48,357 bases of DNA. Origin: Deltaproteobacteria bacterium (GTDB lineage Bacteria; Desulfobacterota; Syntrophobacteria; BM002). Positions 1-48,357 of this stretch are shown here, one piece after another. Where the stretch lies: assembly GCA_020353155.1 (NCBI GenBank), contig CP070689.1, positions 2,620,758-2,669,114 on the forward strand, read 5' to 3'. Below the pieces are notes generated by a model. It saw nothing but the letters and a program-made list of their open reading frames with translations, was not told the DNA's origin and did no database searches. The first letter of the stretch is position 1; every line of letters begins with the position of its first letter. A program made the translations under genes and the position numbers.

Positions 1-23
1 CGCTCTGCCTCAAGACACTAAAT

Positions 24-47
24 AACCCCGCTCTGAAGAGCGAGGTT
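24..47 (-). terminator. Hairpin downstream of cfa, possible terminator
   Basis: Arms AACC+CGCTC and GAGCG+GGTT enclose a TGAA loop, with one mismatched base on each side. It lies about 30 bases past the stop codon of the minus-strand cfa gene. Reading on the minus strand it is followed only by the short run TTATTT, so the U-tract is weak and the termination role is inferred. Confidence 0.4.
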
Positions 48-77
48 ATAGAATCGACTAGTGTTGTTTACTCGCTT

Positions 78-1274
78 CTAATTATATCCATCCTGGTAGA
101 GATGTTTGCGGGTGAGGGGCAGTTCATTGTTCAACCCGTTAGAGAAAAGAATTTGATAGAGGCGGGAACTTCCGTATTTGAATCCCGCCGAGGAAGCGTT
201 AAGAAACAACCTCCACATGCGGACAAATGATTCATCGAACATTTGCCTCACTTTTTCGAGGTTTCTTTCATAGTTGTCTGCCCAGCAGTCCAAAGTGTGG
301 GCATAATGAAGACGCAAATTTTCCACGTCCAGTAAGGAGAACCCAGACAACCCCATTTCCCGAACAATCTCGGTTAAATTTGGAATATAGCCCCCTGGAA
401 AAATGTATCTTAATATCCAAGGATCACGTGGAGACTCAGTTACTTTACCGATGGTGTGCAGGAGCCCTATTCCTCCTTTTTTCAAAAGCCTCGAAAGCTC
501 CTTCATAAACACCGGAATGAATGCTTTCCCCACGTGCTCGAACATTCCTATGGAGACAAACTTGTCAAATTCTCCTTCAATCTCACGGTAATCGGCCAAA
601 AACACCTTTATACTATTGTGCAAACCGAGTTCCTCGATTTTCCTGTTCGCCCATCCATACTGATTGCGAGAAAGAGTGATTCCCAGACCGTTGACTCCAT
701 AATTCTGTGCGGCATAAATGAGCATTCCTCCCCATCCGCAGCCGATGTCTAGCAACTTTTCTCCCGACCGAAGCTTCAGCTTACGGCAAATATGTTCATA
801 CTTATTGAGCTGCGCCTCCTTGAGGCTATCTCTCTCGCTGGTAAAATAGCCGCAGGAGTAAGTGAGAGTCTGGTCAAGAAAAAGTTGATAGAACTCATCG
901 CCAAGATCGTAATGATGGGCGATGTTTTGTGGAGCTCGATCCAAGGTATTTCTCGTTGCCAAGGAATGGGCGAGAAGGCGGATTTTTTGCCAGAAAGATA
1001 GAATTCGTCTGTCATACCTTAGGCAAATACCTAAGCGCAACAATTCCTGCAGATCGCCCTCAACTTCGAGATCACCCGCCATGTAAGCCTCACCAAACCC
1101 CATGAATCCATTACAAAGTAAGTGTTTGGCACCATCTTTTGATCTGAACCGCAGGATCGTTTGTGGGTGGTTACCGTAAACGATTGCCTCTCCGTCCCAG
1201 AATTCAAAAGCAAACCGGGTGTCAGGATCAGCGAAATGCATCTGCTTGGCTATATTCACTAATGATTTTTTCAT
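78..1274 (-). CDS. cfa: Cyclopropane-fatty-acyl-phospholipid synthase
   Basis: The enzyme uses S-adenosylmethionine to add a methylene bridge across double bonds of unsaturated acyl chains in membrane phospholipids. The 398-residue product is close to the E. coli length of 382. An N-terminal lipid-binding part is followed by a class I methyltransferase fold; the SAM motif LLDIGCGWGG lies near residue 175. The family signature HHYDLGDEFYQLFLD and the segment YSCGYF near residue 140 are present, the latter holding the cysteine that matches E. coli Cys139. The ATG at 1274 is preceded by AGGTG at a good distance. It is transcribed alone; the next minus-strand gene upstream ends at 1451, leaving a gap of about 175 bases. 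Confidence 0.95.
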   Translation of the reverse strand: MKKSLVNIAKQMHFADPDTRFAFEFWDGEAIVYGNHPQTILRFRSKDGAKHLLCNGFMGFGEAYMAGDLEVEGDLQELLRLGICLRYDRRILSFWQKIRLLAHSLATRNTLDRAPQNIAHHYDLGDEFYQLFLDQTLTYSCGYFTSERDSLKEAQLNKYEHICRKLKLRSGEKLLDIGCGWGGMLIYAAQNYGVNGLGITLSRNQYGWANRKIEELGLHNSIKVFLADYREIEGEFDKFVSIGMFEHVGKAFIPVFMKELSRLLKKGGIGLLHTIGKVTESPRDPWILRYIFPGGYIPNLTEIVREMGLSGFSLLDVENLRLHYAHTLDCWADNYERNLEKVRQMFDESFVRMWRLFLNASSAGFKYGSSRLYQILFSNGLNNELPLTRKHLYQDGYN

Positions 1275-1450
1275 TTTTTACACCTGAAGTCCTTAGGTCA
1301 CCATTGAAAGATGAAGATACCTCGAGGGGTGCCAGCATCAGCAGTAATAGAGCACCCCATTTGGACAACCACTGGAAGTCCAGCAGCACGACACCTCTCT
1401 GGCAGTTTTTTCAAGCTAATTCCAGCTTGCTAACCAAGGGTCAGATTATC

Positions 1451-1813
1451 TTACCCACTGTTTGCTTCTATGGATCGGTGAATCGCCAATTTGAGTTCAG
1501 TTAGATCAAATGACTTGACCACATAGTAATTTGCCGCAATGGATTTCTGGTCGTATTTGTAAGTGTCGTAAGCGGTGCATAAAATAACCGGTAGGTCGTG
1601 ATGGCTATTGCGGACCTCCTGGAGCAGTTCGAGGCCATTATAGTCAACGAGTTTGATGTCGAGAATCACTACCTCTGGCTTAAGACTGTCGATTGTTTGC
1701 AGGAGGTCATGTCCCGTTGCTATCGTCCAGACCCTATGGCCTGCATCTGCCAATTCCTCTGAGTAAAACCGGCGGATGTGCTCCTCATCATCCACCAGTA
1801 GGATTCTTGCCAT
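1451..1813 (-). CDS. Stand-alone response regulator receiver protein
   Basis: This is a 120-residue CheY-like receiver domain with no output domain. The acidic pair is D8-D9 (in ILLVDDEEH), the likely phosphoacceptor is D52 (VVILDIK), with T80 and K100 completing the active site. An upstream in-frame start at 1861 would add 16 residues, but the ATG at 1813 has a good Shine-Dalgarno (AGAGGA) and starts exactly where the domain should. It lies about 95 bases downstream of the tandem-GAF gene on the same strand, so the two may be co-transcribed. No histidine kinase is in the window and its partner is unknown. The region after the phosphoacceptor (KLVDYNG) departs from the usual xxPxxxG, lacking the proline. 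Confidence 0.85.
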   Translation of the reverse strand: MARILLVDDEEHIRRFYSEELADAGHRVWTIATGHDLLQTIDSLKPEVVILDIKLVDYNGLELLQEVRNSHHDLPVILCTAYDTYKYDQKSIAANYYVVKSFDLTELKLAIHRSIEANSG

Positions 1814-1908
1814 CTTATTTCCTCTTAAAGCAACTCCCCTTAATTTATCTAATTGAGGCAATCTTCATGGAAAGGTTACAAAGGTGCTGGAGAGAAGAAA
1901 CCTGAAGC

Positions 1909-2952
1909 TTATCTGTAAAGATCTCTCATGATCGCCTCATAGTCCTTTGTTATTCTTTGGTACATCTTTGCGTTTTCGATGGCAATGGCACCTGTTTCTG
2001 CAAGGACCTCGGCGGAATTGATTTCTTCTTTTGAAAATTCCCGAGGCTCGGGAGTATAGAGCCTCATTACCCCGATAACCCTTCCCTTGATCCGCAGTGG
2101 TACTGAGATGATACTGGCGATACCTTCCTCCTGGGCCTCTTTGGGGTACTGAGCTCTGGAGTCCTCAATAACTTTATAGACACTTATAGTTTTACCCTCC
2201 ATAGCATCTGAAATGGACTTGTCTGCATCCACCGGCCCCTTGTTCAGATATTTTTCGCTCAAGCCGTGCGAGGCCACGAGCTCCAGGGTTTGTCTCTTGC
2301 GATCCAACAAACGGATGGCACTGGCCTTCAGCTGTAAGGCCTGAACCATATTTTTGACCAGGACATTCAGCACCGCCTGCAGGTCAAGGGTGGAGTTGAC
2401 CGCCTTGACCGCCTCCCTGAAGGACATAAGTGTTTCATAATCCCTCTTGATCTTTTCGTACATCCTGGCATTTTCAATGGCAATGGCACCCATTTCTGCC
2501 AGGGCTTCGGCAGAGTTGATTTCTTCTTCTGAGAATTCCCGAGGCTCAGGAGTATAGAGCCTCATTACCCCGATAACCCTTCCCTTGATCCGCAGTGGTA
2601 CTGAGATGATACTGGCGATACCTTCCTCCTGGGCCTCTTTGGGGTACTGGGCTCTCGGGTCCTCAATGACCTTGTAAACACTTATGGTTTTGCCCTCCAT
2701 GGCATCAGCAATGGACTTGTCTGCATCCACCGGTCCCTTGTTAAGGTATTTTTTTCTCAAGCCATGGGAGGCCACTAGCTCCAGGGTTCGTTTGCTTGGG
2801 TCCAGCAAACGGATGGCTGAGGCTTTGAGATCCATGACCTGAGTTACGTTCTTGACTAGCAGGTCCAGCACCTCCTGTAGGTCGAGGGTGGAATTGACTG
2901 CCTTGACCACTTCTCGGAAGGAATCAAAATAGCGTTCTTCCTGTGGTTTCAT
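1909..2952 (-). CDS. Tandem GAF-domain protein
   Basis: The product consists of two GAF-type small-molecule/redox sensing domains and nothing else that I recognise: no kinase, GGDEF or HTH domain. Each unit begins with a short helix (FRE.VKAVNSTLDLQ) leading into the GAF fold. The ligand is unknown. The two units are almost the same in protein sequence; the DNA units are 498 bases apart and share a 101-base identical block (2051-2151 and 2549-2649). The ATG at 2952 is preferred over 2964 because GAGGTG lies just before it. Only about 60 bases separate it from the oxidoreductase gamma gene upstream and about 95 from the receiver gene downstream, so it may be a sensory partner of either; this is inference. 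Confidence 0.85.
   Translation of the reverse strand: MKPQEERYFDSFREVVKAVNSTLDLQEVLDLLVKNVTQVMDLKASAIRLLDPSKRTLELVASHGLRKKYLNKGPVDADKSIADAMEGKTISVYKVIEDPRAQYPKEAQEEGIASIISVPLRIKGRVIGVMRLYTPEPREFSEEEINSAEALAEMGAIAIENARMYEKIKRDYETLMSFREAVKAVNSTLDLQAVLNVLVKNMVQALQLKASAIRLLDRKRQTLELVASHGLSEKYLNKGPVDADKSISDAMEGKTISVYKVIEDSRAQYPKEAQEEGIASIISVPLRIKGRVIGVMRLYTPEPREFSKEEINSAEVLAETGAIAIENAKMYQRITKDYEAIMRDLYR
2051..2649. repeat. Internal direct repeat in GAF gene (101-bp identical copies)
   Basis: The blocks 2051-2151 and 2549-2649 are identical base for base, 498 bases (166 codons) apart, while the flanking parts of the two GAF units differ visibly at DNA level. This is an in-frame duplication with a homogenised core. 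Confidence 0.85.
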
Positions 2953-3013
2953 TTTGCACCTCATTTTAGGGCACGCCTTGGGCGAAAGGCCTGTAATAAG
3001 ATGACAGTAGCAG

Positions 3014-3727
3014 TCAAATGAACATTATTCTTTCATGGACTGAGCCGGCAAAGCGCTCGCGGGCTTCATATCCTCGCTCGAAAACGTAACTATTGAACTT
3101 CCGCCGCTCTTTGTAAGCAAGACCTCTCTTTTTTGTCGGTACGTTTTGTAGTATTCCTTCCACGGCGGCCGCTGTTGGCAGGATTACAAAGCGATCGTCT
3201 TCTCTAAGATGCAAGTCTGCCACTATGATGCCGAAGGAAAAGGGTCCCTTTAAGATGGTGGGAAATTCATGTTTAGCAAAATCGTAGGCTATCAGCCTCA
3301 GATCACAGCCCTCTTCAATCAATTCTTCGAATTTCCCAATGAATTCCTCTCTTGTAAGATACCTGGGCCCTCTACGGCTGGCAGTGACAAGAATTGGCTT
3401 TTCCACAAAAAAATCGGCCACCACTGTGAGGCCGCGAGGAAAGGACTCTCGGAATTCATTGACAGCAGAGACTGTCCGCCAAGCCTCGGTGAGTTCGAAA
3501 CCGTTGACGTAATCCACCATGTGGGGCACTGCACCTAAAACCTGTTTTTCGCGGATCACCACGTCCACGCACAGAGGCCCACCGGCCTGGGCCAAACCTC
3601 GGCACTGATGAATGGCAGCATGAAAACCCCCGGCGATGGCAGCATCCGCCTGCATGTTTGCCAGGGTCAGATAGCCAGAACCACCTATGGCTGGATTCGA
3701 GATGGTTAGTAGTCTTTCTTGGGGCAC
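3014..3727 (-). CDS. 2-oxoacid (indolepyruvate-type) ferredoxin oxidoreductase, gamma/catalytic-domain subunit
   Basis: The 237-residue protein resembles the small subunit of indolepyruvate:ferredoxin oxidoreductase (IorB type, pyruvate/ketoisovalerate gamma domain). It begins with a glycine-rich nucleotide-fold strand (ISNPAIGGSGYLTLANMQADAA) followed by the family-like segment HQCRGLAQAGGPLCVDVVI. The usual GVGGQG is changed to AIGGSG, so it is a divergent member. A GTG start at 3727 has a perfect GGAGG in front, nine bases after the stop of the TPP-binding subunit. Together with the two upstream genes it should oxidatively decarboxylate aryl or branched 2-oxoacids to acyl-CoA with ferredoxin as acceptor; the substrate cannot be read from the sequence. 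Confidence 0.75.
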   Translation of the reverse strand: MPQERLLTISNPAIGGSGYLTLANMQADAAIAGGFHAAIHQCRGLAQAGGPLCVDVVIREKQVLGAVPHMVDYVNGFELTEAWRTVSAVNEFRESFPRGLTVVADFFVEKPILVTASRRGPRYLTREEFIGKFEELIEEGCDLRLIAYDFAKHEFPTILKGPFSFGIIVADLHLREDDRFVILPTAAAVEGILQNVPTKKRGLAYKERRKFNSYVFERGYEARERFAGSVHERIMFI

Positions 3728-3736
3728 CTCTGCCTC

Positions 3737-4669
3737 CTATACTCTGTACATGGTGAGGAGTTCAGGTATTTTGGTTGAGTCGGCAAAGCTGGGCCCTTCA
3801 AAACTCAAGGCGCCGACGGGACAAGGGAACTGTTTGCAGGCACCACATCCGAAGCACAGGTTAGGGTCATTGTTGAGGAGGGCATGACACCTGAGCCCGA
3901 TGCCACACAAGCGGCATTTGAACCTGGGAAGGTCCTTGAGCTTTTCCGGCTCTTCTTGAGAGATACGCTCTTTTTCCTGCTGAAATTTGAGGTCCACACA
4001 CTCATCGCTCTTGACAAAACGACCCAGATTTAACCCCACCCCTTTGCTGTCCTTTGCCATATCCACCACGCAGACCCCGTCTGCCACCACCATGATCTTA
4101 TCCTTGTTGAGGTAGCGGCTTATGAGTTCCTTGAAAAGCTCAGCATTGTCATCAACATGGTATGGATTTAGGTGAATCACCTCAAAACCCAGTGCCGCAC
4201 CCTCTTTGTCGAAGTCAACCTCGAGGGGAATCTGGCCACCGGTCATCCGAATATTATAGTTGTTATAAACAATGGTTATGGCGCCCGATTTTTTGTTTTT
4301 AGCGGCAAACTTGAATCCGCTCATGTTAAAGTTGTATCCTCCATCACCTGAGGCAGTTATGACGACCTGCTTTTCAGAACACGACTCTTTCAGACCCTCG
4401 CCGACGATTACCCCTGAGCCCATGCAGAAGATAGCGTCCACAATACGGTAGGAGTGATAGCCTTGAAGATTCCCGCACCCCCTGTCTGCTGCATAGATCA
4501 CCTCGTACCTATTCTTGCCTTTCAATTCCTTTGCCCGGTTGAACCTTCTCATACCTTCGAGCACCGACCAGGATACCTTAGTGTCTCCACAGCCGGCGCA
4601 GTTGGATACCGGCCGCATATAGGTTATTTCATCCTGAGCCTGAAAAGGAAGATTTGGCGCGGTTGCCAC
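3737..4669 (-). CDS. 2-oxoacid ferredoxin oxidoreductase, TPP-binding subunit with Fe-S motif
   Basis: This subunit carries the thiamine diphosphate site: SGDGGYNFN near residue 106 followed about 27 residues later by VYNNYN, the GDG...NN motif. An N-terminal CAGCG motif is like that of pyruvate:ferredoxin oxidoreductase beta subunits. The C-terminal 60 residues hold many cysteines, including CFGCGAC....CP, consistent with at least one [4Fe-4S] cluster, with two further cysteines (CRLC) and one more just before. In IorA of other organisms the TPP part and pyrimidine part are one chain; here they are separate genes. The GTG start overlaps the control region of the upstream gene: its SD, AAGGAG, is inside the last codons of the alpha gene. 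Confidence 0.8.
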   Translation of the reverse strand: MATAPNLPFQAQDEITYMRPVSNCAGCGDTKVSWSVLEGMRRFNRAKELKGKNRYEVIYAADRGCGNLQGYHSYRIVDAIFCMGSGVIVGEGLKESCSEKQVVITASGDGGYNFNMSGFKFAAKNKKSGAITIVYNNYNIRMTGGQIPLEVDFDKEGAALGFEVIHLNPYHVDDNAELFKELISRYLNKDKIMVVADGVCVVDMAKDSKGVGLNLGRFVKSDECVDLKFQQEKERISQEEPEKLKDLPRFKCRLCGIGLRCHALLNNDPNLCFGCGACKQFPCPVGALSFEGPSFADSTKIPELLTMYRV

Positions 4670-4672
4670 CTT

Positions 4673-5938
4673 TCACTCCTTTTTCAAAATATGGTCGATA
4701 TATGAGAATCGCTCATAAATTCTGGGCTCGTAAGGAATGCCACAGTCGAAAACCCTCGCATCAAGGCCGTGCCTATTTACCAGATCTAAAAGTTGCAAAT
4801 AGATAACTCTTCCATATCCTTCCTCGAACACAGAGATTTTCTCGATGGAGAACTTCTTTAAGAGCTTTTTGTAAAGAGATTCTGGTTGAGGAAACACTAC
4901 GGTGGTTTCCACCGCAAGAAGCCCCCCAAATTTCTTTAACAGACGGTCTTTTAGGGTTTGGTCGTGCTTTACAAGCTGAAAGTCCTCGCGAAATGGACCG
5001 TTCAACAGTAACAAGGTCCTAGGGTTCTCTCCGTACTGCTGCACCTTATTCCCAAGAAAATCGAAATATTCACCAATCTTTTTTCTAAATAGGGGAATAA
5101 GTTTCGAGTGGAACTTGTTCTCCCGTGGCCGGATATGGGGACCAATAGTGACTAAGTGTTTGGGGTCCCTGGTGAAAGCTTTCTGTCTCATGTTGGCACC
5201 AAGATCTACCTCCATAGAGAGATCCACTGACACCTCTCGGTAGGAGAGATCATAGTTCATGATTACTGCAAAGGGAGTCCCCAACTCCTCGAAGAGACGA
5301 TAGCAGTTCTTCACTGTTTGGTGGGCGGTGAGAGGAGAGTGGAGTTCGAAGGTGGGAATGCGAAAATGAGATGAAAACAAAACCTTATTGTCTTGCATGG
5401 TCTGGGAAGCAGTTCCCTGACGATCATCCCCCGAAGCTATGCCGAGGCCTCCGGTGTAAGGAACCACGTTGACCGCCACCCTGATGGCGTCCGCAGCGGT
5501 ATTGCCTCCCAGGTGTTTGAAGGAGCACATTACCCGAGAGCCCACGGGCACTCTTTTTTCCTCGTCCTCGGCGAAGACGGTATCCCCGTATACCAGGTTC
5601 CACTCATCTTCGGTAAGAAACTCACGACTTTTGAAATCTCCCTTGCAGATAACCGCCCCAAGGGCGAGGGCAAAGGCGTTGTCTTCGTTAGTGGTGGTTC
5701 CCCAGTGAGCAGTCAATCGGTAATTGGCATTATCCAAAGTTTCTCCGGCTCTAAGGGTAAAGGGGCTAACCCTTGGAAGATTGCCCGCCACTTGCTCGAG
5801 GCTCCCCTGCAGGTCGGAGATGGGTGCCCCGGGGTAACCCGTTGCCAGGCGGACGCCGGCTTCCAGAGCTCCTCTGGCAACTGCCTGGTTTCCCGAAAGC
5901 CTAAGTTTGCCTAGATTGAAGACTACACTTTTGTTCAT
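4673..5938 (-). CDS. 2-oxoacid (indolepyruvate-type) ferredoxin oxidoreductase, alpha subunit
   Basis: The 421-residue product matches the N-terminal half of IorA-type enzymes: GNQAVARGALEAGVRLATGYPGAPISDL at the start is the pyrimidine-binding domain, followed by a transketolase-like central domain (GGLGIASGDDRQGTASQTMQDNK region) and a C-terminal alpha/beta domain. It is the first gene of a tightly packed three-gene operon: its stop is three bases before the GTG of the TPP subunit. AGGTGAGCC precedes the ATG. It functions as a complex with the next two genes in anaerobic 2-oxoacid oxidation (or the reverse reductive carboxylation). The protein is divergent from textbook IorA, so aryl-pyruvate specificity is a guess. 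Confidence 0.78.
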   Translation of the reverse strand: MNKSVVFNLGKLRLSGNQAVARGALEAGVRLATGYPGAPISDLQGSLEQVAGNLPRVSPFTLRAGETLDNANYRLTAHWGTTTNEDNAFALALGAVICKGDFKSREFLTEDEWNLVYGDTVFAEDEEKRVPVGSRVMCSFKHLGGNTAADAIRVAVNVVPYTGGLGIASGDDRQGTASQTMQDNKVLFSSHFRIPTFELHSPLTAHQTVKNCYRLFEELGTPFAVIMNYDLSYREVSVDLSMEVDLGANMRQKAFTRDPKHLVTIGPHIRPRENKFHSKLIPLFRKKIGEYFDFLGNKVQQYGENPRTLLLLNGPFREDFQLVKHDQTLKDRLLKKFGGLLAVETTVVFPQPESLYKKLLKKFSIEKISVFEEGYGRVIYLQLLDLVNRHGLDARVFDCGIPYEPRIYERFSYIDHILKKE

Positions 5939-6707
5939 GGCTCACCTGCCAACGGACTGTCACTCTGAACAACTGAGTTTCATCCAACCGCAGCGCCCAA
6001 TAAATGTTTAGCTGCTACTTTTAAAAGATTTCGATGGCGAGGTCTGTTCTCGACTGTTGGTAGAGACTGCCAAAATCGCAGAAGTCAAGTGAGGAGGGCT
6101 AAATACAAAAACAATAACCTTGGAAACAGAGGAGATTTATCTATTCTTCACTCGCTGGAGCCGAACAAATTAGGTGCCGCGCTCAGCAAAATCAAAAGTT
6201 GTATTGTCAATGATCCCAACAGAACAAAGAATGTTCCATTGAGATTATGGTGGGCACATTTTCAAGTTCATTTCCTACCCTAATAATATGTCAATATTTG
6301 CTGTAGTATCTAAATTTATGATACGACCCAGTTAAAGAAACTGTCAACATTAATCGGTACTAGAGCCCTTTGTGCGGGTTACTAATAAAAGTCGACTACA
6401 ATTGAAAAGTTCGTGCCTCCAATACAAGCGATCTTGCCTTTTAAAGGCTATTAGTCAAAGTCAATCTTTTGTCTATTGATCACTAACCACTTCATTTACA
6501 ATTTGTTCCGGCTTAAAAAGCAAGGCTGTAGAGCAAGATCCAGAATGGACAAAAATCTAAAAACAATATTTTACTGCTCAGAAAACACCCAAAAATGTCC
6601 CGAGTCAATTATTGCGAACAAGCTGAACACAAAGATTATTCCAATGCAGTTTATTGAGCTGGTCGACTGTTGCTGATACCTCCTGGCCTTGACATTGGTC
6701 TGCTCGC
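5939..6707. other. 769-bp gap, no gene seen
   Basis: The gap between the alpha subunit gene and the ClC gene is AT-rich. Two short open frames (6089-6283 and 6476-6676, plus strand) have no homology I recognise and no good ribosome site. Apart from the promoter candidate at 6318-6347 I see nothing in it. Confidence 0.6.
6318..6347 (-). promoter_or_regulatory. Sigma70-like promoter candidate facing the oxidoreductase operon
   Basis: On the minus strand TTGACA (6347-6342) and TATCAT (6323-6318) are separated by 18 bases. The -35 is perfect and the -10 matches 5 of 6. It would give a leader of about 370 bases before the alpha subunit start, which is long, so a nearer promoter is possible. Confidence 0.45.
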
Positions 6708-8501
6708 TCATGGCCCCCGTCGCAAAAGGCGCGGAAACCCCTCTAGTTCTCTTCGAACTACTGCCTTCTCATAGGCCGCCAATACGTCCTTTTTGCTCAC
6801 TGTACCTATCACTTTCTTATCACTATGATCTGCCAATACCGGAAGTTGAGAGATTCCCTTGCGGCCCATTATCTCTAGGGCTAGCTGGACTCTATCGGAA
6901 GCACGGACGGTTACAACATCCGTGGTGGCCATATCCCTGGCAATGACTAGACGTTTTATGGCATCCTCCTGAAGCACGGGGCGAATGTCGCGAAAGGAGA
7001 TGATACCGGTCAATTCGTCCCTTACATTGAGCACGTGCAGGTAGGAGACATCGTAATTTTTTAGAGTGTTAATGATATCTACCAGGAGCATGCTTTCTTG
7101 AATAGTTACCACCTGCTTGCTCATAATATCTTGGACCCTGAGGGTGCGGAGTATGCTTTGCTCCCTGCCCTCAGAGATATCTATGCCTCGGCGCAGGAGC
7201 TTAGTTGTATATATGGAGCCACGCTTCAATGATGTGGCAATGATCGTGCTTACAATACAGGAAAGCATCAAAGGCAGGATAATCCCGTAGTCCCCAGTTA
7301 ATTCGAAAATAATAAGTATGGCGGTAATCGGGGCGTGGGTGGTTCCCGCTACTATGGCACCCATGCCCACCAGGGCGTAGGCACCAGAACTGGCAGTGAC
7401 ATGAGGAAAAAGCAGGTGGACACACCAGCCGAAAAAGCCGCCAATCATGGCGCCGATAAACAGAGAGGGAGCAAATATCCCTCCTGAAGCACCACTGCCG
7501 AGGGTAATCGAAGTGGCCAATATTTTGACAAAGACCAAAGTGAGGAGAAGCAGCACTGGCAACTGATTCTTTAGGGATAAATTCACAGTCCCATAGCCCA
7601 CGCCAAATACATATGGCCATTTGCACAGCAGGAGGCCGAGGAGCAGACCACCTAAAGCAGGTTTTATATACTCCGGTATCTTCAACCAATTAAAGAGATC
7701 TTCGCACCTATATAGACTTACAATGAACAATAGGGCAACAAGGCCGGCAACGACCCCTAACACTGGGTAGAGAAAGAATTCCCAGAGGGATACAACATTG
7801 TAGGTAGGAATGATGAAGGCGGGAAAATCACCAAAATAGTAACGGGATATGGTAGTGGCAATTACCGAGGAAAGCACAACTGGAGAGAAGGTGGAGATAC
7901 CGAAATCGCCCAAGAGGATTTCTACGGCAAAGAGGACTCCCGCAATTGGGGCGTTAAAGGTGGCAGCGATGCCGGCAGCGGCTCCGCAACCGACCAAAGT
8001 CTTCTCCCGGTCCCGGGGCACTTTGAGTATCCTTGCCATGGTTGATCCAATAGATGAGCCGATCTGAACGATGGGGCCTTCCCGGCCCACAGACCCGCCG
8101 GAGCCAATGGAAATGCCTGAGGCCAGGATTTTGACCAGAGCCACCCTAGAACGAATGCGCCCTCCTCTGAGCACAACTGCTTCCATGACTTCAGGCACCC
8201 CGTGCCCTTTGGCTTCATGAGCTCCAAAATAAACAATGGGGCCCACTATGAGTCCAGCTAAGGCAGGCAAGCCGATCTTGAGATAGGCTGGTAGGGTGTG
8301 GGCAAATGTCAGGATGTCACTAGTATTCTGATAGAAACAGAATTGTGCTGCTTTAATGGAAAAACGGAACAATACAGCACCGTAGCCACCAAGAATGCCA
8401 ACTAGTATTGCCAGAAGAGAGAGATAAACATGTTGGTCCAGGCGCAATCTGCGAAGGGCCTGGGGGGCTCTTTCAGAACCTGCTGTGAGTATTTGTTTCA
8501 A
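6708..8501 (-). CDS. ClC-family chloride channel/transporter with CBS domains
   Basis: A 597-residue integral membrane protein of the ClC family. The three selectivity regions are visible: GSGGS with GREGPIVQIGSSIGS near residue 140, and GSGASGGIFAPSLFIGA in the second half; the gating glutamate of GREGP and a tyrosine (SIYTTKLL) at the central-tyrosine position are kept. After FNAPIAGVLFAVE, the E. coli 'proton glutamate' (Glu203) is replaced by isoleucine, which suggests a channel or uncoupled protein. The last 150 residues form a CBS pair (VQDIMSKQVVTI and VIARDMATTDVVTV) that may sense adenine nucleotides. The start is a TTG at 8501 with a weak ribosome site; it lies 70 bases downstream of the PilZ gene, possibly in one transcript. 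Confidence 0.9.
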   Translation of the reverse strand: MKQILTAGSERAPQALRRLRLDQHVYLSLLAILVGILGGYGAVLFRFSIKAAQFCFYQNTSDILTFAHTLPAYLKIGLPALAGLIVGPIVYFGAHEAKGHGVPEVMEAVVLRGGRIRSRVALVKILASGISIGSGGSVGREGPIVQIGSSIGSTMARILKVPRDREKTLVGCGAAAGIAATFNAPIAGVLFAVEILLGDFGISTFSPVVLSSVIATTISRYYFGDFPAFIIPTYNVVSLWEFFLYPVLGVVAGLVALLFIVSLYRCEDLFNWLKIPEYIKPALGGLLLGLLLCKWPYVFGVGYGTVNLSLKNQLPVLLLLTLVFVKILATSITLGSGASGGIFAPSLFIGAMIGGFFGWCVHLLFPHVTASSGAYALVGMGAIVAGTTHAPITAILIIFELTGDYGIILPLMLSCIVSTIIATSLKRGSIYTTKLLRRGIDISEGREQSILRTLRVQDIMSKQVVTIQESMLLVDIINTLKNYDVSYLHVLNVRDELTGIISFRDIRPVLQEDAIKRLVIARDMATTDVVTVRASDRVQLALEIMGRKGISQLPVLADHSDKKVIGTVSKKDVLAAYEKAVVRRELEGFPRLLRRGP

Positions 8502-8571
8502 TCTTCTCTACCCAATTCTCGATGTTACTAATCTTTCCAAGTATCAAAGGCGAGACAAAGAACTAAAACTA

Positions 8572-8946
8572 TTACAGTTCCTGATTTTTAATCCTCAAGT
8601 GTTCCGAGACTGCTACGGAGAGATATTTTCGATCCTCCTCAGAGATTCGGATGAATTGCACACCCATCCCCTTAGGCAGAAGCCCGACCTTAGGGGAAGG
8701 GACATTTGACCAGATCACCCTAGCCGTAGCAACTAGGAGGCAATTCAGCAAAGGAACGTCAACAATGGCCAAGTTGAAGATTTGATTTTCTTTTAAGGGA
8801 TCTTCGCAACTTATGAAGACTCCGTCCGCACCAATATTTATGGTCTCCCCAGTCAGAAGTTGTTGTGGCGTGTCCAAGACCGCAGGTAGTCTTATTTGAG
8901 CCCTTGGATATCTACGTTTTTCTTCAGGGTAAGAGATCCTTGTCAT
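8572..8946 (-). CDS. PilZ-domain protein (probable c-di-GMP binding)
   Basis: A single-domain 124-residue protein. The c-di-GMP-binding RxxxR is present as RRYPR near residue 12, and the second motif D/NxSxxG appears as NIGADG, with glycine in place of serine. The C-terminal half (VGLLPKGMGVQFIRISEEDRKYL) is typical of PilZ folds. Such proteins transmit cyclic di-GMP levels to motility, exopolysaccharide or other outputs; the output here is unknown. It lies just upstream of the ClC gene on the same strand. The altered second motif could weaken ligand binding. Confidence 0.8.
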   Translation of the reverse strand: MTRISYPEEKRRYPRAQIRLPAVLDTPQQLLTGETINIGADGVFISCEDPLKENQIFNLAIVDVPLLNCLLVATARVIWSNVPSPKVGLLPKGMGVQFIRISEEDRKYLSVAVSEHLRIKNQEL

Positions 8947-9481
8947 CTTATGTCGCCCTCTTTTGCTATGGAGTGAGTAGCGAGCAGAGTGATCTGATGA
9001 TCTGCTACATTGACCAAGAGGGAGGCCTACACTGATTGAGTTCGATGATTCTAGGAGGTTAAGCTGCTGGCTGACTAGGGAATGATCGCTCAGTTAGTAG
9101 TAAAAGATAGTAAAGGTGGTGAGTGTGTCGTTGCGCTCTAATCAGGCTAAATACACGTCGAGCACAGAAGAGCTAGGTCTAAGGGGCTAAAGAGATAATT
9201 TTTCGAAATTCTTAAACAGCAGTCTAGTAAAACAGTTAACACGTTTACTTTTTTCCTCCAGTTGTGCAAGTGTCTGATAGAATTTAATTTGCAGCCTTCA
9301 TAATCATGGTAGGCTCATTTCAATAATCCTGTCAATAGCCAAGCTAATCACCAATGAATCCAAGGTTCGATTTACAATGTTGAGTATTGAAATTGAGGTT
9401 CCCTGCCCCGCTTTGGCGGGACTAAGCGTGACTGGGAACCTTCGAAAGTGATGATATTTCAGCAGATGGACAGCTAGATTA
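8947..9481. other. 535-bp gap with a nested hairpin near one end
   Basis: No coding frame with family resemblance or good start was seen. The only clear structure is the nested inverted repeat at 9397-9441; the rest appears unstructured by eye. Confidence 0.55.
9397..9441. repeat. Nested inverted repeat
   Basis: Outer arms AGGTTCCC (9397-9404) and GGGAACCT (9434-9441) enclose an inner hairpin CCCGC-TTTG-GCGGG (9407-9420). It lies about 40 bases beyond the stop of the 62-residue gene. There is no T-run on either side, so a simple intrinsic terminator is not supported. Confidence 0.65.
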
Positions 9482-9670
9482 TTATAAGCCGTCTTCCGCC
9501 TTTTTCACCGCCTCTCTGGCTTTTGAAACCAGGTCATCAAACTCCTGAGATCTAGAGGTATCGAAGGCACCACGTCCCGTTTGTACCCCTTTGTCAAAAA
9601 CATGTTCCGTATCGATGTGATTGAGCAAAGCTTTCGTGGCCTCAAGCAGTCGCAGGTATTTTTCGTCCAT
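9482..9670 (-). CDS. Small hypothetical protein (62 aa)
   Basis: I do not recognise this protein. It is short, acidic-helical and without cysteines, signal peptide or membrane segment: MDEKYLRLLEATKALLNHID then a mid region rich in G/D/S and a C-terminal helix (DDLVSKAREAVKKAEDG). A strong ribosome site, AAGGGGA, lies five bases before its ATG, and codon choice looks coding-like, which is the main support. It stands alone between two gene-poor gaps. Confidence 0.45.
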   Translation of the reverse strand: MDEKYLRLLEATKALLNHIDTEHVFDKGVQTGRGAFDTSRSQEFDDLVSKAREAVKKAEDGL

Positions 9671-9692
9671 TCATATCCCCTTTCTCAGGTCG

Positions 9693-9770
9693 AGGTTTCA
9701 GTGTTCAGTGTTCAGGTTTCAGCTTCTGTGTTTCTCTTCCCTGACACCTGAAACCTGACACCCGACACCT
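9693..9770. repeat. Word-repeat array (TTCAGTG/TTCAGGT) with inverted copy
   Basis: The left arm 9693-9722 repeats TTCAGTG and TTCAGGT words; the right arm 9740-9770 carries the reverse complements (ACCTGAA, ACCTGAC, CCCGACACC). GTTCAGGTTTCAG and CTGAAACCTGACAC can pair, forming a hairpin. Belongs to the intergenic word-repeat class described in the findings. Confidence 0.75.
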
Positions 9771-9840
9771 TGAGGTTTGTTGCTTGGCGAAGTGTATAAG
9801 ATCATTTCTAGAACAGCAATAGTGAACTGTGCTAAGGTGG

Positions 9841-10034
9841 TACCCTAACGTTCCATACCCAAACCGGTAAAAATCGCTGCGCTCGCGCGACAGCACACCA
9901 TCTGAGGCTGTGCTCGCCTCGGACAGGACTTGACGTACGGTCAAGTACGCCTCGACCTGACCAAGCCTGCGCGCAGCCACATCTGACGCACTCTTGCGCG
10001 TTTTTCCTCGGCGTGGGTATGCAACATTAGGGTA
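9841..10034. mobile_element. MITE-like element with 21-bp terminal inverted repeats
   Basis: Left end TACCCTAACGTTCCATACCCA (9841-9861, 21 bases; two mismatches to the other end) is the inverted copy of 10014-10034. The pairing continues imperfectly inward (AAAAA tracts and GCGC). If the flanking TA belongs to the target, the ends read TA|CCCTAA...TTAGGG|TA, as with TA-targeting IS630/mariner-type elements. The 194-bp unit has no coding capacity. Internally there is a second palindrome CTTGAC-GTACG-GTCAAG. The right end stops five bases before the ATG of the glycosyltransferase gene and supplies its only SD-like bases (AGGG). Confidence 0.55.
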
Positions 10035-10039
10035 TACTC

Positions 10040-11140
10040 ATGAACTTCCTCTTTCTTGAACCATTCTACGGCGGCTCCCATCGAGACTTTGCCGATGGCT
10101 GGGTTCAACATTCACGCCACCGGCTCGAACTGATCACTCTTCCCGCCCGTTTCTGGAAATGGCGGATGAGAGGAGCCGCACTCCACTTTGCCAAGAAGGT
10201 GCAAAGCCCATCAGATTTCCATGGTATCATCGTGTCCAACTTGTTGAGCCTCTCTGATCTCAAAGCGCTCTGGGGATCCGACTGTCCTGCGGCCCTGGTA
10301 TATTTCCATGAAAATCAGCTTTCCTATCCAGTGCCGCCAGGCGAATCTATCGACTACCAGTTCGGTTTCACTGATATAACCACTGCTCTTACGGCAGACA
10401 GGCTACTTTTCAACTCAGAGACCCACCTGGAAACTTTTCTTTCTTCCCTCCCGGGATTCATCGGAATGATGCCCGAATATAGGCCAAGATGGGTGATTGA
10501 GCAGATCCGGGCAAAGGCAGCGGTTCTCTCTCCCGGATGCAATTATTCTCCAGGTCCAGCCAATCTGAGTTCGTGGGACCTTTCAAAGCCTCCCCTGATT
10601 ATCTGGAACCACAGGTGGGAATTTGATAAGCGTCCAGAGCTCTTTTTTTCAGTTCTTGACTCGGCCCTGAGTCTCGGGCACGAATTTCGTCTGGCACTCC
10701 TGGGAGAAAATTTTCAGGTGGTGCCCAGACCATTTCTGACCGCCAGGGAAAAGTTGGGGAAAAGAGTGGTTCAGTATGGCTACGAACCCTCAAAGGAAAA
10801 ATACAGGGAGTGGCTCAGACAGGGTGTAGTTGTAGTTAGCACAGCGATTCAAGAGAATTTTGGCATCTCGGTGGTAGAGGCAACACGGCACGGTTGCTAT
10901 CCTCTTTTGCCCAAGGATCTTGTTTATCCGGAATTAATCCCCCAAGAGTATCATGATGATTGCCTATACAGCAGTCAGGAGGAGTTGGTGGAGAAGCTGA
11001 GCTTGATTTTGGCAAATCCGGGGCAATACCGGAAGAGGAGGGAAGAGCTTGCAGATCACATGGAGCAGTACTCCTGGGAGCTTGTCATTGATAGATACGA
11101 CAATGAGCTTGATCGATTGGCCAAAAGGTTTAAGGCATAA
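10040..11140 (+). CDS. DUF3524 glycosyltransferase, tRNA-queuosine alpha-mannosyltransferase (QTMAN)-like
   Basis: The 366-residue protein begins MNFLFLEPFYGGSHRDFADGW, the hallmark of the DUF3524 N-terminal domain found in human GTDC1/QTMAN and its bacterial relatives; segments RFWKWRMRGAA and YFHENQLSYP also fit. A GT4-like C-terminal domain follows (IWNHRWEFDKRPELFF, then VVVSTAIQENFGISVVEATRHGCYPLLP with the nucleotide-sugar-binding E-x7-E region). QTMAN attaches mannose to queuosine at position 34 of tRNA-Asp; whether the bacterial protein does the same is inferred from family membership. It is a single plus-strand gene whose ribosome site (AGGG) is in the end of the MITE-like element. 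Confidence 0.75.
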   Translation: MNFLFLEPFYGGSHRDFADGWVQHSRHRLELITLPARFWKWRMRGAALHFAKKVQSPSDFHGIIVSNLLSLSDLKALWGSDCPAALVYFHENQLSYPVPPGESIDYQFGFTDITTALTADRLLFNSETHLETFLSSLPGFIGMMPEYRPRWVIEQIRAKAAVLSPGCNYSPGPANLSSWDLSKPPLIIWNHRWEFDKRPELFFSVLDSALSLGHEFRLALLGENFQVVPRPFLTAREKLGKRVVQYGYEPSKEKYREWLRQGVVVVSTAIQENFGISVVEATRHGCYPLLPKDLVYPELIPQEYHDDCLYSSQEELVEKLSLILANPGQYRKRREELADHMEQYSWELVIDRYDNELDRLAKRFKA

Positions 11141-11150
11141 GGCGCTAGGC

Positions 11151-11228
11151 GCAAGGCTTCTAGCATAGAGCATAGAGCATGGAGCATAGGGTTCAAATTT
11201 CGAATCTCGAATTGCGAATTTCGAAATT
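11151..11228. repeat. Word-repeat array (GCATAGA and TCGAAT words)
   Basis: Three to four copies of AGCATAGAGC/AGCATGGAGC at 11162-11190, followed by a TTCGAAT/CTCGAAT/TGCGAAT run at 11195-11228 that is itself largely palindromic (AATTTCG...CGAAATT). The GCATAGA words are the reverse complement of the CTATGCC words at 34613-34639. Confidence 0.75.
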
Positions 11229-11384
11229 ATGGGGCGTTATCTCTGTCGTCTGATCTCCGTCTCGCCGTTTCTCCCCGTCCCCGTGTCGTTCCGTGTTACC
11301 CAGTGCTTGGTTCCTAGTTAAAGTAGCTACCTGCTCCTAGCGAATAAATGCCCTGTGCCGTGCGCCTTGAGCCAGCTCCTTGGC

Positions 11385-14300
11385 CTAGACAATTGTTTGG
11401 TGGTAATCCTGAAGAGAGCGCACTGTGCTCTTTCTGTTGCGCTTCGCCGCTATGCCCCTGGCGGCGGCCAGGGCGGCAGCCAGGGTAGTGATGTAAGGCA
11501 CCTTGTGCTTAATGGCTGCCTTACGTATGTAGCTATCGTCATACTTACTGAGCTTGCCGCTGGGGGTGTTGATAACAAGTTGGATTTCTTTATTTTTTAT
11601 TGCGTCCACAATGTTGGGACGCCCCTCATGCATCTTGAGAATATGTTCAGCTTGGATCCCATGTTCGGCCAAAAACGCATGGGTTCCAACTGTGGCCATG
11701 ATCTTGAAGCCAAGGTCATCAAACTGGCGGGCCAGTTCAAGCACCGCTGGTCGATCTCTCTCTGAGACGGTTATCAGTACGGTCCCTTGGAGAGGAAGGT
11801 GCTGTTTGGCTGCCTCCTGCGCTTTATAGAAAGCAAGGCCAAAGGAATTCGCCATGCCCAAGACCTCACCGGTGGAACGCATCTCAGGTCCGAGAAGTGG
11901 ATCAACCTCAGGAAGCATGTCAAAGGGAAAAACCGCCTCTTTAACCCCAAAGTGGTGAATTGATTGGGGCTTGAGGTCGAGATCCTTAAGACTCCTCCCG
12001 AGCATCAGTTGAGTAGCCAGTCGCGCCATGGGGATATTGCAAACTTTTGATACCAGAGGAACGGTCCGAGAGGCCCGTGGGTTAGCCTCAAGTACGTAGA
12101 CAGAGTCGTCTGCTATGGCATATTGAATGTTAAGCAGCCCTACCACCTCAAGGGCAACCGCGATCCTTCTGGTATAGTCATAAATGGTATCGAGATGTTT
12201 GGCCGGTATACTGATGGGTGGAATAACGCAGGCGGAATCTCCGGAGTGGACACCGGCAAGTTCGATATGCTCCATAACCGCTGGTACAAAGGCATCTTTG
12301 CCATCGGCAACGGCGTCTGCTTCGGCTTCTATAGCGTTCTCAAGAAACCTGTCGATCAGGATCGGCCTCTCCGGGCTCACCTCCACTGCCATGGAAACAT
12401 AGTGTTTCAGCATCTGCTCATCGTGGACCACCTCCATGGCTCGTCCGCCGAGAACGTATGAAGGCCTTACCATTAAGGGATAGCCTATCTCCGCAGCAAT
12501 ACTCAGGGCCTCATCCAAGGTACTGGCCATGCCAGATTCGGGCTGGGGGATGCCCAACTTCCGCATCATCTGGCGGAACCGGTCCCGATCTTCAGCTAGA
12601 TCAATAGTATCCGGTGAGGTCCCGAGAATGTTAACCCCAGCCTGTGCCAGTTCATTGGCTATATTTAGGGGGGTTTGGCCGCCGAACTGCACCACGATAC
12701 CTTCCGGTTTTTCTTTTTCATAGATACTCAAAACATCTTCCACCGTGAGGGGTTCGAAGTAGAGCTTATCAGAGGTATCGTAATCCGTTGAGACAGTCTC
12801 GGGATTACAGTTAACCATGATGGACTCGTAGCCTTCATCGCGAAGGGCAAAGGCTGCGTGAACGCAGCAGTAGTCGAACTCGATTCCCTGACCGATACGG
12901 TTAGGCCCTCCTCCTAAAACCATGACCTTGGGTCTATCACTTGTTTCAACCCTGTCCGGTCCGTTATAGGTGGAGAAGTAGTAGGCGGCATTCTCCACCC
13001 CACTTACAGGTACCGAGTCCCATGCCTGAACCAGGCCCAGCTGATTGCGGCGCTCTCGTATCTTTGCCTCTGGGATGGTAAGGAGTTGCGCAAGGTAGCG
13101 GTCTGAGAAACCATCCTGTTTTGCTCGAGTCAGTAGTTTGTCCGGCAACTTATTGCCCTTGTAGCGAAGGATTTCTTCTTCCAGCTCTACAATTTCCTTC
13201 ATTTGTTGAATAAACCAAGGTTTTATGTGAGTCTTACTGTAGAGCTCATCGACAGTTGCACCCTTGCGGAGAGCCTCGTACATGATGAACTGTCGTTCAC
13301 TCGACGGTTCAGCGAGGAGCTCCATTAGTTGATCCAGAGAGCGCTGGTGGAAGTCTTTGGCAAAGCCAAGTCCGTACCGGCCGTTTTCCAGGGAGCGGAT
13401 CGATTTCTGAAAGGCTTCCTTGTAGGTCTTGCCGATGCTCATTACCTCACCAACAGCGCGCATCTGTGTGCCGATCTTGTCTTCAGCTTCCTGGAACTTC
13501 TCAAAGGCCCAGCGGGCGAACTTCACCACTACGTAATCACCCGAGGGTGTGTACTTGTCCAAAGTACCCTCTCGCCAGTAGGGGATTTCATCCAAGGTCA
13601 TGCCCGCAGCCAGCATAGAAGAGATTAGGGCAATGGGGAAACCGGTGGCTTTTGAGGCCAGGGCTGAGGAGCGGGAGGTTCTAGGGTTTATCTCGATGAC
13701 CACTACCCGGCCGGTCTTGGGATCATGGGCAAATTGAATATTAGTGCCGCCGATTACCTTAATTGCCTCGACGATGTCATAAGAATGTTTCTGCAGTCGC
13801 TCTTGAAGCTCAACGTCAATGGTCAGCATTGGGGCGGTGCAGAAGGAGTCTCCTGTATGCACGCCCATGGCATCAACATTTTCAATAAAACAAACGGTAA
13901 TCATCTGGTTCTTGGCATCTCGGACCACTTCAAGCTCAAGTTCCTCCCATCCCAGAACCGACTCCTCCACCAGCACCTGGCCCACGAGACTCGCTGACAG
14001 CCCACGGCTCGCCACAACCCGCAACTCCTCAACGTTGTAGACCAGACCACCTCCGGTTCCTCCCAAAGTATAAGCAGGGCGAAGAACCACCGGATATCCC
14101 AATTCGGCAGCTATCTTCTCTGCTTCTTCTACGCTGAAAGAAGGGGAACTTCTCGGCATCTCGATACCGAGTTTGTTCATGGTATCTTTGAAAGCTATCC
14201 TGTCCTCACCGCGCTCGATTGCATCAACCTCCACCCCGATGACTTTTACCCCGTATTTGTCGAGCACCCCAGCACGGGCCAACTCCGAGGAAAGATTCAG

Positions 14301-14585
14301 TCCCGACTGCCCTCCAAGGTTGGGTAAAAGAGCATCAGGCCGCTCTTTCTCTATGATCTCTTCCATGGCTTGGAGATTGAGGGGTTCAATATAGGTGACA
14401 TCTGCCATGCCTGGATCGGTCATGATAGTGGCGGGATTGGAGTTTGCCAGGACAATTTCATAGCCAAGTTGGCGTAACGCCTTGCAGGCTTGAGTGCCGG
14501 AGTAATCAAATTCGCAGGCCTGGCCGATTACTATCGGTCCAGAACCGATGATCATCACTTTTCGAATGTCTTCCCGTCTTGGCAT
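11385..14585 (-). CDS. carB: Carbamoyl-phosphate synthase large subunit
   Basis: The large subunit makes carbamoyl phosphate from bicarbonate, ammonia (from the small subunit) and two ATP, for pyrimidine and arginine synthesis. The 1066-residue chain has the two homologous ATP-grasp halves: the first opens with VMIIGSGPIVIGQACEFDYSG and the second with VMVLGGGPNRIGQGIEFDYCC near residue 555; GGTGGGL and ENPRTSRSS/EANPRASRT segments are present, and an MGS-like allosteric domain ends the chain. The ATG at 14585 has AGGAG six bases in front. No carA is next to it, so the small subunit gene must be elsewhere. A strong promoter candidate lies at 14643-14671. Confidence 0.97.
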   Translation of the reverse strand: MPRREDIRKVMIIGSGPIVIGQACEFDYSGTQACKALRQLGYEIVLANSNPATIMTDPGMADVTYIEPLNLQAMEEIIEKERPDALLPNLGGQSGLNLSSELARAGVLDKYGVKVIGVEVDAIERGEDRIAFKDTMNKLGIEMPRSSPSFSVEEAEKIAAELGYPVVLRPAYTLGGTGGGLVYNVEELRVVASRGLSASLVGQVLVEESVLGWEELELEVVRDAKNQMITVCFIENVDAMGVHTGDSFCTAPMLTIDVELQERLQKHSYDIVEAIKVIGGTNIQFAHDPKTGRVVVIEINPRTSRSSALASKATGFPIALISSMLAAGMTLDEIPYWREGTLDKYTPSGDYVVVKFARWAFEKFQEAEDKIGTQMRAVGEVMSIGKTYKEAFQKSIRSLENGRYGLGFAKDFHQRSLDQLMELLAEPSSERQFIMYEALRKGATVDELYSKTHIKPWFIQQMKEIVELEEEILRYKGNKLPDKLLTRAKQDGFSDRYLAQLLTIPEAKIRERRNQLGLVQAWDSVPVSGVENAAYYFSTYNGPDRVETSDRPKVMVLGGGPNRIGQGIEFDYCCVHAAFALRDEGYESIMVNCNPETVSTDYDTSDKLYFEPLTVEDVLSIYEKEKPEGIVVQFGGQTPLNIANELAQAGVNILGTSPDTIDLAEDRDRFRQMMRKLGIPQPESGMASTLDEALSIAAEIGYPLMVRPSYVLGGRAMEVVHDEQMLKHYVSMAVEVSPERPILIDRFLENAIEAEADAVADGKDAFVPAVMEHIELAGVHSGDSACVIPPISIPAKHLDTIYDYTRRIAVALEVVGLLNIQYAIADDSVYVLEANPRASRTVPLVSKVCNIPMARLATQLMLGRSLKDLDLKPQSIHHFGVKEAVFPFDMLPEVDPLLGPEMRSTGEVLGMANSFGLAFYKAQEAAKQHLPLQGTVLITVSERDRPAVLELARQFDDLGFKIMATVGTHAFLAEHGIQAEHILKMHEGRPNIVDAIKNKEIQLVINTPSGKLSKYDDSYIRKAAIKHKVPYITTLAAALAAARGIAAKRNRKSTVRSLQDYHQTIV

Positions 14586-14642
14586 ACCAGTCTCCTGTAA
14601 TTAATTCTTTCCGAGGGAGGTCGAACCCAAGGCTGGATGGAA

Positions 14643-14671
14643 TATATAGGAAAGCACCTATTGGGTGTCAA
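14643..14671 (-). promoter_or_regulatory. Sigma70-like promoter of carB
   Basis: Minus-strand TTGACA (14671-14666), 17-base spacer, TATATA (14648-14643). It lies about 60 bases before the carB start codon. Confidence 0.65.
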
Positions 14672-14728
14672 GCTTAAACTATGAAAAGAGTCATTAGTAA
14701 AACTAAGAAAAATTCTTAAATAGTTGTA

Positions 14729-17700
14729 TCAAAGGGCTGGTTGCTCAGACAGCCGACCGGTGCCAAACAACCTCTTGATGTCTTCTACCACGAGATACAG
14801 GCACGGCACCAGCAGCAGGGTAATCAGGGTGGCGAACATGATGCCGAATCCAAGGGAGACGGCCATGGGAATCAGAAATCTGGCCTGGCGAGAGGTTTCG
14901 AAGATCATGGGCGCCAGCCCACCAAAGGTGGTGAGGCTGGTTAGCAGAATCGGTCGAAACCGGTGGATACCAGCCTCGCGAACTGCCAGGTGTCTACCCA
15001 ATCCAGCCTTTTGTTTGCGGTTGGCAAAATCGATTAGCACCAGGGAGTCATTGACCACCACCCCAGAAAGGGCGACAACACCGAACAGGCTCATGACGCT
15101 CAGGCTGAAGCCCATGAGCAGGTGACCGATTACTGCCCCGACGATCCCGAAGGGAACAGAAAGCATGATGATGAGGGGCTGGATATAGCTGTTGAAAGGT
15201 ACGGCCAGCATGGCGTAGATGACAATAAGTGCCATCATTAACCCTCTTAAAAGGCTTTGGGTGCTTTCCCGTCGGTCTGCCTGCCGTCCCTCGAAACTAT
15301 AAGTTAAACCAGGATATTTTCGCTGGAGTTCGGGAAGAATTTCAGATTTCACTGACGACAGGATCAAACCGGCTTTGCTTCTGGGACGGACATCGGTTGT
15401 CGCCGTTACGATCCGGCGACCGTCCCGACGATCGATGGTGGTGTAAGCCCGGCCGCGCTTGACTTTCACCGCTTCTCGCAACGGAATCTCCGATCCTGCA
15501 GGTGTGCGCAAGATCATCTCTTCCAGATTATACTCCGATGTCCGCTCATCTCGAGGCAAACGCACCATTACCTTGACCTCGTTCCTTCCCCTTTGCTGGC
15601 GAAGGGCTTCAGCGCCGTAGTAGGCATGGCGGACCTGACGAGCGACTTCCTGGGAGGTGAGCCCAAGACTCCGACCTTCAGGGGTTATCTGGAAATCGAG
15701 CTGATGCTTTCCTGGCGAAAACCCATCATCGATGTCCACTGCCTCAGGGTAGAAGGCCATGGCCTCCGCCAGTTCACCGCTGGCTCGCTCGAGGACGCGG
15801 ACATCCCGGTGACTGAGTTCCACTGAAATGGCCGCTCCCCTGCCGGGTCCTCCGGCGTCGGACTCAAATTTGATAGATTCGAGCCCTGGGATGGTTCCCA
15901 CCTCTGTGCGCCAGAGTTCTGCCACTTTTGCCGTGGAAATGGGGCGCTCTCCTGGCGGGGTCAGATACAGACGCACTTCCGCCTGGTTTCCGGTGATTAC
16001 TGCGAAGATGCCTTCACTCAGTGTGTCGCCGCCGTTTTCTTCCACGACCTTTTGGGCCACCGATACCAATTTCTCCTGGACCTTCGCAGTCTTTTGAAAT
16101 GCGCTGCCGAAAGGAAGCACTGCGGTTACCTTGGCGTAGTCGGATTCCACCTTGGGAAAGAGTTCAAATCCCATTCTGCCGCTCTTGATGTACCCTGCGG
16201 TGATCACCAGCACGGCAAGCCCGATGGAGAGGGTCACGTAGCGATAGTGAAGAGCCCGATCGAGAAAGGGACCGTAGCGGGTTTGGACCATGCGAGTAAA
16301 GAATCGGCTGAATCGCTGTTGACTGTCATGGAGCCAGGCGAAAAGCCCACTACGGTTACGATCCTTGTGGTGGCCGAGGTGAGCTGGGAGGATTAACAAG
16401 CTTTCAATAAGAGATATAGCGAAAACGCAGATTACCACGATTGGTATCTGTTTGAAGACTTTACCCATGAAGCCTGGAACGAAGAACATGGGCATGAAAG
16501 CCACCATGTTGCTAAGTACGCTGAAGGTGACGGGCATTGCTATTTCCCGCGCACCCCTGACCGCCGCTTCAAACCAGGGAATGCCTGCCTGATGGTGGTA
16601 ATAGATGTTTTCGCCCACCACGATGGCGTCATCCACCACGATTCCCAGGGTGACGATAAAGGCAAACATGGATACCAAATTGATGCTGACCCCGAAGACA
16701 GGCAAAATGAGAAAGGAGCCGAGAAAGGATATGGGGATGCCGAGGCTCACCCAGAAGGCGAGACGGGCCTCGAGAAAAATGGCTAGAAGAACGAACACCA
16801 GACTAAGACCAAGGTAGCCGTTGGTCAACATTAAGTCCATTCGCTGTTGGTAGATGTCCGATCGATCATAGCGGCTCTCGAGAGCAACGCCCTTTGGCAA
16901 AACCTGACTGTTGATTACGGCGAGTTGTTCTCTCACCGCCTGGGACACCGAGGTAGGGGTCTGATCTCCTACCCGGTAGACTTCGATCAATACGGCGTGC
17001 TTGCCGTTGTAGGTGGCGAAGTTGTCAGTTTCTTCGAATCCGTCTCTAATTATCGCTATATCTTCAAGCAGGACTCGGGTACCATCTTGAGTGGTGACAA
17101 TTGGCAGGGAAGCGAACTCCCGCGCGTAGTCCCGTCGATCCTTGATGCGTACCAGAATATCACCGCTTTCGCTCTTTATGGCACCTCCTGGAAGCTCCAC
17201 TGATGCCTGTCTGATCCTCTGCGCCACCTCGCCCAGGGTCAAGTTGTAGGTGCGCAGGGTGTTCTGGGGGATCTCGATGCTAATCTCGAGAGCACGGACG
17301 CCGACCAGTTCCACCTGGGTGATTGCCGGATCCTGCAGAAACCGGTCCCGCACCACTTCAGCCAGCTCCCGGAGCACCCGCTCGCTTTCATTTCCGTAAA
17401 GGGCCAGAGAAACAACGAATCGTTTGCGTTTGGCGATGACAACCTGGGGCTCTTCTGACTCTTCCGGAAAGGAAGTGATTCGGTCCACCTCGCTTTTGAT
17501 GTCCTGCCCGATGGCCTGGATATCTTCGCCCTCATGTATCTCTGCGGTTACTCGAGCCACGCCTTCTTCGGCGGAGCTGGTGAGCTTCTTGATCCCTTCC
17601 AGGTCGAGGATGGCCTCCTCTATGGCAAGGATAATACCCCTTTCTATCTCTTCTGGACTTGCGCCGGGATAGGGAACAGTAATGTTCACCATGTCGAGTT

Positions 17701-17851
17701 CGAAATCGGGAAAAACCTCCTTTTTGATCTTGAGGCTGAAGATGATACCACCCACGAGGAGCACCGCCATTAGCAAATTGGCAGTGACCGAGTGTCCGGC
17801 CATCCAAGAAATGGGACCTCTGGAGCGTTTTTCTCTTTCCGTTGCCTTCAT
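14729..17851 (-). CDS. RND-family efflux transporter permease (HAE1/AcrB-like)
   Basis: The 1040-residue protein is the inner-membrane proton-driven pump of a tripartite efflux system. After a short cytoplasmic segment the first membrane helix (ANLLMAVLLVGGIIFSLKI) leads into the porter domain; the TM4 proton-relay aspartates are visible in LGIVVDDAIVVGENI; the second half repeats the architecture, ending with YAMLAVPFNSYIQPL and VALSGVVVNDSLVLIDF. It is adjacent and downstream of the membrane fusion protein gene with 29 bases between them, so they form one operon. No TolC-like outer membrane gene is in the window. Substrates cannot be predicted. Confidence 0.93.
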   Translation of the reverse strand: MKATEREKRSRGPISWMAGHSVTANLLMAVLLVGGIIFSLKIKKEVFPDFELDMVNITVPYPGASPEEIERGIILAIEEAILDLEGIKKLTSSAEEGVARVTAEIHEGEDIQAIGQDIKSEVDRITSFPEESEEPQVVIAKRKRFVVSLALYGNESERVLRELAEVVRDRFLQDPAITQVELVGVRALEISIEIPQNTLRTYNLTLGEVAQRIRQASVELPGGAIKSESGDILVRIKDRRDYAREFASLPIVTTQDGTRVLLEDIAIIRDGFEETDNFATYNGKHAVLIEVYRVGDQTPTSVSQAVREQLAVINSQVLPKGVALESRYDRSDIYQQRMDLMLTNGYLGLSLVFVLLAIFLEARLAFWVSLGIPISFLGSFLILPVFGVSINLVSMFAFIVTLGIVVDDAIVVGENIYYHHQAGIPWFEAAVRGAREIAMPVTFSVLSNMVAFMPMFFVPGFMGKVFKQIPIVVICVFAISLIESLLILPAHLGHHKDRNRSGLFAWLHDSQQRFSRFFTRMVQTRYGPFLDRALHYRYVTLSIGLAVLVITAGYIKSGRMGFELFPKVESDYAKVTAVLPFGSAFQKTAKVQEKLVSVAQKVVEENGGDTLSEGIFAVITGNQAEVRLYLTPPGERPISTAKVAELWRTEVGTIPGLESIKFESDAGGPGRGAAISVELSHRDVRVLERASGELAEAMAFYPEAVDIDDGFSPGKHQLDFQITPEGRSLGLTSQEVARQVRHAYYGAEALRQQRGRNEVKVMVRLPRDERTSEYNLEEMILRTPAGSEIPLREAVKVKRGRAYTTIDRRDGRRIVTATTDVRPRSKAGLILSSVKSEILPELQRKYPGLTYSFEGRQADRRESTQSLLRGLMMALIVIYAMLAVPFNSYIQPLIIMLSVPFGIVGAVIGHLLMGFSLSVMSLFGVVALSGVVVNDSLVLIDFANRKQKAGLGRHLAVREAGIHRFRPILLTSLTTFGGLAPMIFETSRQARFLIPMAVSLGFGIMFATLITLLLVPCLYLVVEDIKRLFGTGRLSEQPAL

Positions 17852-17880
17852 GATCTCAATTTTGCACTAACCCTGGTGAA

Positions 17881-19155
17881 TCAGCCGTTTCCCATCTTCT
17901 CTTCCCGGGAGGGTTCGGCCCTTTCTGCTCCTTCAAATTGAATCTTCATGCCCTCCACCGGAGCGGCCAGATCCGACACGATTACTCGATCACCGGGGTT
18001 CAGTCCCTGTTCGAGAAACACCGTTTGCGTATCCCGCCAGATGGTTGATACTGGGCGAATATCCAAAGTTGAGTCCTCCCCCACCACCCAAATGGTATCA
18101 TTTTCCCTCAAGGCGACCCGGGGAATGCGAAAAACCTGGCTCAGTGGCGAGCCCTCAATTTCAACCCGAACATACTCCCCGATGAGCAAAGGGCGAGTAG
18201 CTTGCCCAGAGTCTGTCAATCCTAAAGGGTCCTTGACCGCGGCCAGAATGCGGGCCATGCGCCCCTCGGTCTCCAAGTCCCCGAGGAGCTCGATGACTTC
18301 TCCGGTGCGCTCGTAACCGCTTCGATGCACCACCCGCAGCTTTGACCCCTTCTTCCCTTTCCGGTTGGGAACGGAGATCCATTTCAGATAGTCCACTGGC
18401 ACGGAAACCTGGATCCAATACTCATCCACGCCCACCAGTTCAGCCAAGGGATCCTGGGGGGTAACCAGGGATCCGACCTCTACACTCTTGGTGCGAACAA
18501 TACCATTAAAGGGGGCGCGGACAGAGGTCCGTTTGAGGTCCAGTTCCGCCTTTTTGAGTTCCGCCTGCTCCCCCTTCAATCTGGCTTGAGCAGCAGCCAG
18601 CTGTGGTTCCTTGGCCACTAGAGGCGGCGGCTTATCGTTTGTACTGGAATTATCTTCATAGAGCAAACGCCACTCTTCTTTGGCTGCATTTGCCTCTTCT
18701 TCGGCTAGCTCGAGACCGCTCTCTGCGTCTTTCACTTTGGCTTCAGCCAAGGTGACGGTCAGTTGATAATCCTCCGGGTCGATTTGCAAGATCTCGGCGT
18801 TTTCTTTTATATAACCGCCTTCGATAAACTCGGGGTGTAGAGAAAGTACTTTCCCTGAGACCTGTGCTCTGAGCACCACCTCACGGGCCGGAACCACCGT
18901 ACCCATGGCCGGGACCATGATGCGATGGTCTCCCGGTTCAACCACCTGCACTTCCACCACGGGTATGATCTTCACCGGCGGTCGCTTCTGAGCCTTGGGG
19001 GCTTTGTGGGTAATATAGGTGGCAACCCCAAGGCCAAGGACAATGACCAGGAGAGAAATGAACAGATTGATAAAACGCTTTCCCTTGAGAGAGTTTTGCG
19101 GTGTAGTTCTTATCTCTCTTTGCTCATCAACCGTTTCGTTTGTCGGCTTTTCCAT
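17881..19155 (-). CDS. Efflux RND transporter periplasmic adaptor (membrane fusion protein)
   Basis: The 424-residue protein links the RND pump to the outer membrane. An N-terminal anchor helix (FINLFISLLVIVLGLGVATYI, about residues 29-49) is followed by the split lipoyl domain (VVLRAQVSGKVLSLHPEFIEGGYIKENAEI and its partner RTSVRAPFNGIVRTKSVEVGSLV), an alpha-helical hairpin with coiled-coil character between them, and beta-barrel/membrane-proximal domains. It is the first gene of the pump operon. A 28-bp perfect palindrome 63 bases upstream (19218-19245) is a likely operator. The ribosome site is weak (GTGGACAGCT before ATG). Confidence 0.92.
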   Translation of the reverse strand: MEKPTNETVDEQREIRTTPQNSLKGKRFINLFISLLVIVLGLGVATYITHKAPKAQKRPPVKIIPVVEVQVVEPGDHRIMVPAMGTVVPAREVVLRAQVSGKVLSLHPEFIEGGYIKENAEILQIDPEDYQLTVTLAEAKVKDAESGLELAEEEANAAKEEWRLLYEDNSSTNDKPPPLVAKEPQLAAAQARLKGEQAELKKAELDLKRTSVRAPFNGIVRTKSVEVGSLVTPQDPLAELVGVDEYWIQVSVPVDYLKWISVPNRKGKKGSKLRVVHRSGYERTGEVIELLGDLETEGRMARILAAVKDPLGLTDSGQATRPLLIGEYVRVEIEGSPLSQVFRIPRVALRENDTIWVVGEDSTLDIRPVSTIWRDTQTVFLEQGLNPGDRVIVSDLAAPVEGMKIQFEGAERAEPSREEKMGNG

Positions 19156-19481
19156 AGCTGTCCACTTCCGACTAACCTATAATGCTAAGGTGGTCATATT
19201 TCGCACTCACTATTACCCGAAGTCCATCATATATGATGGACTTCGAAATCTCTTGTCGAAACAGGCAAAGCCTCGCAGCATACGACTATCTAATTTATAT
19301 CGAAGCTGTAGTAAAGTCCACATTTGATGACAGCGTCGATTGCCTAAAGTCAAGATACAATTTAGCCATCCGGATTAGGCGATCTTCAGTGCAATTAACC
19401 TGCCAATCTTTCCAAATATTAAAAGCTTACCATGGGAGGATCAAAAGGAAAGCTCAAAGCTCTGGCCCTCCACAAATGTTA
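19156..19481. other. 326-bp gap between Fe-S gene and efflux operon
   Basis: Apart from the long palindrome at 19218-19245 I see no gene or repeat in this gap. Confidence 0.55.
19218..19245. promoter_or_regulatory. 28-bp perfect palindrome, operator candidate for RND pump
   Basis: The half-site CGAAGTCCATCATA is followed directly by its exact reverse complement TATGATGGACTTCG with no loop. The zero-loop geometry fits a dimeric repressor site better than a terminator. It lies 63 bases upstream of the adaptor start. No regulator gene is adjacent. Confidence 0.6.
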
Positions 19482-20588
19482 TTAATCTTTTTGTGCATCT
19501 GAGGGCTGGCTGATGAGAGGAAGGAAGCCCTGCAACTTGCCTTTGTCTTTCAAGATCTGAAAGCCCATATCGCGCGCGGTCGCTGCCGGTAGTGGGACAG
19601 TTTCCCTGCGGATAAGTTCAAGTGCACCTTCGGGACAGCCAGTCACACATAGCCCGCAGCCGATGCACAATTCGGTCTCTATAGCAGGCTCTGCCTCCTC
19701 CATGCTAATGGCCCCCATTGGGCATCTTTCGTCTGCACATATGGAGCAGCCGCTGCAGAGCTCCGGGTCGTTCTGCGGGATAAAGCCGGAGGATGTCAAT
19801 ACATGGGGATTCTTCAGCTCCGTCAAGAAGCGCAGGAGATGGCAACAACAGGGACAGCAATTACAGATGAAGGTTAAGCGGTCCCGTGAATTGTTAGTTT
19901 GATGAACCAGCCCTGCTCCATCGAACTCCCTGAGTTTCTCTTTCATCTCTTCTTTGGTGATATATCGGGCAAATCCCCTCTCCACCAGGTAGGTGCAGGT
20001 GTCACCAAAGAGCATGCAAGCCTCCCGTGGGGCCTCACAGTTCTGCGCACTTTCCCGGCAGGCGCAATGGGCAATGCCCAGCACCTTGGCCTGATCAATC
20101 AGTTCGTAAAGTCTTTCATAAGGCAACACCTCGGGCTCGTTGGCAATCGGTTCCTGGATTGTTATCACCCGCGCGAAGGCCATGGAAGGGGAACCCAATT
20201 CTTTACCTATCTTTTTCAGGTATGTTTGCCAAAGGTTAGAAAGTCGCTCTAGAGTGGGATTCCTTTCGCCTTTCATGAAGGGAAATTCGAAAAGCCCCGG
20301 CAAAATTGGCAGAAGAGCATAGTGGTAGGTAGCGTTCTTTTTTTTGGCAAAGACAACGCCCCTATTCGCCAGAGCTTCTAGAAGTTTGGTGGTTTTCTGT
20401 GGATCTAAGCCAACCTTCGCTGCAACTACGTCCACGGGATAGGGACGAAAGCCCAAAGCTAGTGCCACTTCGGCTTCTTCTTCGCTAAACAATATCTTTA
20501 GGATTTCGGTTATTTCCCCAGCCGGCGGACAGCCAGAGGGGTGGCGATCCAGCAGTTCTCGCAAGCTCTCATAAACATTTTCTGCCAT
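19482..20588 (-). CDS. Winged-helix/4Fe-4S ferredoxin-type protein, unknown function
   Basis: A 368-residue soluble protein. Residues about 40-100 look like a winged-helix (VDVVAAKVGLDPQKTTKLLEALANRGVVFAKK). A central cysteine-rich part follows (AHCACRESAQNCEAPREACMLFGDTC, then FICNCCPCCCHLLRF). The C-terminal 90 residues hold a two-cluster ferredoxin domain: CSGCSIC....CPMGAI (one residue longer than the usual spacing) and CIGCGLCVTGCPEGAL. The protein resembles widespread but uncharacterised ferredoxins of anaerobes. It begins 33 bases after the acyl-activating fusion gene with a strong SD (AGGAGGG), so it probably works with or is co-expressed with that enzyme. The redox partner is unknown. 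Confidence 0.8.
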   Translation of the reverse strand: MAENVYESLRELLDRHPSGCPPAGEITEILKILFSEEEAEVALALGFRPYPVDVVAAKVGLDPQKTTKLLEALANRGVVFAKKKNATYHYALLPILPGLFEFPFMKGERNPTLERLSNLWQTYLKKIGKELGSPSMAFARVITIQEPIANEPEVLPYERLYELIDQAKVLGIAHCACRESAQNCEAPREACMLFGDTCTYLVERGFARYITKEEMKEKLREFDGAGLVHQTNNSRDRLTFICNCCPCCCHLLRFLTELKNPHVLTSSGFIPQNDPELCSGCSICADERCPMGAISMEEAEPAIETELCIGCGLCVTGCPEGALELIRRETVPLPAATARDMGFQILKDKGKLQGFLPLISQPSDAQKD

Positions 20589-20621
20589 CTTTTGCCCTCC
20601 TAATCTTGCTGCGGTGAGGGG

Positions 20622-23084
20622 TTATAGGGTGCCCAGTTCAGCCAAGACCTTCTGAAACACCAGTTCATTGAGGGAGTCGTAGGTGTGATCTTCAGGATAG
20701 ACAGGATCCAAAAATTTTACCTGAATATTCTTCATAGGCTTTGGAATAAAACTGCCGGGAGGAAGTGCCTCAAAGGCTCCCTTTATTGCCACTGGGATTA
20801 CAGGCACATTTAGCTCCCTGCTCAGGATGGCGTATGTCTTTTTGAACCTGCCGACATTGCCGTCTTTCGTTCTAGTTCCCTCGGGAAAGACTATTATATT
20901 CTTACCCCTCCTCAGGACCTCTGCAAGTTTTTGTAGCGACAGCTTCAGGTCCCTGTCTATGTCCATTACAATCACATTGTTTCGGCTGGCAAGGAATTTC
21001 AGCCACCACTTGCGAAAATGCTTTTCTTTGGCATAGAAATATGTATTTTTGTTCAGCCTGTTTTTGAGAAAGGATGCAACAAAGAGACCGTCAAAAAGGC
21101 TCTGGTGGTTTGGGACAATTATAAAGGGGGAGTCTGGTAAATTTTCCATGCCTTCACCCCTGAGCCTGAAGTAGAGGGTGAGCACCCCTTTAGACAAGTT
21201 CTTGATAAAATTGTGGGCAAACCAGCTCTTGGGAAGGGTGATATTCGTCTTCTCTCTGAAAATCTCGGCCCATTTGACCACAGAAACACTAATTTTTTTC
21301 TTCCTTTCTTTTATGTATCTGGAGAGCCTCTCCACGGTAGGGTGGTCTAGGAGGATTTCTTCTCCCACTTCCAGACCGAAAGTGGATTGGATGAATGTAA
21401 GGAGACCAACCCTGTCGAGGGAGTCCAGGCCTAGGTCAATCTCAAAGTGGTCGCCCGGATATACATCCTTTTCTTTCTGCTCTCTGAGAAAATCCTTTAT
21501 TGCCTTGTATTCCTGAAAATCAGGCTCTTTAGCGGTGTCCATCTTCTGAGTTGGCGTTTCTGCAAGAGACGGCAGCAGGAAACGCTTGAACTTTCCGAGT
21601 CTTGTCTTGGGAAGCTCCTGGGTCAAAATATGGAGCTGCATGATCCTCTTGTGCGGCGCCACAGAGCGGTTGTAGCCGTCAACCACATCCTGCCGTATTG
21701 TTTCACTGAGGTTCAGGATGCCTTTCTCCTTGACCTTACTGAAATCAGGGTGCACAGCTGCCTGCAAAGAGTCATCATGGAAATACACGGCAATTTCACC
21801 TATGCACTCTGACATGGCAGCTATCTTGTGTTCAATTTCCACCGGGTTGACGTTTTTTCCACTGGGTAAGACGATTATCTCCTTTTTTCGTCCAGTGATA
21901 TGAATAAAACCCTGGTCATCAAAATAGCCCAGGTCGCCCGTGTGTAGCCAGCCGTCTTTGATGATGGCCTCTGTCTCATCCTTTCTATTGTAATAGCCCT
22001 GCATTATGTTGCGGCCCCTTGCAACAATCTCTCCGTCCACAATCTTTACTTCATTGCATGACATGGCCCTGCCAGCAGATCCGATAAGGACTTCACCTGG
22101 TCTGGTAAAGGTGATCATGGGGGCGGCCTCTGTCATGCCAAAACCCTCTAGCACCTCAAAGCCTAACGTCTTGAGGTCATGACCAACTTCCTCGTCCAGT
22201 TTTGCTCCACCGGACACCAGGTAGCGCACCTTTCCGCCAAACAGTTGGTGCACCTTTTTGAACAGGAGCCTTGAAAGCTTCTGTGATCCGGCCACTTTGG
22301 CAACGGAAAAAATAAATCTTGCAGCCAACCTTGCGTCGATCTTGTCCTTGATGGACTTTCTGATGAGGCTGTAAAACCTGGGAACCCCAATGATTATTGT
22401 GATGCCACGGGTCTGCAAGGTGTGCATCAGATCTTCCGAGGACATGGAAGGGGAGAACACAACAGTGCCTCCCGCGTAGAGAGGAGCCACCAATGTGCCG
22501 AGGAGGGGAAAGATGTGGTGCAGGGGCAGCAGGATCATGACGTTGTCCTCGCTGGTAAATATCTTTACCTCTTCTGTTACTGATTCGATGTTGGCAAGGA
22601 GATTGTCATAGGAGAGCATCACGCCTTTCGGGCTGCCGGTGGTGCCAGAGGTGTAGATGATAACGGCGGTTTTGTTGGGATCATGCTCGGGAAGCCCAAG
22701 GGGTTCTGGCCCACCCTCGTCTTCCTCCATCTCTTCAAAGACTAGGACATCTATATTGTATGAAAGACCCTTGCAGGCTTCTTCAACTACGGTTCGTGTA
22801 TCCCGGGAGCAAAAAATCAGTTCAGGCCTGCAATCTTCCAATATATATGCCACGTCCTCTGCTGTGCCCATGAAGTCAATGGGCACAGCTATGCATCCCT
22901 TTTTCCAGGCGGCATAAAAAGCGTAGGCCCACTCAGGCCTGTTTTCTGAAAAGATCGCAACCTTTTCGCATTTCTTGCGAGGAAATGCCCGGGAAAATGA
23001 GGTGATACTCTGTAAAAGCTCCTCGTAACTCGCTTCTTCATCCCTCCAGATAATCGCGGTCTTGTCGTGTTGTCTAACAAACAT
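20622..23084 (-). CDS. Fusion of acyl-AMP ligase, ACP-like domain and 1-acylglycerol-phosphate-type acyltransferase
   Basis: The 820-residue protein has three parts. The AMP-binding part (about 1-500) has IIYTSGTTGSPKGVMLSYDN and the HTGDLGYFDDQGFIHITGR signature, and activates fatty acids as acyl-adenylates. A carrier domain near residue 550 carries LGLDSLDRV, whose serine would take phosphopantetheine. A PlsC-type acyltransferase (about 630-820) has NHQSLFDG (HX4D) and VFPEGTR. Together it can load an acyl chain onto its own carrier and pass it to a lysolipid or glycerol phosphate, similar in logic to E. coli Aas but with domain order reversed and with a built-in carrier. It is in an operon with hisD (40 bases upstream) and the Fe-S gene. 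Confidence 0.88.
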   Translation of the reverse strand: MFVRQHDKTAIIWRDEEASYEELLQSITSFSRAFPRKKCEKVAIFSENRPEWAYAFYAAWKKGCIAVPIDFMGTAEDVAYILEDCRPELIFCSRDTRTVVEEACKGLSYNIDVLVFEEMEEDEGGPEPLGLPEHDPNKTAVIIYTSGTTGSPKGVMLSYDNLLANIESVTEEVKIFTSEDNVMILLPLHHIFPLLGTLVAPLYAGGTVVFSPSMSSEDLMHTLQTRGITIIIGVPRFYSLIRKSIKDKIDARLAARFIFSVAKVAGSQKLSRLLFKKVHQLFGGKVRYLVSGGAKLDEEVGHDLKTLGFEVLEGFGMTEAAPMITFTRPGEVLIGSAGRAMSCNEVKIVDGEIVARGRNIMQGYYNRKDETEAIIKDGWLHTGDLGYFDDQGFIHITGRKKEIIVLPSGKNVNPVEIEHKIAAMSECIGEIAVYFHDDSLQAAVHPDFSKVKEKGILNLSETIRQDVVDGYNRSVAPHKRIMQLHILTQELPKTRLGKFKRFLLPSLAETPTQKMDTAKEPDFQEYKAIKDFLREQKEKDVYPGDHFEIDLGLDSLDRVGLLTFIQSTFGLEVGEEILLDHPTVERLSRYIKERKKKISVSVVKWAEIFREKTNITLPKSWFAHNFIKNLSKGVLTLYFRLRGEGMENLPDSPFIIVPNHQSLFDGLFVASFLKNRLNKNTYFYAKEKHFRKWWLKFLASRNNVIVMDIDRDLKLSLQKLAEVLRRGKNIIVFPEGTRTKDGNVGRFKKTYAILSRELNVPVIPVAIKGAFEALPPGSFIPKPMKNIQVKFLDPVYPEDHTYDSLNELVFQKVLAELGTL

Positions 23085-23124
23085 ACGAACTACCTTTTAA
23101 TCCAGGCTATCCTCCCAATCTAGG

Positions 23125-24426
23125 CTATTTCTTGAGGCGGACACGGACCGACCGAGCATGAGCTTCGAGACCCTCCAGTTCGGCCAAGCGCATGATATCT
23201 GCTGCATCTCGCTGCAGGGCCTCTGAAGAATAGGAGATTACGCTGGTCTTTTTGATGAAGTGATCCACACTCAAGCCCGAGGAAAAACGGGCGGTGCCGG
23301 CCGTGGGCAAGACGTGATTGGGACCGGCAAAATAATCTCCTACAGGTTCGGGAGAGTGATGACCAAGGAAAACAGCGCCGGCGTTTTGGATTTTTCCCAA
23401 AAGCTGAAAGGGTTTTTCCACCAGCAATTCGAGATGTTCGGGAGCTATCTTGTTTGCCAAAGCAAAGGCAGTGTCCAAATCACTCACCAGGACAATACCA
23501 CCAAAAGCGGCCAAGGATTCCTCGGCTACCTGTCGTCTGGGGAGTTCGGCCAGCTGTTTCTCTAGAGCAGCAGCAGTGGCTTCAGCCAGCCGTGCATCGG
23601 TAGTTAGCATCAGTGCACTTGACATGGGATCGTGCTCTGCCTGGCTTAGTAGGTCGGCGGCCACATGTTGGGGATTAGCGCTAGAGTCGGCAATGACCAG
23701 AATTTCACTGGGCCCGGCAATCATATCGATGCCAACTTGGCCAGCCAGAAGCTTTTTGGCCAGAGTGACGTAAATATTACCAGGGCCTGCAATTACATCC
23801 ACTGGAGGTATGGTTTCAGTACCGAAGGCGAGGGCTGCTATGGCCCAAGCGCTCCCCACTTTGAAAACCTCCCTGATCCCAAGAATCTGTGCAGTCACCA
23901 GGAGATAAGGGTTGATGCTTCCGTCCTGGCGAGGTGGTGTAACCACCTGCAGACGGGGAACTCCAGCAATGCTCGCGGGAATGCTGTTCATGAGGAGGGA
24001 GGAGATTAAAGGGGTTTCCCCAGCCCGTCCACCCGGAATGTAGAGACCAGCTGCTGCCACAGGTGTAAACATCTGCCCGAGGATGGAACCGTCCTCACAA
24101 GGCAAGAACCATGAATACCTCCTTTGGACCTGGTGAAAGGAGGCAATATTGTCCTTGGCACGTTGCACCAGACCGCTAAAGCCAGAGTCAACCTCCTTGG
24201 CAGCCTCTTCCAGCTCTGAGTCACTAACCCTGAGTTCCTCTAATTTGATCCCAGGTGCATCGAACTGACGGGTATAGCGTAGCAAGGCAGCATCGCCCTC
24301 GGCTTGCACCGCCTTGATGATTTCCACCACCCGTTGCTCAAGATCCTCTGGATAGGAGAGAGACCGCTTAGCAATGCGGTCAATCTTTGATTTCGCCTTT
24401 TCACTAGGATAGGTCAGAATGTTCAT
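23125..24426 (-). CDS. hisD: Histidinol dehydrogenase
   Basis: HisD catalyses the last two oxidations of histidine synthesis, L-histidinol to L-histidine with NAD. The roughly 433-residue product has the family length. Seen are the NAD-binding segment VDVIAGPGNIYVTLAKKLL, the signature GPSEILVIADSSANPQHVAADLLSQAEHD with the zinc-binding Gln and His, and the C-terminal EHLELL...VGDYFAGPNHVLPT. An in-frame GTG at 24432 is possible, but the ATG at 24426 is better spaced from AGAGGTGG. No other his biosynthesis gene is in the window. It heads a probable operon with the acyl-activating fusion. Confidence 0.95.
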   Translation of the reverse strand: MNILTYPSEKAKSKIDRIAKRSLSYPEDLEQRVVEIIKAVQAEGDAALLRYTRQFDAPGIKLEELRVSDSELEEAAKEVDSGFSGLVQRAKDNIASFHQVQRRYSWFLPCEDGSILGQMFTPVAAAGLYIPGGRAGETPLISSLLMNSIPASIAGVPRLQVVTPPRQDGSINPYLLVTAQILGIREVFKVGSAWAIAALAFGTETIPPVDVIAGPGNIYVTLAKKLLAGQVGIDMIAGPSEILVIADSSANPQHVAADLLSQAEHDPMSSALMLTTDARLAEATAAALEKQLAELPRRQVAEESLAAFGGIVLVSDLDTAFALANKIAPEHLELLVEKPFQLLGKIQNAGAVFLGHHSPEPVGDYFAGPNHVLPTAGTARFSSGLSVDHFIKKTSVISYSSEALQRDAADIMRLAELEGLEAHARSVRVRLKK

Positions 24427-24485
24427 AACCACCTCTTTTTTCGTGTGTTGGCTGATCTAGCTGGCAGTGAGAACAGCCTCGAAAA

Positions 24486-24563
24486 ACTAGGCACTAAGCA
24501 GTAAGCACTAGGCACTACCAGGTATTGATTCATGCCATTTTTTCAGTGCTTAGTGCCTAGTGG
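24486..24563. repeat. Word-repeat array (ACTAGGCACTA) with inverted copy
   Basis: Left arm 24486-24517 repeats ACTAGGCACTA/AGCAGTA words; right arm 24544-24563 (CAGTGCTTAGTGCCTAGTGG) is the reverse complement of CCACTAGGCACTAAGCA. The same words occur at 46447-46475. The arms can form a hairpin. Confidence 0.75.
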
Positions 24564-24616
24564 AGCCTACCTGTTTTCAGCTCTCTACCGCCCGTTCTAA
24601 AAATGCACTCAGTTAT

Positions 24617-25435
24617 TTACCTATCCCTTGCTACAGCAAAAGCGTTGGGAAAACCCTGTTCCTGCAAACGTTCGGCACCAGCTTCGGCCTGATCTAAGCG
24701 AGAATAACGTCCCACCCTCACCCGGTAGAATCTTTGATCGCCCTGGTCAAAGATCATCACACTCGTTTCACTGTACTTGCGTCGCAAGGAATCTTGCAGT
24801 CGCAGGGCGTTTTCCCTGACTGCAAAGGCTCCCACCTGAATGGTGAAGTCGCCCTCCATGTAACTAGCAGGCTTTTCGTAAACTTGCACCCATTTTCCTG
24901 CCTTACGCTTTTTGCGGGCGTAACCCAGAGCCTCAATCTTGACTGGAACCACTCCATCTTCCGCCATGCCCAGTGCGTGCGCCGAGGTATAGGTGAGGTC
25001 GATTATGCGACCCCTAACAAATGGGCCGCGGTCATTGATGCGGACTAATGTCTTTCTACCGTTTCGCATGTTGGTTACCCGAACGTAGGTATTGAAGGGG
25101 AGGGTTTTATGGGCGGCAGTGCGGCCGTACATGTTATAGCGCTCGCCGTTGGAGGTGAGACGGCCGTGAAATTTCCCACCGTACCAAGAGGCCAAACCTC
25201 GCTGGACAAAGCCGGTGGAAGACGAAAGGGGATAGTAGCGCTTACCAGCTACTGTATAGTAGTCACCCTTTTGTTTAGTTGGGGGTGTGCTGGCGCAAGC
25301 AACAAGGAGAAGGGGAAAAGCGAGAAGCAAGATGCGGAAGGGATTGCCTCCGCTACACCTTTGAGATGTGAGATGTGAGATATGTGATTTGGGATTACGC
25401 ACTCTTTCATCTATCGCATATCCCATATCGCACAT
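24617..25435 (-). CDS. rlpA: RlpA-like septal lipoprotein, DPBB and SPOR domains
   Basis: RlpA proteins cleave glycan strands that lack stem peptides and localise to the septum through the SPOR domain. Seen: a lipoprotein signal (FRILLLAFPLLLVAC, cysteine at residue 47 of the longest frame), a double-psi beta-barrel with ASWYGGKFHGRLTSNGERYNM, the active-site-like TAAHKTLPF and NDRGPFVRGRIIDLT, and a C-terminal SPOR domain (FTIQVGAFAVRENALRLQ, YRVRVGRYSRL). The first roughly 30 residues of the open frame are made by a word-repeat array, so the real start is uncertain. No ATG lies between 25424 and the signal helix; a GTG at about 25402 or a TTG nearer the signal would give a normal leader. 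Confidence 0.88.
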   Translation of the reverse strand: MCDMGYAIDERVRNPKSHISHLTSQRCSGGNPFRILLLAFPLLLVACASTPPTKQKGDYYTVAGKRYYPLSSSTGFVQRGLASWYGGKFHGRLTSNGERYNMYGRTAAHKTLPFNTYVRVTNMRNGRKTLVRINDRGPFVRGRIIDLTYTSAHALGMAEDGVVPVKIEALGYARKKRKAGKWVQVYEKPASYMEGDFTIQVGAFAVRENALRLQDSLRRKYSETSVMIFDQGDQRFYRVRVGRYSRLDQAEAGAERLQEQGFPNAFAVARDR

Positions 25436-25444
25436 CCCACATCT
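25362..25444. repeat. Word-repeat array (AGATGTGAG class), overlaps rlpA 5' end
   Basis: Left arm 25362-25396 repeats TGAGATGTGAGATGTGAG; right arm 25413-25444 carries the complements CATATCCCATATCG and CACATCCCACATCT. The same words recur at 29573-29636 and 45891-45976. Confidence 0.8.
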
Positions 25445-25482
25445 AAATTAACCTGGTCTTTCTCCGTCAGTCAGGAAGAGTC

Positions 25483-27312
25483 CTAGAACTCTGCCTCTTC
25501 CTCCAGCTTAGCCAATTCCTCGAATCTAATATCGAGTCCGAGAACTCCTACGATATCGTCTGCCGCATCGCGAATGGGTGCTGATACCGTTATGCACAAA
25601 GCCCCTGTATAGATGGATTTGTAAAAATCTGTAATGTGAACCTTGCCATCCTTGATTGGATTAACAAACCAGTCGCGATCAGAGAGATCTTCCCCAACTT
25701 GCGCTTTCTCATACTTGGCACGATCAGAAATGTGAGTAATATTTCTGGTAGTTTTGATCCCTTCGCGGTCGGTGACATAGATGTATTGGATAAAGGGATT
25801 GAGATCCAGAAGACTCTGGAGCACTGGTTCTTGACGGGTGGGGTCCATTGATTTGATCTCATCGGACTCCACCACTTCCTCCACAAGGTGAGCTGCCAGC
25901 CCATGGGCCTGCTGTTTAAGCAAGTCGAACTCGCTAACAAAATATTCAGGGAGATACTGGCGGGCCCATTGTTCCATCTCTTTGCGCGAGATACTGGTAA
26001 CTCGACCTCCGTCATATTCCTGCATGATTCTTTTGTGAATCTTGACTATGCCGGGATGGCGTTTGCTAATGGCGCTCTCTTTTTCTAGTCGGAGACGGCT
26101 GTTGACCCAATAGGCCACGCCAGCAATCCCAGTTTTGTCTGTAATAGTAATGCTCACTGGGCGTTTTAGGATTTTGCCTGTATTGAAAATGTTGTAGATC
26201 TCTTCATTTTTTATGAGACCGTCGGCGTGAATCCCTGCACTGGTGGCATTGAAGTCGCTTCCCACAAAGGGGTAGTTGTGGGGGATTTTATAGCCCAACT
26301 CTTGGGAGAAATAGTTGGCTATGTCGGTAATGGCGGTGGTATCTATGCCGTTGTCGTGACCCATTAGGCTGATGTGTTCGATGATGAGCCCTTCTATTGG
26401 GGCATTGCCCGTTCGTTCGCCAAAGCCCAAGAGAGTGCCGTTTGCGGCACAGCAGCCATAGAGCCAGGCGGTAGTGGCATTGATCAGCACCTTGTGAAAG
26501 TCATTGTGGCCATGCCACTCAAGAAGTTTACCCGGCACCCCAGCATCGTCTATCATTGCCCTGACCAGCTTAGGAACAGACCGCGGCAAGGCGGCGCCCG
26601 GGTAGGTCACACCAAAGCCGAGGGTGTCGCAAAGACGGATTTTGATATCTATTGAGGTCTCCTCCCTCAGTTTCATAAGTTCAATGGCAAAGGGCACGCA
26701 AAAACCGTAAATGTCAGAGCGTGTAATGTCCTCAAAATGACAGCGCGGAGTAATTCCTTTGTCCAGAGCAGCCCGGACAATTGCCAGATATTTCTCCATT
26801 ATCTTGGGTCTGGTACTGTTGAGCTTGTAGAAAATGTGGTAGTCGGAGACCGAGGTGAGAATTCCCGTCTCTCTGAGTCCCATCTCCAGAACCAAATCCA
26901 GATCTTGCTCAACTGCCCTAATCCAGGCAGTGATCTCAGGATACTGGTATCCCTTAACCAAGCAGCGTTCAACCGATTCTCTATCACGATTGCTGTAAAG
27001 GAAAAATTCAGTCTGCCTGATCACACCGTTTGGCCCGCTGAGTCGATGCAATAGATCGAAAATGGTCTCTATTTGTTGAACCGTATAGGGAGGTCTAGCT
27101 TGCTGACCGTCACGAAAAGTGGTGTCAGTAATTAGCAACTCTTCAGCCGGGTCAATGGAGATCAGTTTGTGGTCGAAATCTATTCGGCTTATCTGCTCGT
27201 AGGGAAATACCTCTCTTTGAAGATTTGGTTCGGGTACATCGTGGAGTCGATAAACCCAAAATTTACTGTGCTGATGTTCCAATACCCTTTTGTGTTTGTT
27301 CCACCGTGCCAT
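25483..27312 (-). CDS. HMGL-family (homocitrate/isopropylmalate synthase-like) enzyme fused to a Cache sensor domain
   Basis: The 609-residue protein starts with about 450 residues of a DRE-TIM metallolyase: LLITDTTFRDGQQA (metal and acid/base residues), WHGHNDFHKVLINA, and GFGERTGNAPIEGL; the chain also includes a LeuA-like helical stretch after the barrel (ATSAGIHADGLIKN). Residues about 475-609 form a Cache-type sensor fold: PFIQYIYVTDREG, DWFVNPIKDGKVHITDFYKS, ITVSAPIRDAADDIVGVLGLDI. There is no membrane segment, so the Cache domain is cytoplasmic. Claisen condensation of acetyl-CoA with a 2-oxoacid is the likely chemistry, with small-molecule control by the C-terminal domain; substrate and effector are unknown. 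ATG with AGGTG five bases in front. Confidence 0.8.
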   Translation of the reverse strand: MARWNKHKRVLEHQHSKFWVYRLHDVPEPNLQREVFPYEQISRIDFDHKLISIDPAEELLITDTTFRDGQQARPPYTVQQIETIFDLLHRLSGPNGVIRQTEFFLYSNRDRESVERCLVKGYQYPEITAWIRAVEQDLDLVLEMGLRETGILTSVSDYHIFYKLNSTRPKIMEKYLAIVRAALDKGITPRCHFEDITRSDIYGFCVPFAIELMKLREETSIDIKIRLCDTLGFGVTYPGAALPRSVPKLVRAMIDDAGVPGKLLEWHGHNDFHKVLINATTAWLYGCCAANGTLLGFGERTGNAPIEGLIIEHISLMGHDNGIDTTAITDIANYFSQELGYKIPHNYPFVGSDFNATSAGIHADGLIKNEEIYNIFNTGKILKRPVSITITDKTGIAGVAYWVNSRLRLEKESAISKRHPGIVKIHKRIMQEYDGGRVTSISRKEMEQWARQYLPEYFVSEFDLLKQQAHGLAAHLVEEVVESDEIKSMDPTRQEPVLQSLLDLNPFIQYIYVTDREGIKTTRNITHISDRAKYEKAQVGEDLSDRDWFVNPIKDGKVHITDFYKSIYTGALCITVSAPIRDAADDIVGVLGLDIRFEELAKLEEEAEF

Positions 27313-27396
27313 GATTTCACCTGCGTGAAAAAAGTGTCTTGTCTAAGATTGCCCCTGAATTATTCGGGTTAGGAGGCAACCTGCGTGTGAAGCCGC

Positions 27397-27426
27397 ATGT
27401 TAAGGGACAATTCTCCGAATTGTCAA
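27397..27426 (-). promoter_or_regulatory. Promoter with overlapping palindromic operator before the HMGL-Cache gene
   Basis: Minus-strand TTGACA (27426-27421), 18-base spacer, TAACAT (27402-27397). A perfect inverted repeat GACAATTC-TCC-GAATTGTC fills the spacer and half the -35 (27406-27424), as for a repressor site. An AT-rich stretch precedes the -35. Confidence 0.5.
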
Positions 27427-27446
27427 TATTTTATTATAACCGAACA

Positions 27447-27735
27447 CTTAACAGCTGGCAGCCGGCAGCCAGCTGTTAAGTCATTACGCTACGCTGTCAT
27501 TATGCCTTCGGCGTCATTTATGGTCATTTCTAGTCATTTCTTCGCGCTCGCTGCGCTCCGCTCAAGCCCGCAAGCGGGTTCCCTGTTAGCCATTGCCGTC
27601 ATTCGAGGTCACTAATTGTAACGACATAATGACCTACTGATCTAATGACAACCAATGACAGCGAAGCTTAATGACGGTGTGCCGAGTGACGCGAAGCAAA
27701 TGAACAAATTCTTGCCTGCTGCATGCTGCCTGCTG
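27447..27735. repeat. Word-repeat region: 13-bp hairpin plus GTCATT/AATGAC words
   Basis: At 27447-27480 arms CTTAACAGCTGGC and GCCAGCTGTTAAG enclose AGCCGGCA. It is followed by GTCATT(A/T) words at 27479-27540 and their complements AATGAC at about 27638-27680, with a GCCCGC/GCGGGT hairpin between, and CTGCCTGCTGCATGCTGCCTGCTG-type words near 27715-27735. The 425-bp gap upstream of aspS' stop contains no gene. Confidence 0.7.
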
Positions 27736-27737
27736 AA

Positions 27738-29546
27738 CTAGCCTGGGAGATCAAGCTTGAGGGAAAGCTCCAGGAGTTGCTCCAAGCTCACACTCTCGGG
27801 GGCTTGAGTCATTGGACAAGCGGCTTTCTGGGTCTTGGGGAAGGCGATGACATCACGAATTGAATCCGCACCGCACATGAGCATGACAAGTCGATCAAAA
27901 CCAAGTGCAATGCCTCCGTGGGGTGGCGCACCATATTTGAGAGCATCCAGCATGAAGCCGAACTTGTGCTGGGCTTCATCTTCTTCAATTCCCAGGGCTT
28001 TGAATACTTGCTGCTGAAGATCATGGTCGTGAATACGAATACTACCGCCACCGATCTCGTTGCCGTTTAAGACCAGATCGTAAGCGCGACTGCGGACCTT
28101 CTCAGGTTGAGTGCCGAGAATCTCAAGGTCTTGTTCTGCCGGGGAGGTAAATGGATGATGGACAGCGACGTAACGCTTTGCTGCAAGGTCATATTCCAAT
28201 AAGGGGAAATGGGTAATCCAGGTGAAACAATACTGTTTATCAGCCAAAAGATTGAGACGACGACCGAAGTGACCTCGAAGGATGTCCAAAGTTGGATTTA
28301 CCACCTTAGACTCTCCCGCCACAAAAAGAATTAAGTCCCCGGGCTCGAGGCCGGCGGTTTTGGCAAGGAGATCTTTTTCGCCGTCGGAGAGGTTTTTGGC
28401 AACCGGCCCTTGCCAATTATTTTCTTGCACTTTGATCCAGGCCACACCCTGGGCACCAGTTTGCACATCATAATGGTTGGCCAGGTTGTCCTTGCCCTGC
28501 ATCTTGTCAAGGTCACTGCGGGGCAAGATTGCTTGGCCCTTAAGGTTGAGAGCCTTGACCATACCCCCCGCTTCAATCAACTGAGCAAAGACTCGAAAGT
28601 TGCTATTGGCGAAGACCGGGGTCACATCCACCAGTTCCATGCCAAAGCGGATGTCAGGCTTGTCTGTCCCATAGCGGGCAATGGCTTCATCGTAGGTAAG
28701 GCGGGCAAAGGGAATCTCAAGTTTGTGACCGAGAACTTTTTCAAACAAATGCTGCAGTAATCCCTCGGTGATTTGGAAAATCTGCTCCTCATTAACGAAA
28801 GCCATCTCCATATCAACCTGAGTAAATTCAGGTTGACGATCAGCGCGGAGGTCTTCGTCGCGGAAACACCTGACGATTTGATAATAGCGGTCGAAGCCGG
28901 CCATCATTAAGAGTTGTTTGAACAGTTGGGGCGATTGCGGCAGGGCATAAAACTTTCCTGGGTTAACTCGGCTGGGAACAAGGTAGTCACGAGCCCCTTC
29001 AGGAGTGCTTCTGGTCAATACCGGAGTCTCCACCTCTAAGAAACCACTGTCATTCATATACTGGCGCACAGCCTGGGCAGCGTGATGGCGTCTGAGTAAG
29101 TTCTGAAAGATGTGAGGACGACGGAGATCCAAAAAACGATAGCGCAGTCTCAAATTTTCACCGGCGTCTACATCGGGTTCTACTTGGAAGGGAGGAGTTA
29201 GGGAGGTATTAAAGAGGCGATATTCATCCACCATAACCTCAATTTCCCCTGTCTTCAATTTGGGATTAATCATGCCCTCTGGTCGCAAACGTACTTCGCC
29301 GCGGGCTCCAATAACGTGCTCGGGTCGAAGAGCGTGAGCACGGTGATGTGCTTGTGCATTGCGCTGAGGATCGAACACTACTTGGGTGATACCGGCCCGG
29401 TCACGGAGATCTATAAAGATGAGACCCCCGTGATCGCGACGCCGCTGAACCCAACCCATGAGGGTGACCTTAGAGCCGGTATGGTCGGGACCAAGAGTGC
29501 AGCAGTCGTGAGTGCGTTCCCAGTCACCTAAAGAGTCCAAACTCAT
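27738..29546 (-). CDS. aspS: Aspartyl-tRNA synthetase, bacterial type
   Basis: Charges tRNA-Asp. The N-terminal OB fold (KVTLMGWVQRRRDHGGLIFIDLRDRAGITQVVF), class II motif 2 (FRDEDLRADRQPEFTQVDME), the bacterial GAD insertion and motif 3 (GIALGFDRLVMLMCGADSIRDVIAFPKTQKAACPMTQAP) are all present. The longest frame begins at 29618 but the first 24 residues (MGCEIND...) come from the word-repeat array; the ATG at 29546 (MSLDSL) has AAAGGT in front and is the better start, giving 602 residues. hisS lies immediately upstream on the same strand, 82 bases away, with the repeat array between. The two may share a transcript. Confidence 0.95.
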   Translation of the reverse strand: MSLDSLGDWERTHDCCTLGPDHTGSKVTLMGWVQRRRDHGGLIFIDLRDRAGITQVVFDPQRNAQAHHRAHALRPEHVIGARGEVRLRPEGMINPKLKTGEIEVMVDEYRLFNTSLTPPFQVEPDVDAGENLRLRYRFLDLRRPHIFQNLLRRHHAAQAVRQYMNDSGFLEVETPVLTRSTPEGARDYLVPSRVNPGKFYALPQSPQLFKQLLMMAGFDRYYQIVRCFRDEDLRADRQPEFTQVDMEMAFVNEEQIFQITEGLLQHLFEKVLGHKLEIPFARLTYDEAIARYGTDKPDIRFGMELVDVTPVFANSNFRVFAQLIEAGGMVKALNLKGQAILPRSDLDKMQGKDNLANHYDVQTGAQGVAWIKVQENNWQGPVAKNLSDGEKDLLAKTAGLEPGDLILFVAGESKVVNPTLDILRGHFGRRLNLLADKQYCFTWITHFPLLEYDLAAKRYVAVHHPFTSPAEQDLEILGTQPEKVRSRAYDLVLNGNEIGGGSIRIHDHDLQQQVFKALGIEEDEAQHKFGFMLDALKYGAPPHGGIALGFDRLVMLMCGADSIRDVIAFPKTQKAACPMTQAPESVSLEQLLELSLKLDLPG

Positions 29547-29572
29547 ATAATACCTTTCCCAATTTGCCAAAA

Positions 29573-29636
29573 AGATGTGAGATGTGGGCGGAATCGAGTC
29601 ATTGATCTCACATCCCACATCTCATATCTCACATCT
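29573..29636. repeat. Word-repeat array (AGATGTGAG class) between hisS and aspS
   Basis: Left arm 29573-29588 AGATGTGAGATGTGGG; right arm 29605-29636 holds CCCACATCTCATATCTCACATCT-like complements (written in two parts: CCCACATCTCATATCT and CTCACATCT). They form a hairpin with one mismatch. The right arm overlaps the last codons of hisS (stop at 29629). Confidence 0.8.
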
Positions 29637-30894
29637 CTAACTTGAATCTTTGTAGTAATTCCTCAACTATTTTTTTTAAAGAAATCTCTTCCTGGGTTGA
29701 AGCGTCCATGTCTCGCAGCAATGCAGCACCTTTTGCCAGTTCATCATCGCCTAGAATAAGCACATGGGTGGCGTCAAGCTTATCAGCTCTTCGCATTTGG
29801 GCCTTGAGACTTTTCGACTCGTAGTCCATCTCCACAGAAAGGCCACTTAGTCTGAGTTCCTGGACAAGGGAAAATCCTTTCTTCTTGGCTTCTTCTCCCA
29901 GGCAGGCCACGAATAGATTATGCGAGTCCGTTGCTGCCCCAGCTTTGTCATCCAGGAGCAAGATCAGTCGTTCCATGCCGATGGCAAAACCAGTGCCAGG
30001 CAAGTCGGGTCCTCCCAATGCCTTCATCAGACCATCGTAGCGGCCTCCCCCTCCGACTGCATCCTGGGCGCCCAGGTGTGGAGTAATGGCTTCAAAGGTA
30101 GTCCTGGTGTAATAGTCCAGGCCGCGCACCATGAAAGGATCAATAGTGTAAGCGACAGCCAGACTGTCCAGATGATCCCTAACACCCTGGAAGTTTTTTT
30201 CACATTCATGGCAGAGATGATCTAGAAGCACTGGCGCATTTTCCACCAACTTGCCACAAGAATCCACTTTGCAGTCGAAGATGCGGAGCGGATTGGTAAG
30301 CCTGCGCCGTTTACAGTCTGCACAGAGCTTGTCGCTGACCCCTTCCAGATAGTCGGCCAGAGACTGTCGGAAAGGCAGCCTACAGTCAGGACAACCCATG
30401 GAGTTGATGTGTAGTTTGATGTCGGGTATCTTTAGCGCCTCCAAGAATACAAGGAGCATGTAGATAACTTCAGCGTCAACCATGGGGTCATCCATGGCAA
30501 AAACTTCCACGTTGATCTGGTGAAACTGCCGGTATCTCCCTTTTTGGGGCCGTTCATGGCGGAACATCGGTCCCATGGTGTAGAATTTGCGCATGGCTGG
30601 CTGTAAATGTAATTTGTGCTCAATAAATGCTCGGACAACCGAGGCAGTAGCCTCGGGCCTCAGGGTGAGGAGTTGTCCGTTGCGGTCGGGGAATGTGTAC
30701 ATCTCTTTTTCGACAATATCAGTGGTCTCCCCAATGCTGCGGGCAAAGAGTTCGGTTTTCTCAAGAATGGGTATTCTTATTTCCTGAAAATTAAAGTTAG
30801 AGAAGATCCTCCTGGCAACTGACTCTACCAGTTGCCATTTGCCGACCACATCGGGAAGAATGTCATTTATTCCTTTTATTGCCTTGATTGCCAC
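29629..30894 (-). CDS. hisS: Histidyl-tRNA synthetase
   Basis: Charges tRNA-His. The 421-residue product has class II motif 1 and 2 features (LRPEATASVVRAFIEHKL, GPMFRHERPQKGRYRQFHQINVEVF), the histidine-binding signature PFMVRGLDYYTRTTFEAI (HisA), and motif 3 FAIGMERLILLL, then the anticodon-binding domain. An extra cysteine set (CPDCRLPF, CADCKRR, CDKL-like and CHECEKNF) in the insertion suggests a zinc-binding insertion as in many bacterial HisRS proteins of this type. The start is GTG at 30894 with AAGGTGGAG in front. A promoter lies at 30926-30954. Confidence 0.95.
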   Translation of the reverse strand: MAIKAIKGINDILPDVVGKWQLVESVARRIFSNFNFQEIRIPILEKTELFARSIGETTDIVEKEMYTFPDRNGQLLTLRPEATASVVRAFIEHKLHLQPAMRKFYTMGPMFRHERPQKGRYRQFHQINVEVFAMDDPMVDAEVIYMLLVFLEALKIPDIKLHINSMGCPDCRLPFRQSLADYLEGVSDKLCADCKRRRLTNPLRIFDCKVDSCGKLVENAPVLLDHLCHECEKNFQGVRDHLDSLAVAYTIDPFMVRGLDYYTRTTFEAITPHLGAQDAVGGGGRYDGLMKALGGPDLPGTGFAIGMERLILLLDDKAGAATDSHNLFVACLGEEAKKKGFSLVQELRLSGLSVEMDYESKSLKAQMRRADKLDATHVLILGDDELAKGAALLRDMDASTQEEISLKKIVEELLQRFKLEM

Positions 30895-30925
30895 GACTAC
30901 TCCACCTTAAAAGGGTAAACAAATT

Positions 30926-30954
30926 TTGATACTTAATCGACTGGCTAAAGTCAA
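30926..30954 (-). promoter_or_regulatory. Sigma70-like promoter of hisS-aspS
   Basis: Minus-strand TTGACT (30954-30949), 17-base spacer, TATCAA (30931-30926), about 30 bases before the GTG start of hisS. Confidence 0.5.
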
Positions 30955-31032
30955 GGAAAAATCCATGCAGCAAGGATTCTGCAGCACTCCTATAACCATC
31001 CCAGGTCTGCGTAAAAGCCGCAAAGGAATTAT

Positions 31033-31145
31033 CAGGAGTCAGGAGCCATAAGTTATTGAGTCATTTCTATAACCTCCTAGATTCTTACTACGGGCTACTT
31101 CTTCTAGCCTTTGAGCCTTGTGCCCTGACCCTTAAGCCTTGCACC
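31033..31145. repeat. Word-repeat array (CAGGAGT; AGCCTT words)
   Basis: CAGGAGTCAGGAGCC at 31033-31047 and AGCCTTTGAGCCTTGTGCCC then AAGCCTTGCACC at 31106-31145. The remaining 395-bp gap between hisS and the plus-strand hypothetical gene contains no other structure I can see. Confidence 0.6.
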
Positions 31146-31289
31146 TTTTTTTCTCTAGAGATTAGCATTGCGTAAAGGACCCTATTGAGATAAGCTTTAA
31201 TTACAAGCCTCTGTAGCCCATTCCTGCCAGGAGCTGGATCCTGCCGGTGTTAATGTCTGCTTAAAGCCTTTTAATTAAGGAGTAAAACC

Positions 31290-31787
31290 ATGGTACCACC
31301 TTTTGACTCCGACTCCGATGAAAGAGAGAAGCCTAGCTGGCGTGAAATAGACCGGAGACGAGACCGAAGTCGCCACGTAAGCCGTGATGATCGCAGCAAA
31401 AAGGAGAAGTCCCTCCGTTCCACCTGGGCCAAGGAACAATACCTGAAGGAAGTGGACAAGTTGTTCACAGGAAAAAAAGGAGGCAAAGAGCACAAGACAG
31501 CTTTGAATGCAATCCACCGCAACTATGGAAGCAACAAGTTTGCCAGTTCGGTTAAGAAATATCTGCAAAAATATGGGGTCCCCGACGACTGGAGCACCTT
31601 AATGCTTTTGCTGGATTACAAGGATGAAGAAGTTCTGGTGCAGGTCATAGAGGTGATGAAAGCTCTTGCCCCGGAACGGACCGCCATAGAAAGACATGGT
31701 TTCAAGGACAAGTTGGAAATCCTCTCTTTTACCGCCTCGAGCTCGCAGATCATCTCTTTGGTCGAAAGTGTTTTAAAGGAATTGTAG
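31290..31787 (+). CDS. Conserved-looking hypothetical protein upstream of polA
   Basis: I do not recognise a domain. The 165-residue product has a strongly charged N-terminal third (SDEREKPSWREIDRRRDRSRHVSRDDRSKKEK), probably disordered, then a helical C-terminal part (YLKEVDKLFTGKKGGKEHKTALNAIHRNYGS... to LVESVLKEL) with alternating charged and leucine residues. No cysteine, signal peptide or membrane helix. It has a perfect AAGGAG seven bases before ATG, and its stop is six bases before the polA start codon, so the two are translationally coupled. A DNA-related or nucleoid role is only a guess from position and charge. Confidence 0.75.
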   Translation: MVPPFDSDSDEREKPSWREIDRRRDRSRHVSRDDRSKKEKSLRSTWAKEQYLKEVDKLFTGKKGGKEHKTALNAIHRNYGSNKFASSVKKYLQKYGVPDDWSTLMLLLDYKDEEVLVQVIEVMKALAPERTAIERHGFKDKLEILSFTASSSQIISLVESVLKEL

Positions 31788-31793
31788 CAAACC

Positions 31794-34487
31794 ATGTCCG
31801 CAAAAGAGTCTACACTTTATCTCATAGACGGTAGCGCTTATATTTACAGGGCCTTTTATGCTGTCCGTCACTTGAGTACCTCCTCAGGAATTCCTACCAA
31901 CGCGGTCTACGGATTTCTTGGCATGCTCAATAAGATCCTCAGGGAGAAGGGGCCCAGCCACATAGCCATTGCCCTTGATGCACCGGGACCAACCTTTCGC
32001 CACGACCTCAGCCCCGATTACAAGGCAACTCGTCCTAAAATGCCAGAGGACTTGGCTCAGCAGATTCCATTCATAAAAAGGCTGATTGAGGTTTTAGGCA
32101 TATCCAGCATAGAGATTCCCGGATATGAAGCCGATGACATCATTGGTACTCTTGCAACCTGGGCCAGCGGGCAGGGCGCGAAAGTGGTAATTGTCTCGGG
32201 AGATAAGGATCTGTTGCAGCTGGTGACGCCACAAATACAAATGTGGGATACCATGAAAGATGAGGTTTTTGGACCAGAAGAGGTGGAAGAAAAGTTCGGA
32301 GTCCCCCCTGGCCAGCTGGTTGAAGTAATGGGATTGGCTGGAGATAGCAGCGATAATATTCCTGGGGTGCCCGGAGTAGGTCCAAAGACGGCTCAAAGGC
32401 TGATAAAAGAATTCGGCAGTATTGATAAACTACTATCCCAACTGGAGAGGATCCCCAGAGAAAAAGAACGGGAGAAAATTCAAGCTCACGCCGAGCAGGC
32501 CAAAATGTCACGGGAACTGGCCGAGATTAAATGCGATGTTCCCCTGGCAAAGGACTGGGAGCAGCTGGAGTTGGGCGATAGTGATCGGTTGGGTCTGGTA
32601 GAGTTATACCGGGAGCTGGAATTTAAGAAATTCCTCCAACAGCTGGATGAAGAAAAAGACACCCAAGAGTCCGAAGCGATGAGGGCCGACTATAAGCTTG
32701 TTACTTCCCTAGAAGCACTGGAAAAGCTAATTTCCCGTAGTACAAAGAGCCAGAGGGTCGCCATAAGTGTGATGACTACAGAAGAGAATTATTTTGAGTC
32801 TGACCTTGTAGGTATAGCTCTAGCCTGGGAAGGGGAAAGGGGTTGCCACTACGTTCCCCTTGGTCAGGTTTCTAAGTCTAGCCCTACCCAATTTTCCCCC
32901 TCTTCAGTATTGAGGTTGCTGGCTACAGTCCTTGCCGATTCCGATGTTGACAAAGTTATCCACAATAGCAAAAAGGCTTGGACCGTCTTTAAAAGACTAG
33001 GTATTGAGTTGTCGTCCATCCACTTCGATCCTATGTTGGCCGCTTATGTATTGGACCCAGGCAAGAGGGTGCAAGAGTTAGAGGCCATAGCAAAAGAATA
33101 CCTCAACAAGTCACTGGTTTCTTATGATGATTTGGTGGGTACCGGCAAAAACAGGCAAGCCCTGGTCGATCTGCCGGTGGAGCAACTTCTCTCCTATGCC
33201 GGCGATCAAGCTGTTTATTCCCTGCAATTAGCCACTTCTCTGGAGGAAAAGATCAAAGCCGCCAACCAGACCATCCTATTTAGAGACATTGAAATTCCGC
33301 TCGTCCGAGTGCTGGCCCGCATGGAGATGAAGGGGGTAAAGGTCGATGTGGGGCGCCTGGAGGATCTAGATAGGGACTTTAGTGCTCGCCTGGAGGAGAT
33401 CGTCGAAAGGATTTACCATTTGGCCGGGGAGAGCTTTAACATAAATTCACCGCAACAGTTAGGACAAATTCTTTTTGATAAATTGGCTTTGCCCATGGGT
33501 AAGAAAACCAAGACTGGTTATTCTACCTCCATGGAGGTGCTTTCGGCACTTGCACCTTACCATCTTCTACCCAGGGAAGTGCTCAATTACAGAAGTCTCA
33601 CAAAGCTAAAGAATACCTACGTTGATACTCTACCGCGAATGGTAAACCGAGATACCGGTCGAATACATACGTCCTACAACCAAACCGCTACAGTGACGGG
33701 CAGACTGAGCTCCAGCGAGCCGAATCTTCAAAATATCCCGGTGCGTACTGAAGAGGGAAGAGAAATCCGTCGTGCCTTTGTGGCTGACACGGGTCATTTA
33801 TTGATTTCAGCGGACTATTCTCAAATTGAATTGAGAATCCTGGCCCATTATTCCAAAGACAGAGCGCTGATTGACGCCTTCCAGAAAGGTGAGGACGTGC
33901 ACCTTCTTACGGCGGTGGAGATTTTTGAGGTGGAACCCCACGAGGTTACCGCCGAATTGAGGCGGCAGGCAAAGACCATAAACTTCGGCATCATCTATGG
34001 TATGAGCGCATTCAGGCTCGCCAAGGATCTGGGCATACCTCAAAAGAAAGGCCGTCAGATCTTAGAACGTTACTTTGATAGATATGGGGGAGTTCGGTTA
34101 TATATGGAGGAGACCCCGAAGCTGGGGCGTGAACAGGGATTTGTCACCACCCTATTCAATCGCAAGAGATTCCTGCCAGATCTAAAGAGCCGCAACCGCA
34201 ATGTCAGACAGTTCGCGGAAAGAACTGCAATAAATACGCCCATACAGGGCAGTGCCGCTGATATAATCAAAATTGCCATGATTCGGATTGACGCTGAGTT
34301 GGAAAGAAGAACGCTGCCTGCCAGAATGATCATGCAGGTTCACGATGAATTGGTTTTCGAAGTAGAAGCTAGCAGTGCTCAAGATGTGGCGACTCTGGTA
34401 CAGCAAGAGATGGAATCGGTTACCTCCCTAAAAGTTCCTTTGGTGGTGGATGTAGGGATTGGCTCTAATTGGGATGAAGCACATTAG
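31794..34487 (+). CDS. polA: DNA polymerase I with 5'-3' nuclease and inactivated proofreading domain
   Basis: The 897-residue protein has the 5' nuclease (LYLIDGSAYIYRAFYAV, GYEADDIIGT, DSSDNIPGVPGVGPKTAQRL), a 3'-5' exonuclease-like domain and the polymerase (DYSQIELRILAHYS near residue 673, RRQAKTINFGIIYGMSAF, MQVHDELVFEV). In the exonuclease-like domain all four catalytic carboxylates are lost by alignment with E. coli: Asp355-Glu357 (DTE) corresponds to S-V-M near residues 325-327, Asp424 to Ala395, Asp501 to Gln472. So it should polymerise and remove primers or flaps but not proofread, as in Taq-type enzymes. Coupled to the upstream hypothetical gene. Confidence 0.96.
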   Translation: MSAKESTLYLIDGSAYIYRAFYAVRHLSTSSGIPTNAVYGFLGMLNKILREKGPSHIAIALDAPGPTFRHDLSPDYKATRPKMPEDLAQQIPFIKRLIEVLGISSIEIPGYEADDIIGTLATWASGQGAKVVIVSGDKDLLQLVTPQIQMWDTMKDEVFGPEEVEEKFGVPPGQLVEVMGLAGDSSDNIPGVPGVGPKTAQRLIKEFGSIDKLLSQLERIPREKEREKIQAHAEQAKMSRELAEIKCDVPLAKDWEQLELGDSDRLGLVELYRELEFKKFLQQLDEEKDTQESEAMRADYKLVTSLEALEKLISRSTKSQRVAISVMTTEENYFESDLVGIALAWEGERGCHYVPLGQVSKSSPTQFSPSSVLRLLATVLADSDVDKVIHNSKKAWTVFKRLGIELSSIHFDPMLAAYVLDPGKRVQELEAIAKEYLNKSLVSYDDLVGTGKNRQALVDLPVEQLLSYAGDQAVYSLQLATSLEEKIKAANQTILFRDIEIPLVRVLARMEMKGVKVDVGRLEDLDRDFSARLEEIVERIYHLAGESFNINSPQQLGQILFDKLALPMGKKTKTGYSTSMEVLSALAPYHLLPREVLNYRSLTKLKNTYVDTLPRMVNRDTGRIHTSYNQTATVTGRLSSSEPNLQNIPVRTEEGREIRRAFVADTGHLLISADYSQIELRILAHYSKDRALIDAFQKGEDVHLLTAVEIFEVEPHEVTAELRRQAKTINFGIIYGMSAFRLAKDLGIPQKKGRQILERYFDRYGGVRLYMEETPKLGREQGFVTTLFNRKRFLPDLKSRNRNVRQFAERTAINTPIQGSAADIIKIAMIRIDAELERRTLPARMIMQVHDELVFEVEASSAQDVATLVQQEMESVTSLKVPLVVDVGIGSNWDEAH

Positions 34488-34491
34488 GAGG

Positions 34492-34639
34492 AGATTTCGG
34501 ATTTCGGATTGCGGAATGCGGATTGATGAAAGGCGCAGGGCATTTTTCAGCTAGCAGCAGATAGTAGGCAGCGGACAGCAAAAAGAACAACAGTTCTATT
34601 GTTTTTGAACTCCATGCCCCATGCTCTATGCCCTATGCC
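34492..34639. repeat. Word-repeat array cluster after polA
   Basis: Three different word families are side by side: GATTTCGGATTTCGGATTGCGG (as GGATTTC/GGATTGC words, 34492-34525), CAGCTAGCAGCAGATAG and GGCAGCGGACAGC (34548-34579), and CATGCCCCATGCTCTATGCC (34613-34639). The first recurs at 37378-37462, the second at 46415-46440, the third is the complement of 11162-11190. Confidence 0.75.
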
Positions 34640-34675
34640 TTCCCACATCTCACGTCCGAAATACATAGAGTAAAG

Positions 34676-34705
34676 TTGACAATTAGGTAAGGGGAGGATA
34701 ATAAT
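34676..34705 (+). promoter_or_regulatory. Strong sigma70-like promoter of candidate ncRNA
   Basis: TTGACA (34676-34681), then AATAAT (34700-34705) after 18 bases, or GATAAT (34697-34702) after 15. The predicted start, near 34712, is a few bases before the closing stem of the structure at 34720-35051. The next gene on this strand is over 1 kb away, so the promoter seems to serve the RNA itself. Confidence 0.6.
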
Positions 34706-34711
34706 AGGACT

Positions 34712-35083
34712 GTGGAAGTGAGCTTGCCAGGGACAGGCACAGAATCTGCGTCCACGGAGCGCCGCGCCATTTAATAAGAAGACGGCTAGGCACGCAGGGA
34801 CGTGCCCCAAAAGGAGCCGCTCCTTCCGGAGTTCTTCTGGAAGGAGAGCGACCCCGGCACCATGAGAGCCCCTGCCCTCTTTGGTGTCCGTACAGTGGCT
34901 GGGTAGTGCTCAGGGTTCACCCGCAGATCTGAGCACGAGAGTCATGCGGGTTAGGCCCGACCAGAATGATGTAACCAGGCCACCTGGCGGGCGACAAATT
35001 GTCTGGTATTTTGGACGGCTATCAGTTTCTGTGCCTGTCCCTGGTTAGCTCAAAAAAAACCACCCCTTAGGGGTGGTTTTTTT
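34712..35083 (+). ncRNA. Candidate structured ncRNA of about 370 nt, family not assigned
   Basis: Ends are closed by a long stem: GAGCT..CCAGGGACAGGCACAG (34720-34744) pairs with CTGTGCCTGTCCCTGG..AGCTC (35027-35051), over 20 pairs with two mismatched positions. Inside: GGCAC/GTGCC (34789-34806), CTCCTTCC/GGAAGGAG (34820-34846), GGCACCA/TGGTGTC (34856-34888), and GTGCTCAG/CTGAGCAC (34906-34936) whose loop bases ACCCGCA (34919-34925) pair with TGCGGGT (34945-34951), a pseudoknot. A promoter is in front and a strong terminator directly after. No RNase P (GAGGAAAGTCC), tmRNA, 6S or SRP signature is visible. The alternative is a MITE/REP element: the closing arms are also a perfect terminal inverted repeat, and 12 bases of it (CTGTGCCTGTCC) recur at 41676-41687. 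Confidence 0.5.
35052..35083. terminator. Strong bidirectional intrinsic terminator
   Basis: CCACCCC-TTA-GGGGTGG (35060-35076) with eight A before and seven T after, so it can end transcription in both directions: the plus-strand RNA or polA read-through, and the minus-strand membrane protein gene. Confidence 0.9.
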
Positions 35084-35158
35084 AATCCGCCTTTAAGTAG
35101 AATAAAAGATAGCTGGGGGTTTTCTTTTATTGACCAGTCTCTCAACTGCAAGCTAGGT

Positions 35159-35476
35159 TCAGGACTTCTCTTCCTTTTTTATTTTTCCTAGCTCCGACTT
35201 GAGTTGTTCAACTTCTTGCTTGTACTTCTCTGCCTCTTCTTTGTACTTGGGGGCTTCATCGGTGTCCAGAGTTGAAGAAAACTCATCCTCTCTCTTGCTG
35301 AAATATGGAAGCTTGTCTTTCACCTCATCAAAGCCGAGGTAAGCGGCAATAACACCACCAAACAACAGCATTATGGGCAGTCCCCCTGCGACCAGCAGTA
35401 GGAATGCATCCCACCAAACAAGCAAGAGTATGACCCCTAGTACAGCTGCAACAATCCCACCGACAAAAACCGCCAT
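35159..35476 (-). CDS. Small membrane protein with coiled-coil tail, unknown
   Basis: Residues 3-45 of this 105-residue protein are two hydrophobic helices (VFVGGIVAAVLGVILLLVWW and LLLVAGGLPIMLLFGGVIAAYLGF) followed by a charged region and a C-terminal coiled coil (KYKEEAEKYKQEVEQLKSELGKIKKEEKS). I do not recognise the family. The open frame starts at 35605, but AAGGAGG sits seven bases before the ATG at 35476, and the helix starts there. It converges on the terminator at 35052-35083. Confidence 0.65.
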   Translation of the reverse strand: MAVFVGGIVAAVLGVILLLVWWDAFLLLVAGGLPIMLLFGGVIAAYLGFDEVKDKLPYFSKREDEFSSTLDTDEAPKYKEEAEKYKQEVEQLKSELGKIKKEEKS

Positions 35477-35720
35477 GCCATTTCCTCCTTCTTGTAGATA
35501 GCACGAAACTTGCCGGCCACAGAAAGGGAGCGTGAAAAGCCGCTCAGTCCATGCTGATGGCGCGGAAAACCCCTCCCCTATACCATGAGCACCGGGGGAT
35601 TGCAAGATAATTTTGCCCCCTTTAAGGGGACATTATTAATTAACTTGTCCAATTAATGTAGCCTTGCTTTTTGTAGGGATAATCGGTACACGACAAAAGT
35701 CCATTTTTTTGGAAAACTCC

Positions 35721-35749
35721 TTTACAATTTGACCTTTTATCTATACAAT
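35721..35749 (+). promoter_or_regulatory. Sigma70-like promoter of the membrane HTH gene
   Basis: TTTACA (35721-35726), 17-base spacer, TACAAT (35744-35749): 5 of 6 in both hexamers. The leader to the ATG at 35856 is about 100 bases. Confidence 0.65.
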
Positions 35750-35855
35750 CAATCAACCTTTAGACCTGGTCCGATTTAGCTGTGGATCGGGCATTTGTTG
35801 GAATCGGTGATTGTCTAAAGTAAATGTTTGAACTCGAGGAATAAGGGTGGTGCTT

Positions 35856-37181
35856 ATGGCTAAACCATCAAGAAAAGGTGCAAAATCAGAAGCCGAAGTG
35901 GCGGCAGAGGCAAAGAGGAAAAAGGAGATCCTTGATAAGGTAGCTCAGTCCAACCTACCCACCAAGACAATTTTGAAGGAGTTGGGCATTTCCAGGTCCA
36001 CCTATTACAGTTGGCTCAAGCGTTACGAAGAGGAGGGAGAGGAAGGACTACTGGACAGTCGCTCCCTGGCTGAACCAAGTGAGGAAAAAGTGGAAGTAGC
36101 CCCTCCGGCTGAAGAGGCCGAACCGAAGGAGGTTGCGGTTGAAAAACCCTGGGAACCGGTGGCCGAAGAAGTGAGGGAGGAAAAACCTGAACCTCCAGCC
36201 GCCGAAGAGCCCAAGGTGAAGCCTCCAGAGCCGGTTGTTCCGCCATTGGCCAAGGAGCCCAGGGCAGAGGAAAAAGTGAGCAGACCAGCTCCAACTCCTC
36301 CATTTAGCCGGGGTGAATCTAAAAAGAGCTTTGGCGGCTATGCCTTAATTGCTGTATTGCTCCTAGCTATAGGGTTGCTAGTGAGCATTAGTTTAAGCAA
36401 TTACAACACCTATAAGCTGGTGAAGAATAGCAACAGCCTTACACTATGGAAGGGCAAATTTGCTCCCCGTGGCTTTGAGCAGGTGGAATCCTTTGAGCCG
36501 GTTGTTGTGGGGGACAGTGACGTAAGTGGGTTGACCAACAAGCTCTACACTGGCAAAGCTGCTGTTTATAAAGCCATCTTTGCTTTCTATATGGACCAAG
36601 TGACAGGGGAAACTGCCAAAGGTGATAAGGCAGACATGAGCATGATCAGCCTGCTCCTCGATAGGGCAGAGAATTTTATGGACGGGAACGGCAAACAAGA
36701 AGAGGGCCTGGCCGCTATGCGTTTCAACTTAGCCCAGCAACGTGTTGCCATGGCCGAATTGGGGTTGCAAAAGGCTTACCAAAAGGCACTGCCGATTTAT
36801 CAGGAAGCTCTTAAAGCTGGATTGGCAGACAGGGCCATGTTGGAGGCCAAAGTAGAAACCATGGAGCAAACATTGGGACTCCTTCCAGCCCAACCACCAG
36901 CCGAAGAACCTGAGACCGCTCCAGGGGCGGAAACAATAACCGAAGAACCTGAGGCCACCGCCACCCCGGAAGAAAAACCAGCCGAAGCAGTCGTAGCTCC
37001 TAAAGAGGAAGACAAACAAGGGGAGACTGAAGTCGCGGCTGAACCGGCTGCCGAAGCCGGCGAGAGTGTGACAGAAGAAAAGGAGACCGAAGCTCCTAGC
37101 GAGCCGGCCAAAGGTGAGGAGACAACCGAGAAGTCCAGCGGTTTTAAAGAGTGGCTGAAATCAAAACGCTCCCAGTTGTAG
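35856..37181 (+). CDS. Membrane-anchored HTH protein with acidic-proline linkers
   Basis: The N-terminal 70 residues hold a transposase/HTH_28-like helix-turn-helix (ILDKVAQSNLPTKTILKELGISRSTYYSWLKRYEEEG). An acidic, proline-rich linker of about 85 residues leads to one membrane helix (YALIAVLLLAIGLLVSISLS, about 164-184), then an about 170-residue extracytoplasmic helical domain (DQVTGETAKGDKADMSMISLLLDRAENFMDGNGKQEEG; LNLAQQRVAMAELGLQKAYQKALPIYQEALKAGL) and a second low-complexity E/P/A-rich tail. The layout recalls RodZ (cytoplasmic HTH, membrane helix, periplasmic part) but the HTH is of a different type. A GTG at 35847 with GAGGA in front is an alternative start; ATG at 35856 has AAGGGTGG. 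Function unknown. Confidence 0.7.
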   Translation: MAKPSRKGAKSEAEVAAEAKRKKEILDKVAQSNLPTKTILKELGISRSTYYSWLKRYEEEGEEGLLDSRSLAEPSEEKVEVAPPAEEAEPKEVAVEKPWEPVAEEVREEKPEPPAAEEPKVKPPEPVVPPLAKEPRAEEKVSRPAPTPPFSRGESKKSFGGYALIAVLLLAIGLLVSISLSNYNTYKLVKNSNSLTLWKGKFAPRGFEQVESFEPVVVGDSDVSGLTNKLYTGKAAVYKAIFAFYMDQVTGETAKGDKADMSMISLLLDRAENFMDGNGKQEEGLAAMRFNLAQQRVAMAELGLQKAYQKALPIYQEALKAGLADRAMLEAKVETMEQTLGLLPAQPPAEEPETAPGAETITEEPEATATPEEKPAEAVVAPKEEDKQGETEVAAEPAAEAGESVTEEKETEAPSEPAKGEETTEKSSGFKEWLKSKRSQL

Positions 37182-37332
37182 ACTCTAGATTTTACTGAGA
37201 ACACCAGAGACCAGTGCGGGCATCACTTTATAGTATATACAGAGCTGAGTGACTGAGATTCATTAGATACAATCTGTCCAATATATTCCATTTAGCTTGG
37301 CTAACTAAACAACAAAAGGCTGATTTAACTGC

Positions 37333-37380
37333 GGGGCGCTGACCGGAAGCGGAGTTCCGGGAAGCGCCCCTTTCCATTTT
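37333..37380 (+). terminator. GC-rich hairpin with short T tracts, terminator of the HTH gene
   Basis: GGGGCGCT (37333-37340) and AGCGCCCC (37363-37370) enclose a second short hairpin CCGGAA..TTCCGG; TTTCCATTTT follows. Confidence 0.6.
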
Positions 37381-37462
37381 GGATTTAAGATTGCGGATCG
37401 TAGATTTCAACTACAGAATCTAATTGTGAAACCCTCAAATCCGCAATCTGCAATCCGCAATG
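37378..37462. repeat. Word-repeat array (GATTGCGGATT) with inverted copy
   Basis: Left arm 37378-37408 (GGATTTAAGATTGCGGATCG) and right arm 37434-37462 (AATCCGCAATCTGCAATCC) are complementary words about 25 bases apart. Related to 34492-34525. Confidence 0.75.
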
Positions 37463-37638
37463 TTGAAAGGGTTTTCCATTTGGGATATTTTGAGGGCTGA
37501 TTCCTGGAGATCTTAAGATCGACAGGAATTTCCACAGAAACATTTTCATTTGCCTCGCAAGGTAAACTGGTTTTTAAACACAGGTTTGAAGAATTATCCA
37601 CTCATTTTTGGGTAAGCTGCTGTAAAGATAGAGACAAA

Positions 37639-40134
37639 ATGATCGATAGCCTCATCCATACAATTCAAAAACCCAGTCGCTACCTGGGTAACGAGATCAA
37701 CGTGCCGAGAAAGGATTGGGCCAACAGTAAGGTGAGGATGGTGCTGGCCTTTCCTGACATTTACGAGGTGGGTATGTCTCACCTGGGGATTTTACTGCTT
37801 TACAACATTCTCAACCAGCAAGACTGGGTAGGGGCTGAGCGAGTTTTTGCCCCCTGGCCTGATATGGAATCTCGGCTTAGGATCAATGGCAAACCACTAG
37901 TTAGCTTGGAATCGGCAACCCCACTCGCTCTCTTTGATGTGGTGGGCTTCAGTCTCCAATATGAGTTGAGCTATACCAATGTGCTGACCATGCTGGAGCT
38001 GGGGGGCATCCCCAAGCTTTCAGCATCTCGGGGGCCTGGATCGCCTTTGGTCATAGGAGGTGGTCCCAATGCCTTCAATCCAGAGCCAGTGGCACCCTTT
38101 TTTGACGCACTAGTGCTTGGGGATGGAGAGGAAGTCATCCTGGAGATCGCCGAGCTCGTCCAAGAGTGGAAAATGCAAGGGGGGGAGAGGTCGGATCTTC
38201 TGCAAGCCCTCTCCGCAATTGAAGGAATCTACGTGCCCCAATTCTTTCAGCCAATATACGACAGTAAGGGGCGCATCGCCGAGATAAGACCTAGCTTTCC
38301 TGACAGAGAAAGGGTGCGAAAACGGATTATTCCCAGCCTTGAGTTGAGCCGGCAGCCGAGTCGTCCCTTGGTTCCTTGCACCCGAATTATTCATGACAGG
38401 CTGAGTCTGGAATTGGCGCGGGGCTGTACGCGGGGCTGCCGTTTCTGTCAAGCCGGCTTCATCTACAGACCAGTGCGAGAACGATCACCTCAGGAGATTA
38501 TAGGGGCTGCCGAGGAAGGTCTTGCCAGCACCGGCCATGATGAATTGTCTCTACTGGCTCTTAGTGTGGGTGATTACGGGAACATTCAAGGGCTGCTCCA
38601 GACCCTGATGCGTCATCATCGGAACGGCCAAGTGGCCATCTCCTTGCCAAGTCTTCGGGTAGGAACCCTAGATGAAGAGATGATTGAGGCCATCAAGCAA
38701 GTGCGCAAGACCGGCTTCACCCTTGCACCGGAAGCGGGTAGTGAGCGTCTGCGTCGCGTCATCAATAAAACCATAACTGAGAGCGATTTGCTGGACGGGG
38801 TGCAAAAGGCATATTCTGCCGGTTGGCCGCTGATTAAGCTCTATTTCATGATGGGTTTGCCCACTGAAAGATCTCAAGACCATTGGGCACTAGTAGATCT
38901 TACCATGAAAGTTTGGCACGAGGCGGCGAGGCAGAGACCACGTCGGAGACTGCACGTCAGTGTCTCTACTTTTGTTCCGAAGCCGCACACTCCCTTTCAA
39001 TGGGAAAGGCAGCTCAGTCTCGATGAGATTGAACAGAATCTAGCTTTTTTCAAGCAACATTTGCGGAAAAAAGGACTTCATTTCAAGTGGCACAAACCTT
39101 GGCAGAGTGTCCTAGAGGGAGTGTTCTCAAGGGGAGATCGACGGTTGGCAGAGGTAATCTTGGGGGCTCAGGAGTTAGGTTGCCGTTTCGACGGCTGGAG
39201 TGATCAGTTGCGGGTTGATCTCTGGCAACAGGCTTTTGCGGCGGCAGGAATTGATCCCCTGACATACGGTCAAAGGTCGAGAAATTTTGATGAGGTTCTT
39301 CCCTGGTCGCATCTGGACTGCGGAGTAAATAGGGACTACCTTTGGGACGAATATGAGCGCGCCCTAAGAGAAGACTTCACCTCCGATTGCAGAACGCAGG
39401 CCTGCAATGATTGTGGCGTCTGTGATCATACAAAAGTTCGGATGGAACTTAACCTTCAAGAGTTACCAGAACAGGATGTGGGTTTGAGTCCTGAAGAGCA
39501 GGAGGACGAGAGCTATGGCTATCGGCTGGTATTTTCCAAGCTTGGGAAGGCACGCTTCCTGAGCCACCTGGAGATGGTAACAGGCCTCCAGCGGGCGATG
39601 CGACGGGCTAAGCTGCCACTAGCCTACACCAAAGGATATCACCCATCGCCTAAGGTCTCCTTTGGAGATGCAATGCCGCTCGGCCTCGAGAGTCAGGCAG
39701 AGGAGATGAAAGTGATATTGCACCAGCCCTTACTTGCTTCAGAGATTGGCAAACGCTTAAATTCAGAGCTCCCACCCGGCTTGGAAGTACTTGAGGTAGG
39801 CGCAGACGATAAAGACACTAGACAAATGACTCCTAGAGTGGTTACATACGAAGCTACTTTAAAGAGAGGAGTCTGGCCGATAGAGGGGTTCCACCGGTTC
39901 CATAGTCAGTCCCTAGCCCCCCTTAGGCAGAGATCCAAAAGGGGCGAGACTCTGGTCCAATTGACAGAACGACTTATTAGTCTCGACTCTTTAGACTCTG
40001 ACACTATTCGGTTCGCCTTCACCCAGGGCCAGAATGTTAATATACGAGTCCGGGATCTGTTAATGCACATATTTGAGCTGTCCAAAGAAGAAATCTTGGA
40101 CGCTCGCATTGTTAAAATTTCTGTGGAAGGATGA
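37639..40134 (+). CDS. Radical SAM protein of TIGR03960 type fused to DUF2344 (TIGR03936) domain
   Basis: The first about 600 residues form a B12-binding-like domain (VRMVLAFPDIYEVGMSHLGILLLYNILNQ) followed by a radical SAM core with CTRGCRFC, cysteines 263, 267 and 270, and a later cysteine set (CRTQACNDCGVCD, about 585-595). The last 200 residues are DUF2344: YRLVFSKLGKARFLSHLEMVTGLQRAMRRAKLP. The family is widely found beside rng and rplU and its reaction is not known; a tRNA or ribosome modification role is commonly suggested by neighbourhood. The gene is followed after four bases by rng (GTG 40139), with the rng ribosome site inside its last codons. Confidence 0.85.
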   Translation: MIDSLIHTIQKPSRYLGNEINVPRKDWANSKVRMVLAFPDIYEVGMSHLGILLLYNILNQQDWVGAERVFAPWPDMESRLRINGKPLVSLESATPLALFDVVGFSLQYELSYTNVLTMLELGGIPKLSASRGPGSPLVIGGGPNAFNPEPVAPFFDALVLGDGEEVILEIAELVQEWKMQGGERSDLLQALSAIEGIYVPQFFQPIYDSKGRIAEIRPSFPDRERVRKRIIPSLELSRQPSRPLVPCTRIIHDRLSLELARGCTRGCRFCQAGFIYRPVRERSPQEIIGAAEEGLASTGHDELSLLALSVGDYGNIQGLLQTLMRHHRNGQVAISLPSLRVGTLDEEMIEAIKQVRKTGFTLAPEAGSERLRRVINKTITESDLLDGVQKAYSAGWPLIKLYFMMGLPTERSQDHWALVDLTMKVWHEAARQRPRRRLHVSVSTFVPKPHTPFQWERQLSLDEIEQNLAFFKQHLRKKGLHFKWHKPWQSVLEGVFSRGDRRLAEVILGAQELGCRFDGWSDQLRVDLWQQAFAAAGIDPLTYGQRSRNFDEVLPWSHLDCGVNRDYLWDEYERALREDFTSDCRTQACNDCGVCDHTKVRMELNLQELPEQDVGLSPEEQEDESYGYRLVFSKLGKARFLSHLEMVTGLQRAMRRAKLPLAYTKGYHPSPKVSFGDAMPLGLESQAEEMKVILHQPLLASEIGKRLNSELPPGLEVLEVGADDKDTRQMTPRVVTYEATLKRGVWPIEGFHRFHSQSLAPLRQRSKRGETLVQLTERLISLDSLDSDTIRFAFTQGQNVNIRVRDLLMHIFELSKEEILDARIVKISVEG

Positions 40135-40138
40135 CATT

Positions 40139-41665
40139 GTGTCCACTGATTTGATCGTCAGTGTCACCCATTATGAAACACGGGTTGCACTTATAGAAAA
40201 TGGCACAGTCTCAGAGCTTTACATAGAACGCTCTGGCGAGAGAAGCATTGCCGGAAATATTTACAAAGGGAGAGTCGTTCGGGTATTACCAGGGATGCAG
40301 GCAGCTTTCGTGGATATAGGTTTGGATAAGGCAGCATTCCTGTATGTTAGCGATGTGTACGACAATCTTGAAGATATAGAAACGATGATGGCCGGCAACG
40401 AGGAAAATGAGCAAGAAGATGAGATACACCGGGAGGAAACCGAAGGAATTTGGCCGATGGAGATGCACATAGAAGATCGGCTGCAGGAGGGGCAGGAAGT
40501 CCTGGTTCAGGTGGCGAAAGAACCTTTGGGTAGCAAGGGAGCGCGCATTACTTCGCATATCTCCATCCCGGGGAGTCACCTAGTGCTCATGCCAACAATG
40601 GATCATGTAGGAATATCAAGGCGAATTGAAGATGAAAGTGAACGGTCCCGATTACGTGAGCTCCTGCTGCAGATAAAACCTCCCAAGTACGGTTTCATCG
40701 CCCGCACTGCAGCTGAGGGGGTGGAGAATGATAAGATCAAAGCAGAGATGGAGTTCATGTTGCGGCTATGGCAAACGATTCAGAAAAACAACGAACACGG
40801 TCCAGTGCCAAGCCGACTTTACCAAGAGCCGGATATCATTCTCAGGGCAGTGCGAGATTTGTTTACCCAAGAAGTGGACAAGCTAATCGTAGATTCTCAG
40901 GAAGAATACGAAAAGATCGTTGAGTTCGTTGAGACTTTCATGCCTAGTTTAAGAGCAGATGTAAAGTTGTATGAGGAATCCGAACCCATCTGTGATGCCT
41001 ACGGAATTGAAATGGAACTTCAGAGGGCTCTGGGCAGGAAAGTGTGGCTAAAATCCGGCGGCTATATCGTAATAGAAATGACAGAGGCACTTACGGCCAT
41101 CGATGTCAATACAGGCCGTTACGTGGGCAAACGAAATCTGGAGGAGACCATCCTCAAGACTAACCTCGAGGCGGTCAAAGAGATTGCCTATCAGCTGCGC
41201 TTACGCAATCTTGGGGGTATCATCATTATCGATTTCATTGACATGGAAAAGGAGGCCAACAGGGAAAAAGTATTCAACACCCTCAAAGAAGTCCTACAAA
41301 AGGACAAAAGCAAAACCAACATCCTGAAAATGTCAGAGCTTGGCCTCATCGAGATGACCCGGAAGAGGACTAAGGAGAGTATAACCCGAGTATTAAGAGA
41401 ACCTTGCTTTTATTGCGATGGTGAGGGCTATCTCAAATCCACCACCACCATGTGCTATGAGATATTTCGGGAGATAGAGCGAGATCACGAGACACTTTTT
41501 GGCCGGAGTGTCATGGTGACCGCCCACCCGGAAGTTGTGCATCTCCTTTACGACGAGGAGCGCCATCGGTTGGAGGAGTTGGAGCAGAATCTCCGAGCAC
41601 GAATTACGGTGCAAGCAGACCAGAGTCTTCATCTCGAGCAATATGATATTTACGCAATTTCTTAG
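40139..41665 (+). CDS. rng: Ribonuclease G/E
   Basis: An endoribonuclease of the RNase E/G family that trims rRNA and mRNA 5' ends. From GTG 40139 (SD GGAAGGA seven bases upstream) the product is 508 residues, RNase G size. S1-like N-terminus YKGRVVRVLPGMQAAFVDIGLDKAAFLYVSD; catalytic aspartates D322 (TAIDVNTGRYVG) and D365 (IIIIDFIDMEK); zinc-link CFYC, residues 423-426. An acidic loop in the S1 domain (ENEQEDEIHREETEG) is longer than in E. coli RNase G. Longer frame from 40073 overlaps the radical SAM gene and is rejected because it has no ribosome site. Confidence 0.93.
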   Translation: MSTDLIVSVTHYETRVALIENGTVSELYIERSGERSIAGNIYKGRVVRVLPGMQAAFVDIGLDKAAFLYVSDVYDNLEDIETMMAGNEENEQEDEIHREETEGIWPMEMHIEDRLQEGQEVLVQVAKEPLGSKGARITSHISIPGSHLVLMPTMDHVGISRRIEDESERSRLRELLLQIKPPKYGFIARTAAEGVENDKIKAEMEFMLRLWQTIQKNNEHGPVPSRLYQEPDIILRAVRDLFTQEVDKLIVDSQEEYEKIVEFVETFMPSLRADVKLYEESEPICDAYGIEMELQRALGRKVWLKSGGYIVIEMTEALTAIDVNTGRYVGKRNLEETILKTNLEAVKEIAYQLRLRNLGGIIIIDFIDMEKEANREKVFNTLKEVLQKDKSKTNILKMSELGLIEMTRKRTKESITRVLREPCFYCDGEGYLKSTTTMCYEIFREIERDHETLFGRSVMVTAHPEVVHLLYDEERHRLEELEQNLRARITVQADQSLHLEQYDIYAIS

Positions 41666-41816
41666 TATCAGGAAACTGTGCCTGTCCTCGACGGCTAGAT
41701 ATTTTTTCGATCTCTTCTGGAGTGTTGGAGCAATGGAGTATCGGAGTACTGATAAAAATGGAAGGAGTTTGACCTCAGATTTGTCATTACTCCAATTCTG
41801 TTGTTGCACGAATTGC

Positions 41817-41845
41817 TTGACAAAAAAACTAAATTAGTCTAAGTT
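41817..41845 (+). promoter_or_regulatory. Possible promoter before rplU
   Basis: TTGACA (41817-41822) is perfect; 17 bases downstream TAAGTT (41840-41845) is a poor -10. It lies about 30 bases before the rplU start, so the ribosomal genes may have their own start as well as read-through from rng. Confidence 0.35.
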
Positions 41846-41874
41846 TATGTTTTGTCTTTTTGGAGGATTAGTTG

Positions 41875-42186
41875 ATGTACGCAGTGGTGAAATCTGGAGG
41901 CAAGCAGTACAAGGTGAGTGCCGGTGACGTGCTGCGCGTGGAGAAATTAGACGTCCAGGTGGGCAATATAATAACCTTGGACGATGTCTTGCTGCTGAGC
42001 GACGGTAAGAATATTCAAGTTGAACCATCGGACCTGGCCCAGGCTAAAGTGACTGCTCGGGTCACTGGACACGGGCGGCGTCGAAAAATAGTGGTGTTTA
42101 AATACAAACGGCGCAAGCGCTATCGCCGCAAGCAAGGACATAGACAGTGGTTCACTGAACTGGCTATAGAGAACATAGAAGCCTAA
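41875..42186 (+). CDS. rplU: 50S ribosomal protein L21
   Basis: The 103-residue product MYAVVKSGGKQYKVSAGDVLRVEKL... has the usual length and the C-terminal KYKRRKRYRRKQGHRQWFTELAIENI signature. An in-frame TTG precedes the ATG by one codon; ATG at 41875 has GGAGG eight bases in front. Immediately followed by rpmA (33 bases). Confidence 0.97.
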   Translation: MYAVVKSGGKQYKVSAGDVLRVEKLDVQVGNIITLDDVLLLSDGKNIQVEPSDLAQAKVTARVTGHGRRRKIVVFKYKRRKRYRRKQGHRQWFTELAIENIEA

Positions 42187-42219
42187 GAGTTCTTGGCTTT
42201 GTTGACGAGGTAACTATCC

Positions 42220-42477
42220 ATGGCACACAAGAAGGCCGGCGGAAGCTCACGAAACGGCCGGGACAGCGCATCCCAGCGACGAGGCGTCAAACGCTTCGGT
42301 GGCCAAGCTGTCCGGGCCGGAAATATTCTGGTCCGTCAGGTGGGCACGAAGTTTCATCCTGGACAAAACGTGGGGATGGGTAAAGATTATACCCTCTTTG
42401 CCAAGATCGACGGGGTTGTGCGTTTTGAAAGGAAGGGCAAAACTCGTCAAAGAGTAAGCGTCTATGCCCTAAATTAG
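42220..42477 (+). CDS. rpmA: 50S ribosomal protein L27
   Basis: The 85-residue L27 has [28 protein letters not shown], where the short N-terminal arm reaches the peptidyl-transferase centre, and [21 protein letters not shown]. There is no cleavable N-terminal extension of the Firmicutes type. GAGGT precedes the ATG. Confidence 0.97.
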
Positions 42478-42508
42478 TGGTCAGCTTGATTTGCCGGCTC
42501 CGCCTTAG

Positions 42509-43645
<1,137 letters not shown>

Positions 43646-43724
43646 TAGAATGAGATTTTCAGGGATATCAAAATCTTTTCAATTTAATTTTCTTTATTAG
43701 CACTGTAGAAGCGGATTCAAGCTG

Positions 43725-44879
43725 GTGATTTCTGCTGAACGCAAAAAAGTGACGGGCTCTGCCCAAAGGATCGTAATTAAGGTTGGAAGCTCTGTGCTTG
43801 CCGGTAAACGGGGCCTCGATCTGGGTATTATCAATCGACTTTGCGATGAAGTTTCCCTGTTGCGGGAACAAGGTCGGCAGGTGGTGATCGTTTCTTCCGG
43901 GGCAATCGCTTCCGGGATTAGCAAGGTGGGTTTGAGGGGAATGCCAAAGACCATCCCCCAAAAGCAAGCTGCAGCAGCTGTGGGCCAGGGCAGCCTAATT
44001 CAAGCATACGAAGAGGCCTTTAGCCATTACGATCTTAAGGTTGCCCAGATTTTGCTCACCAGTGATGATCTGACCAATCGTCGGCGCTACTTGAATGCCC
44101 GGCACACCCTACAAACCCTGCTGGAGTGGGGGATAATTCCAATTGTCAATGAAAACGACACAGTGGTGGTGGATGAAATCAAGTTTGGAGACAATGATAA
44201 CCTTTCGGCACTTATCGCCCAACTAATCGAGGCTGACTTGTTAGTGGCTTTGACAGACATGGACGGTCTCTACGACTCGGATCCACGGGAAAACCAGGAT
44301 GCGAAGATTATACCCATTGTTCACCGTATCGATAGAGAGGTGAAGGGTTTTGCCGGTGAGCGTCCAGGAGGGCTCGGCACTGGTGGGATGCTCAGTAAAC
44401 TGCTGGCGGCCAAAAAAGTTACCTCTGCTGGGGTGCCGATGATAATTGGCAATGGCCGAAATCGATATGTCCTCAAACAAATTTTTGACGGCGAGGAGGT
44501 AGGCACTCTATTCTTGCCAGCCGAGCGGCGTCTTCCCAGCAAGAAGCAGTGGATCGCCCATACACTGAAACCTCAAGGGGAAGTGATCGTGGATGCGGGG
44601 GCGACAAAGGCATTGAAGTTAAGAGGTAAGAGCCTCTTGTCCACCGGTATAGTGTCGGTAAGAGGGAGTTTTGAAGTGGGGGCTCCAGTGCGCTGCTTGA
44701 GCAGTGAGGAGGAAGTAATCGGCATTGGTCTGGTTAATTATGGGTCAGAAGAAATAGAAAAAATAATGGGTGTGCGCAGTAATCTAATAGAGGAAGTTCT
44801 GGGTTACAAGCATTCTGACGAAGTAATTCACCGAGACAATTTTGTTTTAAGTGAAAAAATCGAAATAGACGGAGCTTGA
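43725..44879 (+). CDS. proB: Glutamate 5-kinase with PUA domain
   Basis: Phosphorylates glutamate in proline synthesis. The 384-residue product has an amino-acid kinase domain (RIVIKVGSSVLAG; VVIVSSGAIASGISKVG; NENDTVVVDEIKFGDNDNLSALIAQLIEADLL; GLGTGGMLSKLLAAKK) and a C-terminal PUA domain (EVIVDAGATKALKLRGKSLLSTGIVSVRGSFEVGAPV). The GTG at 43725 has no clear ribosome site. The proA partner is not next to it; nadD follows after an unusual gap. Confidence 0.95.
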   Translation: MISAERKKVTGSAQRIVIKVGSSVLAGKRGLDLGIINRLCDEVSLLREQGRQVVIVSSGAIASGISKVGLRGMPKTIPQKQAAAAVGQGSLIQAYEEAFSHYDLKVAQILLTSDDLTNRRRYLNARHTLQTLLEWGIIPIVNENDTVVVDEIKFGDNDNLSALIAQLIEADLLVALTDMDGLYDSDPRENQDAKIIPIVHRIDREVKGFAGERPGGLGTGGMLSKLLAAKKVTSAGVPMIIGNGRNRYVLKQIFDGEEVGTLFLPAERRLPSKKQWIAHTLKPQGEVIVDAGATKALKLRGKSLLSTGIVSVRGSFEVGAPVRCLSSEEEVIGIGLVNYGSEEIEKIMGVRSNLIEEVLGYKHSDEVIHRDNFVLSEKIEIDGA

Positions 44880-44885
44880 GGTCCG

Positions 44886-45056
44886 AGCCATTCCCTCCGC
44901 TTACGCTCGGTCTGCTGATCTTGCAGGGCGGAGGTCCTTCGGAACAGAGGCAACGGCAGCCCGAGCTGCGGATGCGCCAGCCTTTGCGGTTCTACTGAGG
45001 AGAGTTGTCTCTTTTAGGAGGCAAAGGCTGGACACATACGCCGCTTCGGGAATATC
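44886..45056. repeat. Gap rich in inverted repeats between proB and nadD
   Basis: CCAGCCTTTGC (44977-44987) and GCAAAGGCTGG (45021-45031) are perfect 11-bp arms around a 33-base loop. CCTCCGC/GCGGAGG (44894-44933), CCGAGC/GCTCGG and GCAGC-CCGA-GCTGC lie just before. It might be a structured RNA or a decayed element; there is no U-tract. Confidence 0.5.
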
Positions 45057-45156
45057 CCAGCCCTCAAGCTATGAGGAGTTAAGTCAACAGGCGTTAGACT
45101 AATACTGCAAGCTGGCCGCTGCTCACTGCCTGCTTGATAAACGGGGGACATGACCT

Positions 45157-45801
45157 TTGGGTATCGGAATTATGGGCGGAACCTTTAATCCGGTCCATTT
45201 TGGCCACTTGCGGGCGGCTGAAGAAGTGGCGGAATCTCTGCAGTTGAAGCAAGTAATTTTCATGCCTGCGGCAAAACCGCCTCACAAAACTGAAGTGGGT
45301 CTGGCTTCCTTTGATCATCGATGGCGCATGTTGGAACTCGCTGTTAGTGGGAACTCCCTATTCGTGATGTCGGACCTGGAACATCGACGTCCAGGTAAAT
45401 CATACTCGGTGGAAACACTAACGCAACTTTCAAGCCAGTATGGAGGAGAAGAGGAGCTCTACTTTGTCCTAGGCTTAGATGCATTCTTGGAACTACCCAC
45501 CTGGAAGAGTTATCGTGAGCTATTCAAACTCTGCCACTTCGTCGTAGTAGCCCGGCCCGGGATTGCCCGGGAATCCTTGGATGAAATGCTCAAAACCCAG
45601 GTTGGGGACAATTATTTGTTTGACCCAAATATTCAGGGCTATGTCCATCCAAACCAATACGTCGTCTATTATAGGGAGATAACTCTCTTGGATATATCTT
45701 CTTCCAGTATTAGAAATCTTTTGGCCAGCAGCCGTTCTGTGCGCTACCTGGTGCCGGACAAGGTGGAACACTACATTCGCCAGCAAGGTCTATATAGGTA
45801 A
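45157..45801 (+). CDS. nadD: Nicotinate-nucleotide adenylyltransferase
   Basis: Forms nicotinate adenine dinucleotide in NAD synthesis. The 214-residue product has the nucleotidyltransferase motif GIMGGTFNPVHFGHLRAAEEV and the second motif ISSSSIRNLLASSRSVRYLVPDKVEHYI. The only in-frame start is TTG at 45157, with GGGGGA eight bases upstream; an ATG at 45150 is out of frame. Followed at about 210 bases by rsfS. Confidence 0.93.
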   Translation: MGIGIMGGTFNPVHFGHLRAAEEVAESLQLKQVIFMPAAKPPHKTEVGLASFDHRWRMLELAVSGNSLFVMSDLEHRRPGKSYSVETLTQLSSQYGGEEELYFVLGLDAFLELPTWKSYRELFKLCHFVVVARPGIARESLDEMLKTQVGDNYLFDPNIQGYVHPNQYVVYYREITLLDISSSSIRNLLASSRSVRYLVPDKVEHYIRQQGLYR

Positions 45802-45890
45802 TAATATTGCTAACGGCAAGGGCGAAAAAGCTGCAGAAGATTGAACCACAAAGAGCAAAGTGGAGAAGAAAGGGGAAACAAATTCGACTT

Positions 45891-45976
45891 GGATATGAGA
45901 TCTGAGATCTGAGATGTGGGATAATAAATTCCAAAAAATGTCAAATCTCGCATCACATATCGCACATCCCACATCT
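45891..45976. repeat. Word-repeat array (AGATGTGAG class) before rsfS
   Basis: Left arm 45891-45922 (GAGATCTGAGATCTGAGATG words) and right arm 45945-45976 (CATCACATATCGCACATCCC words) are imperfect complements, related to 25362-25444 and 29573-29636. The open frame that seems to extend rsfS upstream to 45914 is made of these words. Confidence 0.8.
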
Positions 45977-46012
45977 CTTGTCGAGGTGGGTGAAAGTCAA
46001 AAATCACAAGAT

Positions 46013-46408
46013 ATGAAGCAGCAAACTTCAGAGAAAGTCGAGGAGATGGGCGCTCGAGAAAAAGCGGTCTTATGTGCTGAGGTGGCGGCTGCCCACAAGG
46101 CGGAGAGACCCTTAATTTGCGAAGTGGCTGAAGTTGTTGGTTATACCGATTATTTTGTCATCTGTTCCGGCCGTTCCACTCGGCACGTCCAAGCCCTCGC
46201 CGAGCACATTGAAGCGGCTCTGGCTCAACGAAGGGTCAAGCCCATGGGGGTAGAGGGGTTGCCAGAAGGTCATTGGGTGCTTCTCGATCTCAATGATGTG
46301 ATAGTCCATATTTTTTACCATCCCATGAGGGCATTTTATGATTTAGAGGGGCTTTGGTGGGAGGCCCGCCAGATAGATGTCTCGGAGACAGGGGCCTCAG
46401 ATCAATGA
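46013..46408 (+). CDS. rsfS: Ribosomal silencing factor RsfS (DUF143)
   Basis: RsfS binds L14 on the 50S subunit and blocks subunit joining in starvation. YTDYFVICSGRSTRHVQALAEHIE and GHWVLLDLNDVIVHIFYHPMRAFYDLEGLWWEA are the family signatures; C-terminal extra residues (ARQIDVSETGASDQ) follow. The 131-residue form starts at ATG 46013, where the repeat-derived part ends, though its ribosome site is weak. The exact start may also be ATG 46049. Cotranscribed downstream of nadD as in many bacteria. Confidence 0.92.
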   Translation: MKQQTSEKVEEMGAREKAVLCAEVAAAHKAERPLICEVAEVVGYTDYFVICSGRSTRHVQALAEHIEAALAQRRVKPMGVEGLPEGHWVLLDLNDVIVHIFYHPMRAFYDLEGLWWEARQIDVSETGASDQ

Positions 46409-46414
46409 AAGTAT

Positions 46415-46475
46415 CAGCTAGCAGCAGAAAGCAGACAGCCGTCCCAACTAGGCACTAGACACTGAGCACTAGGTA
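46415..46475. repeat. Word-repeat array (CAGCTAGCAGCAGA and ACTAGGCACTA words)
   Basis: 46415-46440 shares CAGCTAGCAGCAGA with 34548-34561; 46447-46475 repeats CTAGGCACTAGACACTGAG, the word of 24486-24517. Two word families sit next to each other in one short gap. Confidence 0.75.
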
Positions 46476-46548
46476 GCAAGGGGCTGAGAAGTCAGAGGAA
46501 CCAACGTTAAAAGAAGTTCTTGGAGATAAATAAAGAAGAGATTGTACT

Positions 46549-47982
46549 ATGATGGCAAGACATCGATGGAAAATATTGGTTTTTGTAGTGATATTCATGA
46601 CTTCAGCAGGGTGGTCGACTGGAAAGGCACGTGCTGATTTGTCAATTGAAGATGAAAAGAGACTTGGAGAGAAGTTTCTCCAAGCAGTCCTGCAACAGCT
46701 AAAGTTGATTGAGGACCCGGAGGTAGTTGGTTACGTGAACAGGGTGGGGCAGGCCATAGTGGATAAACTTGAGGTTCATAACTTCCCTTATCATTTTTAC
46801 GTGGTGGACAGCAGCGCCCTCAATGCCTTCGCGGCTCCAGCAGGGCACGTATTCATGAACCGCGGCCTCATAGAAATCATGGAGGATGAGGGAGAACTAG
46901 CCGCAATCCTGGCTCACGAAATCGCCCACGTCCAGTCCCGACATATTGCCCAGCGCATGGCCAGGGCGCAAAAACTTAACGTAGCTGCTCTCGGTGGCCT
47001 TCTGGCCGGGATCTTCCTGGGCGGCGAGGCTGGGGCGGCGATTATTGCTGGCAGTCAGGCGGGCGCCACCTCGGCAATGCTGAATTACAGTCGTCAGGAT
47101 GAAGAGGAATCGGACCGCAAGGGGCTTCGTTATCTGGAAGCGGCAGGCTATCATGGTGAGGATTTTGTAATTATTATGAGAAAGATGGGCCAGGACAGTT
47201 GGAAATCCGGCGGCCACATCCCTACCTATCTATCCACTCACCCAGGAGTACCCGAACGTGTCGCCTACCTTGCCACAACAGTAGAGACACGGCCCAAGTC
47301 TTCTCAAGGCACCAAGAAAGGGAGTGAGAACTTCGACGCCTTCATTTTGATGCAGACGAAGCTCTATGGTGGTTACGAAATGCCCGCAGAGGCCGCAACC
47401 AAGTTTCGCGAATGGCATGAACGGACTGAAACCAAGGCGATGGCCTACTATGGGATGGGTCTGCTGCAAAGAAGGCAAAGGATGATGGCTGAATCTGTCG
47501 ATTCCTTTAGGAAGGCGATTAACCTCCGTCCGGATCTAGTCCCCATCTTAGTGGAACTAGGAGAGACCTACTTCCAGATGGGCGATTTTGATAAAGCTAG
47601 CTCCGTGGTATCTTCGGCGCTGATTCTGGAACCGGATCAAGCAATGGCCCTCTATGTCTTGGGCCGCACCCAATTGGAGCAGGGTAAAGTTGCCGAGGCG
47701 AGTACAAATCTGGCAAAAGCAGCGCGGGTCAATGATAGGTTGCCCTCCATCCACTATTACCTCGGACTAGCTTATGGCAAGTTGAATCAACTGGCGGAAG
47801 CACACTACCAGTTCGGGATTCATTACAGGCGTGAGGGATCTCTAAAGAACGCACAGTTTCACTTCATGGAAGCTTTGCGCCATGCCGATAGTCCCAACCG
47901 TAAAGAGGCTATCGAAAAAGAGCTGCAACAAGTGAAGGGAGAGATTAAGGAAGAACAGCGAGAGAATAGTAAACGCCGTTGA
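46549..47982 (+). CDS. M48 family metalloprotease with TPR repeats (BepA-like)
   Basis: A signal peptide (KILVFVVIFMTSAGWSTGKARA) exports the 477-residue protein to the periplasm. The zinc protease site is HEIAH (residues 123-127) with the third ligand in EESDRKGL (about 185-191); TPR-type helices occupy about residues 300-440 (ALYVLGRTQLEQGKVAEASTNLAKAA; PSIHYYLGLAYGKLNQLAEAHYQ). BepA/YfgC proteins help assemble or degrade outer-membrane proteins such as LptD; the role here is inferred. The gene ends 13 bases from the convergent EF-G gene. Confidence 0.9.
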   Translation: MMARHRWKILVFVVIFMTSAGWSTGKARADLSIEDEKRLGEKFLQAVLQQLKLIEDPEVVGYVNRVGQAIVDKLEVHNFPYHFYVVDSSALNAFAAPAGHVFMNRGLIEIMEDEGELAAILAHEIAHVQSRHIAQRMARAQKLNVAALGGLLAGIFLGGEAGAAIIAGSQAGATSAMLNYSRQDEEESDRKGLRYLEAAGYHGEDFVIIMRKMGQDSWKSGGHIPTYLSTHPGVPERVAYLATTVETRPKSSQGTKKGSENFDAFILMQTKLYGGYEMPAEAATKFREWHERTETKAMAYYGMGLLQRRQRMMAESVDSFRKAINLRPDLVPILVELGETYFQMGDFDKASSVVSSALILEPDQAMALYVLGRTQLEQGKVAEASTNLAKAARVNDRLPSIHYYLGLAYGKLNQLAEAHYQFGIHYRREGSLKNAQFHFMEALRHADSPNRKEAIEKELQQVKGEIKEEQRENSKRR

Positions 47983-47994
47983 TAAAAGGTGAAA

Positions 47995-48357
47995 TTAGAA
48001 AAAAAGTTCTTTCTTCTCTACCAGAGAGTCGAAGTGGGAAAATTGCATAGTGAAAGTGGCGCGCCCCTGACTGGCTGAGCGCAGTGCAGTTGAGTAGCCA
48101 AACATCTGAGAGAGGGCCACGGTGGCGTGGATAATCTTAACTGACCGTCTAGAGTGGACCCCTTCAATCTTGCCCTTCCTTATGTTGAGATCATTGATGA
48201 CTTCGCCGGTGAATTCTTCAGGAACAATAATTTCAACCGACATTATGGGCTCGAGCAACTGAGGTTGCGCCTTTCTGCAACCTTCCTGAATGGCGGTTGA
48301 TGCAGCCACCTTAAAGGCAAGTTCACTACCGCTCTGTTCTTTGTAAATCCCGCCTAT
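47995..48357 (-). CDS. fusA: Elongation factor G, C-terminal part (5' end outside window)
   Basis: The open frame runs off the right end of the window. The 120 visible residues are the end of domain IV (GSELAFKVAASTAIQEGCRKAQPQLLEPIMSVEI) and domain V (PEEFTGEVINDLNIRKGKIEGVHSRR, ATVALSQMFGYSTALRSASQGRATFTMQFSHFDS). The start shown as a methionine at 48309 is an internal GTG, not the real start. Whether it is the main EF-G or a paralogue cannot be told from this part. Confidence 0.9.
   Translation of the reverse strand: MGGIYKEQSGSELAFKVAASTAIQEGCRKAQPQLLEPIMSVEIIVPEEFTGEVINDLNIRKGKIEGVHSRRSVKIIHATVALSQMFGYSTALRSASQGRATFTMQFSHFDSLVEKKELFF

Follow-up and report, generated by a model that had tools for sequence, protein, structure and literature searches.

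A candidate structured RNA gene with three consecutive pseudoknots beside polA in one family of Desulfobacterota

Large structured RNAs are rare in bacteria, and several of those that are understood have proved to be central machines (RNase P, tmRNA, SRP RNA). The pseudoknot half of tmRNA is ring-like and contains tandem pseudoknots; OLE acts together with a small membrane protein encoded beside it. OLE, ROOL, GOLLD, and raiA are large ornate RNAs, and ornate RNAs were solved in 2025 (PMC12286853). The Soda Lake RNA (smtA motif, HRC-65-1) is found in Thioalkalivibrio, upstream of smtA (PMC11109978). The vicinity of polA is also a place where sRNAs are encoded: sX13 and Spot 42 lie beside this gene, as does α-r7; sX13 and α-r7 each form three stem-loops whose apical loops are C-rich, sX13 is 115 nt long and restricted to one family, and its authors raised the question whether other polA loci encode sRNAs (PMC3771888).

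The RNA analyzed here lies downstream of polA in a Deltaproteobacteria bacterium (contig CP070689.1 of assembly GCA_020353155.1). The window, that is, the whole stretch of DNA that was analyzed, comprises 48,357 nucleotides. A preliminary description, made from the letters alone, had proposed a free-standing structured RNA gene with one pseudoknot at positions 34676–35083. The features of the locus, in window coordinates, are as follows.

31794–34487, + strand: polA (DNA polymerase I), the upstream neighbor in homologs whose contig reaches it
34676–34705, + strand: σ70-type promoter, TTGACA-18-AATAAT, 11 of 12 consensus positions, predicted start ∼34712
34719–35054, + strand: body of the structured RNA, conserved in 12 homologs (336 positions in covariance model R1)
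34721–34753, + strand: P1 closing stem, 5′ strand, pairing with 35013–35050
34761–34786, + strand: P2 hairpin, GCCG (34761–34764)/CGGC (34783–34786), nearly invariant, its support being conservation only
34790–34805, + strand: P2b hairpin, GCACG/CGTGC, with one compensatory change from A-U to G-C
34816–34852, + strand: P3 hairpin, base mostly GTYGC/GCRAC, tip variable (p = 0.006)
34855–34903, + strand: pseudoknot 1; S1 is P4 (34855–34861/34883–34890, inner part 34865–34868/34877–34880), S2 is 34870–34876/34897–34903
34906–34951, + strand: pseudoknot 2; S1 is P5 (34906–34917/34926–34936), S2 is 34919–34925/34945–34951
34955–35007, + strand: pseudoknot 3; S1 is P6 (34955–34964/34984–34992), S2 is 34974–34980/35001–35007
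35013–35050, + strand: P1 closing stem, 3′ strand, pairing with 34721–34753
35053–35083, no strand assigned: terminator hairpin, which in this genome is bidirectional; it also ends the convergent gene
35159–35479, − strand: gene of a 106-aa small membrane/coiled-coil protein, the convergent neighbor of the RNA

A BLAST search against 60 relatives detected the RNA in eight of nine further genomes from the genus and in each of the family's three other genera. Homologs are present in 12 of the 13 genomes of this one family (uncultured Desulfobacterota MAGs). The remaining one has a contig that stops 231 bases past polA, so that the RNA is present in 12 of 12 genomes in which its presence can be judged. 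Where measured, homologs are 66–90% identical to the copy in the window, and the alignment is shallow, as its 12 sequences come from one family. The covariance model R1 recovered the same 12 loci with 249–370 bits; neither the 43 remaining genomes of the class nor, in a phylum-wide sample of 297 genomes, the remaining families gave anything convincing, and at sister-family polA loci the sole match was one of 44 bases (E = 0.011). When a 28-nt core pattern was scanned over 84,980 GTDB species, 10 contigs were retrieved, all carrying the RNA and labeled as Deltaproteobacteria, Desulfobacterota, Desulfobacteraceae, or Syntrophobacterales MAGs; the scan demands exact core bases, and a strongly diverged relative could escape it. 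A search of phages and plasmids found no copy of the RNA, and 12 pattern matches in viral contigs were dismissed as chance on the basis of their model score. In the 3.21-Mb genome itself, the 408-base stretch occurs once.

The order polA, RNA, and convergent small membrane protein gene is the same in all homologs as far as their contigs reach. The distance between polA and the RNA varies, the RNA itself being fixed, and for the most part conservation is lower in the flanks than in the RNA, a difference clearest among closer relatives. This fixed locus is consistent with vertical inheritance. Many relatives in the class but outside this family have polA and this membrane gene side by side and lack the RNA, the end of the membrane gene lying ∼70–145 bases past polA. 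Because the RNA is lacking at this junction in other families, it was probably gained, or became recognizable, in the ancestor of its Desulfobacterota family. Several families of the class have the gene of the 106-aa protein next to polA; no Pfam family was found for this protein.

Several further elements were observed in the surroundings. A 444-aa protein encoded at 35847–37181 combines an N-terminal transposase-like helix-turn-helix with an apparent membrane segment; relatives with contigs extending that far encode it at the equivalent place, and it is unusual, possibly membrane-anchored. Intergenic runs of TTTCGGATTGCGGA-like heptamers occur at 34495–34522 and 37384–37460 (6 matches versus 0.43 expected), and runs similar to the TTTCGGATTGCGGA heptamers follow a gene in relatives. 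A 23-base repeat of the CCCCATGCTCTATGCCCTATGCC type is present at 34617–34639 and, on the − strand, at 11162–11184 (two occurrences versus 0 expected); the former copy lies just upstream of the promoter of the RNA.

The minimum free energy computed for the fold is −190.4 kcal/mol, compared with a mean of −136 for shuffled sequences (z = −8.7), and none of 100 dinucleotide shuffles was as good. RNAalifold, applied to the 12-sequence alignment, returned the closing stem together with a number of nested helices. In the model adopted, a P1 clamp of ∼30 bp would enclose three hairpins (P2, P2b, and P3), followed by three H-type pseudoknots in succession, giving a ring-like arrangement. In this structure, taken without P3, 98.2% of the paired cells of the alignment hold standard pairs, and 23 pairs show compensatory changes, against 8.0 for shuffles, none of 500 reaching this number. 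Sliding the partners by 1–3 columns made pairing fall to 33–42%. A phylogeny-aware null was also applied, in which the parsimony changes of each column were placed randomly, 1,000 times, on a FastTree tree derived from the same RNA alignment. Against this null, total covariation was 369 versus 85 expected (P < 0.001), and unpaired cells numbered 28 versus 142 expected (P < 0.001). Of the invariant columns, 106 of 127 are paired. As read from this alignment, the + strand RNA sequence is demonstrably under selection to keep the modeled ring-like fold with its clamp and three pseudoknots.

The closing stem, which the preliminary description had recognized as a perfect inverted repeat, is present, but its arms (34719–34748 and 35023–35052, 30 nt each) are 90% complementary and hence not perfect. 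Twelve pairs in P1a, P1b, and P1c have changed on both sides (phylogeny-aware null: P1a and P1b, P < 0.001; P1c, p = 0.018). The compensatory changes that had been suggested as a check were thus found in the arms, but not in the pseudoknot recognized at that time, which is almost invariant. The internal hairpins that had been listed are present in the sequence. The tip of P3 is misaligned, yet a hairpin folds there in every homolog, in most of them with the base GTYGC/GCRAC.

A scan for complementary column stacks added two loop-to-downstream helices to the one already described (34919–34925 with 34945–34951), which is kept in 12 of 12 homologs but is one of three rather than the sole pseudoknot. 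In each, a hairpin loop (of P4, P5, or P6) pairs seven bases with the strand just downstream; the S2 strands are CCCTGCC/GGCTGGG, ACCCGCA/TGCGGGT, and ACCAGGC/GTCTGGT in pseudoknots 1, 2, and 3, respectively. S2 of pseudoknot 1 covaries (p = 0.006), with five standard pair types at one of its pairs. In pseudoknot 2, P5 covaries (p = 0.003), and S2, 100% paired in every homolog, is nearly invariant and therefore shows no covariation. S2 of pseudoknot 3, likewise 100% paired, contains one compensatory change from A-U to G-C and four G-U pairs (p = 0.12). Covariation in the alignment suggests the strongest support for pseudoknot 1 and weak support for pseudoknot 3; taken together, the pseudoknots reach p = 0.009 under the phylogeny-aware null, and their helices exceed shuffles in covariation score. 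RNAalifold also proposed nested helices that would compete with the pseudoknots; these are well paired, but their covariation hardly surpasses that of shuffles (50 of 500 scored at least as high), and they were rejected.

In an RNA transcribed from the + strand, an A-U pair may turn into G-U, but not into A-C. Read on the + strand, the alignment contains 89 G-U/U-G cells versus 9 A-C/C-A cells, which identifies + as the RNA strand. The near-consensus promoter is present as described before, and TTGACA is found in 9 of the 10 homologs with upstream sequence, at a similar distance to P1; the exception (L015) has TTGAAG, but a good TATAAT. The terminator is bidirectional in this genome, where A and T runs stand on both sides of the hairpin at 35053–35083, but for the + transcript it is not conserved. 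The hairpin and the run serving the convergent gene are kept in 12 of 12 homologs, but the + strand T-run (U-tract) is absent in 7 of 12 and weak in 2, which renders the 3′ end of the RNA uncertain. A protein-coding reading was rejected: no conserved ORF was found across the homologs, the longest open frames are not shared, lying in different frames and on different strands from one homolog to another, in line with the earlier remark that there is no ORF of note, and indels break the frame.

None of the 4,227 families of Rfam 15 matched the locus at the gathering threshold, and a permissive scan gave no match either; sub-threshold matches there are nearly all to terminator hairpins. At the loci of divergent homologs, too, no family reached threshold. 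This outcome of the Infernal/Rfam check speaks for the structured-RNA reading. The reported lack of RNase P, tmRNA, 6S, or SRP RNA signatures agrees with the finding that each of these genes sits elsewhere: RNase P RNA (RF00010) at G000:C1:1408802-1409155 (267 bits), SRP RNA (RF00169) at G000:C1:3125805-3125902, and 6S RNA (RF00013) at G000:C1:174354-174535. Two more sub-threshold 6S matches, at G000:C1:1336164-1336342 and 2735364-2735543 (43 and 32 bits), are possible extra copies. A search of the literature found no description of the RNA at the polA locus. It is a real, previously uncatalogued gene and forms a new RNA class, outside every RNA class tested; its newness is limited to the class, as large structured orphan RNAs are already known as a broader kind.

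The reading as a structured RNA gene is upheld by compensatory changes, single copy, fixed synteny, and the lack of an Rfam match. With moderate confidence, we favor the view that 34712–35083 is a free-standing noncoding RNA gene of ∼370 nt. Transcription would start at the conserved promoter-like sequence (∼34712), and the RNA would adopt a compact tertiary fold with P1 as its clamp and act as a discrete transcript in trans, either as an RNA machine or as a ribonucleoprotein scaffold. Action in trans is suggested by the conservation of a rigid multi-pseudoknot core with invariant bases, and by the lack of a cis-regulatory target: the next gene is convergent and, hence, no reading frame follows that the RNA could control. 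The analysis brought up neither a partner protein nor a target. More tentatively, and with somewhat less than even chances, the RNA may be a lineage-specific machine (a ribozyme, RNA-only assembly, or ribonucleoprotein core) unrelated to catalogued RNAs, in which a 30-bp clamp keeps three consecutive pseudoknots in a ring; it would have arisen beside polA in one family and become fixed there.

Among the alternatives, a base-pairing sRNA of the sX13/Spot 42 type, the loops of which would act on target mRNAs, fares best and merits consideration, although it appears unlikely. It would account for the polA-side locus shared with sX13 and Spot 42 (PMC3771888), for the C-rich character of two of the three pseudoknotted loops (CCCTGCC and ACCCGCA), and for the restriction to a single family, as in sX13. 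However, the RNA is about three times longer and has no Rfam match, its loops take part in conserved pairs with downstream strands, and the invariant columns are, as noted, mostly paired. The conserved core is mostly rigid rather than made of free seed regions, which favors an RNA machine or ribonucleoprotein scaffold over a base-pairing sRNA.

Still less probable, at perhaps one chance in ten, is a cis-acting element, that is, a structured 3′-UTR belonging to either polA or the convergent gene and serving to protect or terminate the mRNA. Such a role would fit the position of the RNA, which follows polA immediately and on the same strand, and the terminator shared with the convergent gene. 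Against it stand the conserved promoter-like sequence between polA and the RNA and the variable spacing between the two; relatives with the same two genes manage without the RNA, and three pseudoknots are needless for a terminator or a 3′ clamp.

We regard it as very improbable that the RNA is a derived tmRNA paralog, stripped of the tRNA-like and coding parts but with the closed pseudoknot ring retained, despite the resemblance of the long closing stem and three tandem pseudoknots to the pseudoknot half of tmRNA. The tmRNA model (RF00023) finds true tmRNA genes elsewhere in the same genomes and never matched the RNA locus, the permissive Rfam scan gave no match, ARAGORN detected no tRNA-like domain in the window, and the RNA, the ends of which are joined directly by P1, has neither a T-arm nor a tag frame. 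A replacement of tmRNA by the RNA was suspected when RF00023 gave no full tmRNA in the genome, and was discarded because relatives with the RNA have ordinary tmRNAs. The tmRNA gene of this genome (tag ADDYVYAVAA; L048:561-780, − strand; G000:C1 about 50,060–50,280) enters an N stretch in its 3′ part, which is why tmRNA searches miss it; a weak match to the permuted-tmRNA family at this gene is most likely an artifact of the N gap.

A MITE/REP-type mobile element, with terminal inverted repeats mimicking a closing stem, can be rejected: the 30-nt, 90% complementary arms and the confirmed recurrence of a 12-base piece at 41676–41687, beside other short pieces of the element, speak for it, but it predicts scattered copies, the check for which found no second one in the genome, and each genome has one copy in a constant slot, with compensatory changes in body and pseudoknots and with G-U tolerance confined to one strand. 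The pieces at 41668–41700, just past a gene end (TATCAG-gaaa-CTGTGCCTGTCC then GACGGCTAG), correspond to the 3′ clamp strand and the P2 region of the RNA and are either chance or a relic; they are absent from the same gene end in two relatives.

For this RNA, the RNA-less version of the same gene junction in sister families makes the origin datable, and the covariation-supported model with three tandem pseudoknots is amenable to probing, cryo-EM, and pull-downs. Compared with sX13, Spot 42, and α-r7, it shares the site downstream of polA, the narrow taxonomic range, and C-rich hairpin loops, but differs from sX13 in its length (∼370 versus 115 nt), long closing stem, three pseudoknots, and lack of an Rfam match. 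With tmRNA it has in common a similar length and a closed ring with several consecutive pseudoknots, but not the tRNA-like domain or the tag frame. Like OLE, ROOL, GOLLD, and raiA, it is a large ornate RNA; ROOL and GOLLD also contain pseudoknots and are likewise orphan RNAs. It is, however, shorter than OLE, ROOL, and GOLLD, has no Rfam match, and is not phage-borne, and the adjoining membrane protein also occurs in relatives without the RNA. The Soda Lake RNA resembles it in being restricted to a single lineage, in its size of >330 nt, in its covarying stems, and in its orphan status (PMC11109978); it occurs in other organisms and at another locus, the two being set apart by description and by the Rfam 15 non-match.
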